A DNA stretch of 64,000 bases, taken from assembly GCF_002117105.1 (NCBI RefSeq), contig NZ_CP019343.1, positions 3,224,001-3,288,000 of the forward strand, in the 5' to 3' direction. This document shows positions 1 through 64,000 of the stretch, in pieces. Source of the DNA: Oceanicoccus sagamiensis (GTDB lineage: Bacteria; Pseudomonadota; Gammaproteobacteria; Pseudomonadales; Dasaniaceae). Both the position numbers and the translations under genes were made by a program. The notes under the pieces were generated by a model. It was not told the DNA's origin, did not search any database, and was given only the letters and a program-made list of their open reading frames with translations. Each line of letters starts with the position of its first letter. Within the stretch, counting starts at the first letter, position 1.

Positions 1-678
1 GAGTACATCTGTTTTAGGGTTGCGTTGATGTTTGGGGAGAATATCTTTCAGAAAAACTTTACCGACCACTTGTCCATTGTCTGGGTCAATCATAATGATC
101 CATTGGCTCTGCCATATATTGGCATAAATCAAGCCGTTTACCCATTCCAGTTCATTGAGTTTTTCGACCGGGTTGTTTTCAAATGTGACGGTAAGCGTAC
201 GCAATGTTTTAAAACTTACAGGATCAATAAACTGAAGTTGTGAAGAACCATTGCTCATAATAAGTGCTTCACCATTATTGGTTAGGCCCCAGCCTTCACC
301 TGTAATCGTAAATTGTGCCGTTTGTTCCAAGGTACTGGGGTTATAAATAAAACCTTGTTGGGCCTGCCAGGTTAATTGGTAAAGCTGTTGCTTTAGTAGT
401 GTTATCCCTTCGGCAAAATAACGCTTATCCAGCGAGTGTTGTTGCAGGGGGGTAGGGTTGTCCAAGGTTCTGCTTAGCAGCTGTGATGCGCCTCGCTGAC
501 CGGCACTTTCATAAAGAATGCCGTCATGAAATTCCAGGCCTTGAGTAAATAGTTGCGGGTCATGCTGAAATTGTTCAACAATCTGGTACTGGTATTCTAT
601 AACAGGCTGGGCGGCGAAACTTGTGGCGCAGGTAAATAGGTAAACAAGTAAGCTAAAGCCTCTATATTTAGCCTTCAT
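1..678 (-). CDS. Glutaminyl-peptide cyclotransferase, partial (3' end beyond window)
   Basis: Reading the minus strand from the ATG at 678 gives an open frame of about 226 codons that runs off the left edge, so the C-terminus is missing. The first 22 residues look like a Sec signal peptide ending SFA/AQ, placing the enzyme in the periplasm. The motifs FTQGLEF, YESAGQRG, FAEGITLL, GEGWGLT and NELEWVNGLIYANIW are those of the bacterial/plant-type glutamine cyclotransferase family (PF05096), a five-bladed beta-propeller that converts N-terminal glutamine of peptides to pyroglutamate. The start overlaps the stop of the upstream ComFB-like gene by 11 bp, suggesting one minus-strand transcript. Family assignment is firm; the physiological substrate is unknown. 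Confidence 0.88.
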   Translation of the reverse strand, partial: MKAKYRGFSLLVYLFTCATSFAAQPVIEYQYQIVEQFQHDPQLFTQGLEFHDGILYESAGQRGASQLLSRTLDNPTPLQQHSLDKRYFAEGITLLKQQLYQLTWQAQQGFIYNPSTLEQTAQFTITGEGWGLTNNGEALIMSNGSSQLQFIDPVSFKTLRTLTVTFENNPVEKLNELEWVNGLIYANIWQSQWIIMIDPDNGQVVGKVFLKDILPKHQRNPKTDVL

Positions 679-994
679 CATACTCTTTGTCACTGTTATC
701 GACGAAGCTAATCGCATCGGTCACCGCTTTATCCACTTTATCCACCATCTCCTGGCGTTCATTTGGCGACAGGTAAAACGCCATATCTACATCGTGGCGA
801 ATATATCGTGGCGGTAAATTATTCAGCGCTACACAGGCGATATCTGCCGTATAGTCATTGCTGCCAAAGCGGCTGGGCATTTTTTTCTGTAAGGCCTCGA
901 ATACCATGCCTTCGTAATAATTATGGATACTATCTAACTCAGTAGGTATGGCCAAAGGGCTTTCATGTGACAGTAGCATAGTGATCTCCAACAC
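668..994 (-). CDS. ComFB-like protein
   Basis: A 108-residue protein with the core HNYYEGMVFEALQKK followed by YTADIACVALNNLPPRYIRHDVD, which matches the late competence protein ComFB family (PF10719). Members are small cytoplasmic proteins; some cyanobacterial homologues have been reported as cyclic-dinucleotide receptors. No signal peptide or membrane segment is visible. A second in-frame Met (MLLSHE) lies five codons in, so the exact start is uncertain. It overlaps the downstream cyclotransferase by 11 bp and is probably co-transcribed with it. Its role in a gammaproteobacterium is not established. Confidence 0.72.
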   Translation of the reverse strand: MLEITMLLSHESPLAIPTELDSIHNYYEGMVFEALQKKMPSRFGSNDYTADIACVALNNLPPRYIRHDVDMAFYLSPNERQEMVDKVDKAVTDAISFVDNSDKEYDEG

Positions 995-1029
995 GTGGTT
1001 GATGGTATTTCAGTTATTGTAGAGCATTT

Positions 1030-3102
1030 TTATACTTTGTTGCGAATCAGGTCGCGGATAACAAAACGAGCCGGATTGAGTGCACTGACCAAATGCCGCG
1101 GCAATGGCAATGGCTCTGAGCAGATCATGGCAGCGATTAGCTCACTACACAATGGGGTTGAGGTTAATCCGCGGGAGCCATGGCCAATATTGAGATACAG
1201 GTTGGGGTAATAATGGCCGGGGCTGGTAATCCCGGCGTGGGCATTCTTGCGCAGAGGGGCGTAGTCTGCCAGAAATTGCTGTTGATCATGGACCGGGCCC
1301 ACCATGGGCAAATAATCCGGGCTGGTACAGCGTAAACCGGCTCGGCCTGTCAGCGATGAGGTATCTATAGCGCAAGGCTTGGGTAGTAGTGAGGGGATCA
1401 TCCGATGCAGGCTGTCCAGATTGCGCTGGTGATCTTGCTGGCGAGTACTGGTGTCCGTATCGCCATTGTCAAAGGTCGCCCCTAAGTTGTGAGTGTTATT
1501 AATGGCGGGAGTGATATAGCCTTCATGGCAAATAACGGTTTTTAATGCTGCGGTTTCTGGTGAGGTTTGCAGCAAAGTGATTTGTCCACGAATGGTCTTG
1601 GTCGGCAGGGTTTGGCTTTGTTCAAAATGCAGTGCATCATGGCTGTTGGCAATAATAGCCGCATCGGCGCTTACCAGAGGCCCGGTGTCGGTGGATAGTT
1701 GCCATTGCTGTTGCTGGTGTTCCAGTGTGATGGCTTGCTGTTGAAAAATAATATCGATATTAGGATGGCTACTGAGTGACTGGCATAAATACACCGGCGA
1801 GACCCAACCCGCCGCAGGAAAAAACCAGCCTGGAAACTGCATATCCACTCCGGCTAATTCTGATGCCTGCTGTTGATCAACGCATTGAATCAGTTCAGGG
1901 TAATTAGCAAAGGCCTGCTGTAATAGAGGCACCATTCGCTGTTCTTTAGCGTTGCTGGCCAACTGTAAAACACCGCAAAAATCGATATGCTCCGATGAAA
2001 TATTATGGGTTTTCTGCCACTGTCGATAAAACCGCAGCGCGTATAAATAGCTACTCAGAGTAAACCGGTTAAGAGTGCCAGCTTCGGTGGATAGCTTGGT
2101 ATATAACATGCCCTGCGGATTGCCAGAAGCCGCCGCCGCCAGTCGGTCAGACCGTTCAATTAATGTGACTTTGCAGCCCCTTTGCGCCAGTGCATAGGCG
2201 CTGCTGCAGCCAGCTAAGCCACCGCCAATAATGGCGATATGCTTACCTTGGGTGGGCGTTTGTTGTTGGAAGTACCAGGGGGCGGTAATGCTTTTAGGGT
2301 TCGGCCTGTCGGTATGGGGTTGCAGTTTGTCTCTGCTGTCGGGGTTAAATTGCCCAAATAACATTTCCCGTTTTCTAAAACCCTTGTCTTTTTTTATCTC
2401 AAAACCCTGCGCCGCCAATCCTTTACGCACGGCAGTGACGGCAGTAAAAGTGGCAACCGTGGTGTGGGGCCCACTGAGGTCAGCCATTAAGCTATAGAGT
2501 TTATCATTCCATAAATCCGGGTTTTTAGCGGGTGAGAAACCATCCAGAAACCAGGCATCCATAGTGACATGATTGTGAGCTTTCCATTGTGGGTGGTCAC
2601 TGCTACGCAATTGTTCAAGGCCTTCGATACCGTCGCCCAGTAACAGGTGCAGGCTGATACGGCCGCTATCAAATTTGAGCAGGTGGTAACCGGCGGTTAA
2701 CGTTGGGTATTGTTCTAGTAGCTGTGTGGCGAAGTCAGTCAGTTCTGGCCAGGCCGATAATGAGCGTTCCAAATCGGTATAACTTAAGGGGTGTTTTTCT
2801 ACCGATACAAAATGTAGCTGCGCGTTTTGCGGGGCTATATTTTGCCACAGTTGCCAGCTGGCTAAAAAATTCAGCCCAGTACCAAAGCCGGTTTCACCAA
2901 TACTAAAATGATCAAAGGCCTGCAGTGTTGGCCAGCGCTGTTGCAGTTGATTGTGTTGCAAAAAAACATAGCGTGTTTCTTCCAGCCCCTGTTGCAGCAG
3001 AAAGTAGATATCACCAAAGTCTCTGGCCTCAGGTACATTGCCCGGCTGCCAATCTAATTGCGCAGTATCGAGATGGTAGGGGGAGGGGGGCTGTTCAGGC
3101 AT
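1030..3102 (-). CDS. mnmC: Bifunctional tRNA mnm5s2U biosynthesis protein MnmC
   Basis: A 690-residue protein with the two MnmC modules. The N-terminal SAM-dependent methyltransferase domain (about 1-250) has GETGFGTGLNFLASWQLW and MDAWFLDGFSPAKNPDLW. The C-terminal FAD-dependent oxidoreductase starts near residue 285 with the dinucleotide-binding motif IIGGGLAGCSSAYALAQRG. It converts cmnm5-uridine to nm5-uridine (FAD domain) and then to mnm5-uridine (methyltransferase domain) at wobble position 34 of certain tRNAs. Length and domain order are normal for the fused gammaproteobacterial enzyme. A 9-bp-arm palindrome sits just upstream of the start. No defect was seen. Confidence 0.96.
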   Translation of the reverse strand: MPEQPPSPYHLDTAQLDWQPGNVPEARDFGDIYFLLQQGLEETRYVFLQHNQLQQRWPTLQAFDHFSIGETGFGTGLNFLASWQLWQNIAPQNAQLHFVSVEKHPLSYTDLERSLSAWPELTDFATQLLEQYPTLTAGYHLLKFDSGRISLHLLLGDGIEGLEQLRSSDHPQWKAHNHVTMDAWFLDGFSPAKNPDLWNDKLYSLMADLSGPHTTVATFTAVTAVRKGLAAQGFEIKKDKGFRKREMLFGQFNPDSRDKLQPHTDRPNPKSITAPWYFQQQTPTQGKHIAIIGGGLAGCSSAYALAQRGCKVTLIERSDRLAAAASGNPQGMLYTKLSTEAGTLNRFTLSSYLYALRFYRQWQKTHNISSEHIDFCGVLQLASNAKEQRMVPLLQQAFANYPELIQCVDQQQASELAGVDMQFPGWFFPAAGWVSPVYLCQSLSSHPNIDIIFQQQAITLEHQQQQWQLSTDTGPLVSADAAIIANSHDALHFEQSQTLPTKTIRGQITLLQTSPETAALKTVICHEGYITPAINNTHNLGATFDNGDTDTSTRQQDHQRNLDSLHRMIPSLLPKPCAIDTSSLTGRAGLRCTSPDYLPMVGPVHDQQQFLADYAPLRKNAHAGITSPGHYYPNLYLNIGHGSRGLTSTPLCSELIAAMICSEPLPLPRHLVSALNPARFVIRDLIRNKV

Positions 3103-3114
3103 AGGTATCAGTGC

Positions 3115-3134
3115 ATTCCCGCGACCGCGGGAAT
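3115..3134. repeat. ATTCCCGCG / CGCGGGAAT palindrome
   Basis: Perfect inverted repeat ATTCCCGCGACCGCGGGAAT with 9-bp arms, in the 44-bp gap between the coiled-coil gene and mnmC. It resembles the widespread intergenic elements that read VIPAKAGI when translated, and a related copy ends the cohesin-like gene near 26040. There is no T-run on the minus strand, so a simple intrinsic terminator is not supported. Confidence 0.7.
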
Positions 3135-3146
3135 GACAGATGGGTA

Positions 3147-4337
3147 CTAGGGGGTATTAACGAAATACACCAAACGAGGGTTCTTGGGGTCTGAACCATC
3201 GTAGATAACTTCGTAGTTTTCACTGGAGGTTACTACTTGTTGACGCCAGCGATTAAAGCCCACGATAAACACAGTATCTCCTTGTATTAATTCGGCATTG
3301 CCACGGTAAATATTATGGCCTTTAGGGCGCAGTGCATGGGAAACTGTTTTGCCGCTATCACCATTGCTATCAATAATTTTGACGTTAAGGATTTTGTTAT
3401 AGCGCGAAGATTTTTTCTTTTCCGGCGTTGCTAAAATCGCGGCGATACGCTGCTCTTCAGCCGTCACTTCTGCACCGGTACTAAGAAAAGCAACGCCGTC
3501 ATCAGCTGCTGGATTGTCGAGGCTTGCCTTGTTAACGGTTTCTTCTGTTGCCGGTTCGGCAACGGCAACCGTTGTACTGGCTGTTGTTGTTACTGCCGCA
3601 TTTACAGAGGGCGTTACAGTGGCAACTGTCGTCGCCGTTGCCGTGGCTGCTGCGGTGGTTTTGGCGGCTGCTTCTGCGGCGGCAGCGGCGGCAAGTTTGG
3701 CTTCTTCGTCTTTACGGGCCTGTGCTATTTTTGCCTGTTCTTCGGCCTGTAACTGCGCTTTTAAGCGAGCAATCTCGGCTTCAGCGGCCTCAGCTTTTAA
3801 CCGCTGCTCTTCCGCCAAGCGGCTGCTTTGGGCTGCGGCATCCGCGCTGCGTGCTTTATCGACCGCAACCTGCTGTGCTGAAATAGCAGCGGTTAGGGTA
3901 TTGATTTGCTCAGTGTTACTGGCCAGTTGTGCTTCCAGAGCCTGATTGCTTTCCTGTAATTCAAATTGTTTGGCATTGGCTTTTTTAAACTTGCGCTCAG
4001 CCAGAGCATATTTAAATTCGCTATTTTTCAGTCTTGACTTATTTTCCGGGCTTGGGTTGGCATCGTAGTCAGCTTGCTCCTTATCCAGAGCTGCTTTGGC
4101 GGCATCCAGTTTGTCTTTTTCCGGCGAGTCCTGGTTTTGCAGCGGCTGCAAATCACTGACGGCTTGTCGTTGGGCTGCTTGCAGCTGGGTCTGTTGCACT
4201 TGTAGCTCGGCTAGCTGCTGTTGCTGGGTCGCTAGTTGCTGCTCGGCAGCGGCCAGTGACTGGGCAATAGCGCCGCTGGAAAGCGTGGTGACTGCGCTGA
4301 TAATGATGGCATTAAGCCATTTTTGACATTTTGACAC
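3147..4337 (-). CDS. Exported alanine-rich coiled-coil protein of unknown function
   Basis: A 396-residue protein not recognised as a named family. It begins with a signal peptide (cleavage near GAIA/QS), followed by a long Gln/Ala/Glu-rich coiled-coil stretch (about 26-210), an Ala/Thr-rich low-complexity linker (about 210-275), and a compact C-terminal segment (about 305-396) rich in beta-forming residues and containing RYNKILNVKIIDSNGD and GHNIYRGNAELIQGDTVFIVGFNRW. The layout (export signal, periplasmic helical rod, Ala-rich linker, small C-terminal domain) recalls TolA-like or envelope-spanning proteins but lacks an N-terminal anchor. A role in the periplasm is inferred; the function is unknown. 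Confidence 0.6.
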   Translation of the reverse strand: MSKCQKWLNAIIISAVTTLSSGAIAQSLAAAEQQLATQQQQLAELQVQQTQLQAAQRQAVSDLQPLQNQDSPEKDKLDAAKAALDKEQADYDANPSPENKSRLKNSEFKYALAERKFKKANAKQFELQESNQALEAQLASNTEQINTLTAAISAQQVAVDKARSADAAAQSSRLAEEQRLKAEAAEAEIARLKAQLQAEEQAKIAQARKDEEAKLAAAAAAEAAAKTTAAATATATTVATVTPSVNAAVTTTASTTVAVAEPATEETVNKASLDNPAADDGVAFLSTGAEVTAEEQRIAAILATPEKKKSSRYNKILNVKIIDSNGDSGKTVSHALRPKGHNIYRGNAELIQGDTVFIVGFNRWRQQVVTSSENYEVIYDGSDPKNPRLVYFVNTP

Positions 4338-4512
4338 GGATTATCCTGTTACTAATCGATCTTTATAGTGTATCGGCTCAACGGTTAGTTATTGATTTTA
4401 ATGGGTATTGAGTTGACCTGAGGTTAAATGTTTAGACGAAAGTATAGACTATTGCAGAAAACCGGGCAGCTTAATATCCGGGCTTTGTTGTCTATGTCAC
4501 GTAAAAGGGGGA

Positions 4513-4551
4513 GGCCACTAACAATCAGGCTGAATCTTATCGTTAGTGGCC
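4513..4551. repeat. Intergenic inverted repeat GGCCACTAAC/GTTAGTGGCC
   Basis: Two perfect 10-base arms (4513-4522 and 4542-4551) separated by 19 bases, just after the MaoC stop and before the coiled-coil gene. On the minus strand the T-run lies before the stem rather than after it, so it is not a conventional terminator for the MaoC gene. It could be a weak processing hairpin or a regulator site. Confidence 0.5.
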
Positions 4552-4564
4552 AAAAAACAACCAG

Positions 4565-5038
4565 TTAGCCGATCTTGATAGGAGGCAGTTCAGGCTTGGC
4601 TAAGGATAGCTTTTCAGTCGGCGCAATCACCTCGGCAGAGCCTTTGGCGACGGTAGTGCCGTCCTGATTGACTGCCACGGTATTCAGGGTAACAAAGTTT
4701 TTGCCGTCTTTCTTTTCGGTCACTTCCAGATTGATGGTGACCGTATCACCTACTTTTACCGGTGCACGAAAAGACAGGCTTTGACCCAAATAGATGGTAC
4801 CAGGACCTGGTAACTCCAGGGCCAATGCGGCTGAGATAATAGAGCCGGTCCAGGCTCCGTGGCCAATACGTTCTTTAAACATCGTGGTGGCGGCAAATTC
4901 AGGGTCCAGATGCACGGGGTTAACATCCCCGGATACGGCGGCAAATAGCACTAAATCATCTTCAGTCAGGGTTTTGCTATAAGTGGCCGTTTGGCCGATG
5001 CTGATTTCGTCGTAGGTAATATTATCAATGGTACTCAC
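4565..5038 (-). CDS. MaoC-family (R)-specific enoyl-CoA hydratase (PhaJ-like)
   Basis: A 157-residue single hot-dog domain. The hydratase-2 motif is intact: FAAVSGDVNPVHLDPEFA carries the catalytic Asp and His, and IGHGAWTGSIISAAL follows as in PhaJ/MaoC enzymes. Such enzymes hydrate trans-2-enoyl-CoA to (R)-3-hydroxyacyl-CoA, linking beta-oxidation to polyhydroxyalkanoate synthesis or serving degradation of unusual fatty acids. It is divergent from fadD (150-bp shared upstream region), an arrangement also familiar in Pseudomonas where phaJ4 lies close to fadD genes, so co-regulation is plausible. Chain-length preference cannot be read from sequence. Confidence 0.88.
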   Translation of the reverse strand: MSTIDNITYDEISIGQTATYSKTLTEDDLVLFAAVSGDVNPVHLDPEFAATTMFKERIGHGAWTGSIISAALALELPGPGTIYLGQSLSFRAPVKVGDTVTINLEVTEKKDGKNFVTLNTVAVNQDGTTVAKGSAEVIAPTEKLSLAKPELPPIKIG

Positions 5039-5188
5039 GGTGATTCCTTAATAGATTTGCTTTATGGTGTGTCTTATTGGTTTGGTACAGCGTCGGCTAT
5101 TGTAAACTATTTTATCTATGAATATTGATCATCTTTGACTATAGCCCTCCAGCTAGCTAATGTTGGCAGTTGCTAAAGCGGAGGCAGA

Positions 5189-6841
5189 ATGAACACTTTA
5201 ATCCAGCAAGCTCTTGAGAAGCATGGTATTAGCCCCAGTATTGAGGTTGACCCAGAGGCGACCATTGTCAGCTTATTTGAGCAGGCAGTGGCTGAATTTG
5301 GGCCCAGCCCCGCTTTTAGTAGTCTGGGGCATACGCTAAGTTTTACTGAGACCTATCAGTACGCTCTGCAATTTGCCAGCTATCTGCAACAGCATACAGC
5401 GCTGGAACCTGGTGACCGGATTGCTATTCAGCTGCCTAACCTGATCCAATACCCCGTGGCGCTGTATGGCGCGATGATGGCGGGTATGGTGGTGGTCAAT
5501 ACCAACCCCCTTTATACCCCCCGTGAGCTGGAGCATCAGCTCAATGATTCCGGTGCCAAAGCGATTGTGATATTGGCTAATCTGGGTAAAACTCTGGAAA
5601 GTATCGTGGCTAATACCGGTGTTAACACTGTCATTATCACTGAATTGGCTGACCTCCATCCGCTGGGTCGGCGCCTTTATACCAATCTGGGTGCCAAGTA
5701 CCTTAAAAAGATGGTGCCTTCCCTGACTATTCCCAATGCTATCAGTTACCGCAAGGCTCTCAGTCTTGGTGATACTGCCGCTTTTAAACCTGCCGCTTTA
5801 GAGCAAAAACAGCTGGCAATCTTGCAATATACCGGCGGGACCACCGGTGTGGCCAAGGGAGCCATGCTTAGCCATCGCAACCTGGTGAGCAATGTGATGC
5901 AGAGCCTTGAGATGTTTTCAGGTTTTGGGCTGGAAAATGCCGGCGAAACTATGATTTCGCCGCTGCCGCTCTACCATATTTATACCTTTACCATGGGCAT
6001 GCTGCTATTGGTGACGGGCAACCACACGGTGTTAATCCCCAACCCCAAAGATACTGACGCGCTAATTGCCGATGTAAAACGTTATCCGATGACGGCTTTT
6101 TGCGGTATCAACACCTTATTTGTCAGTCTCTGCAATCACCCGTCTTTTAGTGACGCCGACTTTTCCACCTTAAAAATGACCATGTCTGGCGGTATGGCAT
6201 TAACCGGTGATGCTGCCAAACAGTGGCAGACAATTACCGGCAGCGATGTTTTTCAGGGCTATGGTTTAACAGAAACCTCACCAGTGGTATCTGCCAACCC
6301 CGGCAGCGGTAACCAGGTCAATACCATCGGTATAGCCGTACCTTCTACCCAGATTAAAATGGTAGATGAGCAAGGCCAGACAGTTGCTGTCGGAGAAAGG
6401 GGTGAATTGGCGGTCAAAGGTCCTCAGGTTATGGAGGGCTATTGGCAGCGCCCTGAAGCTTCCGCTGAAGTGATTGATGATGAAGGCTGGTTTTATACCG
6501 GTGATATCGCCCTGATGCAGGACGATGGTTTTATGCGCATTGTTGATCGTAAGAAAGATATGATTATTGTCTCCGGTTTTAATGTTTACCCCAATGAATT
6601 AGAAGATGTGATTAGCCAGCACCCTGATGTGGTTGAATGTGCCGCGGTGGGTGTGCCCGATGATAAAACCGGAGAAGCGATTAAAATCTTTGCGGTATTG
6701 GCCAACCCCATTAGCGAAAAAGAACTTATCGCTTATTGTCGGGATAATCTAACCGCTTATAAAGTGCCGAAGCATTTTGAATTTAGGGACGATCTGCCTA
6801 AATCTACAGTGGGTAAAATACTGCGCAAAGACCTGCGCTAA
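5189..6841 (+). CDS. fadD: Long-chain fatty acid--CoA ligase
   Basis: A 550-residue adenylate-forming enzyme. The P-loop-like motif YTGGTTGVAKGAMLSH (about 213-228), the GYGLTETSP motif, the YTGDIA motif and the C-terminal DRKKDMIIVSGFNVYP linker are all present, and the catalytic lysine region KSTVGKILRKDLR closes the protein. It activates long-chain fatty acids to acyl-CoA at the inner membrane. The ATG is preceded by GGAGG at suitable spacing (near 5180). It is divergent from the MaoC hydratase and followed by a palindromic repeat pair that separates it from hrpA. Length is typical of FadD. Confidence 0.95.
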   Translation: MNTLIQQALEKHGISPSIEVDPEATIVSLFEQAVAEFGPSPAFSSLGHTLSFTETYQYALQFASYLQQHTALEPGDRIAIQLPNLIQYPVALYGAMMAGMVVVNTNPLYTPRELEHQLNDSGAKAIVILANLGKTLESIVANTGVNTVIITELADLHPLGRRLYTNLGAKYLKKMVPSLTIPNAISYRKALSLGDTAAFKPAALEQKQLAILQYTGGTTGVAKGAMLSHRNLVSNVMQSLEMFSGFGLENAGETMISPLPLYHIYTFTMGMLLLVTGNHTVLIPNPKDTDALIADVKRYPMTAFCGINTLFVSLCNHPSFSDADFSTLKMTMSGGMALTGDAAKQWQTITGSDVFQGYGLTETSPVVSANPGSGNQVNTIGIAVPSTQIKMVDEQGQTVAVGERGELAVKGPQVMEGYWQRPEASAEVIDDEGWFYTGDIALMQDDGFMRIVDRKKDMIIVSGFNVYPNELEDVISQHPDVVECAAVGVPDDKTGEAIKIFAVLANPISEKELIAYCRDNLTAYKVPKHFEFRDDLPKSTVGKILRKDLR

Positions 6842-6866
6842 CCCCCGCAAAGCAACGTCAGAGATT

Positions 6867-6936
6867 GTAGGGTGGATTATAATCCACCAAACCCAGCCAG
6901 GAACCGTTATTATCGGTGGATTATAATCCACCCTAC
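6867..6936. repeat. 70-bp REP pair (BIME-like), copy 1
   Basis: Two near-identical inverted palindromes: GTAG plus GGTGGATTATAATCCACC at the left and the reverse form ending CCCTAC at the right, separated by a short AAACCCAGCC-type spacer. The same layout recurs at 12080, 35093, 37107 and 43283. It lies between fadD and hrpA. The structure is that of repetitive extragenic palindromes normally mobilised by REP-associated tyrosine transposases; no such transposase is in this window. Confidence 0.9.
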
Positions 6937-7013
6937 GGGCGGCCCAGGGGTCCAACATAGTTGTTCGCCAGGCACTCCTTTAGCGTTATAATGCCTCTTT
7001 TACATTAAGGCCT

Positions 7014-10000
7014 TTGGCAGTACCCGTGGACCAGTCGCAACACTCCCATCTTAACAAGCTAAAACAAGCCGTTAGCCAGTGTATGCTGGTTGACCGCCAT
7101 CCTGTGCAGCGAAAACTACAGCAATTGGACAAACAGTTGGCTGAAGGCAAGCCAATAGACGACACTATTCAAGCACTGCAGGCCCGCATTGAAAAATCTA
7201 TCGCTCTGGTCGAACAGCGCCAGCAAACAGTGCCGAAGATACACTTCCCCGATCTCCCTATTGCCGATAAGCGTGATGACATTGCCGAGGCTATCAGTCA
7301 GCATCAGGTCGTCGTTATTGCCGGTGAAACCGGTTCAGGTAAAACCACCCAGCTACCCAAAATTTGCCTTGAATTGGGCCGAGGGGTTAATGGCCTGATT
7401 GGCCATACTCAGCCCCGTCGCTTAGCGGCACGTACCGTAGCCCAGCGTATTGCTGATGAATTAGAAACACCCTTGGGCGAGGGGGTTGGCTATCAGGTTC
7501 GTTTTACCGATCATGTTTCAGAAAACTCTCATATTAAATTAATGACCGACGGTATTTTACTGGCGGAAATACAGCGGGATAAATTTCTTAATCGCTATGA
7601 CACCCTGATTATTGACGAGGCTCACGAGCGCAGTCTGAATATTGATTTTTTACTGGGCTTTCTCAAGCAACTATTGCCTAAACGCCCTGATCTAAAAGTG
7701 ATTATCACTTCAGCGACCATTGATCTTGAAAGTTTCTCCAGACATTTTAATGATGCACCGGTGATTGAAGTCTCTGGCCGCACTTATCCTGTGCAAACCT
7801 TATACCGTCCGTTAGATGATCTGTCACCGGAGGGAGATTTAACCACGGGTATTGAAATGGCCATTGGCGAGCTAATGACTATTGAGGGTAGCGCCAAAGG
7901 TGATGTGTTGGTTTTCCTTAGTGGCGAAGGTGATATTCGGGAAGTGGCTCGCCATTTACGGCAAGTACAAAAAGACCAGCGGGCATGGCAACACTGCGAA
8001 ATCCTGCCCTTATATGCCCGCTTAAGCAATGCAGAACAAAATAAAGTGTTTAATACTGCTTCGCGCCGTGGGCGGCGAATTGTGTTGGCGACCAATGTGG
8101 CAGAAACCTCATTAACTGTACCGGGTATTCGCTATGTAGTTGATCCCGGTTATGCCCGTATCAGCCGCTATAGTTATCGCACTAAAGTCCAGCGCCTGCC
8201 TATTGAACCGATTTCACAGGCCAGTGCCAACCAGCGTAAAGGTCGTTGTGGCCGTGTGGCGGAAGGTGTCTGTATCCGTCTTTATGACGAGGCCGATTTT
8301 AATAACCGCCCTGAGTTTACCGACCCGGAAATTCAGCGTACCAACCTTGCCTCAGTGATTTTGCAAATGCTGGGTATGCGGATGGGAGCGGTGGATAAAT
8401 TCCCCTTTGTTGATCCCCCGGACCATCGCATGATCAGTGATGGTTTTAAGTTGTTGGAAGAGCTGGGGGCGGTTGATAAAAAGCGTCAGCTTACCCTCAT
8501 AGGCAGAACCCTGACCCGTTTTCAGGTTGACCCGCGCTTGGCGCGGATGATTATTGCCGCGGAAAAACTGGGCTGTCTCAATGAAGTCCTGGTGATCGTC
8601 AGTGCCTTAAGTATCCAGGACCCCCGTGAGCGCCCAGCTGATAAGCAGCAGGCCTCCGATGAAAAGCACCGCCGTTTTTGGCATCAGGAGTCGGACTTTT
8701 TATCCTATGTCAATCTGTGGAATTACTACGAAGAAAAGCGCCAGGAACTCAGTCAGGGTCAATTAAGAAAACTCTGCAAGCGTGAGTATTTAGCCTATAT
8801 GAGGATGCGTGAATGGCGGGAAATACATCACCAGTTACGTCTGGCCTGTCGTGAGCAAAAATTCCAGGGGAATAAAGAACCCGCTAATTATGAAGCCGTG
8901 CATAAAGCCTTGCTGTCAGGCCTATTAAGTCATATTGCCAACCTGGATGATGATCGACAGTATTTAGGCGCGCGTAATCGCAAGTTACGTATTTTTCCCG
9001 CCTCGGCCTTATTCAAGAAAAGCCCCAAATGGATTATGGCGGCAGACATTGCAGAGACCTCACAGGTGTATGCTCGCACCTGTGCCCAGATACAGCCAGA
9101 GTGGTTAATGGGGATTAATGACCCCTTATTTAAACGCAGTTATAGCGAACCTCACTGGCAGCAAAAAGCGGGCAGGGTAATGGCCTATGAAAAGCTTAGC
9201 CTGTACGGCTTGATGATTAGTGAGCGCAACCGAGTTCACTATGGTCCTATAGATACCAAGCTATCTCGTGAGATTTTAATTCGCTCCGCCTTGGTTGAGG
9301 GCAATATCCCCAAAACTTTAGTCACCAGCAAAGCGCCATTTTTTACCCACAACCAACAGCTGGTTAAGGAGATAGAAGACCTGGAAGCCAAGTCCCGCCG
9401 CAAAGATATTTTGGTGGACGATCAGCAGCTCTTTCAATTTTATGATGAGCGACTTGGCCCCGATATTATTACTTTAAAGCACTTTGAAAAGTGGCGTAAA
9501 GAGGCCGAGCGCAAACAGGCCAAACTGTTATATATTGAGAAAGAGCGGCTGATGCAGCATGGAGCGGCTCATATTAATGAGAGGCAATTTCCTGCTCAGC
9601 TAAGCGTGGGCGATTTGGTCTTTGGGCTGAGCTATCGCTTTGAACCCAATCATCGAGCTGATGGGGTCACGGTCACTATTCCGATTGGCTTGCTTAATCG
9701 CATTCCTCGTCATCGTTTTGAATGGCTGGTGCCTGGCATGCTGCGGGATAAATGTATTGCGTTGGTTAAACTATTGCCCAAAAACCTGCGTAAGCAGGTG
9801 GTGCCGGTGCCAGAGTATGTCGATAAGGTGCTGGCGCAGGTAAAAGCCGATGACTCCCCGCTATTAGAAGTATTAACCCGCCAACTGAAGCAAGTGGCCG
9901 GTGTGCTTATCCCAATGGAAGCCTGGTTGCCTGATCAGTTAGATGATTTCTATCGAATGAATTATCGGGTAGTGGATGCAGAGGGGCAGCAGCTGGGGCA

Positions 10001-10973
10001 GGGCCGCAACCTGGAAAAACTGTTAGCCAATTTTGAAGGGCAGGTTACCGAAACACTGCAGCAGCAAACCCAGCAGCGTTTTCAAACCGACAATATTCAA
10101 AAATGGGACTTTGGGGAGCTGCCCAATGAATATCAATTTGATCAGGCGGGGGTGACCGTTACCAGTTACCCGGCGTTGGTGGATTGCAACAACAGTGTTT
10201 CGATAGAGTTAAAAGACTTTCCTGAGCAGGCGGAGTTAGAAAGTCAGCGCGGTTTGGTGCGGCTATTTATGTTGCAAATGCCCCAGCAATTGAAATCCCT
10301 GCGCAAGGATTTATTGCGCGGTAATACGATTAGTTTGCAGTTGGCGGGTATTTCTCAGCAGCGTGATGAATGGATGGACGATTTATTATTTTCGGTTTTT
10401 CATCGGGTGTTTATCACCGATAAGCCCTTGCCCCGTTCCGAGCAGGCGTTTAAGCAGCGGCTACAGAGTGAAAAGAACAAACTGGTCGATGAGGCTAATC
10501 ATGCCGCAGAAGTTCTCGCTGAGATTGCCGCGATTTATACCACTATCCGCAAGCAATTAAAAAATGCCAATGAGTTGGCCTGGGCCCTGGCTATTGGCGA
10601 TATTCAACAGCAGTTATCACTGCTTTTTTCCCCCGGTTTTATTAAAGATACTCCCTGGCATTATTTGCAGCAGTACCCCCGCTATTTATCTGCGATTGAG
10701 CAAAGGCTGGAAAAGCTGCGAGGCCATTTTCAGCGTGACAAGCAATTATTAGTCGGTTTAAGAGCGCTGGGTGAGCCGCTCTATGCCGAGTGGACCACTA
10801 ACAATGAGGCTGAGATGCGTAGTGCGCAGCTATTGGCATTTCGCTGGTTACTGGAAGAGTATCGGGTGTCGTTATTTGCGCAAACATTGGGAACCCTACA
10901 GCCGGTTTCCGAAAAGCGTCTAAAGGCTATGTGGAGAGACGTAAAAACCTCTTTGCTGGATGTCACCAGTTAA
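7014..10973 (+). CDS. hrpA: ATP-dependent RNA helicase HrpA
   Basis: A 1319-residue DEAH-box helicase. Motif I GETGSGKTTQLPK is at about 104-116, followed by DEAHERS, SATID and the QRKGRCGRVAEGVCIRLY motif VI, then the ratchet/OB-fold region and the long C-terminal DUF3418 extension typical of HrpA. HrpA acts on ribosomes and mRNA; in Escherichia coli it has been linked to fimbrial mRNA processing and to rescue of stalled ribosomes. The frame opens with a TTG at 7014; a GTG at 7026 is an alternative start, as neither has a strong ribosome-binding site. Length matches the family. Confidence 0.95.
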   Translation: MAVPVDQSQHSHLNKLKQAVSQCMLVDRHPVQRKLQQLDKQLAEGKPIDDTIQALQARIEKSIALVEQRQQTVPKIHFPDLPIADKRDDIAEAISQHQVVVIAGETGSGKTTQLPKICLELGRGVNGLIGHTQPRRLAARTVAQRIADELETPLGEGVGYQVRFTDHVSENSHIKLMTDGILLAEIQRDKFLNRYDTLIIDEAHERSLNIDFLLGFLKQLLPKRPDLKVIITSATIDLESFSRHFNDAPVIEVSGRTYPVQTLYRPLDDLSPEGDLTTGIEMAIGELMTIEGSAKGDVLVFLSGEGDIREVARHLRQVQKDQRAWQHCEILPLYARLSNAEQNKVFNTASRRGRRIVLATNVAETSLTVPGIRYVVDPGYARISRYSYRTKVQRLPIEPISQASANQRKGRCGRVAEGVCIRLYDEADFNNRPEFTDPEIQRTNLASVILQMLGMRMGAVDKFPFVDPPDHRMISDGFKLLEELGAVDKKRQLTLIGRTLTRFQVDPRLARMIIAAEKLGCLNEVLVIVSALSIQDPRERPADKQQASDEKHRRFWHQESDFLSYVNLWNYYEEKRQELSQGQLRKLCKREYLAYMRMREWREIHHQLRLACREQKFQGNKEPANYEAVHKALLSGLLSHIANLDDDRQYLGARNRKLRIFPASALFKKSPKWIMAADIAETSQVYARTCAQIQPEWLMGINDPLFKRSYSEPHWQQKAGRVMAYEKLSLYGLMISERNRVHYGPIDTKLSREILIRSALVEGNIPKTLVTSKAPFFTHNQQLVKEIEDLEAKSRRKDILVDDQQLFQFYDERLGPDIITLKHFEKWRKEAERKQAKLLYIEKERLMQHGAAHINERQFPAQLSVGDLVFGLSYRFEPNHRADGVTVTIPIGLLNRIPRHRFEWLVPGMLRDKCIALVKLLPKNLRKQVVPVPEYVDKVLAQVKADDSPLLEVLTRQLKQVAGVLIPMEAWLPDQLDDFYRMNYRVVDAEGQQLGQGRNLEKLLANFEGQVTETLQQQTQQRFQTDNIQKWDFGELPNEYQFDQAGVTVTSYPALVDCNNSVSIELKDFPEQAELESQRGLVRLFMLQMPQQLKSLRKDLLRGNTISLQLAGISQQRDEWMDDLLFSVFHRVFITDKPLPRSEQAFKQRLQSEKNKLVDEANHAAEVLAEIAAIYTTIRKQLKNANELAWALAIGDIQQQLSLLFSPGFIKDTPWHYLQQYPRYLSAIEQRLEKLRGHFQRDKQLLVGLRALGEPLYAEWTTNNEAEMRSAQLLAFRWLLEEYRVSLFAQTLGTLQPVSEKRLKAMWRDVKTSLLDVTS

Positions 10974-11008
10974 GCGCAAAAATAAAAATAACTGCTAAAC
11001 TTACTTTT

Positions 11009-11917
11009 ATGAAAACCCGACTTAAATACGAATCGATCACCGTGCCGCTTCCCTCTGCGGACCAGGCCCACCTGACGCGTTTTTTTATGGATAAAAACCA
11101 GTTGGGTACGCCGGTCTTTATGCTGCACTCCACGTTGCAAGATGGCAGTACTTTTTTTAGTGATGAAGGGACGGGACTGGCCTGTTATTTGGCCCGGCAA
11201 GGCTATGATGTTTATGTCGGAGATTTACGCGGCAAGGGCAAAAGCTGGCCGCAGGTCAATGCGTCTTCTGCTTTCGGTTCCCATCAGGCGATTAATGAAG
11301 ATATTCCCGCGATGGCTCATAAAATTAAAATGCTGCGCGGGGATATTCCGCAAATATGGGTAGGGCATGGTTGGGGCAGTGTTTTGATGACCAGCTACTA
11401 TGCCCGTTATGGCAATAGTCTCTGCTCAGTCGCCAGGATGGCTCACTTTGCTGCCCGGCGTAAAATTCAATCGGCGAATTCGGCCAAAGCTTTTTTTATT
11501 GATTTTTTAGGCCGCAAATTTGGCAAACTGTTGATTGCAATCAATGGCTATATTCCGGCTAAAAAGATGCGTTTGGGGGCCAGTAATGAATCCCGGGCTC
11601 ATTATCAAGACTATCTCACCTGGTCGAGTACCGATCAGTGGGTGGATGCTGAAGATGGCTTTAGTTACGGTGAAGCCATCCGCCAACAACAATTACCCCC
11701 CAGTTTTTACTTTGCTGCCAGTTCTGATAAAGCTTATGGCGACCCGGATGATGTTCGGGAGTTTATGAAGGAATTGGGGCCCCATGATGGTCGTTTGATG
11801 GTGCTAAGCCGTCGTGGTGGCAATGCCAGGGACTATAACCACTTAAATATGGTGCGCCATAAGGACTGTGATACTGACCATTTCCCTCTGTTATTGGCTT
11901 GGTTGCAGCAGGCTTAA
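11009..11917 (+). CDS. Alpha/beta-hydrolase-fold protein lacking the nucleophile serine
   Basis: The start is placed at the ATG at 11009 (protein MKTRLKYESITVPL) rather than further upstream, because that avoids overlapping hrpA. The roughly 302-residue protein has an alpha/beta-hydrolase layout: strand VFMLHSTLQDG, YDVYVGDLRGKGKS, the nucleophile-elbow strand IWVGHGWGSVLMTSYYARYG, and a late HF near the C-terminus. In active enzymes the elbow is G-x-S-x-G; here it reads G-H-G-W-G, so the expected serine is glycine. This suggests a non-hydrolytic or altered activity, unless a nearby serine substitutes. Related genes near fadD in Pseudomonas are annotated as lysophospholipases, but that activity cannot be assumed here. 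Confidence 0.75.
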   Translation: MKTRLKYESITVPLPSADQAHLTRFFMDKNQLGTPVFMLHSTLQDGSTFFSDEGTGLACYLARQGYDVYVGDLRGKGKSWPQVNASSAFGSHQAINEDIPAMAHKIKMLRGDIPQIWVGHGWGSVLMTSYYARYGNSLCSVARMAHFAARRKIQSANSAKAFFIDFLGRKFGKLLIAINGYIPAKKMRLGASNESRAHYQDYLTWSSTDQWVDAEDGFSYGEAIRQQQLPPSFYFAASSDKAYGDPDDVREFMKELGPHDGRLMVLSRRGGNARDYNHLNMVRHKDCDTDHFPLLLAWLQQA

Positions 11918-12540
11918 TCTGTTCGGATTGTGATTCGCTGCTGTCGCCTGATCTTACATAGTTTGGATGCGAGCTCTACCGGGTTAAGCACTCCCTTCAG
12001 TTATGGGGGAGGCTTGGCGCTGATAAAAATACAAGGCCGCCCCTGCAGCCCCTTGCCAGACACAGCTCTGGTCTCAACGGTAGGGTGGATTACAATCCAC
12101 CGGTATAGGGTGCTTATGGCTGGGCTTGGTGGATTGTAATCCACCCTACGATACTGGTTTTAACAAACTTGAAAGAATACGTGACTCCAGGCAGTGATGT
12201 AGGGGCGTCAAAATACAGGAACGCATATTGTCGAGCGCCAAGCCAAAAATAGGCAGAATATGTGCGACAGCAGTGAATTATGATCCGCCGCCCGCCTCAA
12301 TCCGTAAAACTCCTCGATTTATTGAAAAATATGACTTTTTTATGATCGGTGATGAACTTGTTACTGTGACCTGAGTCATAGCCTTCACAGCAAAAGCGGT
12401 TGCCTGCTTTGGGAATCCGCATTTGTTGGCTACACTGTTAGTGCATGCATTATCTGCAAATAACGTAAGATGGACGCTGAAATTTCAGGCAAAGACCTGC
12501 AGCAACCTTAATTTAACCCCTGGGCAACCGGAGATTCCCT
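11918..12540. other. Gene-free region before the hvf-type cassette
   Basis: About 620 bp with no convincing gene. It contains a 70-bp REP pair (12080-12149) and, in its last 200 bp, the likely promoter region of the Cys-rich precursor gene. A purine-rich GGAG lies eight bases before the ATG at 12541. I could not identify a specific sigma-factor promoter or operator by eye. Confidence 0.5.
12080..12149. repeat. 70-bp REP pair, copy 2
   Basis: Same two-palindrome layout as the copy at 6867, with the variant core GGTGGATTACAATCCACC at the left and GGTGGATTGTAATCCACC at the right. The paired changes keep the two outer arms complementary to each other, as expected if the long hairpin is maintained. 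Confidence 0.88.
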
Positions 12541-12882
12541 ATGTCTATGTCTAATAAAACGTCAAACAAAACCCAAATCGCAGCTGCTCTAGGTGCTGCA
12601 TTCCTTGCAACTTCAGTTGCTCCAATCGCATCTGCTGATGCCAACCCGTTTGCAGCAACTCAGCTTTCCGCTGGTTATGACCTGGCCAACTACGGCGCCC
12701 ACGAAGGTAAATGTGGCGAAGGTAAGTGTGGTGGTGACAAAGCCGAGAAAGAAGGTAAGTGTGGCGAAGGTAAGTGCGGTGGTGATAAAGCCGACAAAGA
12801 AGGTAAGTGCGGTGAAGGTAAATGTGGCGGCGATAAAGCCGGCAAAGAAGGTAAATGTGGTGAAGGTAAGTGTGGTGGCTAA
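12541..12882 (+). CDS. HvfA-type Cys-rich exported precursor with eight EGKCG motifs
   Basis: A 113-residue protein with a signal peptide (residues 1-32, cleavage near ASA/DAN), a short linker, then a 16-residue unit repeated three times plus a partial unit. It carries EGKCG eight times, with Cys at 58, 63, 74, 79, 90, 95, 106 and 111. The EGKCG signature is that of the HvfA precursor of Haemophilus influenzae, in which a DUF692/MNIO enzyme converts motif cysteines into copper-binding oxazolone/thioamide groups; the related bufferins (BufA) also bind copper. The next two genes encode exactly that enzyme and partner, so a ribosomally made, post-translationally modified periplasmic metal-binding product is a well-supported inference. 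GGAG precedes the ATG. The underlying DNA is a tandem 48-bp repeat. Confidence 0.88.
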   Translation: MSMSNKTSNKTQIAAALGAAFLATSVAPIASADANPFAATQLSAGYDLANYGAHEGKCGEGKCGGDKAEKEGKCGEGKCGGDKADKEGKCGEGKCGGDKAGKEGKCGEGKCGG

Positions 12883-12903
12883 GCATTACGCTTAACACTC
12901 CCG

Positions 12904-12938
12904 CAAGAGGTCAATGCACTCGCTGTATTGGCCTCTTG
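12904..12938 (+). terminator. Hairpin between precursor and enzyme genes (possible attenuator)
   Basis: The arms CAAGAGGTCAAT (12904-12915) and ATTGGCCTCTTG (12927-12938) form a 12-bp RNA stem with one U-G wobble and an 11-base loop, followed by TCATTTT. It lies directly after the precursor stop codon. Only four Ts follow, so partial termination or mRNA 3'-end stabilisation is more likely than full termination. Either would give much more precursor than enzyme mRNA. Confidence 0.65.
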
Positions 12939-12971
12939 TCATTTTAGAAGCCCAGCCTTTATAGTTAGCTT

Positions 12972-13820
12972 ATGAATGATTCATTAAAACTCAACACGGC
13001 AGGCCTTGGTTTGCGCCGTGCCCTGATGCAACCTCTGGCAGACTTGCCCGATGGTGCCCTCGACTTTATGGAAGTCGCCCCGGAAAACTGGATTAACCTC
13101 GGTGGCCGGTTGAAGAAACAGTTTCGACAATACTCTGAGCGCTATCCAATTCATCTACACGGTTTGTCACTCAATATTGGTGGTGTAGCACCGCTGGATG
13201 AAGAGTTGTTACAATCGATCAAAGCGTTTATGGACGAGCATCAATGTCCTATCTATACCGAGCATCTCACCTACTGCGGTGATGATGGTCATCTCTACGA
13301 TTTAATGCCCATTCCCTTTACCGAAGAAGCCGTTAAGCATGTCGCTGAGCGGGTAAAGCGAGTGCAGGACGTATTGGGCCGGCGCATCGCGTTGGAAAAT
13401 GCTTCTTATTATTGTGCGCCTGACCAGCAGATGTCAGAGAGTGACTTTATTAATGCGGTGTTAGCAGAGGCAGATTGCGACCTTTTGTTAGATGTGAATA
13501 ATATCTATGTAAATAGCATTAACCACAGCTATGACCCCTATCAGTTTTTAACCAGCCTACCACTGCAAAAGGCGCGCTATATTCATATCGCAGGTCATTA
13601 TGATGAGGCTGAAGACCTGCGGGTAGATACTCATGGGGCTGATGTGATTGACCCGGTTTGGGATATTCTAAAAGCCGCTTACCAACACTGTGGCCCATTA
13701 CCGACGCTATTAGAGCGTGACTTTAATTTCCCTGCAGTGGAAGCACTGATGGCGGAAGTGGCGATGATTCGCAGTATTCAGGCCGAATCAAAAACAGTGC
13801 CAAAGGCGGTTAATCAATGA
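12972..13820 (+). CDS. DUF692 / MNIO multinuclear iron oxidative enzyme (HvfB/BufB type)
   Basis: A 282-residue TIM-barrel protein of the DUF692 (PF05114) family. The conserved metal-site residues can be followed: E34 (FMEVAPENW), H61 and H63 (HLHG), E97-H98 (YTEHL), E142 (ALENASYY), D174 with N176-N177 (LLDVNNIYVN), H205 and H209 (YIHIAGH), D219 and H221 (DTHG) and E248 (LLERD). Family members hold two or three iron ions and oxidatively modify cysteines of small precursors. The start has only a weak ribosome-binding site. The gene overlaps the DUF2063 partner by 4 bp. The substrate is very probably the EGKCG protein encoded just upstream. Confidence 0.93.
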   Translation: MNDSLKLNTAGLGLRRALMQPLADLPDGALDFMEVAPENWINLGGRLKKQFRQYSERYPIHLHGLSLNIGGVAPLDEELLQSIKAFMDEHQCPIYTEHLTYCGDDGHLYDLMPIPFTEEAVKHVAERVKRVQDVLGRRIALENASYYCAPDQQMSESDFINAVLAEADCDLLLDVNNIYVNSINHSYDPYQFLTSLPLQKARYIHIAGHYDEAEDLRVDTHGADVIDPVWDILKAAYQHCGPLPTLLERDFNFPAVEALMAEVAMIRSIQAESKTVPKAVNQ

Positions 13821-14566
13821 GTCTGGATACCGTACAGCGCCAGCTTGCCTCCCATATCCGCAACCCCGAAAAAGTGGCTGGCCCAGAGGGCCTTGAACCA
13901 CGTCGTCTAAAAATCTATCAGGATCTGTTTTACAAAAATATAGAAAACTTTATCGCCAATGGTTTCCCCATATTGCGCAGCCTGATTGCCGATGACCCAT
14001 GGCATCAAATGGTCAGGGACTTTATGGTCCACCATCAGTGCCATACGCCGTATTTTTTGGAAATCAGTCAGGAGTTTTTACTGTATTTACAAAACCAGCG
14101 ACAAGCTCAGGCCACTGACCCTCTCTTTATGCAGGAGTTGGCTCACTACGAGTGGGTAGAACTGGCGCTGGATGTGGCTGATGAAGATGTAGCCAGCTTC
14201 GATGGTGATACAGAAGGGGATCTGCTAGCGGGCTTACCGCAGGTTTCACCGCTGGCCTGGTCTCTGGCTTACCAGTTTCCGGTGCACAAAATCGGTGTGG
14301 AATATCAGCCTACCGAAGCCGCAGAACAGCCCACTTTTCTGATTGTTTACCGTAATCGACAGGATCAGGTAGGTTTTATGGAGGCTAACTCAGTTACTGC
14401 CCGATTATTGGAATTACTGCAAGAAGAGGGCGCGCATTCAGGCGAGCAAGTATTGCAGCAAGTGGCGCAGGAAATGCAGCACCCAGACCCTCAGCAGGTC
14501 GTGGCGGGAGGCTTGGCGATTCTTCAGCAATTGCAGTCTCTGGATATCATTCTGGGCACAAAATAG
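13817..14566 (+). CDS. DUF2063 partner protein (HvfC/BufC type)
   Basis: A 249-residue protein with the N-terminal DUF2063 domain (about 8-100; LASHIRNPE, RLKIYQDLFYKNIENFIANGFPILRSL) and a C-terminal region with LARLLELLQEEG-like helices. DUF2063 proteins bind the leader or core of MNIO precursors and present them to the DUF692 enzyme. Translational coupling to that enzyme through an ATGA overlap supports complex formation. No DoxX-like membrane gene (the fourth member, HvfD, of the H. influenzae operon) follows; the next gene is mlaA after a 169-bp gap. Confidence 0.9.
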   Translation: MSLDTVQRQLASHIRNPEKVAGPEGLEPRRLKIYQDLFYKNIENFIANGFPILRSLIADDPWHQMVRDFMVHHQCHTPYFLEISQEFLLYLQNQRQAQATDPLFMQELAHYEWVELALDVADEDVASFDGDTEGDLLAGLPQVSPLAWSLAYQFPVHKIGVEYQPTEAAEQPTFLIVYRNRQDQVGFMEANSVTARLLELLQEEGAHSGEQVLQQVAQEMQHPDPQQVVAGGLAILQQLQSLDIILGTK

Positions 14567-14735
14567 TCATTTTTTGCCCGTTTTAATCATTCCTTATCCT
14601 GTGCGATAGGTTTTTTAGCTTATAGCCCACAGAGCACTGGCAACTCGGTTTTGTTTAGATTATTGTTGGCCTCAGGAGTAGGGACGGGGCCCTTAACGGG
14701 GTCTATAGAATACAAATACTGGATCTCAAACAATA

Positions 14736-15572
14736 ATGATTGGCTCAGGGGTGTTACAAAAGGCGAAGGCGCAGTGCTTGACCATTGCGATAGCGTTTAT
14801 TCTGCTGTGTTTACCAGCTATTAGCCATGCCCAGACAGCTACTGAAGAAGATGACCGCCGCTTTTGGGATGTGTGGAATGCCTATATTGTTGAGTTGGTT
14901 GAACAGGAACTCTCTACCCCTGACCCTTGGGAACCCCTTAACCGCAAGATTTTTGCCTTTAATGATTTTGCTGATCGTTATGCCCTGACACCTGTCGCAA
15001 AAGGCTACCAATGGATAACGCCAGACCCTGTAGAAGCGGGCATTGGTAATATGTTCTCCAACCTGCTTGAAGTCACCACTATTCTCAATGACCTGCTACA
15101 GCTTAAATTTGGCCAGGCTGCCTCTGATACTGGGCGATTTTTGTTAAATTCTACCGTAGGTTTGCTGGGCCTGTTTGATGTAGCCACGCCGATAGGCCTG
15201 GAAAAACACGAAGAAGATTTTGGCCAAACCCTGGGCTATTGGGGCGTTGGGCCTGGACCTTATATTGTGGTGCCAATCTTTGGTTCCTATACCGTGCGTG
15301 ATGGGCTGGGTGCTTATATTGATACCTACAGCGACTACGTTACTAATATTGACCATATTCCCACGCGCAATCAGTTATGGCTGATGAGAAATATCGATAA
15401 ACGCGCCGGTTTATTTGCTGCAGAAGAGCTAATAACGGGTGACCGTTACGCCTTTATCCGCGATGCCTATTTGCAGCGCCGTGAATACCTGGTCAATGAC
15501 GGTGTTGTGGTCGATAGCTTCGGTGAGGAGGATTGGGACGATGACTGGGATGAAGAGAGTTGGGACGAGTAG
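14736..15572 (+). CDS. mlaA: MlaA/VacJ-family phospholipid transport protein without lipobox
   Basis: A 278-residue protein with the MlaA (PF04333) core: DPWEPLNRKIFAFNDFADRY, then GNMFSNLLEVTTILNDLLQLKFGQAASDTGRFLLNSTVGLLGLFDVA and FGQTLGYWGVGPGPYIVVPIFG. MlaA removes mislocalised phospholipids from the outer leaflet of the outer membrane and hands them to MlaC. Here the N-terminus has a normal signal peptide (SHA/QT) but no acceptable lipobox: the only Cys is preceded by LL and not by Gly, Ala or Ser. The acidic C-terminal tail DDDWDEESWDE is also unusual. Other mla genes are not adjacent, which is common. Confidence 0.9.
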   Translation: MIGSGVLQKAKAQCLTIAIAFILLCLPAISHAQTATEEDDRRFWDVWNAYIVELVEQELSTPDPWEPLNRKIFAFNDFADRYALTPVAKGYQWITPDPVEAGIGNMFSNLLEVTTILNDLLQLKFGQAASDTGRFLLNSTVGLLGLFDVATPIGLEKHEEDFGQTLGYWGVGPGPYIVVPIFGSYTVRDGLGAYIDTYSDYVTNIDHIPTRNQLWLMRNIDKRAGLFAAEELITGDRYAFIRDAYLQRREYLVNDGVVVDSFGEEDWDDDWDEESWDE

Positions 15573-15656
15573 GGCACACTAGCACCCTCTGTACTACTGA
15601 TTAATCGTTCTGGCTATCAATAACCAATAAACTTGCTCCCTGCATGCGGTGCTTAA

Positions 15657-15959
15657 TTAATCCCTGATTTCTTTAATCGATAAACCAATGCTAAATAAGC
15701 CATTCTCGCCAGCTTCCACTCTGGAGACTTCGGCGGTGGCATTAAAAGGCAGGTGGGTTTCGCCCTGTTGGGCAATCGATACTTCCAACTCAGAGCCCAC
15801 AGCAAAGGATTGATCTGATTCTATGGACATACCCGCGCCACTCAGGTCTTTACAGGTACCGGTATAATCCTGGCCATCCTGACGAATGGTCAGCTGTGAG
15901 TTGATCTTCATGCGGATAAAATCGCGCTTTTCGTTATAGGACCTATCACTGGTAGACAT
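15657..15959 (-). CDS. PilZ-domain c-di-GMP-binding protein
   Basis: A 100-residue single PilZ domain. Both binding motifs are present: RDFIR (RxxxR) near the N-terminus and DLSGAG (D/N-x-S-x-x-G) in the middle, so cyclic-di-GMP binding is likely. A stand-alone PilZ protein would act as an adaptor. It sits between mlaA and rssB on the opposite strand. Confidence 0.88.
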   Translation of the reverse strand: MSTSDRSYNEKRDFIRMKINSQLTIRQDGQDYTGTCKDLSGAGMSIESDQSFAVGSELEVSIAQQGETHLPFNATAEVSRVEAGENGLFSIGLSIKEIRD

Positions 15960-16144
15960 ACATATTCCCCTATTTCTTTATTCTGATGCATTTATAGTAC
16001 GACAGCCAAGCCACGTCAATCCACCGTGTAGAGCGACGACTTTTATTTTTGGTCAATTCTTAGCATTCCTGCTGCTTTTCCCTTGCAGAGCCTCCGGCAT
16101 AGGAGTAGTGTTCTGCGCCAAGTATTCGTACCCGCGATAGAGCA

Positions 16145-17320
16145 ATGACCACTGCCAACCCAGCTATTTTACTGATAGATAATGATGACAATGAGCGTGA
16201 GCGCTTTGTTGCTTATTTGCAGCAGCAGGGCTATCGCGTTTATGGCGCCGGTACGCTTAATCAAGCCCTCTCTTTGCTGCAAGAGCAGCAGCCCCAGCTA
16301 GTCTTGTGTGACTTAAATGTGCCCACACTCAGTGAGCAAAAATTATTACAGGCTATCGAGTCCAATTTTACCCGTTGCCCGGTGATTGTTATGTCCAGCG
16401 GTGGGGTTATGGCCGATGTGGTGGCGGCTTTGCGCCATGGAGCCAGTGACTTTCTGGTACGCCCGCTGGCGGATATGGAAGTATTGGCCCATGCGGTTAA
16501 GCGCGCCCTTGAGCAGGGCCAGTTAAGGCAGCAAAATCAGGACTACCGTGAGCAACTGGAACACACCAATCAGGAGCTGCAAGCCAGCTTGCAGTTACTG
16601 AAGCAAGACCAGTTGGCCGGTAAGCAAGTGCAGCGCAAAATGCTACCGGCTAATAATCAGCAGTTTGGTGATATCACCTTTAGACGGCGTATTGTGCCCT
16701 CGGTTTATCTTAGCGGCGACTTTATTGACTACTTTACCGTGGGTGATGACTATGTGGTTTTCTTTATTGCTGATGTCTCTGGCCATGGCGCGTCATCGGC
16801 CTTTTTGACCGTATTGCTAAAGAATATGTTTGCCCGCAAGCGCAGCGACTATTTACGCCGCGATGACAATACGATTTTATCGCCCAAGAGCATGTTGGAT
16901 GTTGCCAACCGAAACTTGCTAAATACCAGTATCGGCAAACATGCCACACTCTGTGTGGGTGTGATTAATCTTAAAGACAATAACTTGCTCTACAGCGTGG
17001 CGGGGCACCTGCCATTACCGATTATGGCCACAGCGGGAAAAGCCAATTATTTACCCTGCGAAGGTATGCCCGTTGGTTTGTTTGAGCATGCGCAATATTC
17101 CGAAAACACGCTATTATTACCAGAGAATTTTGTTTTGACCTTTTTCTCTGATGGTATATTAGAGGTTGTTGAGGCAGAGGGTGTTATTGCTCAGGAGCAG
17201 TTTTTGTTAGATAAACTGCAAGCTGCCCCCAATAGCATTGACGGTGTTGTCGATGCCCTGAGTTTAAGTCAATTGGTTGAAGCACCGGATGATATCGCCT
17301 TGTTATTGATATCCCGGTAA
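16145..17320 (+). CDS. rssB: RssB-like response regulator with PP2C phosphatase domain
   Basis: A 391-residue protein: receiver domain (about 6-120, phospho-acceptor D56 in VLCDLNVP), a linker coiled coil (about 125-165), and a C-terminal SpoIIE/PP2C-type domain. Unlike the degenerate phosphatase of Escherichia coli RssB, the metal-binding motifs look intact (ADVSGHGASSAF, FFSDGILEV, PDDIALLLI). With the STAS gene that follows, this is the Pseudomonas-type rssB-rssC arrangement, in which the phosphatase and STAS protein participate in partner switching that controls the sigma factor RpoS or related targets. The assignment rests on architecture and neighbourhood (mlaA, PilZ, tal). An HsbR-like role is an alternative. 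Confidence 0.82.
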   Translation: MTTANPAILLIDNDDNERERFVAYLQQQGYRVYGAGTLNQALSLLQEQQPQLVLCDLNVPTLSEQKLLQAIESNFTRCPVIVMSSGGVMADVVAALRHGASDFLVRPLADMEVLAHAVKRALEQGQLRQQNQDYREQLEHTNQELQASLQLLKQDQLAGKQVQRKMLPANNQQFGDITFRRRIVPSVYLSGDFIDYFTVGDDYVVFFIADVSGHGASSAFLTVLLKNMFARKRSDYLRRDDNTILSPKSMLDVANRNLLNTSIGKHATLCVGVINLKDNNLLYSVAGHLPLPIMATAGKANYLPCEGMPVGLFEHAQYSENTLLLPENFVLTFFSDGILEVVEAEGVIAQEQFLLDKLQAAPNSIDGVVDALSLSQLVEAPDDIALLLISR

Positions 17321-17363
17321 TGGTCTAAAAGTAGTAACGTGGTAAGTTGGTGGTAGTAGCGTC

Positions 17364-17852
17364 ATGCAAACGGGCAAAATACTGGTAGCACAACATCAGG
17401 CAACATTCGTCATCAAGCTGGTTGGCGATGTGCGTTTGACCCTGTCTACTACCATTGATGATTACTTTAATGAAATGTTTTCCAGCTCCAGCATTGATGG
17501 TGTTGTTATAGACCTGTCAGAAGCACAGGGTATTGATAGTACCTCACTTGGGCTGTTGGCCAAGTTAGCCATACAGGCCAAACAGCTTTACCAATTGGTC
17601 CCGATGATCCTGTCCCCCAATCCTAATATTACTCGCCTGTTAGACAGTATGGGTTTTAATCAGGTATTTGATATCCACCAGGACCTGAATGACCAGAAGT
17701 GCGACAACCTGGGCGAGTTGCCCATGAAATCGGCGGACGAAGCTTGCTGCCGCAGCAAGGTGATTGAAGCCCACCGTGTTTTGATGGATATGAACGAGAC
17801 TAACCGGGAGACTTTCTCGGCATTGGTTGATACTTTAGAGGCCGCTTCCTAA
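17364..17852 (+). CDS. rssC: STAS-domain anti-sigma factor antagonist (RssC-like)
   Basis: A 162-residue protein with an N-terminal STAS domain (about 5-105) containing the regulatory serine motif GVVIDLSEAQGIDSTSLGLLAKLA and a C-terminal helical extension (KVIEAHRVLMDMNETNRETF) typical of the Pseudomonas RssC/HsbA group. The conserved Ser in DSTS would be the residue phosphorylated by a kinase and dephosphorylated by the PP2C domain of the preceding gene, 44 bp upstream. The cognate anti-sigma kinase is not in the window. Confidence 0.82.
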   Translation: MQTGKILVAQHQATFVIKLVGDVRLTLSTTIDDYFNEMFSSSSIDGVVIDLSEAQGIDSTSLGLLAKLAIQAKQLYQLVPMILSPNPNITRLLDSMGFNQVFDIHQDLNDQKCDNLGELPMKSADEACCRSKVIEAHRVLMDMNETNRETFSALVDTLEAAS

Positions 17853-17858
17853 AACCTG

Positions 17859-18302
17859 CTAACCTAATACGTCCAGCTTGGCCTTAATAAACTGGCTGTG
17901 GGGCAGGTAAATCAAGTCTGCTATTTTGCGAATCAAGTGATCTTCATACTTACTGATCTCACCATCTGCAATCGCCACCTGCCATAACATCTTCACCAGC
18001 TCAAAGCGCTGCTCATTAGAATAATCATCTTTAATCAAATTGGTAAATTGATACAAAGACGTTGCATCCTGATTTTCCTGTTCAGCAAGATCAACCAGCT
18101 CGGCCAGTTGGCCATCACTTAAATCAAAAGTCTTCTTCAGTGCAGCTTCAATCGCTGCCTGTTCTTCGGGTTCTCGCTGATAGTCAGCGCGGCTTAATTC
18201 AATTAACAGGGCCGCCGCAGCCAGCTGAATCTTACACTGCTGATCGTCACTACTTTTTAACGATAACTCCGCCGAGAAAAACGCTTTAATAGACGCTAAC
18301 AC
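17859..18302 (-). CDS. TerB-family protein
   Basis: A 147-residue all-helical cytoplasmic protein matching the TerB/DjlA-N fold, with acidic loop signatures ELSRADYQREPEE and QVAIADGEISKYEDHLIRKIADLI. TerB proteins are named after tellurite resistance, but isolated copies next to tal are common in gammaproteobacteria and have no proven resistance role. It converges with the STAS gene (6-bp gap), and its start lies 18 bp from the 104-bp repeat array, so its upstream region is the array itself. Confidence 0.85.
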   Translation of the reverse strand: MLASIKAFFSAELSLKSSDDQQCKIQLAAAALLIELSRADYQREPEEQAAIEAALKKTFDLSDGQLAELVDLAEQENQDATSLYQFTNLIKDDYSNEQRFELVKMLWQVAIADGEISKYEDHLIRKIADLIYLPHSQFIKAKLDVLG

Positions 18303-18320
18303 GAATACTAACTCCTAATC

Positions 18321-19360
18321 GTAGGTTGGATTATAATCCACCTTTCTATAAAAACATTCCCGGTTCATATTGCAAGGTAGGGCGGTGGAATATATTCCAC
18401 CCTACGGAATTGTGCTTCCTAATCGTAGGGTGGATTATAATCCACCTTTCGATAACAACATTCCCGGTTCATATTGCAAGGTAGGGTGGTGGAATATATT
18501 CCACCCTACGGTATTGTGCTTCCTAATCGTAGGGTGGATTATAATCCACCTTTCGATAACAACATTCCCGGCTCATATTGCAAGGTAGGGCGGTGGAATA
18601 TATTCCACCCTACGGAATTGTGCTTCCTAATCGTAGGGTGGATTATAATCCACCTTTCTATAAAAACATTCCCGGCTCATATTGCAAGGTAGGGCGGTGG
18701 AATATATTCCACCCTACGGAATTGTGCTTCCTAATCGTAGGGTGGATTATAATCCACCTTTCGATAACAACATTCCCGGTTCATATTGCAAGGTAGGGTG
18801 GTGGAATATATTCCACCCTACGGAATTGTGCTTCCTAATCGTAGGGTGGATTATAATCCACCTTTCGATAACAACATTCCCGGTTCATATTGCAAGGTAG
18901 GGTGGTGGAATATATTCCACCCTACGGAATTGTGCTTCCTAATCGTAGGGTGGATTATAATCCACCTTTCGATAACAACATTCCCGGTTCATATTGCAAG
19001 GTAGGGTGGTGGAATATATTCCACCCTACGGAATTGTGCTTCCTAATCGTAGGGTGGATTATAATCCACCTTTCGATAACAACATTCCCGGCTCATATTG
19101 CAAGGTAGGGTGGTGGAATATATTCCACCCTACGGTATTGTGCTTCCTAATCGTAGGGTGGATTATAATCCACCTTTCGATAACAACATTCCCGGCTCAT
19201 ATTGCAAGGTAGGGTGGTGGAATATATTCCACCCTACGGTATTGTGCTTCCTAATTGTAGGGTGGATTATAATCCACCTTTCTTTAAAAATATTCCCGGC
19301 TCAAATTGCAAGGTAGGGTGGTGGAATATATTCCGCCCTACGGTATTGTACGGGGGTGAG
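18321..19360. repeat. Ten-unit tandem array of a 104-bp double-palindrome repeat
   Basis: Ten consecutive units with an exact 104-bp period (unit starts 18321, 18425, 18529, 18633, 18737, 18841, 18945, 19049, 19153, 19257). Each unit has palindrome A (GGTGGATTATAATCCACC), a spacer with CATTCCCGG, palindrome B (GGTGGAATATATTCCACC flanked by GTAGG and CCTACG), and a spacer ending GTGCTTCCTAAT. Inner units differ at only about four or five positions (for example CGATAACAAC or CTATAAAAAC, GGTTC or GGCTC, GGGTGG or GGGCGG, GGAATT or GGTATT). The first unit (GTAGGTTGG) and last unit (TCTTTAAAAAT, AAATTG, TTCCGCCC) are the most divergent. The array lies between tal and terB in the direction of their transcription. 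It appears to be an amplified REP element. Confidence 0.97.
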
Positions 19361-19370
19361 TTTGGTTTGT

Positions 19371-20321
19371 TTAAGCGCTGAGTAACTGCTCAAGCTTAAT
19401 TTGGTCAATGGTGAAATTGCGAATACCTTCAGCCAGTTTCTCTGTTGCCATGGCATCTTCATTCATGGCCCAGCGGAATGCCTGCTCAGAGTTGTCAGGT
19501 TTGGCAATGGCTTCACCGGTATTGTCGGTACTAAGCTTGCGCTCAAGAGTGCCATTATCATTAGCCAGCTCTTCCAATAATCCGGGGCTAATGGTTAGTC
19601 GGTCGCAACCGGCCAGTTGTTCAATTTCCCCTATATTTCTAAAGCTGGCGCCCATAACCACGGTTTGATAGCCATGCTGCTTATAAAAATTATAAATACG
19701 GCTGACAGATAAAACCCCCGGATCTTCTGCCGCAGTATAATCAGACTGATCACTATTGGCCTTATACCAATCCAGAATACGGCCGACAAACGGCGAGATT
19801 AAAAACACACCTGCCTCAGCACAGGCTGCGGCTTGAGCAAAACCGAACAGCAGCGTCAGGTTACAGTTAATTCCTTCTTTCTCTAACACCTCAGCTGCTT
19901 TAATACCTTCCCAGGTGGAGGCAATCTTAATTAATACTCGGTTGGCCTCAATGCCGGCTTCGGCATAAAGGCCAATTAACTTACGTGCCTTTTCAATGGT
20001 CGCTTCAGTATCAAACGAAAGGCGAGAATCTACCTCGGTAGAAATCTTGCCGGGAATAATCTTCAAAATTTCACAGCCAATGGCCACCGCCAATTTGTCA
20101 CTGCAATTAGCCACTTGTTGTGCTTTATCACCGCCTTGCTGCTGTGCCCAGGCTTTGGACTCAGCCACTAAATGGGCATACTGGGGAAGCTGTGCTGCTT
20201 TTAATAACAGCGATGGGTTAGTTGTGGCGTCCATAGGCGTAAAGCGCTCAATGGCTTCAATATCACCTGTATCGGCCACAACATCGGTCATACCTTTTAA
20301 CTGATCCAGCTTACTACTCAT
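19371..20321 (-). CDS. tal: Transaldolase
   Basis: A 316-residue class I transaldolase of the TalB type. The motifs [17 protein letters not shown] (about 28-44), [13 protein letters not shown] with the Schiff-base lysine, [11 protein letters not shown] and [15 protein letters not shown] are intact. It transfers dihydroxyacetone units between sugar phosphates in the non-oxidative pentose phosphate pathway. Length is typical. A degenerate half-REP lies 14 bp upstream of its start and the tandem palindrome array begins about 10 bp after its stop, so its 3' mRNA end probably falls in strong hairpins. Confidence 0.96.
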
Positions 20322-20334
20322 TTAAATTTACTCC

Positions 20335-20358
20335 GTAGGGTGGATGACAACCCACCAA
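20335..20358. repeat. Degenerate half-REP element
   Basis: GTAGGGTGGATGACAACCCACC-like half element (one palindrome with mismatches in the core) in the tal-dusA gap. It shares the GTAGGGTGGAT end with the dispersed pairs, so it is probably a decayed copy. Confidence 0.65.
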
Positions 20359-20381
20359 TCAACACTCACTATATACGCGGC

Positions 20382-21404
20382 CTACACCTGATTCAAAGCC
20401 CGCTCTCTGGCGTGCTCTTCATTGCGCCGCTGCGCATCTAACATTAGTTCTCTGGCTTGATGAATCACTTCAATGCCAGCGCCCTTTATATGGGCTTGCT
20501 GGCTAATATGCCGGCGGAACAGCTTGGCTCCGGCCACCCCTTGAAATAAACCCAGCACATGGCGGGAAATATGGTTGAGGGGAACACCTTGTTCTAATTG
20601 TTCCTCGACATAGGGTATAAAGTCCAGCAACACTTGGTCACGACTTTTGGTAATAGTTTGCTGGCCAGCAATCCGCTGGTCTACTTCAGCTAAAAGGTAG
20701 GGGTCATGATAGGCCGCGCGGCCCAGCATGACACCATCAACATGGTTAAGGTGCTCTATACTTTGGTCAAGGTCGGTAATACCCCCATTGATAATGACTT
20801 CTAACTCGGGGAAGTCCTTTTTCAGCTGATAAACCGTCTCGTAATTCAGCGGTGGAATCTCACGGTTTTGCTTTGGGCTTAAGCCCTGAAGCCAGGCTTT
20901 ACGGGCATGCACTATAAACGTAGAGCAGCCGGTCTCCATAATGGGCCGAACAAAATCCACCATCTCCTCATAGCTTTCCATATCATCAATACCAATACGG
21001 TGCTTGACGGTCACCGGAATAGAGCAGCTATCTTGCATAGCCTTAATACAATCAGCCACCAGCTGAGGCTGCCCCATTAAGCAGGCTCCAAACATCCCAT
21101 TTTGCACCCGGTCAGAAGGGCAGCCGCAATTAAGGTTTACCTCATCATAGGCCCATTGTTCCGCCAGCTTGGCACACTGGGCTAAATCAGCAGGGTTGCT
21201 GCCACCTAATTGCAAGGCAATAGGGTGCTCATCGTTATGGTATTGTAGAAAACGCTCAGGCCCAGCGTGGATAATGGCACCGGTAGTGACCATCTCGGTA
21301 TAGAGCAGGGCGCTGCCGGTAAGCTGGCGCCAGAACATTCTGCAATGGCGGTCACTCCAGTCCATCATGGGGGCAATTGAAAAACGGCGGTTTACTACTT
21401 TCAT
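20382..21404 (-). CDS. dusA: tRNA-dihydrouridine(20/20a) synthase DusA
   Basis: An FMN-dependent dihydrouridine synthase of about 340 residues: RRFSIAPMMDWSDRHCRMFWRQL at the N-terminus, NLNCGCPSDRVQNGMFGACLM with the catalytic Cys, TVKHRIGID, and GVMLGRAAYHDPYLL at the FMN phosphate site. It reduces uridine 20/20a in the tRNA D-loop. The ATG at 21404 is preferred over the upstream TTG at 21419. It is followed by tal, as in Pseudomonas. Confidence 0.95.
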   Translation of the reverse strand: MKVVNRRFSIAPMMDWSDRHCRMFWRQLTGSALLYTEMVTTGAIIHAGPERFLQYHNDEHPIALQLGGSNPADLAQCAKLAEQWAYDEVNLNCGCPSDRVQNGMFGACLMGQPQLVADCIKAMQDSCSIPVTVKHRIGIDDMESYEEMVDFVRPIMETGCSTFIVHARKAWLQGLSPKQNREIPPLNYETVYQLKKDFPELEVIINGGITDLDQSIEHLNHVDGVMLGRAAYHDPYLLAEVDQRIAGQQTITKSRDQVLLDFIPYVEEQLEQGVPLNHISRHVLGLFQGVAGAKLFRRHISQQAHIKGAGIEVIHQARELMLDAQRRNEEHARERALNQV

Positions 21405-21548
21405 ATAAAGTTTGGGCAAAATTGAGTTGCAACAAGATTTGCTTATTTTAGCAGGAATAGGGTCATCCCTGTAGATAGTCGAGATTAGAGCGATATGAAG
21501 GCTATGTTACAGGGTTTTATGATAATGATAAAAAAAGACGATGTCTGG

Positions 21549-21662
21549 CAATCTTGTATACTAAGAGAGCACTACCATGGGGATCGTTACACAATGTTGG
21601 TGTCATGCCGTTTTGAGGGCTTTGCTACTTAGCAAGATTGGAAAAGATCCATTGCAAGATGG
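21549..21662. promoter_or_regulatory. Cluster of CAAGATTG motifs upstream of the AraC-type gene
   Basis: Within about 110 bp there is an inverted CAATCTTG (21549-21556), a direct GCAAGATTGGAAAAG (21632-21646) and a partial GCAAGATGG (21654-21662). The full 15-mer recurs at 22661-22675 upstream of the multicopper oxidase gene. This pattern fits a regulator operator acting on its own gene and on the neighbouring target. It is an inference from repetition; no binding data are known to me. Confidence 0.5.
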
Positions 21663-21711
21663 AGGGGTATGATGGTGTTTAATATTTTAGTTTGTCAACT
21701 GAGAGTCGGTT

Positions 21712-22641
21712 TTGTCTAATAATTCAGCAGGCATGCAGTACCGCGTGCGTATCAATCGCTCATTAGAGTTTATCTTCGATAATTTGCATAGGCCCATATC
21801 CCTTGCGGAAGCTGCTGAGAAAAGTCATTTCTCGAGTTTTCATTTTCATCGTATCTTTTCCGCGTATATGGGTGAAACGCTCAATGATTTCGTCACTAGA
21901 ATTCGGCTTGAGCGTTCCGCTAACTGGCTGATTATTCGCCCTCTGGCGACGGTGACAGAGATTGCGCTGGAGGCGGGCTTTTCTTCCTCGGCGAACTTTT
22001 CTAAAGCATTCAAACTACATTTTGGTTTGACCCCTACGCAAATTCGGCGCGCCTCTCCGGCACAACGTGTTACTGCCGGTCGTATCAGAGAGAAGTACGG
22101 TAAAGACTTTAACCTTAAACAGCTCAATCAAATCAGGGAACCTAATAGCTCAGCTAATGAACGGCTTGCCGCATCCCCTGAGATACGCATTGAGCAGCTA
22201 GCATCGATGAGCGCCTATACCCCCTCTGAATTTGTGGGTTATAACGTTGATGAAGTAGGGCGGGCGTGGGATAAGTTGAAAGCGTTGGCAGGGTCCTTAG
22301 GTGTGCCTGTGAGCCAACAGCGTCACTTTTCCATTTGTAAGGATAATCCATTAATTACACCCTTAGAGAAATGCCGCTATGAGGCATTACTGGTATTAGA
22401 GCAGCCCAGAGGTGTCTCGGATGAATTCAAGTGCACCTCCATTCCCGCTGGCCGCTATGCTGTGGCGAAGTATGTCGGTGAGCTCTCAGGTTTGTTCGAT
22501 TTTTATATGGCAATTTATCTGCATTGGTTACCTGATAGTGGTTATGAACCTGATGATTACCCATTGATGGAGCGTTATTTGAATGACGCGCGTGTTGACG
22601 GTTACGCTGAGATTGAGGTTTATATTAAACTCATCGAGTGA
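21712..22641 (+). CDS. AraC-family regulator with C-terminal GyrI-like ligand domain
   Basis: A 309-residue protein with two AraC helix-turn-helix motifs at the N-terminus (about 8-110; SLAEAAEKSHFSSFHFHRIFSAYMGETLNDFVTRIRLERSA is in this region, then ITEIALEAGFSS-like and the PTQIRR end) and a GyrI-like/effector-binding domain (about 150-309). Such SoxS/Rob-like regulators usually sense small hydrophobic or cationic molecules and activate stress or efflux genes. The TTG at 21712 has GAGAG upstream; an ATG at 21733 is an alternative start. It lies directly before the multicopper oxidase fusion on the same strand and shares a 15-bp motif with its promoter. Confidence 0.85.
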   Translation: MSNNSAGMQYRVRINRSLEFIFDNLHRPISLAEAAEKSHFSSFHFHRIFSAYMGETLNDFVTRIRLERSANWLIIRPLATVTEIALEAGFSSSANFSKAFKLHFGLTPTQIRRASPAQRVTAGRIREKYGKDFNLKQLNQIREPNSSANERLAASPEIRIEQLASMSAYTPSEFVGYNVDEVGRAWDKLKALAGSLGVPVSQQRHFSICKDNPLITPLEKCRYEALLVLEQPRGVSDEFKCTSIPAGRYAVAKYVGELSGLFDFYMAIYLHWLPDSGYEPDDYPLMERYLNDARVDGYAEIEVYIKLIE

Positions 22642-22660
22642 GCAGCTCGCTTCAATTTTC

Positions 22661-22675
22661 GCAAGATTGGAAAAG
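22661..22675 (+). promoter_or_regulatory. Second GCAAGATTGGAAAAG motif, upstream of the oxidase fusion gene
   Basis: Exact 15-bp copy of the motif at 21632. It is 59 bp before the ATG at 22735, with a TATACT-like -10 candidate in between (near 22704). Probable binding site of the adjacent AraC-GyrI regulator. Confidence 0.5.
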
Positions 22676-22734
22676 CTGTTCGACGAATAACGCCATAACA
22701 TATACATACTATAAAAAAAGATGTAGGTGTTGTT

Positions 22735-25512
22735 ATGTTTTTTCCTCGACTGATTTCCCTGGTTGTTTGTGGTGTGCTTTTTGGGATGAGCGCAAATGTT
22801 CATGCAGCTGTTGTTAGGCTTTCAGAAAGTCATATCTCGGTGTTAAATGGTGATACGTTTACTCTGCAGCTAATAGGGCAGGGCTTTGATTCTGCTACGC
22901 TTGATGGTGGAGGCGTGACCCTCAGCTATGATCCCACGCTTATTCATGTTCAGAGCGTTGCGATCAATACCATTGACTGGGAATTTTTCTCGACCACAGG
23001 CTCTATTGATAATGACGTCGGTAGAGTAAGCGGGATGAGTTTTAACTCGTTTCAAAACCGTACCGGTGATTTACTATTCGCTACCATCGAGCTGGCGGCG
23101 GTTGGGGGCGGTGATTCGCTGCTCGTTCTATCAGACGACCTGTTAAACCCTTTTGCCTCTGGTGGTTCTCTTTATAGCGATGTAAATTTCGCGAACACGG
23201 TAGTGCTATCGGTAACCGAAGTACCCGTTCCTTCAGCAGGTTTTTTATTGTTATCAGCGCTGAGTGCAATGAGTGCACTCACAGCAGCAAGACGCCGGCG
23301 GCTGGTTGCCGGGTTGTCGATGTTTGCGGTTTCCTCAACGGCGTTAGCGTGGACGGGCAGTGTTTCGCAAGCGGTTGATGTTAATCCTGACCCTGATATT
23401 TTTGAGACCACACTGGTGGTTGAGCAGACGGTGATGCCTGTCAAAGGTACGGGGACAACGCCCGCTACTTTATATACTTTTAACGGTATGTTTCCCGGGC
23501 CGGAAATAAAGGTTAAAACCGGGGACCGGGTCATTATTCATATGATCAATAATTTACCGGTAGGGGAGGGGATGTCGATTCATTCCCACGGTGTTGAGCT
23601 TAGCAATAATATGGATGGTACCCAAATCACGCAGGACCCGGTTCCACCGGGTAGTCGTTTTACTTATGACTACATTGTTCCTCGCCCGGGTTCTTTTTGG
23701 TATCACCCTCACATACGAACCAGTAATAAAACTTTCAAGGGACTGTACGGTCCACTAACCGTTTCTGACCCTAACGAAGATATATTAAGAGAGCAGGGCA
23801 TATTACCTGGTGATGCCTATACCCACACGCTGGTGCTTTCCGATATAACACTTTGCGAGGATGTAACCGACAGCGACTTGAATAGTATCAAGGTGGGTTG
23901 TGTTGGGCAGTCGGCGGGCCATGTGCCGAACATTCAGCCTGAATTTGACTGTGTCAGCACCTTCCCGAACTGTGTCGTGTTTGAGGGTAAGACGGTATTG
24001 TCTAACGGTCGGGCTGTTGAGGCTGGAGATGTGCTTGATGTGCCCGCAAATCAGCCGGTGCGCTTTCGAGTGATCAATTCTTCGCTTAATCGTTATTTCA
24101 GATTAGTCCAGCCCGTCAGTGGTCCGTTAATTCGCATTGGCGGTGAGGGGGGGCTGTTGAATAATGCAGTATTAGACCCTGTTGCACTTCCAGCGCCTGA
24201 CAACGGTAAACTCTCTGGCGATATATTACTAGCACCGTCTGAGCGTGCTGATTTTATCTTTATACCGCAGACGTCTGATGTAGGCAGTGTAATAACCATA
24301 CTTAGTGACTTACCCAGCCCTGCTAATGTTAATCGTGGTTTTTCCCTCAATGGTAATTTAACGTCCGCGCCAGTGTTACAGATTAATGTGGGCGCAGCGA
24401 TAACACCGGACTCGAAGATACATGCGGGCGACCCGCTACTGGCCCATAGCTCAGTGAATAAACCTTTAGAGGACTTGAGTAAAATTCCTGCTACAGCTTT
24501 AGGTTCGCTACTAGACCCTGCACTTTTTGGCCGGGATGGTTCAGCTAATTCAACCATTGCCTTGACTGCCAGTGGTGGCATTGAGCCGGGGATTGATGGG
24601 GTGCGAGGACGGTTTATGAACATGTCGGGTTATCAACATGTGCCGAATATTGCCACTACTCGCTATGCTGTATTAGGAGATGTGTTGGAGCTGCAAGTCA
24701 CTAACAGCACGCCGGTAGATCACCCGTTTCATATGCACGGTAATTCATTTCAGTTAATGAGTCGTAGTGATGGCCGGGATTTTCCGGTGGAATTTATCGA
24801 TACAGTAAATATTCCCTCTAACCATTCCGTGGTGCTGCGTGTTCGTTTGGAGGATAAATTACAGATTGTTGACAATGTATTGAAACCTTACGGTGGCTTA
24901 GGTCGCTGGTTATTCCATTGTCATATTACCACTCATGCGGAGTTAGGAATGATTTCCGAGTTAGTGGTCGTGGCGCCTCCGGAAGCGCTGTGTGCCGATG
25001 TTGAGGTCCTCACAGATGGTTTTGGTAGCCCGTTGATGGCGTCGATTGATGGCGGTACCTTCGACCCTGATAGTGATGCTATCAGTATTTCACAGTCGCC
25101 AGCTGGGCCTTATTTTCCCGGTATTACAGACGTTACCTTAACGGCGACAGATGAAATGGGTTTATCTAACTCCTGTGTCGGCACTGTTAGCAATTTTATT
25201 GATGAGGATGGTGATGGCATTGCCAACCCGTTGGATAACTGCCAGATTCACGCTAATGGTAGTTTGGTTCCTGATGCGGGTGGCAACATTCAGCGGGATA
25301 GTGACGGAGATGGCTATGGTAATCGCTGTGATGGCGACCTGAATAATGATGGCATGGTAAACGTTTTGGATTTGGGTTTGTTTAAGCATGTTTTTTTTAG
25401 CGCTGACCCGCACGCGGATATTAATGGCGATGGTATCGTCAATGTATTGGATCTTGGTTTGTTTAAAGAGCTGTTTTTTAAGGTGCCAGGGCCCTCTGGT
25501 TTTTTTGACTAA
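22735..25512 (+). CDS. Chimeric secreted protein: cohesin-like domain, PEP-CTERM-like segment, multicopper oxidase, dockerin
   Basis: A 925-residue protein. Residues 1-24 form a signal peptide. About 25-160 is a cohesin-like domain (GGGVTLSYDPTLIHVQSV). Residues 163-189 look like a PEP-CTERM sorting tail (VPVPSAGFLLLSALSA, hydrophobic helix, RRRR), normally found only at a C-terminus. Directly overlapping it, residues 179-205 read as a Tat-like signal (RRRRLVAG, hydrophobic stretch, TALA/WT). Then comes a full multicopper oxidase with all copper motifs: H283/H285 (HSHG), H324/H326 (WYHPH), H663/H666/H668 (HPFHMH) and HCH 728-730 with H734 and M739. The tail has Asp-rich calcium-type repeats (about 823-867) and a two-repeat dockerin (D868-D879 and D895-D906). 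An in-frame ATG at 23269 could start the oxidase separately. Function inferred: exported copper oxidase tethered through cohesin-dockerin contacts. Confidence 0.85.
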   Translation: MFFPRLISLVVCGVLFGMSANVHAAVVRLSESHISVLNGDTFTLQLIGQGFDSATLDGGGVTLSYDPTLIHVQSVAINTIDWEFFSTTGSIDNDVGRVSGMSFNSFQNRTGDLLFATIELAAVGGGDSLLVLSDDLLNPFASGGSLYSDVNFANTVVLSVTEVPVPSAGFLLLSALSAMSALTAARRRRLVAGLSMFAVSSTALAWTGSVSQAVDVNPDPDIFETTLVVEQTVMPVKGTGTTPATLYTFNGMFPGPEIKVKTGDRVIIHMINNLPVGEGMSIHSHGVELSNNMDGTQITQDPVPPGSRFTYDYIVPRPGSFWYHPHIRTSNKTFKGLYGPLTVSDPNEDILREQGILPGDAYTHTLVLSDITLCEDVTDSDLNSIKVGCVGQSAGHVPNIQPEFDCVSTFPNCVVFEGKTVLSNGRAVEAGDVLDVPANQPVRFRVINSSLNRYFRLVQPVSGPLIRIGGEGGLLNNAVLDPVALPAPDNGKLSGDILLAPSERADFIFIPQTSDVGSVITILSDLPSPANVNRGFSLNGNLTSAPVLQINVGAAITPDSKIHAGDPLLAHSSVNKPLEDLSKIPATALGSLLDPALFGRDGSANSTIALTASGGIEPGIDGVRGRFMNMSGYQHVPNIATTRYAVLGDVLELQVTNSTPVDHPFHMHGNSFQLMSRSDGRDFPVEFIDTVNIPSNHSVVLRVRLEDKLQIVDNVLKPYGGLGRWLFHCHITTHAELGMISELVVVAPPEALCADVEVLTDGFGSPLMASIDGGTFDPDSDAISISQSPAGPYFPGITDVTLTATDEMGLSNSCVGTVSNFIDEDGDGIANPLDNCQIHANGSLVPDAGGNIQRDSDGDGYGNRCDGDLNNDGMVNVLDLGLFKHVFFSADPHADINGDGIVNVLDLGLFKELFFKVPGPSGFFD

Positions 25513-25554
25513 CGATAACAACAAAGATAAAAAAACATAAACGAGATATATGAG

Positions 25555-26055
25555 ATGACTATGAAAAAAATATCACCGGCATTTAAGTATTTATTTGTTA
25601 CGGTATTACTTGCTTATACAACTAACAGTATTGCAGAGGGGGTTATTTCGATAAGCCCTGGGAAGATAAAACAGCAGGTAGGGGAACTATTTACAATAGA
25701 GGTGTTAAGCAGCGAGGTTGCCGCCATGGATGGTGGTGCATTTGGCATTCGATTTAACCCCAATGTTGTCACCGTTCACAGTGTTGAGGTCAATCGAGAT
25801 GTATGGGGTTTTAGTAGTAGCAATGGTGTGATTGATAATCAGAAGGGGAGGGTAACTGATATTGCTTTCAGCAGCTATACGCCCGCAGGCAGTGCAGTAA
25901 TTGCGGTTGTAACGTTGCAAGCATTGAAAAAGGGCCGCTCTAGATTGACTCTGACGCCGTCCAGGTTGTCACCTTTTGCCTCTGAAGCTGATGTGCTCGA
26001 CATGCAGTTCCAAAAAGGCGTGGTGCGAGTCATTCCGGCGAAGGCAGGAATCTAG
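25555..26055 (+). CDS. Secreted cohesin-like domain protein, C-terminus replaced by a repeat
   Basis: A 166-residue protein: signal peptide (SIAEG, about 1-28) and one cohesin-like domain similar to that at the start of the preceding gene (shared pattern: MDGGAFGIRFNPNVVTVHSV, then WGFSSSNGVIDNQKGRVTDIAFSSY and LSPFAS). Where the paralogue continues into a PEP-CTERM-like tail, this one ends in VIPAKAGI, the translation of an ATTCC-type intergenic palindrome, so an anchor may have been lost. It starts 42 bp after the oxidase gene and is probably co-transcribed. It is a natural candidate partner for the oxidase dockerin. The ATG at 25561 is an alternative start. Confidence 0.78.
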   Translation: MTMKKISPAFKYLFVTVLLAYTTNSIAEGVISISPGKIKQQVGELFTIEVLSSEVAAMDGGAFGIRFNPNVVTVHSVEVNRDVWGFSSSNGVIDNQKGRVTDIAFSSYTPAGSAVIAVVTLQALKKGRSRLTLTPSRLSPFASEADVLDMQFQKGVVRVIPAKAGI

Positions 26056-26082
26056 TGAGAGTCTGGGTTCCCGCCCTCTCAC
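26032..26082. repeat. ATTCC-type palindrome plus GTGAGAG hairpin at the end of the cohesin-like gene
   Basis: The arms ATTCC (26032-26036) and GGAAT (26047-26051) flank GGCGAAGGCA and include the final codons of the gene. A second stem, GTGAGAG (26055-26061) with CTCTCAC (26076-26082), follows immediately. The first belongs to the same broad class as the element at 3115. Together they may end or stabilise the operon mRNA. Confidence 0.7.
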
Positions 26083-26373
26083 AAATGATATGCGAGGGGG
26101 AGCTATATGCACAAATCCAGAAAGGGGTAGCCGGTAGGCTTTAGGTAGTCAATCATTCTTTCCAGCATAGGAACCGTATCCTCCTTTAATCGGTTAATGC
26201 CGTGGCTGCATACAGCTAGAGCGGCAATTAGACCACGACGCTTTATCTCTATTTACCGAGTAAAACCTGCCCGCATCCACGCAATACCTCTAGCCTGAGC
26301 GTTTGAATAGTGAAATATACTATGTGTTTATTAGGGGGTTTCAGGGTAAGTATATTATGCTGCTACTGACAGA
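26083..26373. other. Gene-free gap before the sulfotransferase gene
   Basis: About 290 bp with no supported gene. A 21-codon minus-strand frame (26103-26168) has a good AGGAGG upstream but no recognisable product. The sequence around 26190-26300 looks like decayed coding DNA with stops in all frames I followed. Confidence 0.4.
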
Positions 26374-27957
26374 ATGGATAAAAGTACTCAGGTTATCAAT
26401 TTCATGGCGATTAAAAAGAATAAAAAGAACCTCCAAAAAAAGAGACTCAACAAAATTCTCAAGGTGAGTAAAATACCTGGCGGTGTAATAGAAGAGGTGC
26501 CTTCAATTGAAGTGCGTCAACTGGTTTCTAAAGCAAGGCAGGAGAATAGGGTCCAGCTTGCTGAACATCTATTATTGCAATTGATTGATCAACAGCCCAG
26601 GGACTCTAAGCCGTATCTGGCATTGCTAAATTTATATTCTGAGTATCAGTATATAAATGAGGCAGCAGAGCTGGTTGAAAAAGCCTTGCTATCTTTTCCC
26701 CGGTCAACGGCTGTTATTGAGGCTGCTTATTCTTTTTACCGATCTATTCACAAAGCGCATAAGATTTTGCCAGTTTTGGAGAAATCCATTGATAAGGTTG
26801 ATGATAAAGCCCCCTTATATCGTATACGGGCCTTCTTATATGCTGCTGATGGGCATAAGGAAGAGGCGGTTACATTCTTTAAGAAGGCCCTTGCATTGAA
26901 TAAAGCGGATATGCATTCATACATGGGGATCGTCAGGCATGATAATAAAAATTGTCCGCAGTCGCTAATAGAGACATTGCTTAAACAGTTGTCAAATAAT
27001 GACAAGCTAAGCCTTCATGAACAAGCTACTGGGTATTTTGTATTGGCCTGGTATTATGAGGGGCGTGATCAGGGCTTGTATTGGAATAATCTGCATAAGG
27101 CTAATAGTCTTGTAGCTACTGACTATTGCGGGCCAAAATCTTATCAAAATAATCACTCATTATTTAATCAGGACTTTCCAGAGCCTGCTGCCGTTGAGCG
27201 GGGTCAAGACGGTTCTTTTATTTTTATCATTGCACCTCCAAGGTCCGGCACAACCTTACTTGAGCAAATTCTTGCAGCTCACCCTGCTACCCACGGTGTG
27301 GGTGAGTCTATGAGTGTGAATTATGCTGCTTCCCAGACGGCTATACAGTTTAACCTTGGTATGAAACTAAGTGACTGGTGTTCGGAGAAAATGCCTGATC
27401 TTATCCAGTCATTTCGGCAGTACCTTTTGAATTTTCCTCTAATCAAAGAAGGAAATGAACATGTCATTATCGATAAGAGTATAGAAAATTACCTGTATGT
27501 TGGCCTTATACTAAAGGCATTTCCATCGGCCAAAATCATTCGATTAAAACGGCACCCGCTGGATACACTTCTTTCTTGTTACCACCAGTTTTTTGCTAGC
27601 GGTTATGACCACTTGTTTAATTTAGATTCGCTGGGTAAATATTATGTGGATTTTCAACGGCAAATGGATTATTGGGAAGATGCTTTTCCCGGAAAAATAC
27701 ATACGGTGAAGTACGAAAACCTGGTAAGTCAGCAAGAACAAGAAATAGCGAAACTTCTGGAATACTGTCAGTTGCCCTGGGATGACGCCTGCCTTCAGCA
27801 CCACTTGTCCGTATCTAATGTTATTACCGCAAGCAGTATTCAGGTAAAAGCACCAGTGCATACCAATGCGATTGCCAAATGGGAGCAACATAAAGAGCAG
27901 CTTCAGTCAGTGGCAGCCATTATTAACAGCCAATACCCCATTGCTGAGTATGAATGA
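26374..27957 (+). CDS. TPR-repeat sulfotransferase
   Basis: A 527-residue protein. The N-terminal half (about 50-230) has TPR-like helical pairs (LLLQLIDQQPRDSKPYLALLNLYSEYQYINEAAELVEKAL lies in it). The C-terminal half is a PAPS-dependent sulfotransferase with the 5'-phosphosulfate loop FIIAPPRSGTTLLEQILAAHP and the 3'-phosphate-binding segment IIRLKRHPLDTLLSCYHQFF. TPR-sulfotransferases of marine proteobacteria are predicted to sulfate proteins or glycans; the substrate is unknown. A second Met at codon 11 (MAIKKN) is an alternative start. Codon use is more AT-rich than that of surrounding core genes, hinting at transfer. Confidence 0.82.
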   Translation: MDKSTQVINFMAIKKNKKNLQKKRLNKILKVSKIPGGVIEEVPSIEVRQLVSKARQENRVQLAEHLLLQLIDQQPRDSKPYLALLNLYSEYQYINEAAELVEKALLSFPRSTAVIEAAYSFYRSIHKAHKILPVLEKSIDKVDDKAPLYRIRAFLYAADGHKEEAVTFFKKALALNKADMHSYMGIVRHDNKNCPQSLIETLLKQLSNNDKLSLHEQATGYFVLAWYYEGRDQGLYWNNLHKANSLVATDYCGPKSYQNNHSLFNQDFPEPAAVERGQDGSFIFIIAPPRSGTTLLEQILAAHPATHGVGESMSVNYAASQTAIQFNLGMKLSDWCSEKMPDLIQSFRQYLLNFPLIKEGNEHVIIDKSIENYLYVGLILKAFPSAKIIRLKRHPLDTLLSCYHQFFASGYDHLFNLDSLGKYYVDFQRQMDYWEDAFPGKIHTVKYENLVSQQEQEIAKLLEYCQLPWDDACLQHHLSVSNVITASSIQVKAPVHTNAIAKWEQHKEQLQSVAAIINSQYPIAEYE

Positions 27958-27992
27958 CTATGATCGCTTAACTAACGTTAGGGAGGTCGGCA

Positions 27993-29024
27993 TTATGGTG
28001 TGGACAGGGGGGTAATCAGATCTAGCTCATTCCACATCATCTTTTTAAAGGTCTCCATCCGAGGTCCTGAAGTATCTCTATCTGGCCTCATGACAATGTG
28101 GTCTGTTGGACTTGCCTTTTTATCCAGCCAAATACTCCACATACCGGTGGCTTCATTGGGCACGAGGGAGTATCTCATATCGATAACCCGAACTGGGTTG
28201 TTCGGGTCAACCGCTAAAAAGCCTTTAGAAAACCATTCGAAGCGGGCGAGGTCTTTGGCTTGTTGGGAGTTTTTGTCTAACCAGGGTAGGTCGCGGTCTA
28301 TATCGAGCTTTGGAATAAATTGGCCTGGGTAGATGGTGGGTGTGGCGGAGGCTCTGACACCATCGGTAAAGTAGCCTTCATCAATTTCGTATATTACCTT
28401 CCATAATAATATATTGCCGAAGGTGGGTTTGGCTTCCATGCGGATAGGGCTATGGCCTCGTTGCTGGGCCAGCTGCTCTCCGATTTGGGTTACGCGGTAG
28501 TTCTGGAATATGCCCAGGCTTTGGTAAGCGATAATCCAGCAGAGGGCAATACGTGCCAATGCCGGGGCTTTTTTTCTGACAGTGAATACGGCCAATATCA
28601 CTAGCGGTACTGTAAATAAGGGGTCAATAATTGAAATGGTATTCCAGGCAAAGCGTTCATTGCTGAATGGCCATAATAACTGTGTGCCATAACTGGTACA
28701 GGCATCTAACAAGCCATGTGTGGCGTAACCCAATGTACAAAATAGATAGGTGAGTTTAAAGCTGATTTGCCAACGCTTGGCCCAGATAACATAAAACACC
28801 ATGGCGCAGATAAGGCCGCCAATGGGGATAAAGAATAAAGAGTGGGTAAATTGGCGATGAAATTCCAGTGACATCAATGGGTCAGTACTGGACCGAATTA
28901 ATGTATCGAGGTCCGGTGCCATGCCTGACAGAGCGCCAAACACGGTGGCTGCGAGAATGTGTTTTTTCTGGCTTAGGGCCTGCGGTATGGTGGCACCGAG
29001 TACACCCTGACTTAAAGGATCCAT
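27993..29024 (-). CDS. Membrane-bound metal-dependent hydrolase, YdjM/DUF457 family
   Basis: A 343-residue membrane protein starting MDPLSQGVLGATIPQAL. The conserved metal-site motifs of the family are present: SGMAPDLDTL, HRQFTHSLFF and GYATHGLLDACTSYGTQLLWPF. Four or five hydrophobic segments lie in the first 175 residues, followed by a soluble C-terminal region. YdjM in Escherichia coli is an SOS-regulated inner-membrane protein; the substrate of the family is unknown. It stands alone between the sulfotransferase (convergent) and the HNH gene. Confidence 0.85.
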   Translation of the reverse strand: MDPLSQGVLGATIPQALSQKKHILAATVFGALSGMAPDLDTLIRSSTDPLMSLEFHRQFTHSLFFIPIGGLICAMVFYVIWAKRWQISFKLTYLFCTLGYATHGLLDACTSYGTQLLWPFSNERFAWNTISIIDPLFTVPLVILAVFTVRKKAPALARIALCWIIAYQSLGIFQNYRVTQIGEQLAQQRGHSPIRMEAKPTFGNILLWKVIYEIDEGYFTDGVRASATPTIYPGQFIPKLDIDRDLPWLDKNSQQAKDLARFEWFSKGFLAVDPNNPVRVIDMRYSLVPNEATGMWSIWLDKKASPTDHIVMRPDRDTSGPRMETFKKMMWNELDLITPLSTP

Positions 29025-29058
29025 GGCTATGCTCTTATTGATGTACTGGCATTATACG

Positions 29059-29415
29059 CTAAAACGGAACCGGTAGATGATCGGGCTGGCTGATATGTTG
29101 CCGGGCTACCCAGCGGCAATGCTTGTTTAAGGCTTTATTCTGCCTGAGTTGCTTAACCGTATTGAGTTCTTTGGCCAGGGTCATTTCAGTAAATAGGGTA
29201 TGTATACCGGTATGGCATTGCCGGCAGATATAGATACCAGCAGCGAGTTGCTGGCGTTTATAGTGCTTTTTAAAAAAGCTGCGCCGGTGCATTTTTTTGG
29301 GAATCAGGTGATGGAAGGTTAAGTTGGTTTGTCGTTGGCACAGAGGGCAGCTACCGACTTGAGCGCCGCGCCTTTGATGTTCGACCTCATTGTCTGGATC
29401 AGTTAGCTTGTCCAT
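29059..29415 (-). CDS. HNH-type endonuclease-like protein
   Basis: The start is taken at the ATG at 29415 (MDKLTDPDNEVEHQRRG), giving about 118 residues; longer readings would be out-of-frame sequence of the upstream gene. It has a zinc-binding pair CPLCQRQ, the HNH core TFHHLIPKKMHRRSFFKKHYKRQQ and a second Cys pair ICRQCHTGIHTLF. The gene overlaps the end of the next gene upstream by 17 bp, so the two form a coupled pair. HNH proteins of this size may act in DNA repair or as remnants of mobile elements. The role here is unknown. Confidence 0.75.
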   Translation of the reverse strand: MDKLTDPDNEVEHQRRGAQVGSCPLCQRQTNLTFHHLIPKKMHRRSFFKKHYKRQQLAAGIYICRQCHTGIHTLFTEMTLAKELNTVKQLRQNKALNKHCRWVARQHISQPDHLPVPF

Positions 29416-29878
29416 ATAAAAACCACGCAGGTGTTGCTCGTTTGGTCCAGCGGGCAAAGCTGGCTTTGTCCTGACAATAAAACTGCCGATAGGCGGCCAC
29501 CGCGTTATCAGGCTGCTTGTAGCTGTCAGGCATAGCTTGGGCAAAGGGTAGCAAACCGTTGCGCTCAAAACGGTGGGGCTCAATAGCTTTTAATACGGCG
29601 ATAGAGGCATGATCTTTAGGTTTGTTATAGCGCCATCGGTACTCGGTGTTTAGGGCTTGGGTTAAATAGCACAACCATTCAAAATTATCATAGGACTGCT
29701 CTGCCCACAGTACGCAGGGGTGTTTGATATGGGTGGATTTATAGGGCGTGGCAATGGCTTTTTTGTTCAGCGCGGTACACAGGATTTGCACGCTTTCAAG
29801 AATCATTTTTGCCACATGTTTATCACAGTGATATTGGGCACAGCGTTCAATATTATCGTCTAGCACAAAGATGTTCAT
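29399..29878 (-). CDS. Pyr_excise-family protein (phage-like pyrimidine dimer glycosylase relative)
   Basis: A 159-residue protein beginning MNIFVLDDNIERCAQYHCDKHVAKMILE, with PYKSTHIKHPCVLWAEQSYDNFEWL, LPFAQAMPDSYK and FARWTKRATPAWF. This pattern is found in a phage and bacterial family often annotated as pyrimidine-dimer DNA glycosylase (Pyr_excise). Enzymatic proof for this subgroup is not known to me. Its 17-bp overlap with the HNH gene suggests a two-gene DNA-processing unit of possible phage origin. Confidence 0.7.
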   Translation of the reverse strand: MNIFVLDDNIERCAQYHCDKHVAKMILESVQILCTALNKKAIATPYKSTHIKHPCVLWAEQSYDNFEWLCYLTQALNTEYRWRYNKPKDHASIAVLKAIEPHRFERNGLLPFAQAMPDSYKQPDNAVAAYRQFYCQDKASFARWTKRATPAWFLYGQAN

Positions 29879-30118
29879 AAGGTACTTACGTGGCAGAGCG
29901 CTAGGCAGATTGTATTAAATGGGCTTATAACGCAATAAGATTTAATAACCGCTTTTAATAAAGCAGGGGCGCTGTGACGCCATCCTGCCACAATCTATGG
30001 TAGGGAATAGGGGGCTTCAATAATTATTGACTCGATCAAGGTGGGGATTTTACTGCTAGAAGTGTCTTATTACATACAAGGCTATTTTGTGCAGTATTTC
30101 GGTAGAGAGGCTCTTCCT

Positions 30119-30409
30119 ATGTCAACAATGTTAAACCCTGGTATCCCCAATACCATCAAACCCGCTTTTTTACGGTCCATGGCTAGCAAGAAGTATATTC
30201 AGGGCTATACCACGATTGAGTTAATGACTCAGGCCAAAACAGAGGGCGAATGCCTTATGATTGCGGCGGTCTCTTTGTTTGACGTCAAACATGGGGCGTT
30301 TTATTCCGCGATGAGTGAGCAAGAGGCTGGTTTTGTTAAGGGCTGCCATAGCGTGGTCAGGCAGTTTCTCGAAGAGGCTAATATTCCCTCTGATACACTG
30401 TCGGTATAA
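30119..30409 (+). CDS. Small protein of unknown function
   Basis: A 96-residue protein (MSTMLNPGIPNTIKPAFLRS). The start at 30119 is chosen because GAGAGG stands at good spacing before it; the longer frame from 30041 lacks such support. There is no signal peptide or membrane helix, and the composition is ordinary. I do not recognise a family. It converges with the receiver-like gene (stops 32 bp apart). Confidence 0.5.
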   Translation: MSTMLNPGIPNTIKPAFLRSMASKKYIQGYTTIELMTQAKTEGECLMIAAVSLFDVKHGAFYSAMSEQEAGFVKGCHSVVRQFLEEANIPSDTLSV

Positions 30410-30441
30410 CTTCTTTTCTACCTTGCATCAGAGGGGGCTAT

Positions 30442-31644
30442 TTAGAATAACTCAATATCCGACCCGGCCACTGCCTGTAATTTATGTTCTTCCCGTTCGA
30501 TATCTTTTACCTGACTGATTTTTTTGGCGTTTTGTAAGGTTTCTTCAATGCCGCTAATTAAACCTTCAAAGTGCTTGTCGATATGCAGGCCTTCAGAAAA
30601 TACCTGATTGGATTTTTGTACGCAGCCGCCCACGGTATTAAGTACAAACTTTTCCTGTTCTTCATTTAACAACAGTAGTGGAATATTACTCTCAATATTC
30701 TCTGCCATATTTTCAACCACATCGACAATTTTTAGCATCACGCCCTGAAACTCACCTTCAATGTCTTTCATTACTTCAGCGACGCTGCAAGAGAGTTGTT
30801 CCAGTGCCTGTTTTTCATTCTCCAATTGGATATGTTCATCCAGTGCATGGACTTTGGCATCCAGACCTTGCAATAGGGTAAAGGTATTGTCTTTTACCAG
30901 TCCGTATAATATTTCATCTTCCGGCATATTGCGGATAAGCAATGAGATGCTGCCGTAGTTGACCACTGTACGTTGACCAAAGTCGTAGTAGCGCCCGTGG
31001 TCTTTCAGTTTATCGAGCAGTTCTGATTCCAGCGTGCGCTGCATGCCGTTATTGGTCATATTATGGGTGCCAAATTCACTGCGCAGTTGCAGGCTGCAAT
31101 GCAGGCCGTATTCTTCAATGGTTTGAAAAAATACCAGACCAAGCTGGCTGAGGTCGTCACAGCCCTGAATTTTTAATAAAAACTGAATATTTTGGCCCAG
31201 ATTGCTGGACTCTTTCATGGCCGACATGGCAGCGCTTTGTGCCTGTTGGATATTGAGTTTGAGTTCGGAGTCGGCTACCTGATGGTAGATCTCACTGACA
31301 AAGCGGGTACTGATGCTGTCGATAGAATCACCGATTTGGATAATATCGCTAAAGCCAGCTTCGATTGTATCTATCTTGCTCTGTAGCGAAATGTCCTCAT
31401 CCACCATAATGACAATTGGAATGCCTTGTGGTGAGAAGTGGTTTTTAACATCACTATAAAAGTCGTTATCCCAGGCGGGGTTGCTGGGTTGGTCAATCAC
31501 AACTAAGCGAATGGTGTCGTTATCTTGATCTGCGATCAGCTTCTCTGGCGTTTCTGCCACCAGTGGCGCGAAGACATTTTTATCGCAGTATGACGCTATC
31601 TGTTGAGGGGCGCAGCTAATAACGCCAATTCCATACTCTTGCAT
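30442..31644 (-). CDS. Response-regulator-like protein with degenerate receiver and helical C-terminus
   Basis: About 400 residues. The start is placed at 31644, where GGAGTAAGC precedes ATG (MQEYGIGVISCAPQQI). The N-terminal 120 residues follow a receiver-like pattern (RLVVIDQPSNP at the phospho-site strand, PIVIMVDEDISLQSKIDTIEAGFSDIIQIG), with an Asp in VVIDQP that could accept phosphate but without the usual acidic pair at the start. The rest is helical with a GAF-like middle (about 150-270) and a coiled coil, and lacks a DNA-binding or GGDEF domain. Probably a signalling scaffold; function unknown. Confidence 0.55.
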   Translation of the reverse strand: MQEYGIGVISCAPQQIASYCDKNVFAPLVAETPEKLIADQDNDTIRLVVIDQPSNPAWDNDFYSDVKNHFSPQGIPIVIMVDEDISLQSKIDTIEAGFSDIIQIGDSIDSISTRFVSEIYHQVADSELKLNIQQAQSAAMSAMKESSNLGQNIQFLLKIQGCDDLSQLGLVFFQTIEEYGLHCSLQLRSEFGTHNMTNNGMQRTLESELLDKLKDHGRYYDFGQRTVVNYGSISLLIRNMPEDEILYGLVKDNTFTLLQGLDAKVHALDEHIQLENEKQALEQLSCSVAEVMKDIEGEFQGVMLKIVDVVENMAENIESNIPLLLLNEEQEKFVLNTVGGCVQKSNQVFSEGLHIDKHFEGLISGIEETLQNAKKISQVKDIEREEHKLQAVAGSDIELF

Positions 31645-31968
31645 GCTTACTCCTTTAATCCAGTCCATCTATCTGGCCGCCTTTATGCTACAGGTATCGC
31701 TTAAGGCGTCTTTATTTATCCTTTCCTTACCATAGGTTTTCTGGGGGCGATTGCCATAGGTATTTATCCTTATAGGTCGAAAGTACAGTAATTTCAAACT
31801 TATTGGTTGATTTTTAACCGGCGGGTGTGGTTAGGCATCTTTGTTGGGATGAATATGCATTTTTGTCATTGTTGTCAGAATTGTTAATTCTTTTTGTCAT
31901 TAGCGCTCTGTAGCCCGCCCTGGGTGATCCCCATACTGGTACTCACTGTATTGCATAGAGAAACCGGT
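31645..31968. other. Gene-free gap before the TIR-like gene
   Basis: About 320 bp, AT-rich, between divergent genes. It contains two CCATAGGT copies (near 31730 and 31754) and the repeated segment TTTTTGTCATT (near 31861 and 31891). The frame of the TIR-like gene is open back to 31894 but without codons matching the family, so most of the gap is probably promoter. Confidence 0.4.
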
Positions 31969-32451
31969 ATGGCGGCCGTAAAAATTTTTGTCAGTTTTGA
32001 TATTGAAAATGATGAAGTTGAAAAACAGTTATTTGAGGGGGGGATGATTCAATCGTGCCTTACGTTGAAGTTGCTTGCCTGGTCAGCTCCGTCATCGATA
32101 AAGCCCAGTCGCTGGCAGGCAATTGTGAAAGACAAGATAAACCTCTGCCAGTTGTTAATTGTGCTCTCTGGAAAGCATATGGCCACAGCGACCAATGTCA
32201 GTCAGGAGATTGCTATGGCCAGAGCTTTAAGTGTACCGGTATTTGGCGTTTATATCAGTGGTGCCGGGCGGGGTGATGTATTACCAGAGGGTTTGGCATT
32301 AAGCCGCACGATTGAGCGTGAGTGGAGCCGGATAGACGAAGCGATAAGGCTGGCTTTGCGTGAAGGGCGCAATAATCCTCGCCCGTTAGCGTCGGTAAGC
32401 CGTTATCAAAAAGCGGTTAGCTGTCAAAAAAACCTTGGTCAAAAATGTTAA
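31969..32451 (+). CDS. ThsB-like TIR-domain protein (MTH538 type)
   Basis: With the start at the ATG at 31969, the protein has 160 residues. The sequence KIFVSFDIENDE, then WQAIVKDKINLCQLLIVLSGKH, then ATNVSQEIAMARALSVPVFGVYISG follows the MTH538/ThsB-like TIR family (PF08937), with E80 in SQEIAMA at the position of the conserved catalytic or structural glutamate. ThsB proteins of Thoeris anti-phage systems make cyclic ADP-ribose-type signals. No ThsA-like effector is adjacent: neighbours are a receiver-like gene and a frameshifted SDR. It could be an orphan signal generator or an unrelated TIR-fold protein. The last 30 residues are basic and not conserved-looking. Confidence 0.68.
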   Translation: MAAVKIFVSFDIENDEVEKQLFEGGMIQSCLTLKLLAWSAPSSIKPSRWQAIVKDKINLCQLLIVLSGKHMATATNVSQEIAMARALSVPVFGVYISGAGRGDVLPEGLALSRTIEREWSRIDEAIRLALREGRNNPRPLASVSRYQKAVSCQKNLGQKC

Positions 32452-32534
32452 ATTTTTATGTATTTACTGTCATTTATTCCTGTCGGAAAGCCGCGCATGA
32501 TTAACACTGCGTTGCCAAACAGTGAGGTAAGAGA

Positions 32535-33553
32535 ATGACAATTTGTTATAACCAGCAGGTCGCGATTGTAACAGGGGGAGCTACGGGTCTGGGTCGTGCC
32601 CATGCGATGGCATTAGCAGCACGGGGTGCCAGGGTGGTGGTCAATGACCTGTATGGGGCTGAGCAGGTGGTGGCGGATATTCAGGCTTTAGGCGGGACTG
32701 CGATGGCCGATCACGCCAATGTGTCACAACCAGGCCAGGTGACTGCGATGGTAGAGCGGGCGCTAGCGCAGTGGGACCGTATTGATATATTGGTCAATAC
32801 CACGGCACAGTCACGAGGCCAGAGCTTTTCAAAAATGAGCCTTGAAGATTTTAGTCTGGTGATCGATGCCAATTTAATGGGGCCGTGACCTGTTGTAAAG
32901 CGGTTTGGGAGGTAATGAAGAGGCAGAATTATGGCCGTATTCTGATGCTGACTTCGTCGACGGGTGTTTATGGCAATTATGGTCATGCCAACGATGGTGT
33001 TGCCAATATGGGGCTAATAGGTTTGATGCATGCACTGCATCTTGAAGGCGTACGCTACGGTATTCGGGTCAATACCTTGTCGCCGGTGGTTAGCTCGCAG
33101 CCCTTGGGTGGCCTGATTGATGATAGCTATCGTCCTGCAGATTCAATCGCATCGATTACCGCAGCTATGATGTATTTGGTCAGTGATCAGGCGCCAGCGC
33201 GGTTTAGTTTGTCGGCTGGGGAAGGGTGTTATAGCGCAAGCCGTACCTATGAGACGGAGGGTATTCATCTATCGCCCAAAGCACAAACGCCTGAGCGGAT
33301 TAGCCAGCAGCTCAATAAGATCATTGACCCGCAAGGTCAGCTGGGTTTGCAGCAAAGTGCTGAGCTGGCGATGCGGTTTATTTCTCTGGCTAAAAAAGCC
33401 AAGTGTTCTATTTTCTCCAGAATGCCTGAGTCGCGCTTGCAGGGCGCAATCACCAGTTTTAGTAAAGCGGACAGTCCTAAGCAAGAGGCACAAGCCTGTC
33501 CCAAGGCAAGTAGTCGGTTTTTATCACGTTTATGGCGCACCCATGGCGGCTAA
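32535..33553 (+). pseudogene. Short-chain dehydrogenase, frameshifted and catalytically degenerate
   Basis: Two frames make one SDR of about 340 residues. The first (32535-32888) has VAIVTGGATGLGRAHAMALAARG and ends after NLMGP; the second continues from 32885 with VTCCKAVWEVMKRQNYGRILMLTSSTG. A single extra base in the GGGGCC stretch at 32879-32884 would join them. It resembles the 3-hydroxyacyl-CoA dehydrogenase SDR of multifunctional type-2 enzymes. Key residues are lost besides the frameshift: NNAG is NTTA, and the YxxxK position reads D-G-V-A-N. So even a repaired protein would probably not be a normal dehydrogenase. Confidence 0.8.
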
Positions 33554-33687
33554 CAGCCTGTCAAAAGTGTTAAATATTTTTGTCACTTTTGCTCTGGGTT
33601 AATGGTGTTGGATCAGACATGATATGTCGCGCATTTTTGTGTTAGCCAAACTATTTGAAGATGTTGTTCGGGTTGAGGGCTAAGTGT

Positions 33688-34287
33688 ATGAGTAAAAAAA
33701 TAAATAATGTAGCGGTTATTGGTGCAGGCACCCGGGGGTATCAAATTGCTCTGCACGGGGCGATCAAGGGATTTAGCGTTAAATGCACTGATATTAATGC
33801 GGTTAGCCTGGTCAGGGCCGATGCCTTTGTCGACGACTATTTGGTCGAGCAAATCGCCAACGGTGATTTAACGCCGGAGCAGGTTAAGCAGGTACGTGGG
33901 CGTATTGTTTTTGTGAATAGTTTGGAAGAAGCGGTGCAGGAGGCGGATCTGGTGATTGAAGCCATCGTAGAAGATCTTGAGATCAAACGTGATTTATTTT
34001 GCCAGTTGGACCGCCTGACACCTCCGCATACTATTTTAGCCTCTAATAGCGCCGCTATTGCCAGTTCCAATTTTGCCGCTGCAACCACCCGCCCTGATCA
34101 AGTTCTAAACCTGCATTTTTTTAATCCGGCGCTGGCCGTAAAAATGGCTGAAGTGGTACAGGAAGCGCATGTATCCGATAAGACCACAGCGGCGGTGATG
34201 GCTTTTTGCGAGGATTTAGATAAAGAGGCGGTACATGTCAGCGGTGGCTATGGGGGTTTTACAGTGCAGTCAGGCCACCATCAATAG
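33688..34287 (+). pseudogene. Truncated 3-hydroxyacyl-CoA dehydrogenase (NAD-binding domain only)
   Basis: From the ATG at 33688, about 199 residues match the N-terminal domain of FadB/PaaH-type dehydrogenases: VAVIGAGTRGYQIALHGA (normally GxMGxGIA), LVIEAIVEDLEIKRDLFCQLD, ILASNSAAI and HFFNPALAVKMAEVV. The sequence stops at VSGGYGGFTVQ, where intact enzymes continue with the NR motif and the C-terminal dimerisation domain. The last 29 bases are the 3' end of the convergent SDR gene, so a deletion or rearrangement joined the two. The surviving domain has substitutions in its cofactor loop and is probably non-functional. Confidence 0.8.
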
Positions 34288-35014
34288 CAATAGCCTGGCC
34301 GTTCATATAGCTATTGTAATCTGAGCAAACCCACAGCATGGTATTCACCACTTCGTCCATAGTTCCTAAGCGCTTCATCGGGTTGGCCGCGGCTAAGCGG
34401 TCCTTTTTAACGCTGGAGTTTTTATCAAACTCATCCACCATCGGGCTATCGATAAACGATGGGCATAAACAATTAACCCGGATGCCATAGCGGGCATATT
34501 CCAAGCCTGCGCTGCGGGTCATACCGGTAACCGCGTGTTTGGCGGCGGCATAGGCCGAGGCACCCGGCGCACCAAAAATACCTGCGGCGGATGACATATT
34601 AAGAATAACACCTGAACCCTGTTGCTGCATTTTTTGCAGCTCATATTTCATCGACAGAAAAACACCGCGGCCATTAATAGTGAGTTGGCTGTCGATATCG
34701 TCTATGGCGATATCGGCTAATTTATTTTGTGGGTGCAGTATGCCGGCATTGTTAATGGCCACATCAATACGGCCAAAGTGTTGGTAGGCTTGTTCGGTAA
34801 AGCGTTCAATCTCTTCAGGGTTGGCGACATTGCATTGGCCGATAAAGCACTCGACAGGTAGCGTGTCTTGCAGACTTTTGAGGTTGTCATAGTTAATATC
34901 AGACAGTGCAAGAGAAGCACCTGCTTCGGCAAATTTTTCTGCGGCCAGTCTGCCCATACCGCCACCGGCACCCGTGATTAATACGACTTTATTGCTGTAG
35001 TCCAGAGTGATCAT
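34259..35014 (-). CDS. SDR-family oxidoreductase
   Basis: A 251-residue classical short-chain dehydrogenase with all motifs: TGAGGGMGR cofactor loop, NNAGI, the catalytic serine in NMSSAAG, YAAAK (Y and K of the active site) and RVNCLCPSFIDSPM. The preference between NAD and NADP cannot be settled, although an Asp after the second strand (LSDINYDN) favours NAD. The substrate is unknown. Its 3' end overlaps the truncated dehydrogenase on the other strand by 29 bp. Confidence 0.93.
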   Translation of the reverse strand: MITLDYSNKVVLITGAGGGMGRLAAEKFAEAGASLALSDINYDNLKSLQDTLPVECFIGQCNVANPEEIERFTEQAYQHFGRIDVAINNAGILHPQNKLADIAIDDIDSQLTINGRGVFLSMKYELQKMQQQGSGVILNMSSAAGIFGAPGASAYAAAKHAVTGMTRSAGLEYARYGIRVNCLCPSFIDSPMVDEFDKNSSVKKDRLAAANPMKRLGTMDEVVNTMLWVCSDYNSYMNGQAIAIDGGLTAL

Positions 35015-35092
35015 GCCAGGCTTTCCCTTGGTTATCTTCTGCTGTTATTCCCGTGTAGGCGTGAATCTGGTTTCCAGTCTTCGCACCGGGGC

Positions 35093-35162
35093 CTAGGGTG
35101 GATTATAATCCACCGCTTATGACTGCTCTGGGCTGGGTGTTGGTGGATTATAATCCACCCTA
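35093..35162. repeat. 70-bp REP pair, copy 3
   Basis: Two GGTGGATTATAATCCACC palindromes in inverted orientation between the SDR and the APH-like gene. The left outer end reads CTAGGG instead of GTAGGG; the right end is canonical (CCCTACGG). Confidence 0.9.
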
Positions 35163-35191
35163 CGGTCAGGGCAGTCGGGGATAACGGGTTG

Positions 35192-36214
35192 TTATTTTAT
35201 GAGTTCAGCAGCAGCTTCCGCTAAGGGTTTTACTAATGCACCCATCTCCATTGCTTTTTTGCTGGAGGCATTGCCATCCAGTGCGCGCTTTTTAACACCT
35301 TGTAAAATTGCGGCCAGACGGAAAAAGCTAAACGCTACATAGAAATTCCAGTTATCGATTTTTTCGATACCCATGCGCTCACAGTACAGGGCGATATATT
35401 CTTCTTCAGAGGGGATACCTAAAGCTGCACGATCAATGCCAGCTAAACCGGACAGGTTGCCGCCCTGGGGCAAACGCAATTGCATACACTGGTAAGCCAG
35501 ATCTGCAAAAGGGTGGCCCAGCGTTGATAGTTCCCAATCCACCAGCGCTTTCACTTCCTGGGTGTCGGGGTTAAACATCATATTATCTAAACGGAAATCA
35601 CCGTGGGCCAGGCTAACACGACCATCATCTTCCGGTTTATTAGCGTCCAGCCACACCATTAACTGTTCCATCTCTTCAATGGTTTCAGTTTCTGAGGCGC
35701 GGTATTGTTTGCTCCAGCGACCTAGCTGACGGTCAAAATAGTTACCGGGCTTGCCGTAGTCGCTGAGGCCAACTTCATGAATATCCACCTTATGCATCTC
35801 TGCCAATACGCGGTTCATTTCATCGTAAATTTTACTGCGCTGCTGGTTATTCATCTCTGGCAGGGCGGCATCCCAGTACACGGTGGCTTCTACATATTCC
35901 ATCAAATAGAACATGCTGCCAATAATACTGTCGTCTTCGCAAAGGTGGTAAACCTTGGCAACAGGAACGGCGGTGTCGGCCAAGGCTTGAATAACACGAA
36001 ATTCACGGTCAACGGCATGGGCGGATTTTAATAACTCACCAGGTGGCTTGCGGCGCAGCACATATTTGCCGCTTTCGGCGCTAATCGCAAAGGTGGGGTT
36101 GGATTGGCCGCCGGGGAATTTCTTGGCGGTCAGTGGGCCTTTAAAGCCTTCAACGTGTTGCTCCAGGTAGCTTGCGAGGGTGGCTTCATCAAAGCTATGT
36201 GGGTCTGTTGACAT
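35192..36214 (-). CDS. APH-family phosphotransferase (ACAD10/11-like)
   Basis: A 340-residue kinase-fold protein: GGQSNPTFAI nucleotide-loop region, YVLRRKPPGELLKSAHAVDREF, the catalytic loop LAHGDFRLDNMMF and the metal-binding VDWELSTLGHPFADLAY. This is the aminoglycoside-phosphotransferase-like subgroup fused to acyl-CoA dehydrogenases in ACAD10/11, where the kinase phosphorylates 4-hydroxyacyl-CoA during lipid breakdown. A similar role is plausible with the SDR, FadD and MaoC genes in the window, but antibiotic resistance is not indicated. It probably shares a transcript with the phosphatase gene upstream (gap 56 bp). Confidence 0.85.
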   Translation of the reverse strand: MSTDPHSFDEATLASYLEQHVEGFKGPLTAKKFPGGQSNPTFAISAESGKYVLRRKPPGELLKSAHAVDREFRVIQALADTAVPVAKVYHLCEDDSIIGSMFYLMEYVEATVYWDAALPEMNNQQRSKIYDEMNRVLAEMHKVDIHEVGLSDYGKPGNYFDRQLGRWSKQYRASETETIEEMEQLMVWLDANKPEDDGRVSLAHGDFRLDNMMFNPDTQEVKALVDWELSTLGHPFADLAYQCMQLRLPQGGNLSGLAGIDRAALGIPSEEEYIALYCERMGIEKIDNWNFYVAFSFFRLAAILQGVKKRALDGNASSKKAMEMGALVKPLAEAAAELIK

Positions 36215-36270
36215 TATTTGTACTCCGGGTGTTTATCGTTGTTTGTTCAGTCGCGGGCTATTGTAGCGCT

Positions 36271-36939
36271 CTAACTATAAGTAATGCTATCCATCCTTTC
36301 GGGGTGGTCCAGATGGGGGATATTGTTGAAACTCATCAGGTGAGTCGCTTTGCTGGTTTTTAAAAAGCGGCTGACGCTGGTGTTAATCACCTGCAGGTTC
36401 AGAGAGATCATTTGTTCGGTACCCAGTTCAAGGGTCTGTTTCATAATCATTGAGATGGGGCCGCCGGAGCTGACAATCAGCACTTTGGCTGTGGGTTGCT
36501 CAGTGGCGAAGGCCATGGCATCGCTAATTCTTTGGTTAAATTCACCCCAGCTTTCAGGTAGGCCGCTAATACCATCTTCAGACCAGACCATGAGTGCGCG
36601 ACGTAAGATGACATAGAAGTGGCGACGGTCCTGATATTCAGAGTGGGTTTGCTCTGGATACTGCGCGGAGAAGGCTTCTACTAGCGCGGTAAAGTCATAT
36701 TCATTAAAGCCGCTATGGGTTTCAAAATCCGGGCTGCCAGCCATTGAACTAACAATCCCCTCGGCGGTTTGCCGGTGCCTTAGCTGGGTGCCCATTAATA
36801 CCCGGTCAAAGCTGGCGTCTCGCTGCTGCAGGTGTTCACCTAACCAAATGGCTTGTTGTCCTCCCAGAGGGCTAAGTTGGTCGTAATTATCGGCGCCAAA
36901 AGAGGCTTGGCCATGTCTTACCAGCGTGATATCGGTCAT
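36271..36939 (-). CDS. Histidine phosphatase family protein
   Basis: A 222-residue phosphoglycerate-mutase-like protein. LVRHGQASFGADNYDQLSPLGGQQA holds the catalytic RHG histidine, RHRQTAEGI follows, and VSSGGPISMIM is in the place of the second conserved His segment: the usual SHGG is SSGG, so this His is absent. Activity may therefore be altered, although many of the SixA/PGM-like enzymes vary here. It lies upstream of the APH-like kinase, suggesting a phosphorylation-related pair in acyl-CoA metabolism. Confidence 0.85.
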   Translation of the reverse strand: MTDITLVRHGQASFGADNYDQLSPLGGQQAIWLGEHLQQRDASFDRVLMGTQLRHRQTAEGIVSSMAGSPDFETHSGFNEYDFTALVEAFSAQYPEQTHSEYQDRRHFYVILRRALMVWSEDGISGLPESWGEFNQRISDAMAFATEQPTAKVLIVSSGGPISMIMKQTLELGTEQMISLNLQVINTSVSRFLKTSKATHLMSFNNIPHLDHPERMDSITYS

Positions 36940-37264
36940 TGCTATGGAGTGTAGGTGATTAAACGTGGACGGATTTTAAGGCTTGCAGTACTATTTTCAA
37001 AATTTATTTTATTAATGCTTAGATATTGATCTGATTAATGGCTGCCGCTCCTGTAATGTCGCTAGTCCACTAACAGCTTTCAAGGCTCAACAAACGCTCG
37101 GGCCTTGTAGGGTGGATTATAATCCACCAAAGCCCAGCCCGGCGCCGTTATAAGCGGTGGATTATAATCCACCCTACGGGCCAATGGATGTATTCGGAGT
37201 GCCATGGGCCTGAGCGGGAATGACGCTAGCTGGAGGCAATAATTATGTGTTTTAGTGAGGGTTT
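36940..37264. other. Intergenic region between divergent phosphatase and LysR genes
   Basis: About 325 bp holding the 37107-37177 REP pair and presumably both promoters. A half ATTCC-type element (GCGGGAATGACG, near 37214) is also present. Nothing else was recognised. Confidence 0.5.
37107..37177. repeat. 70-bp REP pair, copy 4
   Basis: Two canonical inverted GGTGGATTATAATCCACC palindromes with GTAGG and CCTACGG ends and an AAAGCCCAGCCC spacer, almost identical to the copy at 6867. Confidence 0.9.
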
Positions 37265-38158
37265 ATGAGACTGGATAGGGTTGATCTCAATTTATTTGTT
37301 ATGTTCGATGTGATTTATAGCGAGCGCAACCTTACTAGAGCGGCGGAGGTACTTAACCTAACCCAGCCCGCCGTGAGTAATGCGCTAAATCGCTTGCGGG
37401 ATGTGTTTGATGATGAGTTATTTGTTCGCAACCCCCGCGGTATGGAGCCAACACCGGTGGCCGATAATATTATTGCCCAGGTCCGTGAGGCCCTGACCTT
37501 GCTAAATTTCAGCTTAAATGAAGGGGCAGTTTTTGATCCTTTAAGAACGGAAAAAACCTTTAACTTAAGTATGAATGACTTGTCGGAATTTATGTTGCTA
37601 CCGCCGCTGTTGGAAGAGCTAACCCAGCAGTCATCGCAAATAAAAACCCGCTGCTATTACGTGAGCCGTGATGAGCTGGTTAAGGACTTGGCCTCTGGTC
37701 AGCTGGATTTGGCCATCGATGCGCCGTTGGTCAATTCTCCCAATTTAATGCAGGTGCCGCTCTCCAGTGAAGACTATGTCTGTGTGGTGCGGGAAAATCA
37801 CCCTGAGGTGAAGAAAAAGATATCGATAGAGCAATATATCGCGCTAGACCATGTGCATGTGTCCAGCCGACGGAGTGGGGCGGGGCATGTGGATATCGCC
37901 TTGCAGCGGATGGGGCTGTCTCGCAGTATTGCTGTTAGGGTACAGCACTATATGGTGGCACCGCGAATTATTGAACATACCGATTTAGCCTGGACTTTGC
38001 CTCGGGCATTGGCTCGTCGGCTTAATTTAAAAATTGTTGAGTTGCCCTTTGAATTGGCCACGCTGGATTGGCATTTATACTGGCATAAGAGTGCTGATAA
38101 TGATCAGGCTAACCGCTGGATGCGTGAGCGGCTGATGGCGGCGGCTAGTCAGCAGTAA
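37265..38158 (+). CDS. LysR-family transcriptional regulator
   Basis: A 297-residue LysR-type regulator. The helix-turn-helix RNLTRAAEVLNLTQPAVSNALNRLRDVFDDELFVR occupies about residues 21-55, followed by a substrate-binding domain of the NodD/SyrM-like subgroup (GMEPTPVADNI). The coinducer is unknown. Its stop overlaps the persulfide dioxygenase-like gene by 14 bp in convergent orientation, so it need not regulate that operon. Targets could be the divergent phosphatase and APH-like genes. Confidence 0.92.
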   Translation: MRLDRVDLNLFVMFDVIYSERNLTRAAEVLNLTQPAVSNALNRLRDVFDDELFVRNPRGMEPTPVADNIIAQVREALTLLNFSLNEGAVFDPLRTEKTFNLSMNDLSEFMLLPPLLEELTQQSSQIKTRCYYVSRDELVKDLASGQLDLAIDAPLVNSPNLMQVPLSSEDYVCVVRENHPEVKKKISIEQYIALDHVHVSSRRSGAGHVDIALQRMGLSRSIAVRVQHYMVAPRIIEHTDLAWTLPRALARRLNLKIVELPFELATLDWHLYWHKSADNDQANRWMRERLMAAASQQ

Positions 38159-38849
38159 GGGCGTTGCCACAGCTCTGGTTGGCGGGTACGGCAATGTCCA
38201 TTAACTGGGGTCTTGGCAAATTTAACTGATCTAAAATTTGTGCCAGTTCCTGCCAATTGCTCACTTGTAATCTGGGGTTGTTGACTCGCTCTTTGGCAAT
38301 GGTAGAGCATTGCTGGCCTTTGTAATCATGGCCGGGGTAAACGGTCGTGCTATCGGGCAGGCTGAGAATTTTATCAAATAAACTATGGTATAGAGCCTGA
38401 CTCGAACCCTGTTGAAAATCGGTACGCCCCGTGCCATTAATTAATAAGGTATCGCCAGTAAATAAGTAGCCTTCGTCTTCGTCAATATAAAAACAATAAG
38501 AGTCTTCAGTATGCCCCGGTGTATAGATGGCATGCAGGTTAATATCACCACACTGAATAATATCGTTATGTTGAACTTGTCGATCTGCACAGCTCATGGT
38601 TGAAGGGTGGCCAATAATGGTTTCGCAGCCGGTGTACTCTCTTAAATCGCCCAGTGCCGTAATATGATCGGCATGCACATGGGTGTCGATGCTGGCAACC
38701 AGTGTCAGCCTGTGTTGTTGTAATAATTGCAGATAGTGATCGAGCTGTTCTTTGACCGGGTCAATCAATAGTGCTTTGCCTTGTTGTTGGTCGGCGACCA
38801 AATAACAAAAGCTGCTTGAGTTGGGCTCAAATAATTGCTGGATAATCAC
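38145..38849 (-). CDS. ETHE1-like persulfide dioxygenase (MBL fold)
   Basis: A 234-residue metallo-beta-lactamase-fold protein. The motif DTHVHADHITALGDL, then IYTPGHTEDSYCFY, LFTGDTLLINGTGRTDFQQGS and VYPGHDYKG match the ETHE1/Blh group, a mononuclear non-haem iron enzyme that oxidises glutathione persulfide to sulfite. GTGRTDFQ is a hallmark of this group as opposed to glyoxalase II. The gene is last in an operon with a class V aminotransferase and TauE, with ATGA overlaps, which fits a persulfide to sulfite to export route. Confidence 0.88.
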   Translation of the reverse strand: MIIQQLFEPNSSSFCYLVADQQQGKALLIDPVKEQLDHYLQLLQQHRLTLVASIDTHVHADHITALGDLREYTGCETIIGHPSTMSCADRQVQHNDIIQCGDINLHAIYTPGHTEDSYCFYIDEDEGYLFTGDTLLINGTGRTDFQQGSSQALYHSLFDKILSLPDSTTVYPGHDYKGQQCSTIAKERVNNPRLQVSNWQELAQILDQLNLPRPQLMDIAVPANQSCGNALTAD

Positions 38850-39661
38850 TGTAGCTGCCTGTTAATAATTAATAGCGCCATGGATAGCATGGCGATTACA
38901 AAGAGTTTTTGTAGTTTAGGGCCGGATATATAACGGCTGGATAAAAGCCCTAACAGCATACCGATGCCGCCACCCAGAATAACTTCGCCAAGCAGGGTAA
39001 AATCTATTTTAGGTGTGGAAAGCGCATAGTTAATGAAACCGGCGCTGCTGATAAAGCTGATAATGAATAGGGAAGTAGCAACCGCTTGTTGGATCGTAAT
39101 ATGTAACAAAAAAATCAACGTCGGCACGATAATAAAACCACCGCCAACACCAAACAGCCCTGAGAGTATGCCGGTAACCATCGCGCCACCGCTAACACCC
39201 AGAATACAAGGCAAACCGAGCTGAAATGGCTGCATATGATTAACGCGGCAAAGGGCGATGGTGTTTTGCTGTTGATAGTGGCCAGCTCTAACCACTTTAG
39301 TTTCTTCCGGTGCCAGATTGGATTTTTTCCACATAAGCACAGCGACGACTAGCATCAAAAAGCTAAAGCCCAGCATAATAATGCTGTCAGGAAGTTGTTT
39401 GGCAATAAAGTGACCAAGGGGAGTAAAGGCACTGCCGATCACGGCAAATACCATCGCCGGCAACCACTGGATATTTCTGGAGCGTAAATGCCCGGCAACG
39501 CCCATTAAGGCGCTGGCCGCCACCACGCCTAAAGACAGGCCAATGGCGGCTACCGGCTCTAAGCCCAATACCACTAAAAATAAAGGCACCGCTAAAATAG
39601 AACCACCAGAACCCGTTAGCCCGAGTACCAGACCAATACATAGGCCGATAACAATGGTCAT
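38846..39661 (-). CDS. TauE/SafE-family sulfite/sulfonate exporter
   Basis: A 271-residue integral membrane protein with about eight hydrophobic segments. The two family repeats are visible: GLVLGLTGSGGSILAVPLFLVVLGL and GLFGVGGGFIIVPTLIFLL. TauE/SafE proteins export sulfite, sulfoacetate or related anions. Overlaps of 4 bp with both neighbours indicate translational coupling with the desulfurase-like enzyme upstream and the dioxygenase downstream. Sulfite is the most likely cargo by context. Confidence 0.92.
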   Translation of the reverse strand: MTIVIGLCIGLVLGLTGSGGSILAVPLFLVVLGLEPVAAIGLSLGVVAASALMGVAGHLRSRNIQWLPAMVFAVIGSAFTPLGHFIAKQLPDSIIMLGFSFLMLVVAVLMWKKSNLAPEETKVVRAGHYQQQNTIALCRVNHMQPFQLGLPCILGVSGGAMVTGILSGLFGVGGGFIIVPTLIFLLHITIQQAVATSLFIISFISSAGFINYALSTPKIDFTLLGEVILGGGIGMLLGLLSSRYISGPKLQKLFVIAMLSMALLIINRQLQ

Positions 39662-41351
39662 AGGGCTGCGGCACTGCTCTGGTCGATTTCAATATGCTGC
39701 GGTAGGGTAAACCAGCGTAGTGGCTCACAGCTGGCTGGCAAATCCAGATCATAGCGCTGCTCATTCTGTCTTGGCTTCAGCAATTGCTCTTTGCCTGCTG
39801 CTAAATAATCTTCCAGTGCAATAGGCTGACTTGCGGTGCTGTCAACGCTGGCTATTGTGCTGAAATCCAGCTGCGATACATTTTCCGTTAACCGGTTTTG
39901 GCTATTTTGATAGCGCCATGAACCGGTATGATTGTCAAAGCAATAATAGGGCAGTAAGCGCCAGCCATGTTCGGCAATTAAGATGATGGCATGGATTAAA
40001 TAATGAAAAACTTCTTCATCAATAAAGTAGTTAAAGTTTAATCGCACCCAGCCTGGGCGAAGAATAATTTGGCCTGTTACAATCTCGGCTTCCAATTTTT
40101 TACTATACGCCATATCCATACCCAGCAGGCTGTGGCCGTAAGGTCCGGCACAGGAACACCCCCCCTAGCCTGAATACCCAATAAATCATTGAGTAAGGCG
40201 ACCACAAAACCATAATGCAAATCCTTGCCCTGATGCTTGATACGCAAAGACATAATGGACAGTTGATCGGCTTCGGTATTACCGAGAATGTCGATATTGT
40301 CATGCGGTTGCCATAGGGCAATGGCGCGCTTAACAAAGTCTGCTTCACGCCGTTCGATTTCATCGGTACCGATATCCTGCTGTAATTTAAATACCAGACC
40401 TGCACGGATAGATTCGACAATGGCGGGGGTGCCACCTTCTTCGCGGCGCTCATGGTTGTCAATAAAGCGATGATCTTCCGGGGTCACATAAAGCACCGTG
40501 CCGCCGCCGGGCACAGCGGGCACCGTATTCTTTAACAAATGCTTTTTAACCACTAAAATGCCGGGCGTGCCGGGGCCACCGATAAATTTATGGGTCGAGA
40601 TAAATACAGCATCTTTGCTGCTATCGCCATGGGCGCTTTGGCTATTCATATCAATACCTACATAGGGCGCTGCGGCAGCATAGTCCCACAGTGCCATGGC
40701 GTTATGGTGATGGAGCAGGGCAGAGACCTGGTCGGTATCGGTTTTAATACCGGTCACATTGGAGGCCGCTGAGAAGCTGCCAATTTTTAATGGACGCTGC
40801 TGATAGTCTTGCAGTTTTTGTTGCAGCACGTCGGTATCTAGCTGGCCTTCTTGATTGAGAGGAATAACCTCCACGTCAGCAATCGATTCACGCCAGGGTA
40901 GTTCATTGCTGTGATGCTCATAGGGGCCAATAAAAACCACCGGACGTTGTTCCGCTGGGATTTGATCCAGTAGTTGGTAGCGCTCGGCTAAATCCGCAGG
41001 AAGGCGCAGGTTGAGAATATCAATCAGTTTGTTAATAGCTGCGGTGGCGCCGGGGCCGCAAAAAATAACCTGGTCATCGGCAGTTCCTTTTAGTGCCTGG
41101 CGGATAATCTGTCTTGCCTGCTCACGCAGGGCGGTAGTGTGGGCACCGGTATAAGAGGTTTCAGTGTGGGTGTTGGCATAGAAGGGCAGTACTTTGTCGC
41201 GAATATAGTCTTCAATAAAGCTCAGGCTTCTGCCAGAGGCTGTGTAATCGGCATAGACCAGCGGTTTTTGGCCAAAGGCTGTTGGAATGAGGGTTTTATC
41301 ACCAATAAGGCCCGAGCGGATGGTATCGATTAATGTCTGTGAGTCGGTCAT
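39658..41351 (-). pseudogene. Class V aminotransferase (cysteine desulfurase-like), split by a one-base frameshift
   Basis: Two minus-strand frames form one PLP enzyme of about 560 residues. The upstream part (from ATG 41351) has NTHTETSYTGAHTT, IGPYEHHSNELPW and the Schiff-base segment DAVFISTHKFIGGPGTPG with the PLP lysine. The downstream part has MDMAYSKKLEAEIVTGQIILRPGWVRLNF. Between them a run of seven C on the plus strand (40159-40165) needs one more base; with it, the sequence reads ARGGCSCAGPYGH, putting the family's active-site cysteine loop right at the break. Such enzymes act like cysteine desulfurases. The break may be a sequencing error, phase variation or true mutation. An alternative TTG start at 41369 is possible. 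Confidence 0.85.
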
Positions 41352-41518
41352 GGCTGGCTTCGCTGTCAATGTGGCTGAAAAGTTGGGTAGATCATAGAGG
41401 TTTACAGAATAAACATTGTCTCTATATACTCCTTTGATTGAGGTTTTTCCGGAATTTTGTGCTTTAATATTATAAATATGTGGATTATTGTTCCTTTAAA
41501 TGCTGAAAGGCCGTAAAA

Positions 41519-41980
41519 ATGGACAAACAAGATAAGGCGATACTGTCGCTAATGCAGCAAGATGCCACCCTGTCGGTTGGGGTGCTGGCTGAGCGTGTCG
41601 GTATTTCAAAGTCTGCCTGTTGGCGCCGTATCCAGAAGTTGGAGGCGGATGGCATCCTAAAAGAACGAGTGGCTTTGTTAGACCAACAGCAGGTGAATTT
41701 ACCCTTAACGGTCTATATCTCCATACGCACCCATCAACATAATGATCAGTGGTCAGAGCAGTTTAGGCAGGTCATTGAAGGGCTGCCCCTGGTGTTGGAG
41801 GTATATCGTATGAGTGGGGACCTGGATTACCTGATTAAGGCCGTGGTAACGGATATGCCGGGCTATGATCAGCTCTACCAGCAGTTGATTAAGGCGGATT
41901 TATTTGATGTTAGTTCCAGCTTTGTTATGGAGACAATGAAGCAAACCACTCAGCTTCCTTTGGAGTATATACAGGGGTAA
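41519..41980 (+). CDS. Lrp/AsnC-family regulator (DecR-like)
   Basis: A 153-residue Lrp-type regulator with an N-terminal helix-turn-helix (VGVLAERVGISKSACWRRIQKLEADGILKERVALLD) and a RAM domain (LVLEVYRMSGDLDYLIKAVV). It is divergent from the class V aminotransferase operon, with a 167-bp AT-rich gap. DecR of Escherichia coli is a related single-domain Lrp protein that activates a cysteine desulfhydrase in response to cysteine, so control of the sulfur operon by cysteine is a reasonable inference. Confidence 0.88.
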   Translation: MDKQDKAILSLMQQDATLSVGVLAERVGISKSACWRRIQKLEADGILKERVALLDQQQVNLPLTVYISIRTHQHNDQWSEQFRQVIEGLPLVLEVYRMSGDLDYLIKAVVTDMPGYDQLYQQLIKADLFDVSSSFVMETMKQTTQLPLEYIQG

Positions 41981-42062
41981 TCGGCTTTAGGCGTTTTTTC
42001 TGTTAAAATCCCGCCGATAATATTTATTTCGCCTTATTCCTGGTAAGAGGTTATTAATCTAC

Positions 42063-43118
42063 ATGTCAGAAGCTGTTATGTCTCACGATGCTGCCGATCA
42101 GCAATTAGTTCGTGATCATCTGGACCATTTGCATCAGCCCCAAGCCCTCAGTGGCTCTCAGCAGGCTGAGTTTAAGCAGCGCATAAAGGATCTGTTAGTT
42201 CGCGAGAACGCGGTTATTGTCGCGCATTATTATACTGACCCTATTATTCAGGAGTTGGCTGAAGAAACCGGCGGCTGTGTTTCAGACTCTTTAGAAATGG
42301 CCCGCTTTGGTCGCGATAACCCCGCTTCAACTCTGGTGGTTGCCGGGGTTAAGTTTATGGGTGAAACAGCCAAGATTTTGTCTCCTGAAAAACGCGTCTT
42401 AATGCCTACGTTAGAGGCGACCTGTTCTTTGGATATCGGCTGCCCCGCGGATGAGTTTTCGGCGTTTTGTGATCAGCATCCAGACCGTACTGTGGTGGTT
42501 TATGCCAATACCTCGGCTGCAGTAAAGGCCCGTGCGGATTGGGTAGTCACTTCCAGTATTGCACTAAAGGTTGTGGAGCATCTGGATGCCCAGGGCGAAA
42601 AAATTCTATGGGCACCCGATAAGCACTTGGGCAGCTATGTACAGCGTGAAACCGGCGCCGATGTCTTGATGTGGGATGGGGCCTGTATTGTTCACGAAGA
42701 ATTTAAAGCCAAAGGCCTGGAAGACCTCAAGCAAGTCTATCCGGATGCGGCGATTCTGGTACATCCTGAGTCGCCAGAGCCGGTGGTTAAGATGGCTGAT
42801 TATGTAGGTTCCACCTCGCAGATTATTCATGCTGCTGAAACCTTGCCGAATAAGCAGTTTATTGTGGCTACCGATCAAGGGATTTTTTATAAGTTGCAGC
42901 AGCAAATTCCCGATAAAGAATTTATTGTTGCCCCCACCGCCGGTAGTGGTGCGACTTGTCGCAGTTGTGCCAATTGCCCATGGATGGCAATGAATGGGTT
43001 GGATAACCTGGCCAATGTGTTAGAGACGGGGGCTAGCGAAGTCTTTGTCGATCAGCTGTTGGGCGAGCAGGCGATGAAACCTTTGACGCGGATGTTGAAT
43101 TTTTCTGCGGGTAAATAA
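42063..43118 (+). CDS. nadA: Quinolinate synthase A
   Basis: A 351-residue NadA. The conserved [48 protein letters not shown] (first cluster Cys) and [13 protein letters not shown] (C-terminal Cys group) are present. It condenses iminoaspartate with dihydroxyacetone phosphate using a [4Fe-4S] cluster in NAD synthesis. The start may be the ATG at 42063 or the one at codon 6 (MSHDAA). Together with bepA, tusA-like and perM it repeats a gene neighbourhood seen in Pseudomonas. Confidence 0.97.
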
Positions 43119-43282
43119 AGGCTGTAGTTACTGAGTTCTTGTCGCTCTGTTGTTTGCGTCTGTCATTCCCGCCTTCGCGCATAGCTATTTGAGGCAAATG
43201 CCTAAAATAATACCGAGCGTATTGTCGTGTCGGCGTTCTAAGCCAATAAGGCATTTCAGTACTCGATCAACCGCCAAACATT

Positions 43283-43352
43283 GTAGGGTGAATTACAATC
43301 CACCAAACCCAGCCAGTAGCTGCCATAACCGGTGGATTATAATCCACCCTAC
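43283..43352. repeat. 70-bp REP pair, copy 5
   Basis: Inverted palindromes GGTGAATTACAATCCACC (left, with changes) and GGTGGATTATAATCCACC (right) in the convergent nadA-bepA gap, with the same AAACCCAGCCAG spacer as copy 1. A half ATTCC-type element (TGTCATTCCCGCC) lies about 120 bp before it. Confidence 0.88.
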
Positions 43353-43388
43353 GGTCTTCTCTTTGACCGCAATGGCCTTATGCCTAAC

Positions 43389-44840
43389 CTAAAGGTTTTT
43401 CATCTGCGCTTCCATTTGCTTAATTTGCACAATCCTCTGTTTGATTTTTGCCGACGTTAAATTATCGCCCTTCACCAAGGGCAGCGCGTAAGTTAGTTGT
43501 CTGGCTGCTCGGTCCAATACACCATTAAGCACAAAATACTCTGCCCTAGAGCGGTGTACGCCGACAATATTGCCCGCCAGACCATTGGTTTCTGCTAGCA
43601 AAAACCAGACAGAGGGGTCATTGGGTTTGACCTTGGTATGCTGTTCCAGCAGGGCTTCTGCTTTGTGGGGTTGGTTGGCCAATAAGTAGGCTCTGGACAG
43701 TGTCATGCTGATAGGATGGCTGTTTGGGGTGAAAGACAGGGCACCTTCTAATAAATTTATGGCTTCCAGTAACTGACCGGAAGCCATATTTAATTCCGCT
43801 TGTGCCAACATATAGCTGATTTCATTCGGTGAGGCCTGGATCAGTGTATTTAATCGGCTTTGTGCCTCATCAAACTCGCTATTGGCTGTCAATGCCAGTA
43901 CCAGTCCATATTCATCGGCATCGGGGAAACGGCTGGGTTTGGCAACTTTGGCGCGAAAGCGTTTAACAGCCTCTTTACTATTTTCAATAAAACTTAATTC
44001 CACCCGTGCCCGCATTAATTGGAAGTTGGCATTATCGGTATACATTTTCCGTGGATATTGACGGGAGCGGTTGCGCGCATCGCTAATTCGGCTTTCGGTG
44101 ACAGGGTGGGTTAATAAAAATTCCGGTGGTCTATTGCCATAATAGCGTGAGGCTTGTTGCATGACCTCGAACATACCGGCGGCGGCACTGGGGTCCATGC
44201 CAGCTCTTGCCATGGTTTGCATCCCTTCACGGTCAGCCTCCTGTTCATGCAGGCGGCTATAGCGCAGTTGATTTTGCAGGCTGGCTGCCTGGGTAGCGGC
44301 AATTGCTGCCATACCGGTACTGCCGCCTTCGGTGGCGGCCAGGATGATACCGGCTAATAAGCCAGCCATATTAGGAATGGCATTTCGTTTTTGCGCCTCT
44401 ACGCTGCGGGCAAAATGGCGCTGGCTAAGGTGCGCCAATTCGTGTGACATCACCGAGGCAAATTGGGCTTCGGTTTCAGCCTGTAAGAGCAGGCCGTTAT
44501 GGATACCCAACACTCCACCGGGAACCGCAAAGGCATTAATGGCGCGATTGTTGACGATAATAATATCCAATCGCCGGTCTTTTAATTCGCTATGGGTGGC
44601 CAGTTTATAGGTCAGTTCTTCAACATAGTCTTGCAATAAAGGGTCGTTGATTGCTTCTACTCGGCTGCGAAATACTCGCAGCCAGGCGCGGCCCAGTTGG
44701 TATTCCTTCTCCAGTGAGAATAGCGCGGAGGACGCGTCACCCAGCTCAGGGAGTTGAATCTCTTCCTTGGTTTGGGCGTTTGCGGTGCCAGTGAGCAGTG
44801 TTGCTAGCAACAGCAATAAGGGGAGTTTAAGGCTTTTCAC
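43389..44840 (-). CDS. bepA: Periplasmic M48 metalloprotease BepA-like
   Basis: A 483-residue protein: signal peptide (about 1-22, TANA/QT), an M48 peptidase domain with the zinc motif SHELAHLSQRH (HExxH) and NQLRYSRLHEQEADREG (third zinc ligand Glu), and a C-terminal TPR domain (about 310-480). BepA degrades or chaperones stalled outer-membrane proteins such as LptD in the periplasm. Length matches Escherichia coli BepA. It is divergent from the tusA-like gene. Confidence 0.93.
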   Translation of the reverse strand: MKSLKLPLLLLLATLLTGTANAQTKEEIQLPELGDASSALFSLEKEYQLGRAWLRVFRSRVEAINDPLLQDYVEELTYKLATHSELKDRRLDIIIVNNRAINAFAVPGGVLGIHNGLLLQAETEAQFASVMSHELAHLSQRHFARSVEAQKRNAIPNMAGLLAGIILAATEGGSTGMAAIAATQAASLQNQLRYSRLHEQEADREGMQTMARAGMDPSAAAGMFEVMQQASRYYGNRPPEFLLTHPVTESRISDARNRSRQYPRKMYTDNANFQLMRARVELSFIENSKEAVKRFRAKVAKPSRFPDADEYGLVLALTANSEFDEAQSRLNTLIQASPNEISYMLAQAELNMASGQLLEAINLLEGALSFTPNSHPISMTLSRAYLLANQPHKAEALLEQHTKVKPNDPSVWFLLAETNGLAGNIVGVHRSRAEYFVLNGVLDRAARQLTYALPLVKGDNLTSAKIKQRIVQIKQMEAQMKNL

Positions 44841-45058
44841 GTCTACGAGAGTTGCTCCCTGATGCAGATAAATCTTGTTTTAATAGTCGCACTTTAGCGG
44901 TTTATGGGCAATTGCGCTAATTTGCCCAGTGTTACAGGTATTAGATGACTTATCGCTTAAAAATTCCCCAAATGGCTTAACAGCGCTAATAACTTGGGTC
45001 TGCACAATCATCCAGCTATACTAGCGGCCTTTATCAGCCCTTAGTTGCCCCCATCACT

Positions 45059-45289
45059 ATGACAGCGTCAATACGTACATTGGATACCTGTGGTTTAGCA
45101 TGTCCCATGCCGCTGTTAAAGGCCAAGCAGGCGCTCAATAGTATGGCCAGTGGTGAGCAGTTACTGGTGACGGCTACGGATCAAGGCTCCTGGCGGGATT
45201 TTAAGGTCTATGCCGAACACAGTGGCCACCCATTATTACAGCGGCAGGAAGTCGATGGTATCTACCATTATTTGCTGGAAAAAAAATAA
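45059..45289 (+). CDS. TusA-family sulfur carrier protein
   Basis: A 76-residue protein with the TusA signature LDTCGLACPMPLLKAKQAL, where the first Cys of the CxxxCPxP motif carries persulfide sulfur. TusA-type proteins pass sulfur to tRNA thiolation or molybdenum cofactor pathways. In Pseudomonas the TusA-like gene next to perM has been tied to molybdenum homeostasis rather than tRNA, so I do not assign the symbol tusA. It is 25 bp ahead of perM and probably in one operon. Confidence 0.9.
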   Translation: MTASIRTLDTCGLACPMPLLKAKQALNSMASGEQLLVTATDQGSWRDFKVYAEHSGHPLLQRQEVDGIYHYLLEKK

Positions 45290-45313
45290 GCCAAAATTAC
45301 TGACGGAAACGCT

Positions 45314-46384
45314 ATGTTAAAAATCTTTAGACGCTGGCTTGATCAAATCTTTGTAGAAGAAGAGTCGATCATTCTGTTACTGCTGATTACTATCAGTATG
45401 GTGGTGCTAATCACTATGGGTAATATGTTGGCGCCGGCGATTACCAGTCTTATCCTGGCTTTTATGATGCAGGGGCTTATTGGCCAGCTAACCGCCCGTA
45501 ATGTGCCGCAGTGGGCGGCGGTAACGATTGCCTTTATCGTCTTTGTCGGTACGTTTTTAACCGCTTTATTAGTTATTTTGCCGCTGGCCTGGAACCAGAT
45601 GGCCAATCTGTTTAATGAGTTGCCGGGGATGATGTCCCAGTGGCAGCAGTTAATGTTAGTGCTGCCTGAAAAATACCCGTCCATTTTTACCGAGCAACAA
45701 ATCCAGGAATGGATTGTTTTAGCCCGCTCAGAGACCGCCAAAATGGGACAGTCAGTGCTCTCATTTTCAATTTCAAAAATTCCCAATGTGGTCGGTATTT
45801 TAATTTTTATTGTGCTGGTGCCTATTCTGGTGTTCTTTTTCCTTAAGGATCGCCAGGTGTTGTTGAATTGGATGGGGGGATTCTTGCCCGAACAGCGCCC
45901 TATGCTTAGCAAGATTTGGCATGAAATGAATGACCAGGTTGCCAACTATGTTCGCGGCAAGGCTATCGAAATTGTGATCGTTGGTTTGGTGAGTTATCTG
46001 GTGTTTATTTTATTGGGGCTAAATTACGCCGCCTTACTGGGAGTGTTAGTGGGCTTTTCAGTAGTGATTCCTTTTATTGGTGCTGCTGTTGTGACCTTGC
46101 CTATCGCTATGATTGGTTTTTTCCAGTGGGGCTGGGGCTCTGAATTTTTGACTCTGATTGTTGTCTATGCAGTGATTCAAGCCTTGGATGGCAATGTGTT
46201 AGTGCCTTTGTTATTTTCCGAGGCGGTGAATTTACATCCAGTCGCTATTATTTTGGCGGTGCTGGTATTTGGCGGGTTTTGGGGCCTGTGGGGAGTGTTC
46301 TTTGCCATCCCTTTAGCCACGTTAATCAAGGCAGTAATTAATGCATGGCCTTCGGCCAGTGCTGATAACTCAGTGGCCCAATAA
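45314..46384 (+). CDS. perM: AI-2E family transporter PerM-like
   Basis: A 356-residue membrane protein of the AI-2E/PerM family (PF01594) with about seven or eight hydrophobic segments. The family motif PILVFFFLKDRQVLLNWM and the GLNYAALLGVLVGFSVVIPFIGAAVVTLP stretch are present. The transported substrate is unproven for most members. It follows the TusA-like gene and overlaps nothing; the pitrilysin gene begins 32 bp after its stop. Confidence 0.92.
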   Translation: MLKIFRRWLDQIFVEEESIILLLLITISMVVLITMGNMLAPAITSLILAFMMQGLIGQLTARNVPQWAAVTIAFIVFVGTFLTALLVILPLAWNQMANLFNELPGMMSQWQQLMLVLPEKYPSIFTEQQIQEWIVLARSETAKMGQSVLSFSISKIPNVVGILIFIVLVPILVFFFLKDRQVLLNWMGGFLPEQRPMLSKIWHEMNDQVANYVRGKAIEIVIVGLVSYLVFILLGLNYAALLGVLVGFSVVIPFIGAAVVTLPIAMIGFFQWGWGSEFLTLIVVYAVIQALDGNVLVPLLFSEAVNLHPVAIILAVLVFGGFWGLWGVFFAIPLATLIKAVINAWPSASADNSVAQ

Positions 46385-46415
46385 TGCTAGTCAACAGAAC
46401 AAGAATAACCAGGAT

Positions 46416-49318
46416 ATGTCCTCAATGATAAGAAGTTTCTCCCGACGTTTTCAGTCAGTGATCACTTTGTCTTTTGTTTTCCTCAGTACACTGTTGTTGC
46501 TCGCGGCCTGTAGCGGTGTATTACCGGGGGCAGTAATGAAGAGCGGGTCATTAAAAGCGAAAATGATAGCCGCGAGTATCGCTACATTACCTTGCCCAAC
46601 CAACTGAAAGTGCTGCTGGTGTCCGATAGCAAGACAGAGCGCTCTGCTGCCTCTCTGGATGTGAATATTGGTAGCAGGCAAGACCCGGAGGCTTATCAGG
46701 GTTTGGCACACTTCTTAGAGCATATGTTATTTTTGGGAACAGAGAAATACCCTGAAGCTGGGGAGTATCAGGCCTTTATCAGTGCTCATGGTGGCAGCCA
46801 TAATGCCTATACCTCCTTCGAGCATACCAATTATTTCTTTAATGTTGATCCCGATAGTTTTGAACCGGCTTTAGACCGCTTTGCGCAATTTTTTGTGGCA
46901 CCTTTATTTACTGAGGAGTATGTAGAGCGTGAAAAAAATGCGGTTCACTCTGAGTACACGGCCAAAATTAAAGATGAGCGCCGCAAAGGTGCCGATATTT
47001 TTAAAGCGGTGATTAACCCGCAGCACCCCTTTGCCAAGTTAAGTGTGGGTACGCTGGAAACCCTGTCTACCGATGGCGATAAAGCAGCCAATGGCAGTTT
47101 AAGGGATCAGTTGCTGGCTTTTTATGATCAGCATTATTCTGCGAGTATTATGACGCTGGTGTTGGTTGGGCGCGAGTCTTTAGATGAGCTTGAGGCAATG
47201 GCCAACAGCAAATTTTCCGCGGTTAGTAATAATCAAAAGCAGGTCGATACTATTGAGCCACCTTTGCTGACGCCGGATAGTTTACCGATGACGGTTACGA
47301 TCAAGCCAGAGCAGTCTCTGCGTATGCTGTCTATCGCTTTCCCGACGCCGCAAGATATTCAGTACTACCAGCAAAAGCCTATGAGTTTTTTGGGTAATAT
47401 CCTTGGTCATGAAGGCAAGGGTAGTTTGTTGTCCTATCTTAAAGCGCAGGGTTGGGCTGAAGGTTTGGGAGCGGGTCTGGGTTTAAGTTATAACGGCGGC
47501 GCTACCTTTAATATCACCATTCAATTAACAGAGTCCGGTGTTGCCGCCTCTGATGAGGTGGTGGCATCTGTCTTTCAGGCGATTAATAGAATTAAGCAGT
47601 CCGATAATATGGGCTGGTTATTTACCGAGCAAAAAGCCATAGCAGAGCAGCAGTTTCGCTATCAGCAAAAAGCACCGGCGATGTCCTACGCTATGTCGCT
47701 ATCCTCCGATATGCATTACTACCCAGCCCGGGATTTGTTAAGGGCAGGGTCTTTAATGACCACTTATGACCCGGATTTGGTGGCGCGCTATTTGGCCTAC
47801 TTAACACCGCAAAATAGTATGGTGACCTTAACTGCGCCTTCGGTAGAAACAGATAAGACAACGTATTTCTATCAGGCTGATTACAGTGTCAGTAAAACCG
47901 ATGCAGAAAAAATCAGTGCCTGGGCCAGTGCCGGAATTAATCAGCAGATTACGTTGCCCGAAGAAAATCTGTTTATCGCGGAAGATTTATCGATCGTAAA
48001 ACCGAAAATTGCGATGGATGTGCCTGCCTTGATAAGCGATAAAGATGGCTTGCGCCTGTGGTTTAAATCGGCGGATAAGTTTGCTTCCCCGCGGGGTAGT
48101 TTATTGTTTAGTGTTCGTTCGCCGGTTGCTAACGATTCAGCTGAGCATCGTGTGAGTTTACAGTTGCTGGCTGCCATTTTGGCCGATGAGTTAAATGAAA
48201 TGTCTTACTCGGCAACGCTGGCTGGTTTGAATTATTCCCTTAATGCCCATGCTCGTGGTTTCTCGGTAAAAATTAATGGCTTTAGTGATAAGCAGGTTTT
48301 GTTGCTTCAGGAAATACTGGCGACGTTGTCATCGCCAGCCTTTAATGCTGAGCGCTTTGAGGATATTAAGCTGGAGCATATTCGTCAGTTGGAAAATAGA
48401 GATAAGCAGCAACCGTATCATCTGATTATGGATGAGCTGCCGGACTTGCTGTACAAAAATAGCTGGTCCGATAAAGAATTATTATCGGTTTACCAGCGTG
48501 TTACTTTGCAGCAAGTAAAAGCCTATCGTGAGTTATTCTTGTCGGCTGTGCAGATTGATATGTTGGTTTATGGTAATTATGCGCAACAAGATGCCCAGCG
48601 CTATGCCGAAAGTGTTAGTAACGCTCTATTAGATAAAACAGCACCTCCGGCTGCTATCGAGATTAGCCAGTTAGCTGAACAGCATTACTCCCACCAGATT
48701 CCAAGCCAGTACACAGATGCGTCGATAATGCTCTATATACAGGCGCCGGACACCGACAAAGTCCGCCGTGCAGCGATGGGTGTTACGGCTCAAATACTGC
48801 GCTCGGATTTTTATACCAGCCTTAGAACAGAGCAACAGTTGGGCTATATTGTGACCTCCGGTGCTTATCCCTTAATGGATGTGCCGGGTTTGTATTTTCT
48901 GGTGCAGTCACCTGTTGCAGGTCCTGAAAAATTAGAGCAGGAAATTAACCGGTTTATTCAACAGCGCTTTGCCACATTGGCTGATATCAGTGAGCAGGAT
49001 TTTGATCAACAGCGTAATGCAGTGCTGTCTAAGTTGACTGAGGAGCCTCAAAACCTCGGGCAGCAAGCGCAGCGTTATTGGCAGGATATTAGCCAGAATT
49101 ATTATCAGTTTGATTTCCGTGACCAATTGGTCGCTGCCATGGAGTCGTTGACTTATCAACAGTGGCAGCAGTTCTTTGTAGAGGATGTGATTGAAAATCG
49201 TCGTCGCATTACGGTTTACACTGTTGGCCAGTTTGCAGAGCAGTCCAAAGTAGCCGGTGAGCCGATTGGTCGTTCCGCGGAATTTAAAGCCTCTTTGCCC
49301 GCCTATACCTTTCAATAA
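46416..49318 (+). pseudogene. Pitrilysin-type (M16) zinc protease lipoprotein with one-base frameshift near the N-terminus
   Basis: An initial frame from ATG 46416 gives a lipoprotein signal peptide with lipobox LAAC (Cys codon at 46509) and runs out at 46607. The main frame (open from 46592) gives 908 residues starting PNQLKVLLVSDSKTERSAA with the inverted zinc motif HFLEHMLFLG (H, E, H) and the M16 peptidase repeats. Adding one base in the run of five G at 46526-46530 would join them into SNEERVIKSENDSREYRYITLPNQL-type sequence. Pitrilysin degrades small peptides in the periplasm or at the outer membrane. Without the correction the protein would lack its signal peptide. A start at 46425 is also possible. 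Confidence 0.85.
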
Positions 49319-49320
49319 AT

Positions 49321-49339
49321 CCGCCGTTTTCCCGGCGGG
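49321..49339 (+). terminator. Possible terminator after pitrilysin gene
   Basis: CCGCCG and CGGCGG form a six-base-pair stem just after the stop, but the T-run (TTTTTT) is 13 bases further on. A weak intrinsic terminator at best. Confidence 0.35.
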
Positions 49340-49397
49340 TTGAGATAGATTTTTTAGCGATTCAAGCTATCCTTGTTGGTAACTTTTGTTCACCTCC

Positions 49398-50501
49398 ATG
49401 GATGCTTTGATCGTGCAGCTCGCTCTAATTGTCGATGACTCAAAAACCGCCAGGTTATTGCTGCGCAAAATGCTGGGCCGGCAAGATATCCCTGTGGCGA
49501 TGGTGGAGTCGGGTGAAGAGGCATTAGAGTATCTTAAAGATAATACCCCAGATGTGATTTTTATGGATCATATGATGCCGGGCATGGATGGTTTTGCCGC
49601 CGTTAAAGCGATTAAGGCCGACCCCGATAAGTCTGCCATTCCTATTGTTATGCATACCACCAAACAGGGCGATATTTATCTTGGACAGGCCCGTGCTCTG
49701 GGTGCTGTGGACATATTAACCAAGCCTGCCAGTGATCAGGATTTATCCGCGGTACTGGATCGGATAACAGCGCAGGTGGAGCAACCGGCCCCGCTGGCGG
49801 CAGAACCTGTGATGACGTTAGCTGCGGACCCGGTTGAGTCTCAGATGAGTAATGGTTTGGCTGCGGTTGAGGCTAATGGCGTCAGCCCAGCTCCGTCATT
49901 CTATGGCACCGCCAGACAGTGGTTGGTAGCGGCGATTTGGTTGGCCCCTACGCTGTGGCTATTAACCCTCTATTGGTCTGACCAGGCCGAGATTAAGCAG
50001 TTGCAGCGGCAGCAGGGGCAGGCTTTTGCTGCAATTGAGGTGCTAATAAACCGCCAGCAGACCTATGACTATGGTGAAGTCCCACTGGGCGGTGCGCGCC
50101 TTGCCTTGCTTAAAGGCTTGCTGCCCTTGCTGGAAAACACCGGCTTTAAGGGAGCTATCCGGTTGGAAGGGCATATCGGGGATTTTTGTTTATCACAGAT
50201 CCCGTTGGCGGATGGCACTGAGGTGATGATGCTGCCGTCGCCGGAGCTGCCCTTAACCGCTTGTGATGTGATTGGTGTGTCCAGTGCTGAAGCTATGCGT
50301 TTATCGGTAGAGCAGAGTTCGGAGTTTGCCCGTTTGCGCCAACGTTACGAATCCAGGTCTATTCGCATTGAAGTGGCTGCCTATGGCGCCAATAGCCCCC
50401 AGCAAAGCTACCCTGTTGACCTTGAGGCAGTGACTACTGGCGACTGGAATGCAGTAGCGCTGGATAATAACCGAGTTAACTATCTGCTGATTGCGGACTA
50501 A
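49398..50501 (+). CDS. Response-regulator receiver protein with transmembrane segment
   Basis: About 367 residues from the ATG at 49398 (MDALIVQLALIVDDSKTARL). The receiver domain (about 8-125) is complete: DD at 13-14, phospho-acceptor D57 (FMDHMMPGMDGF), and K at ILTKPAS. A single hydrophobic segment (AAIWLAPTLWLLTLYW, about 175-195) follows, then about 170 residues of unrecognised sequence. A receiver fused to a membrane segment and an unknown C-terminal domain is unusual; it may be an anchored output for a two-component system. The kinase is not adjacent. Confidence 0.75.
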   Translation: MDALIVQLALIVDDSKTARLLLRKMLGRQDIPVAMVESGEEALEYLKDNTPDVIFMDHMMPGMDGFAAVKAIKADPDKSAIPIVMHTTKQGDIYLGQARALGAVDILTKPASDQDLSAVLDRITAQVEQPAPLAAEPVMTLAADPVESQMSNGLAAVEANGVSPAPSFYGTARQWLVAAIWLAPTLWLLTLYWSDQAEIKQLQRQQGQAFAAIEVLINRQQTYDYGEVPLGGARLALLKGLLPLLENTGFKGAIRLEGHIGDFCLSQIPLADGTEVMMLPSPELPLTACDVIGVSSAEAMRLSVEQSSEFARLRQRYESRSIRIEVAAYGANSPQQSYPVDLEAVTTGDWNAVALDNNRVNYLLIAD

Positions 50502-50850
50502 ACAATTCGCCATGTAGTTTTTTTACAGGAAAAATTGTCTTCCTTTGCGATAATTAACAGGTAGATAGCGGTTTTTATTCATAGCTCGCGACTGTTTTTC
50601 GGCAGTCCTATTGAAAAAAACCAACAAAAATGTAAAAATTTTACATCTTTGGTTCTGCTGTCGGTTTTGTTGCCAAAACTCAGTAGATGCTATGTTTGCA
50701 GGTTTTCTGCAAGCTTCGCCCAAGCTTCTATACTTACTCAGTGATTGAATCCGCGTGAATAAGCCGCGCTATTCGGGTTGCGGGCAGGCTTGCTGCGGGC
50801 ATGGCTTGTTCAATCGCTAACTCAAATGAGTCTCTAATTAAGGTATTGCT
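50502..50850. other. aceE upstream region
   Basis: About 350 bp with no gene. It contains an A/T-rich palindrome at 50630-50646 and should hold the promoter for the pyruvate dehydrogenase operon. No recognisable PdhR site was found. Confidence 0.5.
50630..50646. promoter_or_regulatory. Palindrome ATGTAAAAATTTTACAT upstream of aceE
   Basis: A perfect 8-base-arm palindrome with one central A, further flanked by CCAA (50621) and TTGG (near 50650). It lies about 200 bp before the aceE start and may be the operator of a dimeric regulator such as a GntR-type protein. The regulator is not identified. Confidence 0.45.
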
Positions 50851-53502
50851 ATGCAGGATAACGATCCAACGGAAACGGCCGAATGGCTTGAAGCATTAAA
50901 TGATGTTTTAGCGCTGGAGGGCGGTCCTGAACGGGCGACTTATCTATTAAAAACTATGGCGGAGAAGGTTGCGCAGGCTGGCAGCCAGGTTCCCTCAGCC
51001 ATCACAACTCCCTTTCGCAACACCATAAAGCCGGTTGAAGAGCGCCGTATGCCCGGCGATCTGTTTATGGAGCGTCGTATTCGCTCCCTGATCCGTTGGA
51101 ATGCTTTGGCCATGGTAATGCGGGCCAATGATAATGATGAAGGCCTGGGTGGTCATATATCCTCATTCTCATCGGCTGCCACTTTATACGATATTGGTTT
51201 TAACTATTTCTTTAAAGGTAATGATAACGGCCCTGGTGATCTGATTTATTATCAGGGCCACAGTGCTCCCGGTATGTATGCCCGTTCTTTTCTGGAAGAG
51301 CGTCTAACGGAAGAGCAGCTGGATAATTTCCGTCGTGAAGTTGGGGGCAATGGTTTGTCCTCTTATCCGCACCCCTGGTTAATGCCAGACTATTGGCAGT
51401 TTCCTACCGTCTCCATGGGCCTTGGTCCCATTCAGGCGATTTACCAAGCCCATGTGATGAAGTATCAGCAGAGCCGCGAACTGGTCCAGCATAAAGACCG
51501 TAAAGTGTGGGCGTTTTTGGGGGACGGAGAGTGTGATGAGCCTGAATCTCTGGGGGCTATCGCCAAAGCCGGCCGAGAACATTTGGATAACCTGATTTTT
51601 GTCGTTAACTGTAACCTTCAACGTTTGGATGGTCCGGTTAGGGGTAACGGTAAAATTATTCAAGAGCTTGAAGGTGTGTTCCGCGGTGCTGGCTGGAATG
51701 TCATTAAAGTTATTTGGGGGCGCCACTGGGATGCTTTGTTAGAAAAAGACCAGACCGGCTTGTTGAAAAAACGCATGAATGAAGTCTGCGATGGCGAGCT
51801 GCAAAATTATAAAGCCAATGGTGGTGCTTATACCCGCGAGCATTTCTTTGGTAAATACCCTGAGTTATTGGAGCTGGTCTCTGACTTGTCCGATAACGAT
51901 ATCATGTACCTCAACCGTGGTGGCCATGACCCTTATAAAGTGTATGCTGCTTATGATCAGGCGGTTAACCAGAACAATGGTCAGCCCACGGTCGTGCTGG
52001 CAATGACCGTAAAAGGTTATGGTATGGGGGACTCCGGTGAAGCGCAAAACGAAACCCACTCCCTGAAAAAACTGGATCTGGAAAGCCTGAAAAAATTCCG
52101 CGACCGTTTTGCTATCCCTATCAGTGATGAAGAATTAAAAGATGTGCCTTACTACCGCCCGGCTAAAGATAGCCCGGAAATGGTTTATATGCGCAAGCGC
52201 CGGGAAGAGTTGGGTGGCTATATTCCCTCGCGTAATCCCGACTTTAATGCGCTTGAAGTTCCTGCGCTGGACGATTTAAAAAGTCAGCTAAAAAGCAGTG
52301 GCAAACGTGAAATTTCAACCACCATGTCTTTTGTCAGAACTTTATCAACCCTGACCAAAGATAAAAAAATTGGCGAGCGGGTTGTGCCGATTGTGCCTGA
52401 TGAGGCTCGCACCTTTGGTATGGAAGGTATGTTCCGCCAATTGGGTATCTATTCATCACAGGGCCAGCGCTATACGCCCCATGATGCCGACCAGATTATG
52501 TACTACAAGGAAGATGAAAAAGGCCAGATTCTGGAAGAGGGGATTAATGAGGCTGGTGCATTTTCATCCTGGTTGGCTGCGGCGACGTCTTATAGTAACC
52601 ACGGTTATCCCATGGTGCCGTTCTATGTGTTCTATTCTATGTTTGGTTTTCAGCGCATTATGGATTTGGCTTGGGCTGCGGGTGATACTCAGGCCCGCGG
52701 TTTCCTGATGGGAGCAACCGCCGGTCGCACCACCTTAAACGGTGAAGGTTTACAGCATCAGGATGGCCATAGTTTATTAATGGCCAATATGATTCCTAAC
52801 TGTGTTGCCTATGACCCCACTTACGCTTATGAGCTTACCGTGATTATTCAAAACGGTTTAAAGCGTATGTATGAAGATAAAGAGAATTGCTTCTATTACA
52901 TCACCATAGAAAATGAAAATTACCACCACCCCGAAATGCCTGTTGGTTGTGAAGAAGGCATTATTAAAGGGATGTATTTGCTGCAAAAAGCTGAGCAGAA
53001 TAAAGCCCATACAGTACAGTTAATGGGTGGCGGTTCGATTTTACGGGAAGTGGAAGAGGCGGCAGCTATACTGCGTAAAGACTTCGATGTGGATGCGGAT
53101 GTGTGGAGTATGACCAGTATCAATGAGTTGCGCCGTGATGGTATGGCCTGTGATCGCTGGAATGTTATGAACCCTGATCAGGCGCCGAAGCAATCCTATG
53201 TCGCAGAGCAGTTAGAAGGGCGGGAAGGTCCAGTCATTTGTGCGACGGATTATATGAAGTCCTATGGCGAACAAATTGCGCCGTTTATTCGTCGTCAGTT
53301 CCGGGTGTTGGGCACCGATGGTTTTGGTCGCTCTGATACTCGCAGTAAGCTACGTTATCACTTTGAGGTTGATCGTTACTTTATAGTATTGGCGGCCTTA
53401 AAATCCTTAGTGGATGAGGGCAAGCTGGACGTCTCCGTGGTGGTGAAAGCGGCAAAAGAGTTTGGTGTCAGCGGTGATAAAATTGACCCCATGAATTGCT
53501 AA
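50851..53502 (+). CDS. aceE: Pyruvate dehydrogenase E1 component (homodimeric)
   Basis: An 883-residue alpha2-type E1. The thiamine-diphosphate motif GDGECDEPESLGAI ... VVNCNLQRLDGPV is intact, as are YQGHSAPGMYARSFLEERL and GFGRSDTRSKLRYHFEVDRY near the C-terminus. It decarboxylates pyruvate and acetylates the lipoyl group of AceF. Length is normal. The aceF gene starts 47 bp after the stop, so both are co-transcribed; lpd is not in the window. Confidence 0.98.
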   Translation: MQDNDPTETAEWLEALNDVLALEGGPERATYLLKTMAEKVAQAGSQVPSAITTPFRNTIKPVEERRMPGDLFMERRIRSLIRWNALAMVMRANDNDEGLGGHISSFSSAATLYDIGFNYFFKGNDNGPGDLIYYQGHSAPGMYARSFLEERLTEEQLDNFRREVGGNGLSSYPHPWLMPDYWQFPTVSMGLGPIQAIYQAHVMKYQQSRELVQHKDRKVWAFLGDGECDEPESLGAIAKAGREHLDNLIFVVNCNLQRLDGPVRGNGKIIQELEGVFRGAGWNVIKVIWGRHWDALLEKDQTGLLKKRMNEVCDGELQNYKANGGAYTREHFFGKYPELLELVSDLSDNDIMYLNRGGHDPYKVYAAYDQAVNQNNGQPTVVLAMTVKGYGMGDSGEAQNETHSLKKLDLESLKKFRDRFAIPISDEELKDVPYYRPAKDSPEMVYMRKRREELGGYIPSRNPDFNALEVPALDDLKSQLKSSGKREISTTMSFVRTLSTLTKDKKIGERVVPIVPDEARTFGMEGMFRQLGIYSSQGQRYTPHDADQIMYYKEDEKGQILEEGINEAGAFSSWLAAATSYSNHGYPMVPFYVFYSMFGFQRIMDLAWAAGDTQARGFLMGATAGRTTLNGEGLQHQDGHSLLMANMIPNCVAYDPTYAYELTVIIQNGLKRMYEDKENCFYYITIENENYHHPEMPVGCEEGIIKGMYLLQKAEQNKAHTVQLMGGGSILREVEEAAAILRKDFDVDADVWSMTSINELRRDGMACDRWNVMNPDQAPKQSYVAEQLEGREGPVICATDYMKSYGEQIAPFIRRQFRVLGTDGFGRSDTRSKLRYHFEVDRYFIVLAALKSLVDEGKLDVSVVVKAAKEFGVSGDKIDPMNC

Positions 53503-53549
53503 TCCACCCTATATACAAAACATTGAATAAATAAACACAGGTAAGCAGT

Positions 53550-55190
53550 GTGAGCAAAGAAATTATAAAAGTACCCGATATTGGCGGAGCCGAAGGCGTA
53601 GATGTCGTCGAAATCTGCGTTGCCATTGGTGATACCGTAGAGAAAGAAGATTCTCTGGTGGTACTTGAGTCGGATAAGGCTTCTATGGAAGTGCCATCAC
53701 CTATGGCGGGTAAAGTACTTGCCATTAGCATTAAAGATGGCGACTCCTTATCGGAAGGTGATGTGATTTTGGAGTTGGAAACCGATAGTGCGGAACAGGC
53801 TGAGCCTGCCGAAGCACCGGTGGTAGCTGAAGAGTCAGCAGTGGTTGCTGAGCCTGAACCCGAGGCTCCTGCCCCAGCCCCAGCCCCTGTTGCAACAAAA
53901 ACATCAACGCAAACCATTAATGTGCCCGATATAGGTGGTGGTGAAAATGTTGATGTTATCGAAGTCTGTGTTGCGGCTGGTGATGATATTGCCGATGGTG
54001 ATTCTCTGATCGTATTGGAAACCGATAAAGCGTCCATGGAAGTGCCAGCCCCCATGGCCGGCAAAGTGGCCTCTGTCTCGATTAAAGAGGGGGATACGGT
54101 ATCTGAGGGTGATCAAATATTAACGCTGGAAGTGTCGGCGGGGGCAGCTCCCGTTGCAGCGCCGGTAGAAAAAGCCGCGCCAGTAGCGGCGCCTGAACCG
54201 GCAGCTGCTTCTGCGCCCAGCACCGAAATCCCCAAGCCTGACTTTGCTCCCTCAGAGCAAGCTCAAGTACCTGCGGCCACTAAGAGCAAAGGTGATGCAG
54301 TCTATGCGGGCCCCGCAGTACGTCGTCTAGCCCGTGAGATGGGGGTTGAATTAGAGCAGGTAAAAGGCAGTGGCCCTAAATCCAGAATTTCAAAAGATGA
54401 TTTAAAAGCCCATGTTAAAGCGGCATTGACTTCCAAGTCGACAACCGGCGGTGCAGGTATTCCTGCTATACCAGAAGTCGACTTTAGTAAGTTTGGTGAG
54501 GTGACTGTTGAGCCCTTGTCAAAAATTGCCAAAGTGACTGCCCATAATATGCAGCGCAATTGGCTCAATATCCCCCATGTCACGCAGTTTGATGATGCGG
54601 ATATTAGTGACCTTGAAGATTTCCGTCAGTCCTTAAAGGCAGAAGCAGAAAAGCGCGGGGTTAAAATCACGCCGCTGCCGTTTTTGCTAAAAGCCTGTGC
54701 TGCGGCTTTACGGGATAACCCCAGGTTTAATGCTTCACTGTCAGCCGATGGTGAGAACCTGATGTATAAACAGTATATTCATATCGGTATGGCCGTTGAT
54801 ACCCCAGCGGGTTTGGTGGTGCCGGTTATTCGTGATGTTGATAAAAAATCGATTTGGGACCTGGCCGCAGAAACGGTTGAGTTGGCGAGCAAGGCTAAAG
54901 AACGTAAGTTAAAACCAGCAGAAATGCAGGGTGGTTGTTTTACCATTTCAAGTTTGGGTGGTATTGGTGGCCAGGGTTTTACCCCCATTGTGAATGCGCC
55001 TGAGGTAGCCATTCTTGGCGTTTCAAAATTAACCACCAAGCCGGTTTGGGATGGTGAGGCCTTTGTGCCGAGAAAAATGTTACCACTGTCTTTATCCTAT
55101 GATCATCGCGCTATCAATGGTGGTGATGGTGGTCGCTTCTTTACCTATTTGACGGCTGTATTAGGTGATATTAGACGTCTGGTGCTGTAG
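53550..55190 (+). CDS. aceF: Dihydrolipoyllysine acetyltransferase (PDH E2)
   Basis: A 546-residue E2 with a GTG start preceded by a purine-rich CAGG. Two lipoyl domains have the lipoylation motif DKASMEVP with lysines at about 43 and 160. They are joined by Pro/Ala/Glu-rich flexible linkers. A peripheral subunit-binding domain (AVRRLAREMGVELEQVKGSGPKSRISKDDL) and the catalytic CAT domain with YDHRAINGGDGGRF follow. It transfers acetyl groups to CoA in the PDH complex. Escherichia coli has three lipoyl domains, many other gammaproteobacteria two. Confidence 0.97.
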   Translation: MSKEIIKVPDIGGAEGVDVVEICVAIGDTVEKEDSLVVLESDKASMEVPSPMAGKVLAISIKDGDSLSEGDVILELETDSAEQAEPAEAPVVAEESAVVAEPEPEAPAPAPAPVATKTSTQTINVPDIGGGENVDVIEVCVAAGDDIADGDSLIVLETDKASMEVPAPMAGKVASVSIKEGDTVSEGDQILTLEVSAGAAPVAAPVEKAAPVAAPEPAAASAPSTEIPKPDFAPSEQAQVPAATKSKGDAVYAGPAVRRLAREMGVELEQVKGSGPKSRISKDDLKAHVKAALTSKSTTGGAGIPAIPEVDFSKFGEVTVEPLSKIAKVTAHNMQRNWLNIPHVTQFDDADISDLEDFRQSLKAEAEKRGVKITPLPFLLKACAAALRDNPRFNASLSADGENLMYKQYIHIGMAVDTPAGLVVPVIRDVDKKSIWDLAAETVELASKAKERKLKPAEMQGGCFTISSLGGIGGQGFTPIVNAPEVAILGVSKLTTKPVWDGEAFVPRKMLPLSLSYDHRAINGGDGGRFFTYLTAVLGDIRRLVL

Positions 55191-55220
55191 CTTGAGTCTA
55201 TGAATTTGTACAATGAACGT

Positions 55221-55245
55221 ACGGGCCTTATAGGGCCCGTTTTTG
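55221..55245 (+). terminator. Intrinsic terminator of the aceEF operon
   Basis: ACGGGCC and GGGCCCGT form a strong GC-rich stem with a short TTATA loop, followed by TTTTT. It is 31 bp after the aceF stop. Confidence 0.88.
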
Positions 55246-55278
55246 TATCTGCTAATTATTGATTGATGGGATATTACC

Positions 55279-55827
55279 ATGAGCATTCATTGTTCCGTTT
55301 ATAGTGCTGTCAGTGTTGATGGTTTTATTGCCAAGCCGGATGGCGATATTGAATGGCTTCATAATCCGCACTATGCAGGCGCTACACTAAACGGTCTTGA
55401 TTATGAGAGCTTTATCGCTACCGTCGATACGTTGGTGATGGGGAGGCACTCCTATGAAAAAGTGCGCAGCTTTGGTTTTTGGCCCTATGACAATATCCCG
55501 GTGATTGTTTTAACTAGCCGTCCACTTACTGTACCGCCGGAGCTAGAGGGAAAAATCAGTGTTGAAAATTGTGCCCCTGAGCGGCTGGTAAGCAAACTGG
55601 CGGAGCAGGGTAGGCAGCATCTCTATATTGATGGAGGAGCCACCATTCAGAGATTTTTAACAGCGGGTCTTATTAACGAGATAACACTGACTCAAATTCC
55701 TGTTTTGTTGGGCGCTGGCATTTCATTATTTGGTGATAGTGGTATTGAGTCTTCACTACAGCTAATATCCGCAGATAGTTCGGATAACGGTTTTGTTCAA
55801 TGTAGATATACAGTAAAAGGTTGTTAA
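55279..55827 (+). CDS. Dihydrofolate reductase family protein (RibD C-terminal type)
   Basis: A 182-residue protein with SVDGFIAKPDGDIEWL at the N-terminus, VDTLVMGRHSYEKVRSFGFWPY and IYIDGGATIQRFLTAGLINEITLTQIPVLLGAGISLF near the end, the typical pattern of the RibD-C/YyaP-like reductase family. These bind NADPH; the substrate is unknown and true dihydrofolate reductase activity is not implied. It is 3 bp ahead of the carboxypeptidase gene and likely co-transcribed. Confidence 0.88.
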   Translation: MSIHCSVYSAVSVDGFIAKPDGDIEWLHNPHYAGATLNGLDYESFIATVDTLVMGRHSYEKVRSFGFWPYDNIPVIVLTSRPLTVPPELEGKISVENCAPERLVSKLAEQGRQHLYIDGGATIQRFLTAGLINEITLTQIPVLLGAGISLFGDSGIESSLQLISADSSDNGFVQCRYTVKGC

Positions 55828-55830
55828 GCA

Positions 55831-56970
55831 ATGGTTAAAATAAGTAGTCAGTTTGATAGCGGTAATATTGAGTTGGTTCAACATAGTAAAACGGCAGCAG
55901 CAGAATGCTTTGAATTAAACATACGTAAAGATCACCAATCTGATTTTTTTCAGTGGTTTCACTTCAGGGTTCAGGGCGCAAAAGACACTGCCTGTGAATT
56001 CATCTTACTCAATGCCAGTGAGGCCGCCTATCCCGCGGGTTGGGATGATTATCAAGCAGTGGCCTCTTATGATCGGGAAGAATGGTTTCGGGTGGACACG
56101 GCTTATAAGGGTAAAAGCCTTGTCATCACGCATCAGCCAGAATATGACAGTGTTTATTACGCTTACTTTACTCCTTATTCCTATGAGCGTCATATGGACT
56201 TGCTGTCATGGGCGCAATTATCTCCTGTGTGTTTATTGCAGGATATAGGTAATACCCTGGATGGTAATGATCTCTCTTTGTTAACCATTGGTAATCCTGA
56301 AACGGCTAGTCGTAAAATTTGGCTGATTGCTCGTCAGCACCCGGGAGAATCTATGGCCGAGTGGTTTATGGAAGGCTTTCTGCAAGCCTTGCTGGATTCT
56401 GACAACCCTACTAGCAAAGCTCTGTTACAGCAGGCGGTGTTTTATGTGGTGCCCAATATGAACCCGGATGGTTCCATGCGCGGGCATTTACGTACCAATG
56501 CCGTGGGAGCAAACCTTAACCGGGAATGGGTGGAGCCCACGTTGGAACGTAGCCCTGAAGTGTATTATGTGCGCCAAAAAATGCAGGAAATCGGTGTAGA
56601 TTTATTTTTGGATATCCATGGTGATGAAGCTTTGCCCTATAACTTTGTGGCAGGTAGCGAAGGGGTGCCCTCTTATCACTCATCTATTCAATCTTTGGAA
56701 GAGTCTTTTAAACAGGCCTATAGTCTGTCGTCACCTGACTTTCAGGATAAGGTGGGCTACCCCAAAACGCCGGCGGGCAAAGCGAACTTATCGATTGCCT
56801 GTAACTATGTGGCGGAAACCTTTAACTGTCTGTCATTTACTATCGAGATGCCCTTTAAGGATAATGCCGATTTGCCTGACGCGTTATATGGGTGGTCTTC
56901 AAATCGGTCCGCTCAATTGGGGCGAGATGTGTTGGTGCCGATCCGTGCGGTCGTCAATGACTTGAGATAA
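55831..56970 (+). CDS. M14-family zinc carboxypeptidase (cytosolic carboxypeptidase-like)
   Basis: A 379-residue protein with an N-terminal beta domain (about 1-120) typical of AGBL/CCP-type M14 peptidases and the catalytic domain: zinc ligands H170 and E173 (RQHPGES), H263 (DIHGDE), catalytic base E339 (FTIEMPF), plus the substrate-binding NPDGSMRGHLRTNAVGANLNREW. There is no signal peptide, so it is cytoplasmic. Eukaryotic relatives remove glutamate from tubulin tails; bacterial substrates are not known. All catalytic residues are present. Confidence 0.92.
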   Translation: MVKISSQFDSGNIELVQHSKTAAAECFELNIRKDHQSDFFQWFHFRVQGAKDTACEFILLNASEAAYPAGWDDYQAVASYDREEWFRVDTAYKGKSLVITHQPEYDSVYYAYFTPYSYERHMDLLSWAQLSPVCLLQDIGNTLDGNDLSLLTIGNPETASRKIWLIARQHPGESMAEWFMEGFLQALLDSDNPTSKALLQQAVFYVVPNMNPDGSMRGHLRTNAVGANLNREWVEPTLERSPEVYYVRQKMQEIGVDLFLDIHGDEALPYNFVAGSEGVPSYHSSIQSLEESFKQAYSLSSPDFQDKVGYPKTPAGKANLSIACNYVAETFNCLSFTIEMPFKDNADLPDALYGWSSNRSAQLGRDVLVPIRAVVNDLR

Positions 56971-57003
56971 TAAACCTGTGCTTTTTTGCTTTAAGGAATC
57001 GCT

Positions 57004-57399
57004 ATGTCTGAACTAATCAACGAAATGAATGCCCAAATGGCGGTGTTACCTGCGCCGGTCCAATACTGGATGAATTGGATGATGCTGGTATTTGTGTTTT
57101 CTATTGTCTTTGTATGGAAGCATAAAGCTGCCCGTTACGTGCTGTTAAGTCTTGTGTTAACCATGCCTGTTGCTCAGGCGGTATTTTATTTAAGTGGCAC
57201 TGTGCATCTACTCGGCATTGCTCATTTACTGATTTGGGGGCCGCTGTTTTATTACTTATACTATGTTGAGATCAAGCCGACAGGTATCGCTTTTAATTCG
57301 CCCTATGCCGTCTGGTTGTTGTTGCTGATGGTGACTATCGCTATCTCGCTGATTTTTGATATTCGCGATGTGGTGTTGGTGGCAATGGGTTCTAAATAA
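57004..57399 (+). CDS. Small integral membrane protein, unknown
   Basis: A 131-residue protein with four predicted hydrophobic segments (about 18-37, 44-62, 66-86 and 98-125), an N-terminal soluble stretch of 15 residues and no known motif. It ends one base into the next frame region, just ahead of the SDR gene, so the two are probably co-transcribed. No family recognised. Confidence 0.7.
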   Translation: MSELINEMNAQMAVLPAPVQYWMNWMMLVFVFSIVFVWKHKAARYVLLSLVLTMPVAQAVFYLSGTVHLLGIAHLLIWGPLFYYLYYVEIKPTGIAFNSPYAVWLLLLMVTIAISLIFDIRDVVLVAMGSK

Positions 57400-57419
57400 T
57401 GATTGTAGGAGAAGCTGTT

Positions 57420-58178
57420 ATGCTGTTCATTAGATTTTTACAGGTGGTCGTGGTTTCGTTAGCGTTGCTGCTGACAGAGAGTGCAATGGCCATCGCCAAG
57501 GGTGATACGGTATTAATTACCGGTGCTAATCGCGGTATTGGTCTGGCTCTGGCAACGCAGTTTCAGCAACAAGGTTATCAAGTGATAGCCACCGCTAGAA
57601 AACCACAACAGGCGATGGAGTTGAATCAGTTGGGTGTTGAGGTGCAGCAGCTGGATATCGCTGATAAGGCGAGTGTGGCTGCTTTGGCTCAGCGTTTAAA
57701 AGATCGCCCCGTCGATATTTTGCTCAACAATGCTGGTATCAGCGGGCATAGCACAACGGCTTTTAAGGATTTGGATATTGAGCGCTTGGGTCAGGTGTTA
57801 GATATTAATAGCTTAGGAGCCTTGAGGGTAACACAGGCTTTGCTCCCCAACTTGCAACAGGGCTCCCGCAAGGTGGTAGCCAGTGTTAGTAGTCGTATGG
57901 GGAGTATCGCGCAAAATACCAGCGGTGGCGCTTTGGGCTATCGGGCGAGTAAAACCGCGTTAAACAGTTTTAATAAGTCCTTATCCATTGAGTTTGCACC
58001 GCAGGGCTTTATCTTTGTGGTGTTGCACCCCGGTTGGGTACGTACCGATATGACCAGTGACAGTGCAACCTATTCGACTGAGCAGAGTGCGGCGGGTTTA
58101 CTGCAGGTGATTGCAGGTTTAAATAAAGCGGATAATGGCCGCTTTTATAATTTCAAAGGCGAAGCCATTGACTGGTGA
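57420..58178 (+). CDS. SDR-family oxidoreductase with N-terminal signal sequence
   Basis: About 252 residues from the ATG at 57420, which has AGGAG at good spacing. Residues 1-24 (MLFIRFLQVVVVSLALLLTE) form a hydrophobic signal-like segment, unusual for an SDR. The domain that follows is classical: TGANRGIGLALATQF, LLNNAGISG, SVSSRMGSIA, YRASKTALN (Y and K) and VLHPGWVRTDM. The preference for NADPH or NADH is unclear. If exported it would need a cofactor outside the cytoplasm, so a membrane anchor facing inwards is more likely. Confidence 0.85.
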   Translation: MLFIRFLQVVVVSLALLLTESAMAIAKGDTVLITGANRGIGLALATQFQQQGYQVIATARKPQQAMELNQLGVEVQQLDIADKASVAALAQRLKDRPVDILLNNAGISGHSTTAFKDLDIERLGQVLDINSLGALRVTQALLPNLQQGSRKVVASVSSRMGSIAQNTSGGALGYRASKTALNSFNKSLSIEFAPQGFIFVVLHPGWVRTDMTSDSATYSTEQSAAGLLQVIAGLNKADNGRFYNFKGEAIDW

Positions 58179-58213
58179 TTGAGAGATGGCTTTAGTCGAC
58201 TTCCCAATAAAAA

Positions 58214-58240
58214 ACGGGCCAATTAAGGCCCGTTTTTTTT
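58214..58240. terminator. Bidirectional intrinsic terminator
   Basis: ACGGGCC (58214-58220), AATTAA loop, GGCCCGT (58227-58233), then eight T on the plus strand and an A-run (AAAAA) before the stem, so it can end both the SDR transcript and the convergent membrane-protein transcript. Confidence 0.92.
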
Positions 58241-58256
58241 AATTCGATAACCGGGT

Positions 58257-58979
58257 TTAACGTTGGCTAATCATAATCTCGCTGGCTACAGGCTCAACTA
58301 AACCCACCTTGTCCGGACTGCCGGGCTGCACAACACCCAGAGCCGCTTCAATCACCAGTCCAACCCAAATCGCATAAACCCAGGGGCGAACGCGATCAAG
58401 GCTTTTGATCATCTTCTGGTTATCATCATCGTTATAGTTATCAGCAATAATCTTGCCGTAGGTCGCGCCAAAATCTTTTAGCCCAACGCGAATCATCAAG
58501 CCGCAGAATACCAGAAAGGCGAAGATTAATAATTTACCCGCCATCCATGGATCATCAACCAAACGCCCAGTCACCCAAGAGTAAGTTGTAGAAACAATCA
58601 GGCCGATAACAATTAACCAGCGGAAGTAAAAATCAAACTTGGTAAGAGCAGGGATATAGTCTGCATCGTGCTTGAAATGTAATAGCAGTACCACGGTTAG
58701 CCAGAACGGTGCCAATAATACGATGCCGACCATCTGCCAGGTTGGGTGAGCAATGCCGTGGAACTCGCTGAGAATACCGCCCACTGTTAGCATCAGTGTC
58801 ATACAGATCTTGGGGATCATATCGCAGCCCATCATAATCTTAGTGGCGATTAGGCGGGTTTCGCGTTGCAGGCTAGGGTCGACCACAAACTTACTGGAAT
58901 AGAACACGCCAATATCGCCCCCCAGCCAATAGCAGAAAAGCACGATATGAAGAATAAGTGTAAAGTCATAAGCTGACAT
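58257..58979 (-). CDS. Integral membrane protein, CopD-like
   Basis: A 240-residue protein with six or so hydrophobic segments. The first segment (LILHIVLFCYWLGGDIGVFYSSKFV) and further conserved His residues resemble CopD/DUF-type haem or copper membrane proteins, but the similarity by eye is modest. It is flanked by the bidirectional terminator, so it is probably monocistronic. The function is unknown. Confidence 0.6.
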   Translation of the reverse strand: MSAYDFTLILHIVLFCYWLGGDIGVFYSSKFVVDPSLQRETRLIATKIMMGCDMIPKICMTLMLTVGGILSEFHGIAHPTWQMVGIVLLAPFWLTVVLLLHFKHDADYIPALTKFDFYFRWLIVIGLIVSTTYSWVTGRLVDDPWMAGKLLIFAFLVFCGLMIRVGLKDFGATYGKIIADNYNDDDNQKMIKSLDRVRPWVYAIWVGLVIEAALGVVQPGSPDKVGLVEPVASEIMISQR

Positions 58980-59240
58980 GTAAGGCCCCCGGGTGGATAT
59001 TATCTTACGCCATTAAAAGTGACGTTTTATAGTGGCGCCTATCCTACCGATATTGTCGATAAATTAAAGTCTTTAAGGGTGATAGTTTTCGATTAAGTTG
59101 ATTATTTCTGTGCAAATTGGTCACCTGTCTCACCTGATTACTTTTAACTATCAACCGTATTGGCAGATTGAATTCGCCTTAATCGGTTGGCTGGTATAAA
59201 TTATGTTAATCAAATGATGGATTACCTGGAGGAAGGTGTA

Positions 59241-59819
59241 ATGATTGAGACAATTATTGATGGCGTAGATTTTGGCCCTTTGGCGGTATTGCCGGGTACC
59301 TGGAAGGGTGAGAAGGGGATGGATATAGCGCCCGAGGAAGATGGCTCTAAGGAAGAAAACCCTTTTAGTGAAGAGATTCTATTTGAAATAGTCGGTGATG
59401 TTACCAATGCCGGTAAGCAGACGCTGGGTGTGGTGCGCTATCACCAAAAGGTTTATCGCAAGACCGATGGGGCGCAGTTCCATGATCAGTTGGGCTATTG
59501 GGTTTGGGACCCTGCCGCAGGTACTGTAATGTTTACTTTGACCATTCCCAGAGCCGTTAGCTTAGTGGCCGGTGGTGACTTCGATATGGGGTCTATGGAT
59601 GATGATGCGGTATCTATTGCGGTTGCCTCTGAGGACGGCGGTGACTGGGGTGTAGCTCAATCTCCGTTTATGCGGGAAAACGCCAAAACCACCGGCTTTC
59701 AAATCAATCTGGAGGTGGATGGCGATAAGATGGTCTATTCACAGACCACCTTTTTAGATATCTATGGCCGCAAGTTCGACCATACCGATAATAGTACTCT
59801 GGTGCGGGTAAGCCCTTGA
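59241..59819 (+). CDS. Nitrobindin-like haem-binding beta-barrel protein
   Basis: About 192 residues. The start at 59241 is chosen because GGAGGAAGG lies just before it. The family signature GTWKGEKGMDIAPEE (GxWxGxG) starts the barrel, and VRYHQKVYRKTDGAQFHDQLGYWVWD follows as in the THAP4/nitrobindin family (PF08768). Nitrobindins bind haem through a late His and react with nitric oxide or peroxynitrite. The proximal His in this subgroup is not securely placed, so haem binding is an inference. Confidence 0.75.
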   Translation: MIETIIDGVDFGPLAVLPGTWKGEKGMDIAPEEDGSKEENPFSEEILFEIVGDVTNAGKQTLGVVRYHQKVYRKTDGAQFHDQLGYWVWDPAAGTVMFTLTIPRAVSLVAGGDFDMGSMDDDAVSIAVASEDGGDWGVAQSPFMRENAKTTGFQINLEVDGDKMVYSQTTFLDIYGRKFDHTDNSTLVRVSP

Positions 59820-59886
59820 TTTACCTGACCCTGCTCTTACTGTAAAATGCCGCGCTTTGTAACCAAGCTAAGGCATCAACACAGCC

Positions 59887-60985
59887 ATGATAGAAGTAGG
59901 CGCGATCAAGCAGAGTATTAAAGACCTGACCGAGAGGACTGAAGTCCTTAGGGGGTATCTTTGACTATGATGCCAAGAAAGAGCAATTGGCTGAGGTTGA
60001 GCTTGAATTAGGTGAACCTGCGGTTTGGGAGCAGCCTGAGCGGGCGCAGGAGCTGGGTCGCCAGCGTTCATCACTGGAAGCAGTGGTGAAGACCATCGAC
60101 ACTATGACGACCGGCTTAAGTGACTTGACCGAATTGTTAGAGATGGCGGTTGAGGAAGAGGATGAAGATACCTTTGCAGAAGTGGAGTCTGAAATCGAGG
60201 GCTTGGGTGAGCATTTAGCCAAGCTTGAGTTTCGCCGTATGTTCTCTGGCGAGATGGATCCGAATAATGCCTTTCTTGAAATTCAATCCGGCTCAGGCGG
60301 TACTGAAGCCCAGGACTGGGCAGAAATGGTCTGTCGTATGTATTTGCGCTGGGGTGAGTCCAAGGGTTTTAAGACTGAGCTGATGGAAGCCTCCGACGGT
60401 GATGTGGCGGGTATTAAATCGGCCACTATTCAGTTTTCCGGTGAATATGCTTTTGGCTGGTTGCGCACTGAGACAGGGGTTCATCGCCTGGTCAGAAAGT
60501 CCCCCTTTGACTCCGGCAGTCGTCGCCATACTTCTTTTTGTTCTGTGTTTGTTTCCCCGGAAGTTGACGACAATATTGATATAGAAATCAATCCTGCCGA
60601 TTTGCGGACCGATACCTACCGAGCCAGCGGCGCGGGTGGTCAGCACGTTAACAAAACCGATTCTGCGGTGCGTATTACCCACGAGCCAAGCGGGATTGTG
60701 GTGCAGTGTCAAAGCCAGCGCTCCCAGCATAAGAACCGCGATGCAGCAATGAAGCAGCTAAAAGCTAAATTGTATGAAATGGAAATGCTAAAACGCAGCG
60801 AAGCTTCGCAAGCGCTGGAAGATACCAAGGCCGATATCGGTTGGGGTAGCCAAATCCGCTCCTATGTATTGGATGATCAGCGGATCAAAGATTTACGCAC
60901 CAATGTCCAGACCAGCAACTGCAATAATGTGCTGGATGGAGATTTAGATCAATTTATGGAAGCTTCATTAAAAATGGGGCTGTAA
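59887..60985 (+). CDS. prfB: Peptide chain release factor 2 (programmed +1 frameshift)
   Basis: The coding sequence starts at ATG 59887 ([18 protein letters not shown]) and meets an in-frame TGA at 59962-59964 after 25 codons. The sequence AGGGGGTATCTTTGAC contains a Shine-Dalgarno-like stimulator and the CTT TGA C slip site of classic RF2 autoregulation; translation resumes at GAC 59963 in the +1 frame. The remainder has the GGQ-type motif [24 protein letters not shown] and the SPF recognition motif [10 protein letters not shown]2 ends translation at UGA and UAA. It is followed by lysS, as in many gammaproteobacteria. Confidence 0.97.
59950..59965 (+). promoter_or_regulatory. RF2 programmed frameshift site
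   Basis: AGGGGG (internal Shine-Dalgarno-like sequence) three bases before CTT-TGA-C. Low RF2 slows termination at the UGA and favours the +1 shift, so RF2 level controls its own synthesis. Confidence 0.95.
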
Positions 60986-61017
60986 GTTTTTCACCACTAC
61001 TTAACTGAGTTAACAAC

Positions 61018-62532
61018 ATGTCAGAAGACAATACTACAGACGAAAACAAGCTCATTGCCGAGCGTCGTGCCAAGTTAAATACGATTCGCGAACAGCGCAA
61101 TGCTTTTCCCAACAGCTTTCGTCGCGATGCTTATGCCCAGGACTTGCAAGACGAGTTGGGTGAAAAAGATAAAGAAACGCTCGAGCAGCTAGATCGTCGC
61201 GCCGCTGTTGCTGGCCGTATTATGGCTAAGCGTGGTCCGTTTTTGGTATTGCAGGATATGAGTGGCCGGATTCAGGCCTATGTCGACAAAAAGAAATTAC
61301 CTGAAGAGCAGTTGCCAGAAATTAAAACCTGGGATATCGGCGATATTATTGGTTGCGAAGGCCCTGTGCATAAATCCGGCAAAGGCGACCTTTATGTGTA
61401 TATGGAAAAGGTGGAGTTACTCACTAAGTCTTTACGGCCCTTGCCTGATAAGTTTCATGGCCTACAGGACCAGGAAATACGTTATCGTCAACGCTATATC
61501 GACTTAATTGTTAGTGAGGAGTCGCGTAATATTTTCCAGACCCGCTCAAAGATGGTGAGCTTTATGCGTGACTATCTGGATAGTGCGCATTTTATGGAAG
61601 TAGAAACACCGATGATGCAGGTGATCCCCGGTGGTGCTACCGCGCGCCCCTTTGTCACCCATCATAATTCACTGGATATGGATATGTATTTGCGTATCGC
61701 ACCAGAGCTGTACTTAAAGCGTTTGGTTGTTGGTGGCTTTGAGCGTGTTTATGAAATCAATCGTAACTTCCGTAATGAGGGGCTTTCAACCCGCCATAAC
61801 CCTGAATTTACTATGTTGGAGTTCTATCAGTCCTATGCGGACTACCATGACTTGATGGACTTAACAGAAGATATGTTGCGTAAAATGGCGCAAAGTGTTT
61901 TGGGTACGACCACGCTGACTAACACCACTAAAGATGAAAATGGTGAAGTGGTTGAGACCAAAGAATATGATTTATCCAAACCGTTCCAGCGTATTTCCGT
62001 GTTTGACTCGATTTTACACTTCAATCCTGAGTTAAAGCCGGAAGATATTAATACTCTGGAAAGTGCACGCAAGGTCGCTGAGAACCTGCATATCCCAATG
62101 AAGGATATATATGGTTTGGGTAAGGTGCAGATTGAAATCTTTGAAAAGACGGTTGAAGAGCGTTTGGACCAGCCAACGTTTATTACGGAATATCCGACCG
62201 AAGTATCACCTTTGGCGCGCCGCAGTGATGATAATCCTTTTGTCACTGATCGTTTTGAGTTTTTTGTCGGTGGTCGTGAGATTGCCAATGGCTTCTCAGA
62301 GCTTAACGATGCGGAAGACCAGGCTGAGCGTTTCCAGGCTCAAGTAGCTGAGAAAGATGCTGGTGATGATGAAGCGATGCACTATGATGCTGACTATGTG
62401 GCGGCCCTAGAGTACGGACTGCCTCCTACGGCGGGCGAGGGTATTGGTATTGACCGCTTGGTGATGTTGTTTACTGATTCGCCATCTATTCGTGATGTAT
62501 TGCTGTTTCCACATATGCGGCCACAAGGTTAA
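61018..62532 (+). CDS. lysS: Lysyl-tRNA synthetase (class II)
   Basis: A 504-residue enzyme: N-terminal anticodon-binding OB fold ([21 protein letters not shown]), then class II motif 2 ([26 protein letters not shown]) and motif 3 ([12 protein letters not shown]). The 33-bp gap to prfB and the shared direction indicate co-transcription, a conserved arrangement. Length is normal. Confidence 0.98.
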
Positions 62533-62544
62533 GCTGGTAGTAAT

Positions 62545-62560
62545 CCCCGTGAAAGCGGGG
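62545..62560. repeat. Small CCCCG/CGGGG hairpin between convergent genes
   Basis: CCCCG (62545-62549) and CGGGG (62556-62560) with a TGAAAG loop, in the 33-bp gap between lysS and the convergent kinase gene. There is no T-run after it on either strand, so terminator function is doubtful. It looks like a remnant of the ATTCC-type element. Confidence 0.4.
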
Positions 62561-62565
62561 GTGCT

Positions 62566-64000
62566 CTAGCTGTTAGCTCTGGCCTGCTCGTTAAGCGTGG
62601 CAATAATATCGTTAGTATTAAACCCTTGTCGCAGTAAATAAGTAATATCCTCGGTACGCCCTTTAAGCTCCGGTTCATTATTGGCAATCACAATAATGGG
62701 CGTGCCGTCAGCTATCTCCGATTTAATATTTTCAAGCCACTTATCAATATCCGGTTGATCGTCTTGCTGAAAAATAGCTGCCGATAGTAGTAAACCGCTT
62801 ACCGTTTCCTGTTCAAAAAAGAGGGCTGCACTGTCAGCGCTGTCGCAGGTGTTAACCTGCCAGCCATTTCTATTGAGGGTATTGATCAGTACGTCCCGTT
62901 GGGTGGATTTTTTATCGATAAGTACAATGCTGCCCTGTTGTGTTTCTGGTGTGAGCTGCTCCAGTGCATCGGATAACTTATCCCAATCTACAGGTTTTCG
63001 CAGATAGTCTACTGCACCCATTTCCAGCCCCAGATTCTGCTCGTCGAGCATAGAGAGTAAAATAATCGGAATATTCTGGGTGTGAATATTTTCTTTCAGC
63101 ACTGACAGTACCGTCCAGCCATCAATGCCGGGCATCATTAAATCCAGCAGTATGATATCGGGGCTTTTTTGCTCGGCGAGTTGAATACCTTCCTTACCAC
63201 TGTCGGATAAAATAATATTGAAGTCACCCCGGTGCAGAAAACGCTCGGTTAGTGCCAGTGCAACAGGGTCGTCGTCAATAACAAGAATAGTGGTTTTTGC
63301 TGAGCCTTTTTGCAGTGGCAGTGAATCCACGATCTCTTCCTGAGTATCACTGCTAGTACTGTCAGCAATAAACTCAACCGTAAAGCGGGTGCCTGTCTTG
63401 ATCGAGCTGACAACATTAATGGTTGCCCCCATTAAATCACAGTACTGTTTACACAGCGCCAGACCTAATCCTGTACCTCCAAAGCGTCGTGTCGTGGATG
63501 AGTCAGCCTGAGTAAAGGCGTCAAAAACAATTTTTGCCTGATCCTCTGTCATACCGATACCGTTATCGGCAACCGTAAATCGAATAAGCGGCGGGGTACT
63601 ACTGGTATCATATTCTGCGTTAAGGCTGATATGGCCGCTCTGGGTGAACTTACAGGCGTTGCTCAGCAGGTTAAAAAATATTTGCCGGAATTTAGTGATA
63701 TCGTTATTGAGCAGTGGCAGGTTGCCGCCAGTATCGAATGACAGGCTGTTATTGCCTTTTTGGGCAAGTGGAGAAATGGTAGAAATCACTTCTTTTAAAA
63801 TAGCCGCGCTATCAAACTCTTCGTTATAGATGGTCATTTTCCCCGTTTCAATTTTGGAGAAATCCAGTACGTCGTTAATTTGGTTGAGTAGATGGCGGCC
63901 CGCAGTGAGGATTTTTTGCAGGTCTTTGTTTTGATCTTCGATACTGATATCTTCCAGTTCGATATCTTCCAGCATCATTTCACTGTAACCAATTATAGCG
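62566..64000 (-). CDS. Hybrid sensor histidine kinase, partial (5' end beyond window)
   Basis: The frame is open to the right edge: upstream of the internal Met at 63978 the sequence reads IIGYSEMMLED, which is the helix right after the H-box, so the N-terminus lies beyond the window. Present are the second half of the dimerisation domain (about to LDFSKIETGK), an intact HATPase domain (NLLSNACKFT, DNGIGM, FGGTGLGLAL), a receiver domain with phospho-acceptor LLDLMMPGIDG, and a second, degenerate receiver-like segment at the C-terminus (SIVLIDKKSTQRDVLINTLNRNG). It autophosphorylates and transfers phosphate to its own receiver. The input domain cannot be seen. Confidence 0.93.
   Translation of the reverse strand, partial: AIIGYSEMMLEDIELEDISIEDQNKDLQKILTAGRHLLNQINDVLDFSKIETGKMTIYNEEFDSAAILKEVISTISPLAQKGNNSLSFDTGGNLPLLNNDITKFRQIFFNLLSNACKFTQSGHISLNAEYDTSSTPPLIRFTVADNGIGMTEDQAKIVFDAFTQADSSTTRRFGGTGLGLALCKQYCDLMGATINVVSSIKTGTRFTVEFIADSTSSDTQEEIVDSLPLQKGSAKTTILVIDDDPVALALTERFLHRGDFNIILSDSGKEGIQLAEQKSPDIILLDLMMPGIDGWTVLSVLKENIHTQNIPIILLSMLDEQNLGLEMGAVDYLRKPVDWDKLSDALEQLTPETQQGSIVLIDKKSTQRDVLINTLNRNGWQVNTCDSADSAALFFEQETVSGLLLSAAIFQQDDQPDIDKWLENIKSEIADGTPIIVIANNEPELKGRTEDITYLLRQGFNTNDIIATLNEQARANS

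Follow-up and report, generated by a model that had tools for sequence, protein, structure and literature searches.

Tandem REP arrays that carry their flanking DNA with them are already in print, in section 11 of Bertels and Rainey 2011 (PMC3116915) and in the Results of Di Nocera 2013 (PMC3733652). A first-pass annotation of the DNA discussed here remarked that REPs are usually single or paired, which is true of most of them but passes over these published arrays. The cited section of PMC3116915 describes tandem REPIN clusters in Pseudomonas fluorescens SBW25, which resemble the present case in that a REP-associated tyrosine transposase (RAYT) adjoins REPIN clusters. The GTAG REP superfamily, for which PMC3733652 lists 24 families, offers a second likeness: the Results cited describe a GTAG tag, a short stem and loop, head-to-head dimers, and clusters repeated in tandem together with flanking DNA. 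A third is provided by the BIMEs and TnpAREP of E. coli, where, in the cited portions of PMC8266576 and PMC2817692, inverted REPs often stand in consecutive tandem copies and the transposase is homologous (PDB 4er8) to that found here.

The array we describe, between tal and terB of Oceanicoccus sagamiensis, differs from the first and third of these systems in some respects. Its REP sequence is not that of SBW25, whose largest ordered cluster, in the cited section of PMC3116915, holds four REPINs and whose largest REP arrays hold 12 REPs, compared with ten pairs (20 REPs) here. Relative to the E. coli BIMEs of PMC8266576 and PMC2817692, as far as the cited portions describe them, the REP sequences again differ, and the present linkers are local to each array (six arrays compared).

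Geometry of the tal–terB array

The window is the whole stretch of DNA analysed, 64,000 nucleotides of contig NZ_CP019343.1 (3,224,001 to 3,288,000); coordinates up to 64,000 refer to the window, and higher ones to the contig. Tandem Repeats Finder (TRF) reports an array at 18313–19349 with a period of 104 bp, 10.0 copies, 97% matches, 0% indels and a score of 1906, confirming the ten nearly identical units and 20 palindromes of the first-pass annotation. The array is intergenic (location was scored for the tal–terB array only) and lies downstream of tal, a transaldolase gene (TIGR00874, NCBIfam/Pfam; 19371–20321, minus strand), and upstream of a terB-like gene (PF05099, Pfam; 17859–18302, minus strand). 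Its ten units each comprise two inverted palindromes, forming one head-to-head REP pair, and a linker, and the 20 palindromes alternate strictly between plus and minus at spacings of 63 and 41 bp. The first plus REP (18321–18342) is a GTAG tag followed by a palindrome with the core ATTATAAT and one degenerate stem base; the minus REP 63 bp further on (18384–18405) has the core AATATATT with CTAC at its right end, and both recur every 104 bp. The first 19-bp linker, from minus REP to next plus REP, occupies 18406–18424 (like the array and its units, it is given no strand). By its REPs the array extends from the first tag at 18321 to the last CTAC, ending at 19341 (genome coordinate 3243341). 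The extent first given, 18321–19360, overshoots at its end by about 11–19 bp. A further, degenerate REP with three mismatches is found between tal and dusA (20335–20356, plus strand).

Differences from the consensus number 4, 1, 2, 4, 0, 0, 0, 2, 2 and 11 in units 1 to 10, units 5, 6 and 7 being identical and seven of the ten differing from the consensus. The edge units had been described as the most divergent, which clearly holds for unit 10 (19249–19349) but not for unit 1, which ties with unit 4. Neighbouring units are more alike than in shuffled order when all ten are considered (p 0.017), mainly by way of the edges; the same test restricted to units 2–9 is not significant (p 0.11).

Elsewhere in the window, a gene trio at 12541–14566 comprises an MbnB/TglH/ChrH-family RiPP enzyme (PF05114), a DUF2063/NGO1945_C protein, and a small protein whose repeated EGKCGEGKCGGDKA motifs are encoded by a 48-bp tandem repeat (12703–12878). 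The trio probably forms a RiPP operon of the HvfABC type, concerned with copper or metals.

REPs and their transposase across the genome

The genome is a single contig of 4,472,079 bases with a completeness of 100. A REP pattern search allowing up to three mismatches returned 505 and 467 matches, 972 together, and none for the reversed-pattern control; some sites were counted on both strands because the palindrome is nearly symmetric. These counts rule out a chance origin of the palindromes. The palindrome of the window is short, bears an unpaired GTAG at one end and occurs in high copy number; it is a GTAG-type REP, and the earlier identification as a REP element is borne out. Each repeat is built on a head-to-head pair of REPs (REPIN/BIME), the basic unit being two inverted REPs.

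In a sample of 1,664,000 bases (37% of the chromosome), 391 raw matches were reduced to 296 distinct REPs by merging overlaps on both strands, and these fell into 114 clusters, 77 of them pairs. Successive REPs less than 400 bp apart were head-to-head in 121 cases, tail-to-tail in 46 and oriented the same way in 15. The GTAG tags of the sampled pairs outside the array mostly face outward, the layout of the REPIN and of the HH dimer in the cited parts of PMC3116915 and PMC3733652, respectively. Spacings within these 109 pairs range from 37 to 60 bp, with 98 of them at 42–49 bp and 64 at 48 or 49 bp. At 63 bp, the pair of the array lies beyond this range and is atypical for the REPINs of this genome, and given this spacing the insertion may not be a standard REPIN. 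We have treated the difference as variation within the class; a typical spacing is not a defining feature in the cited parts of either paper. A replichore polarity of the REPs was considered and rejected: among the matches listed, forward ones fell only at 0–0.75 and 3.03–4.47 Mb, but the sample disagreed, its stretches between 0.75 and 3.03 Mb containing 32 exact matches on the plus strand and 24 on the minus, with both strands represented throughout, so that the gap among the listed matches was an artefact.

The search for other arrays proposed in the first-pass annotation was productive. Nine further tandem REP arrays from the sample were examined; their periods are 41, 76, 89, 115, 142, 152, 164, 178 and 213 bp. 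They were hand-picked from TRF rows and the list of REP clusters, leaving out a row of 81 bp near 1510948 and rows of 43–44 bp, near 1134946 and 1510905, whose REPs are irregular; the two-copy array was taken as 76 bp, where the TRF period is 79. The window array, with its 20 REPs, is the largest in the sample. As to identical arrays scattered genome-wide, which the first-pass annotation named as a finding that would speak against its reading, arrays are indeed many, though none was found identical to that between tal and terB. Two arrays, at 449810–450406 (period 115) and 2084888–2085106 (period 41), consist almost entirely of single REPs in one orientation, unlike the paired arrays. A stretch of 19 bp from a REP to the next GTAG recurs, with differing sequence, in the window array, at 4457328–4457859 and at 2084888–2085106, whether by coincidence or because the distance is fixed. 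Long tandem repeats that lack REPs occur at 2241959–2246905 (126 bp × 22.7 and 237 bp × 6.5) and are probably coding.

A search for a REP-associated tyrosine transposase, likewise proposed at first pass, found one. The single Y1_Tnp gene of the genome (contig 1512319–1512834) scores 201 bits against NF047646 (NCBIfam, REP-associated tyrosine transposase; cut-off 80) and matches the solved TnpArep chain, PDB 4er8, with an E of 8.8e-45. REPs of the same family as those of the window array flank this gene on both sides; it is bracketed by two REP arrays (1510901–1516151), clusters of 5 and 12 REPs within about 3 kb. Among ten genomes of the family, some of them many-contig or smaller assemblies, a close RAYT match was obtained in the genome under study only. 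REP matches in the other nine number 65 and 70 in two genomes of the same genus and 0–4 in the remaining seven. That the two congeners have no close RAYT match yet contain this many REPs counts against the explanation favoured below.

Origin of the array

Two aspects of the array bear on how it arose. Firstly, among 101 matches to the 104-bp unit in the genome (40 of 299 preliminary candidates were scored), the ten full-length ones are all at the tal–terB locus, and the remaining 91 are partial, made up of REP parts and a few adjoining bases. Secondly, the linker reads as 8 bp resembling the tal side, 3 bp, and 8 bp resembling the terB side. Its last 8 bp equal the terB-side (left) flank exactly in eight of the nine linkers, the exception being the last, and its first 8 bp equal the tal-side (right) flank exactly in three. 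The other six differ at one early base, and agree with that flank over 2 bp exactly or over 10 bp with up to two mismatches; three linker bases match neither flank exactly. Among the linkers of six arrays compared, the longest common words are at most 9 bp. Since the full unit was found at no other locus and its linker draws on both local flanks, the array appears to have been made here by duplicating a REP pair together with its flanks, and the first-pass reading of tandem growth in place is supported. Linkers local to each array show that these arrays grow in place.

We hold with high confidence that GTAG-type REPs here form a tandem REPIN/BIME array, presumably founded by a pair that a RAYT placed between tal and terB and that was then duplicated in place. 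The RAYT would have inserted the REP pair into a short gap; the pair, with about 8–10 bp of flank on each side, would have been duplicated head to tail; and the copy number would have risen through slippage or unequal crossing-over, the interior units remaining alike. In relatives, the tal–terB gap measures 4–49 bp at all nine measured loci (seven distinct sequences), and at two further loci there is no in-frame tal stop before terB. A pattern search found REPs at none of these 11 loci, nor was a single REP pair seen at the site in any of them, so that an intermediate stage is lacking. By TerB, the closest named relatives include marine gamma proteobacterium HTCC2143 (73%) and, at 71%, a Spongiibacteraceae MAG, whose tal–terB stretch is shared without any difference by a congeneric genome.

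An alternative is that the RAYT itself built the array, by single-strand cleavage at C|T beside the REPs and rejoining, and not slippage or unequal crossing-over. TnpAREP cuts at CT 5' or 3' of the REP, according to the cited portion of PMC8266576; the linker has a CT where its flank-derived parts meet, and the RAYT gene has an array on either side. However, the joint is one base off from a simple C|T joining, that of the 89-bp array lies elsewhere, and the 164-bp array has a direct repeat common to its outer flanks (read by eye), which suits recombination. We regard construction by the RAYT as rather unlikely. The C|T joint was also considered as proof of RAYT action; it is suggestive for the tal–terB array but not for the 89-bp array.

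Possible effects and significance

Folded as RNA in the tal-to-terB direction, one unit reaches −39.7 kcal/mol (z −5.1; none of 200 shuffled sequences folded as well), its predicted structure being a single long hairpin formed by its two REPs. Promoter-like sites within 18200–19480 number 1 against 4.1 expected, and terminator-like sites 1 against 1.3, counts that speak neither for nor against such signals here. On the general REP literature, a polar or stabilising effect of the array on the transcript is plausible. Any physiological effect is likely post-transcriptional, with the tal 3' end stabilised and tal–terB coupling loosened, and no site-specific function need be assumed. It is very doubtful that the array acts as a hypervariable length switch, in which RAYT cleavage at C|T would add or remove units and the number of hairpins would set how much tal transcript reaches terB.

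Also very unlikely is a selected platform, helically phased and dependent on the 104-bp register, to which gyrase, IHF or a nucleoid protein would bind. The distances 104, 63 and 41 of the tal–terB array are all near whole helical turns, and according to the cited part of PMC3733652, REPs are targets of gyrase in E. coli. However, no common helical phase was detected among the ten array periods of 41–213 bp (Rayleigh p 0.88 at 10.4 bp per turn, 0.99 at 10.5), REP pairs elsewhere favour the 42–49 bp spacings given above, 48 or 49 bp in particular, and REPs are absent from this locus in all relatives examined. The differing periods argue against a phasing requirement, and the special phasing first ascribed to 104 bp is not upheld. 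An assembly artefact, whether in the number of copies or in the array as such, is equally improbable: identical units 5–7 in an array longer than a short read would suit one, but the genome is a complete single contig, seven of the ten units differ from the consensus, and many different arrays occur elsewhere in it.

As a tandem REPIN/BIME array, the tal–terB repeat, though large, is an ordinary case of a type of repeat already known, and leaves what is known of REPs unchanged. What it adds is a genome rich in REPs: it has one RAYT, and the sampled 37% of its chromosome contains no fewer than ten tandem REP arrays.

Follow-up and report, generated by a model that had tools for sequence, protein, structure and literature searches.

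One open frame of Oceanicoccus sagamiensis joins a cohesin-like domain, an internal PEP-CTERM tail and a complete multicopper oxidase ending in a dockerin, all within a single chain of 925 aa. Judged from its unfused counterparts, this gene very probably arose by in-frame fusion of a cohesin-PEP gene with a gene for secreted dockerin-bearing cargo, two genes that are usually direct neighbours. The best reading of the genomes surveyed is that an exosortase-anchored cohesin and a dockerin-bearing exoprotein form a recurrent, little-described pair. A cohesin-dockerin display with an exosortase anchor, together with a fused precursor, would be what is new here, the fusion having been found in a single genome only.

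Within the window (the whole stretch of DNA analysed, 64,000 nucleotides), the gene reads as one uninterrupted frame on the forward strand (Table 1). Its coordinates and domain order are exactly those of an initial annotation of the sequence, which had listed a signal peptide, a cohesin-like domain, a PEP-CTERM tail, another signal, a complete oxidase and a two-repeat dockerin. A gene for an AraC/GyrI-like regulator lies immediately upstream on the same strand (window 21712-22641), and might regulate the fused gene.

Table 1. Coordinates of the fused gene, its parts, the neighbouring cohesin gene and the second locus (window positions unless a locus is named)
Feature	Position	Strand	Basis
Fused gene: cohesin - PEP-CTERM - signal-like segment - multicopper oxidase - TSP3 - dockerin	22735..25512	+	ORF reading, Pfam
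First signal peptide, residues 1-24	22735..22806	+	Sequence reading, hydrophobicity
Cohesin-like domain, residues 25-158	22807..23208	+	P0002 similarity, family profile vs PDB, Foldseek
Internal PEP-CTERM tail, VPVP type, residues 163-189, VPVPSAGFLLLSALSAMSALTAARRRR	23221..23301	+	TIGR02595 16.3 bits, cut-off 16
Second signal-peptide-like segment RRRRLVAGLSMFAVSSTALA, residues 186-205	23290..23349	+	Sequence reading; hydrophobic peak at residue 190
Multicopper oxidase, residues 236-746, copper motifs complete	23440..24972	+	PF07732, PF07731; laccases in PDB
Thrombospondin type 3 (TSP3) calcium repeats	25198..25329	+	PF02412 36.9 bits
Dockerin type I, two near-identical F-hand repeats, end PGPSGFFD	25333..25509	+	PF00404 25.2-27.1 bits, cut-off 22.9
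Second cohesin protein P0002, 166 aa, signal peptide, 'cohA' type	25555..26055	+	PF00963 26.5 bits
Second cohesin-dockerin locus of the same genome	L054 6138-15564, C1 about 3842137-3851563		

It is highly improbable that an error of sequencing or assembly joined two separate genes. The PEP-CTERM tail and the signal abut directly, leaving no remnant of an intergenic region for a one-base error to bridge, and codon usage favours the frame in 30 of 31 windows. There is a tie at residues 181-210, which are odd in composition because the helix and the arginines are encoded there. Single-base errors or decay do occur in this genome, as shown by the broken frame of a cohesin gene (cohA) at its second locus, and the contig seems to have untrimmed ends; these two points speak for an artefact.

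The cohesin call of the initial annotation is upheld by an indirect route. Scanned alone against profiles, the fused domain has no Pfam match of its own. It shares 31% identity (E 1e-21) with P0002, encoded by a gene that starts 42 bases 3' of the fused one, and P0002 passes the PF00963 cut-off of 24.1 bits. When the family profile was compared with the PDB, the nine best matches were all cellulosomal cohesins (best E 1.8e-6). An AlphaFold model of moderate confidence (pLDDT 65) has a Ruminococcus cohesin as its best Foldseek match, with a probability of 1.00 but an E-value of 0.008. On the P0002 identity, the family profile and this moderate-confidence fold, the fused domain is assigned to the cohesins. 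P0002 itself has a signal peptide and, like its closest relatives, no PEP-CTERM tail. In the tree it groups with the cohA protein of the second locus and with that of a relative, G281 (support 0.97). This grouping of three cohA proteins points to two types of cohesin, anchored and unanchored, which seem to travel together as companions. The initial annotation had spoken of cohesin domains in the plural, and there is indeed a second cohesin gene next door, but its product lacks the PEP-CTERM tail.

The end of the P0002 gene calls for separate comment. A REP-like sequence, TCATTCCGGCGAAGGCAGGAATC, lies at its extreme end (window 26030-26052), and no second copy of this stretch was found in the genome. 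That P0002 is a PEP-CTERM cohesin cut off by a REP element (its end reads VIPAKAGI) was considered and rejected as the cause of the missing tail, since the cohA protein of G281 ends alike (VIPMKGVR) without a tail and the two group together. Just 5' of the same gene, a terminator-like hairpin followed by T (window 25485-25500) coincides with the PGPSG codons at the end of the dockerin.

The tail that follows the fused cohesin passes its PEP-CTERM model by a small margin, and with other bounds scores only 12.6-15.1 bits. It keeps the VP.P-type motif (VPVP), the helix and the basic cluster, and its hydrophobic stretch is slightly longer than that of terminal tails. Its position is as odd as the initial annotation had supposed. 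In this genome 30 PEP-CTERM matches were examined. Of these, 29 are C-terminal and end 22-28 residues past the start of the VP.P motif. That of the fused gene is the only internal one: at least 527 residues separate the start of the tail from the end of the locus read, and 736 residues come after it in the full frame. Of the marks of a PEP-CTERM substrate, the profile match and an exosortase are present, and a tail at the C-terminus is absent. In relatives, about 150 matches were listed from 58 genomes, and tail position was read in the five of these that lie in frames longer than 400 aa; all five are terminal. Haft et al. (2006; PMC1569441) likewise placed the tail near the C-terminus "virtually without exception," and suspected that the rare non-terminal cases are non-functional.

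The search for exosortases proposed in the initial annotation found two in the genome, one XrtA-like and one XrtD-like (538 aa); the latter scores 309 bits over the part scanned, the cut-off of 400 being for the whole protein. The terminal tails of the genome are of two types, VPEP and VPVPAAAWLFGSA. The fused tail is of the VPVP type, and the related cohesin of the second locus passes the VPLPA-CTERM model. An uncut precursor appears rather unlikely. In such a precursor, sorting by the tail would have been lost, and the two helices would form a hairpin holding cohesin and oxidase in one membrane-bound chain, with the dockerin bound to the cohesin of its own chain, to that of a molecule nearby, or to P0002. 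The weak score, the longer hydrophobic stretch, the internal position and the suspected non-functionality of non-terminal tails (Haft et al., 2006; PMC1569441) all fit this picture, but VPVP, helix and basic cluster have been kept at the fusion point, an XrtD-like enzyme is present, and a good signal peptidase site (ALA) comes next.

Two further observations concern PEP-CTERM loci elsewhere in the genome. A 213-aa protein (L003 1342-1983) combines dockerin-like repeats with its own C-terminal PEP-CTERM tail, and can be described as an anchored dockerin. PEP-CTERM matches with equal scores also lie at both contig ends at a constant offset (G000:C1 3529-4014 and 4468287-4468772), and this repetition suggests an untrimmed circular overlap of about 7 kb in the assembly.

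The segment beyond the tail resembles a signal peptide, and an RRRR motif is common to it and to the basic end of the PEP-CTERM tail. The initial annotation had described this segment as Tat-like. Its signal-like character stands but the Tat type is not confirmed: RRRRLV fits the SRRxFLK-type motif loosely, and the close relatives of the oxidase carry ordinary Sec-type or lipoprotein signals without a twin-arginine motif. Two proteins might also be made without any cutting, if an extra internal start at ATG 23269 (residue 179) yielded MSALTAARRRRLVAGLSMFAVSSTALA... as the ordinary signal peptide of the oxidase. This in-frame ATG stands exactly where a signal peptide would be expected to begin, and the oxidases of unfused relatives do have their own start. 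However, no Shine-Dalgarno-like sequence is seen 5' of 23269, and the upstream frame, which has no stop, still continues into the oxidase, making an internal start unlikely.

The oxidase matches PF07732 (5.5e-34) and PF07731 (2.2e-19), the Pfam matches lying at residues 236-347 and 634-746, and all of its copper motifs are readable (HSHG, HPH, HPFHMHG and HCHITTHAELGM). A search of the PDB leads to laccases, and the scores are far below the TIGR01480 (CopA) and CueO cut-offs. The closest relatives, in G357 (36% identity) and G509 (35%), each begin with their own signal peptide. Among these nearest relatives, one ends in a C-terminal transmembrane helix with an RRRR tail (L021), and another has a lipobox, LVGC (L022). 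Since the nearest oxidases look tethered by other means, surface tethering is a plausible shared need. This suggests that the group may work bound to the envelope, with the dockerin as one of several tethering solutions.

The dockerin call is borne out by PF00404, which gives 25.2 bits for the region alone, 27.1 bits in the genome scan and 22.8 bits on the whole chain, 0.1 under the cut-off. Both calcium loops, DLNNDGMVNVLD and DINGDGIVNVLD, are intact in the two near-identical repeats (residues 867-914). A single-sequence structure model of this domain is unusable (pLDDT 32).

The reading of the gene as a fusion of an anchored-cohesin gene with an exported-oxidase gene, made in the initial annotation, finds its counterpart in unfused pairs, both in the same genome and in relatives. 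The second locus of O. sagamiensis encodes a 2792-aa dockerin protein, followed by a frame-broken, tail-less cohA and, last, by a cohesin of 181 aa that ends in a VPVP tail. The dockerin of the 2792-aa protein is near-identical to the fused one and ends nearly as it does (...SLDLGLFKQLFFKSPGPSGLVQ). G281 (L055) has the same order of dockerin protein, cohA and cohB, with both cohesin genes intact. In G419, the nearest counterpart of the fused cohesin (47% identity) belongs to a cohesin-PEP gene directly upstream of a separate dockerin gene: the order is that of the fusion, but in two genes. As to the second locus itself, the 2792-aa protein has three nearly identical long beta-helix-like repeats in addition to its dockerin, and the frame break in cohA may be decay or a sequencing error.

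Three partly overlapping whole-genome samplings (class 369, order 391, phylum 398) show how often cohesin and dockerin are neighbours. The cohesin family is present in 23 other genomes, and a profile-level dockerin is adjacent to the cohesin in 14 of them (G281, G419, G356, G238, G196, G245, G460, G485, G096, G563, G512, G856, G1009 and G1057; in G096 it is two genes away). In three more genomes (G127, G577 and G652) the protein next to the cohesin has at its end a dockerin-like repeat with Cys residues, which falls below the Pfam dockerin cut-off when tested on G652, and in G549 a protein of this Cys type is encoded a few genes from the cohesin. The cohesin match is without an adjacent dockerin in 5-6 of the 23: none was seen beside it in G232 (at a contig edge), G243, G266, G526 and G032 (partly masked), and weak matches in these dockerin-less genomes may be PEP-CTERM rather than cohesin. 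The other PEP-CTERM loci examined in the O. sagamiensis genome served as a control, and not one of them shows a matching dockerin at a distance of up to 1.5 kb. The dockerin profile used here was built from the two dockerins of that genome; a profile with neighbours included served for some further loci.

The cargo attached to these dockerins varies, and includes subtilases, LVIVD beta-propellers, DUF11 proteins, beta-helix proteins and oxidases. Because of this variety, the system is not built around a copper oxidase, as had been proposed at first; its constant part is the anchored cohesin with a dockerin. Nor is it a cellulosome-like arrangement: the cohesins being single, it has neither a scaffoldin nor a multi-enzyme cellulosome. 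Cellulose-binding modules and glycoside hydrolase cargo are absent from both cohesin loci. It is very unlikely that the dockerin is not bound by these cohesins, serving as a calcium-stabilised adhesion or secretion tail in a neighbourhood that reflects some other cause. Non-cellulosomal dockerins of archaea and bacteria do have unclear partners (PMC5244752, PMC9012536), but here the tight adjacency is repeated over many families, and cohesin and dockerin stay constant as the cargo changes.

Some of the surveyed loci deserve mention in their own right. In G460 (L062 4457-13000), a cohesin-PEP gene sits amid several dockerin genes, one of them for a subtilase, and two multicopper-oxidase-like genes. 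Cohesin-PEP genes adjoin Cys-repeat proteins at L086 1-2199, L087 7610-10124, L088 5753-8267 and L128 6457-9582. The Cys repeat, DGDG.IT..DAR.C...CT...CA, is possibly a second dockerin type with cohesins of its own.

Besides the fused gene, no cohesin-PEP in a long frame was found in about 1100 genome searches of partly overlapping samples, and the fused gene is absent from all seven congeners examined. Scanning named genomes with the whole protein gave a single weak match of the TSP3/dockerin kind, from a MAG of the Hydrogenedentota. In G346 (L024 5678-7708), an unrelated PEP-CTERM protein continues in frame through a second signal into a multicopper oxidase, within which the contig stops. 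This may be a second, unrelated case of a PEP-CTERM/signal/oxidase frame; no second copy of it was found in the genomes of three relatives.

A working model can be proposed for the fused gene, and as a whole (export, two cuts, and a cohesin-dockerin hold at the surface) it has about an even chance of being right. The first signal peptide would export the cohesin. The PEP-CTERM helix would then halt in the inner membrane, leaving RRRR on the cytoplasmic side, and the hydrophobic stretch that follows would act as a second signal carrying the oxidase outward, so that the two helices form a hairpin. An exosortase, probably the XrtD-like one, which suits VPVP-type tails, would cut at VPVP and anchor the cohesin, while signal peptidase would cut after ALA or SQA, releasing the oxidase-dockerin. 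Cohesin and dockerin would thus be produced in equal number, and calcium-dependent binding between them would hold the oxidase on the cell surface. P0002, the separate second cohesin, may act as a competitor or as a partner in solution. That the chain is a surface "polyprotein," whose internal tail and signal are cut by exosortase and signal peptidase and whose two products, released in equal number, rejoin at the surface, is put forward tentatively, as a reading somewhat more doubtful than probable.

If the polyprotein reading is true, the gene represents a new type of exosortase substrate within a largely undescribed Gram-negative system of cohesin-dockerin display. Exosortase substrates are mostly of unknown use, and the recurring partner gene offers a concrete job for some of them: the display of exoproteins that carry a dockerin tag, in bacteria remote from any cellulosome. 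By tying one cohesin to one dockerin per molecule, the fused gene makes this pairing testable, and it raises the question of whether exosortases can also act on a tail in an internal position. If they can, nature would have provided an equal-ratio design of anchor and cargo that could be useful in surface display.

The initial annotation did not recognise this arrangement as a described system. No paper found in the open-access literature searched joins PEP-CTERM with cohesin, although an earlier mention of paired genes is possible in subscription papers, and none joins PEP-CTERM with polyprotein. Exosortase and dockerin occur together in one open-access review, on methanotrophic archaea, which leaves their role open. 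The system is nevertheless a variant of a known one, cohesin-dockerin display. It shares with the cellulosomal pairs (PF00404, PF00963) the domain families, the duplicated calcium F-hands and, as proposed, the anchoring of an exported enzyme to a surface protein. It differs from them in its Gram-negative host, its single cohesins, the lack of a scaffoldin or carbohydrate-binding module, an exosortase tail as anchor instead of SLH or sortase, a copper oxidase as cargo, and the presence of cohesin and dockerin in one frame. With PEP-CTERM/exosortase sorting (XrtA, XrtD/VPLPA-CTERM) it has in common the VPVP motif, the hydrophobic helix, the basic cluster and both exosortase types in the genome, but the fused tail is internal and is directly continued by a second signal and an enzyme. 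Like exported multicopper oxidases (laccase, CopA/CueO type), the enzyme has all copper-binding motifs and both PF07732 and PF07731; unlike them, it bears a C-terminal dockerin, with a cohesin and a membrane tail in front. The non-cellulosomal cohesins and dockerins (Peer et al., 2009, as cited in PMC5244752 and PMC9012536) are also single domains outside cellulose degradation, and ANME archaea, which provide examples, also have exosortase-family sorting. Compared with what these two papers relay of that work, the present cohesins and dockerins lie next to each other or in one frame, and it is the cohesin that bears the sorting tail.
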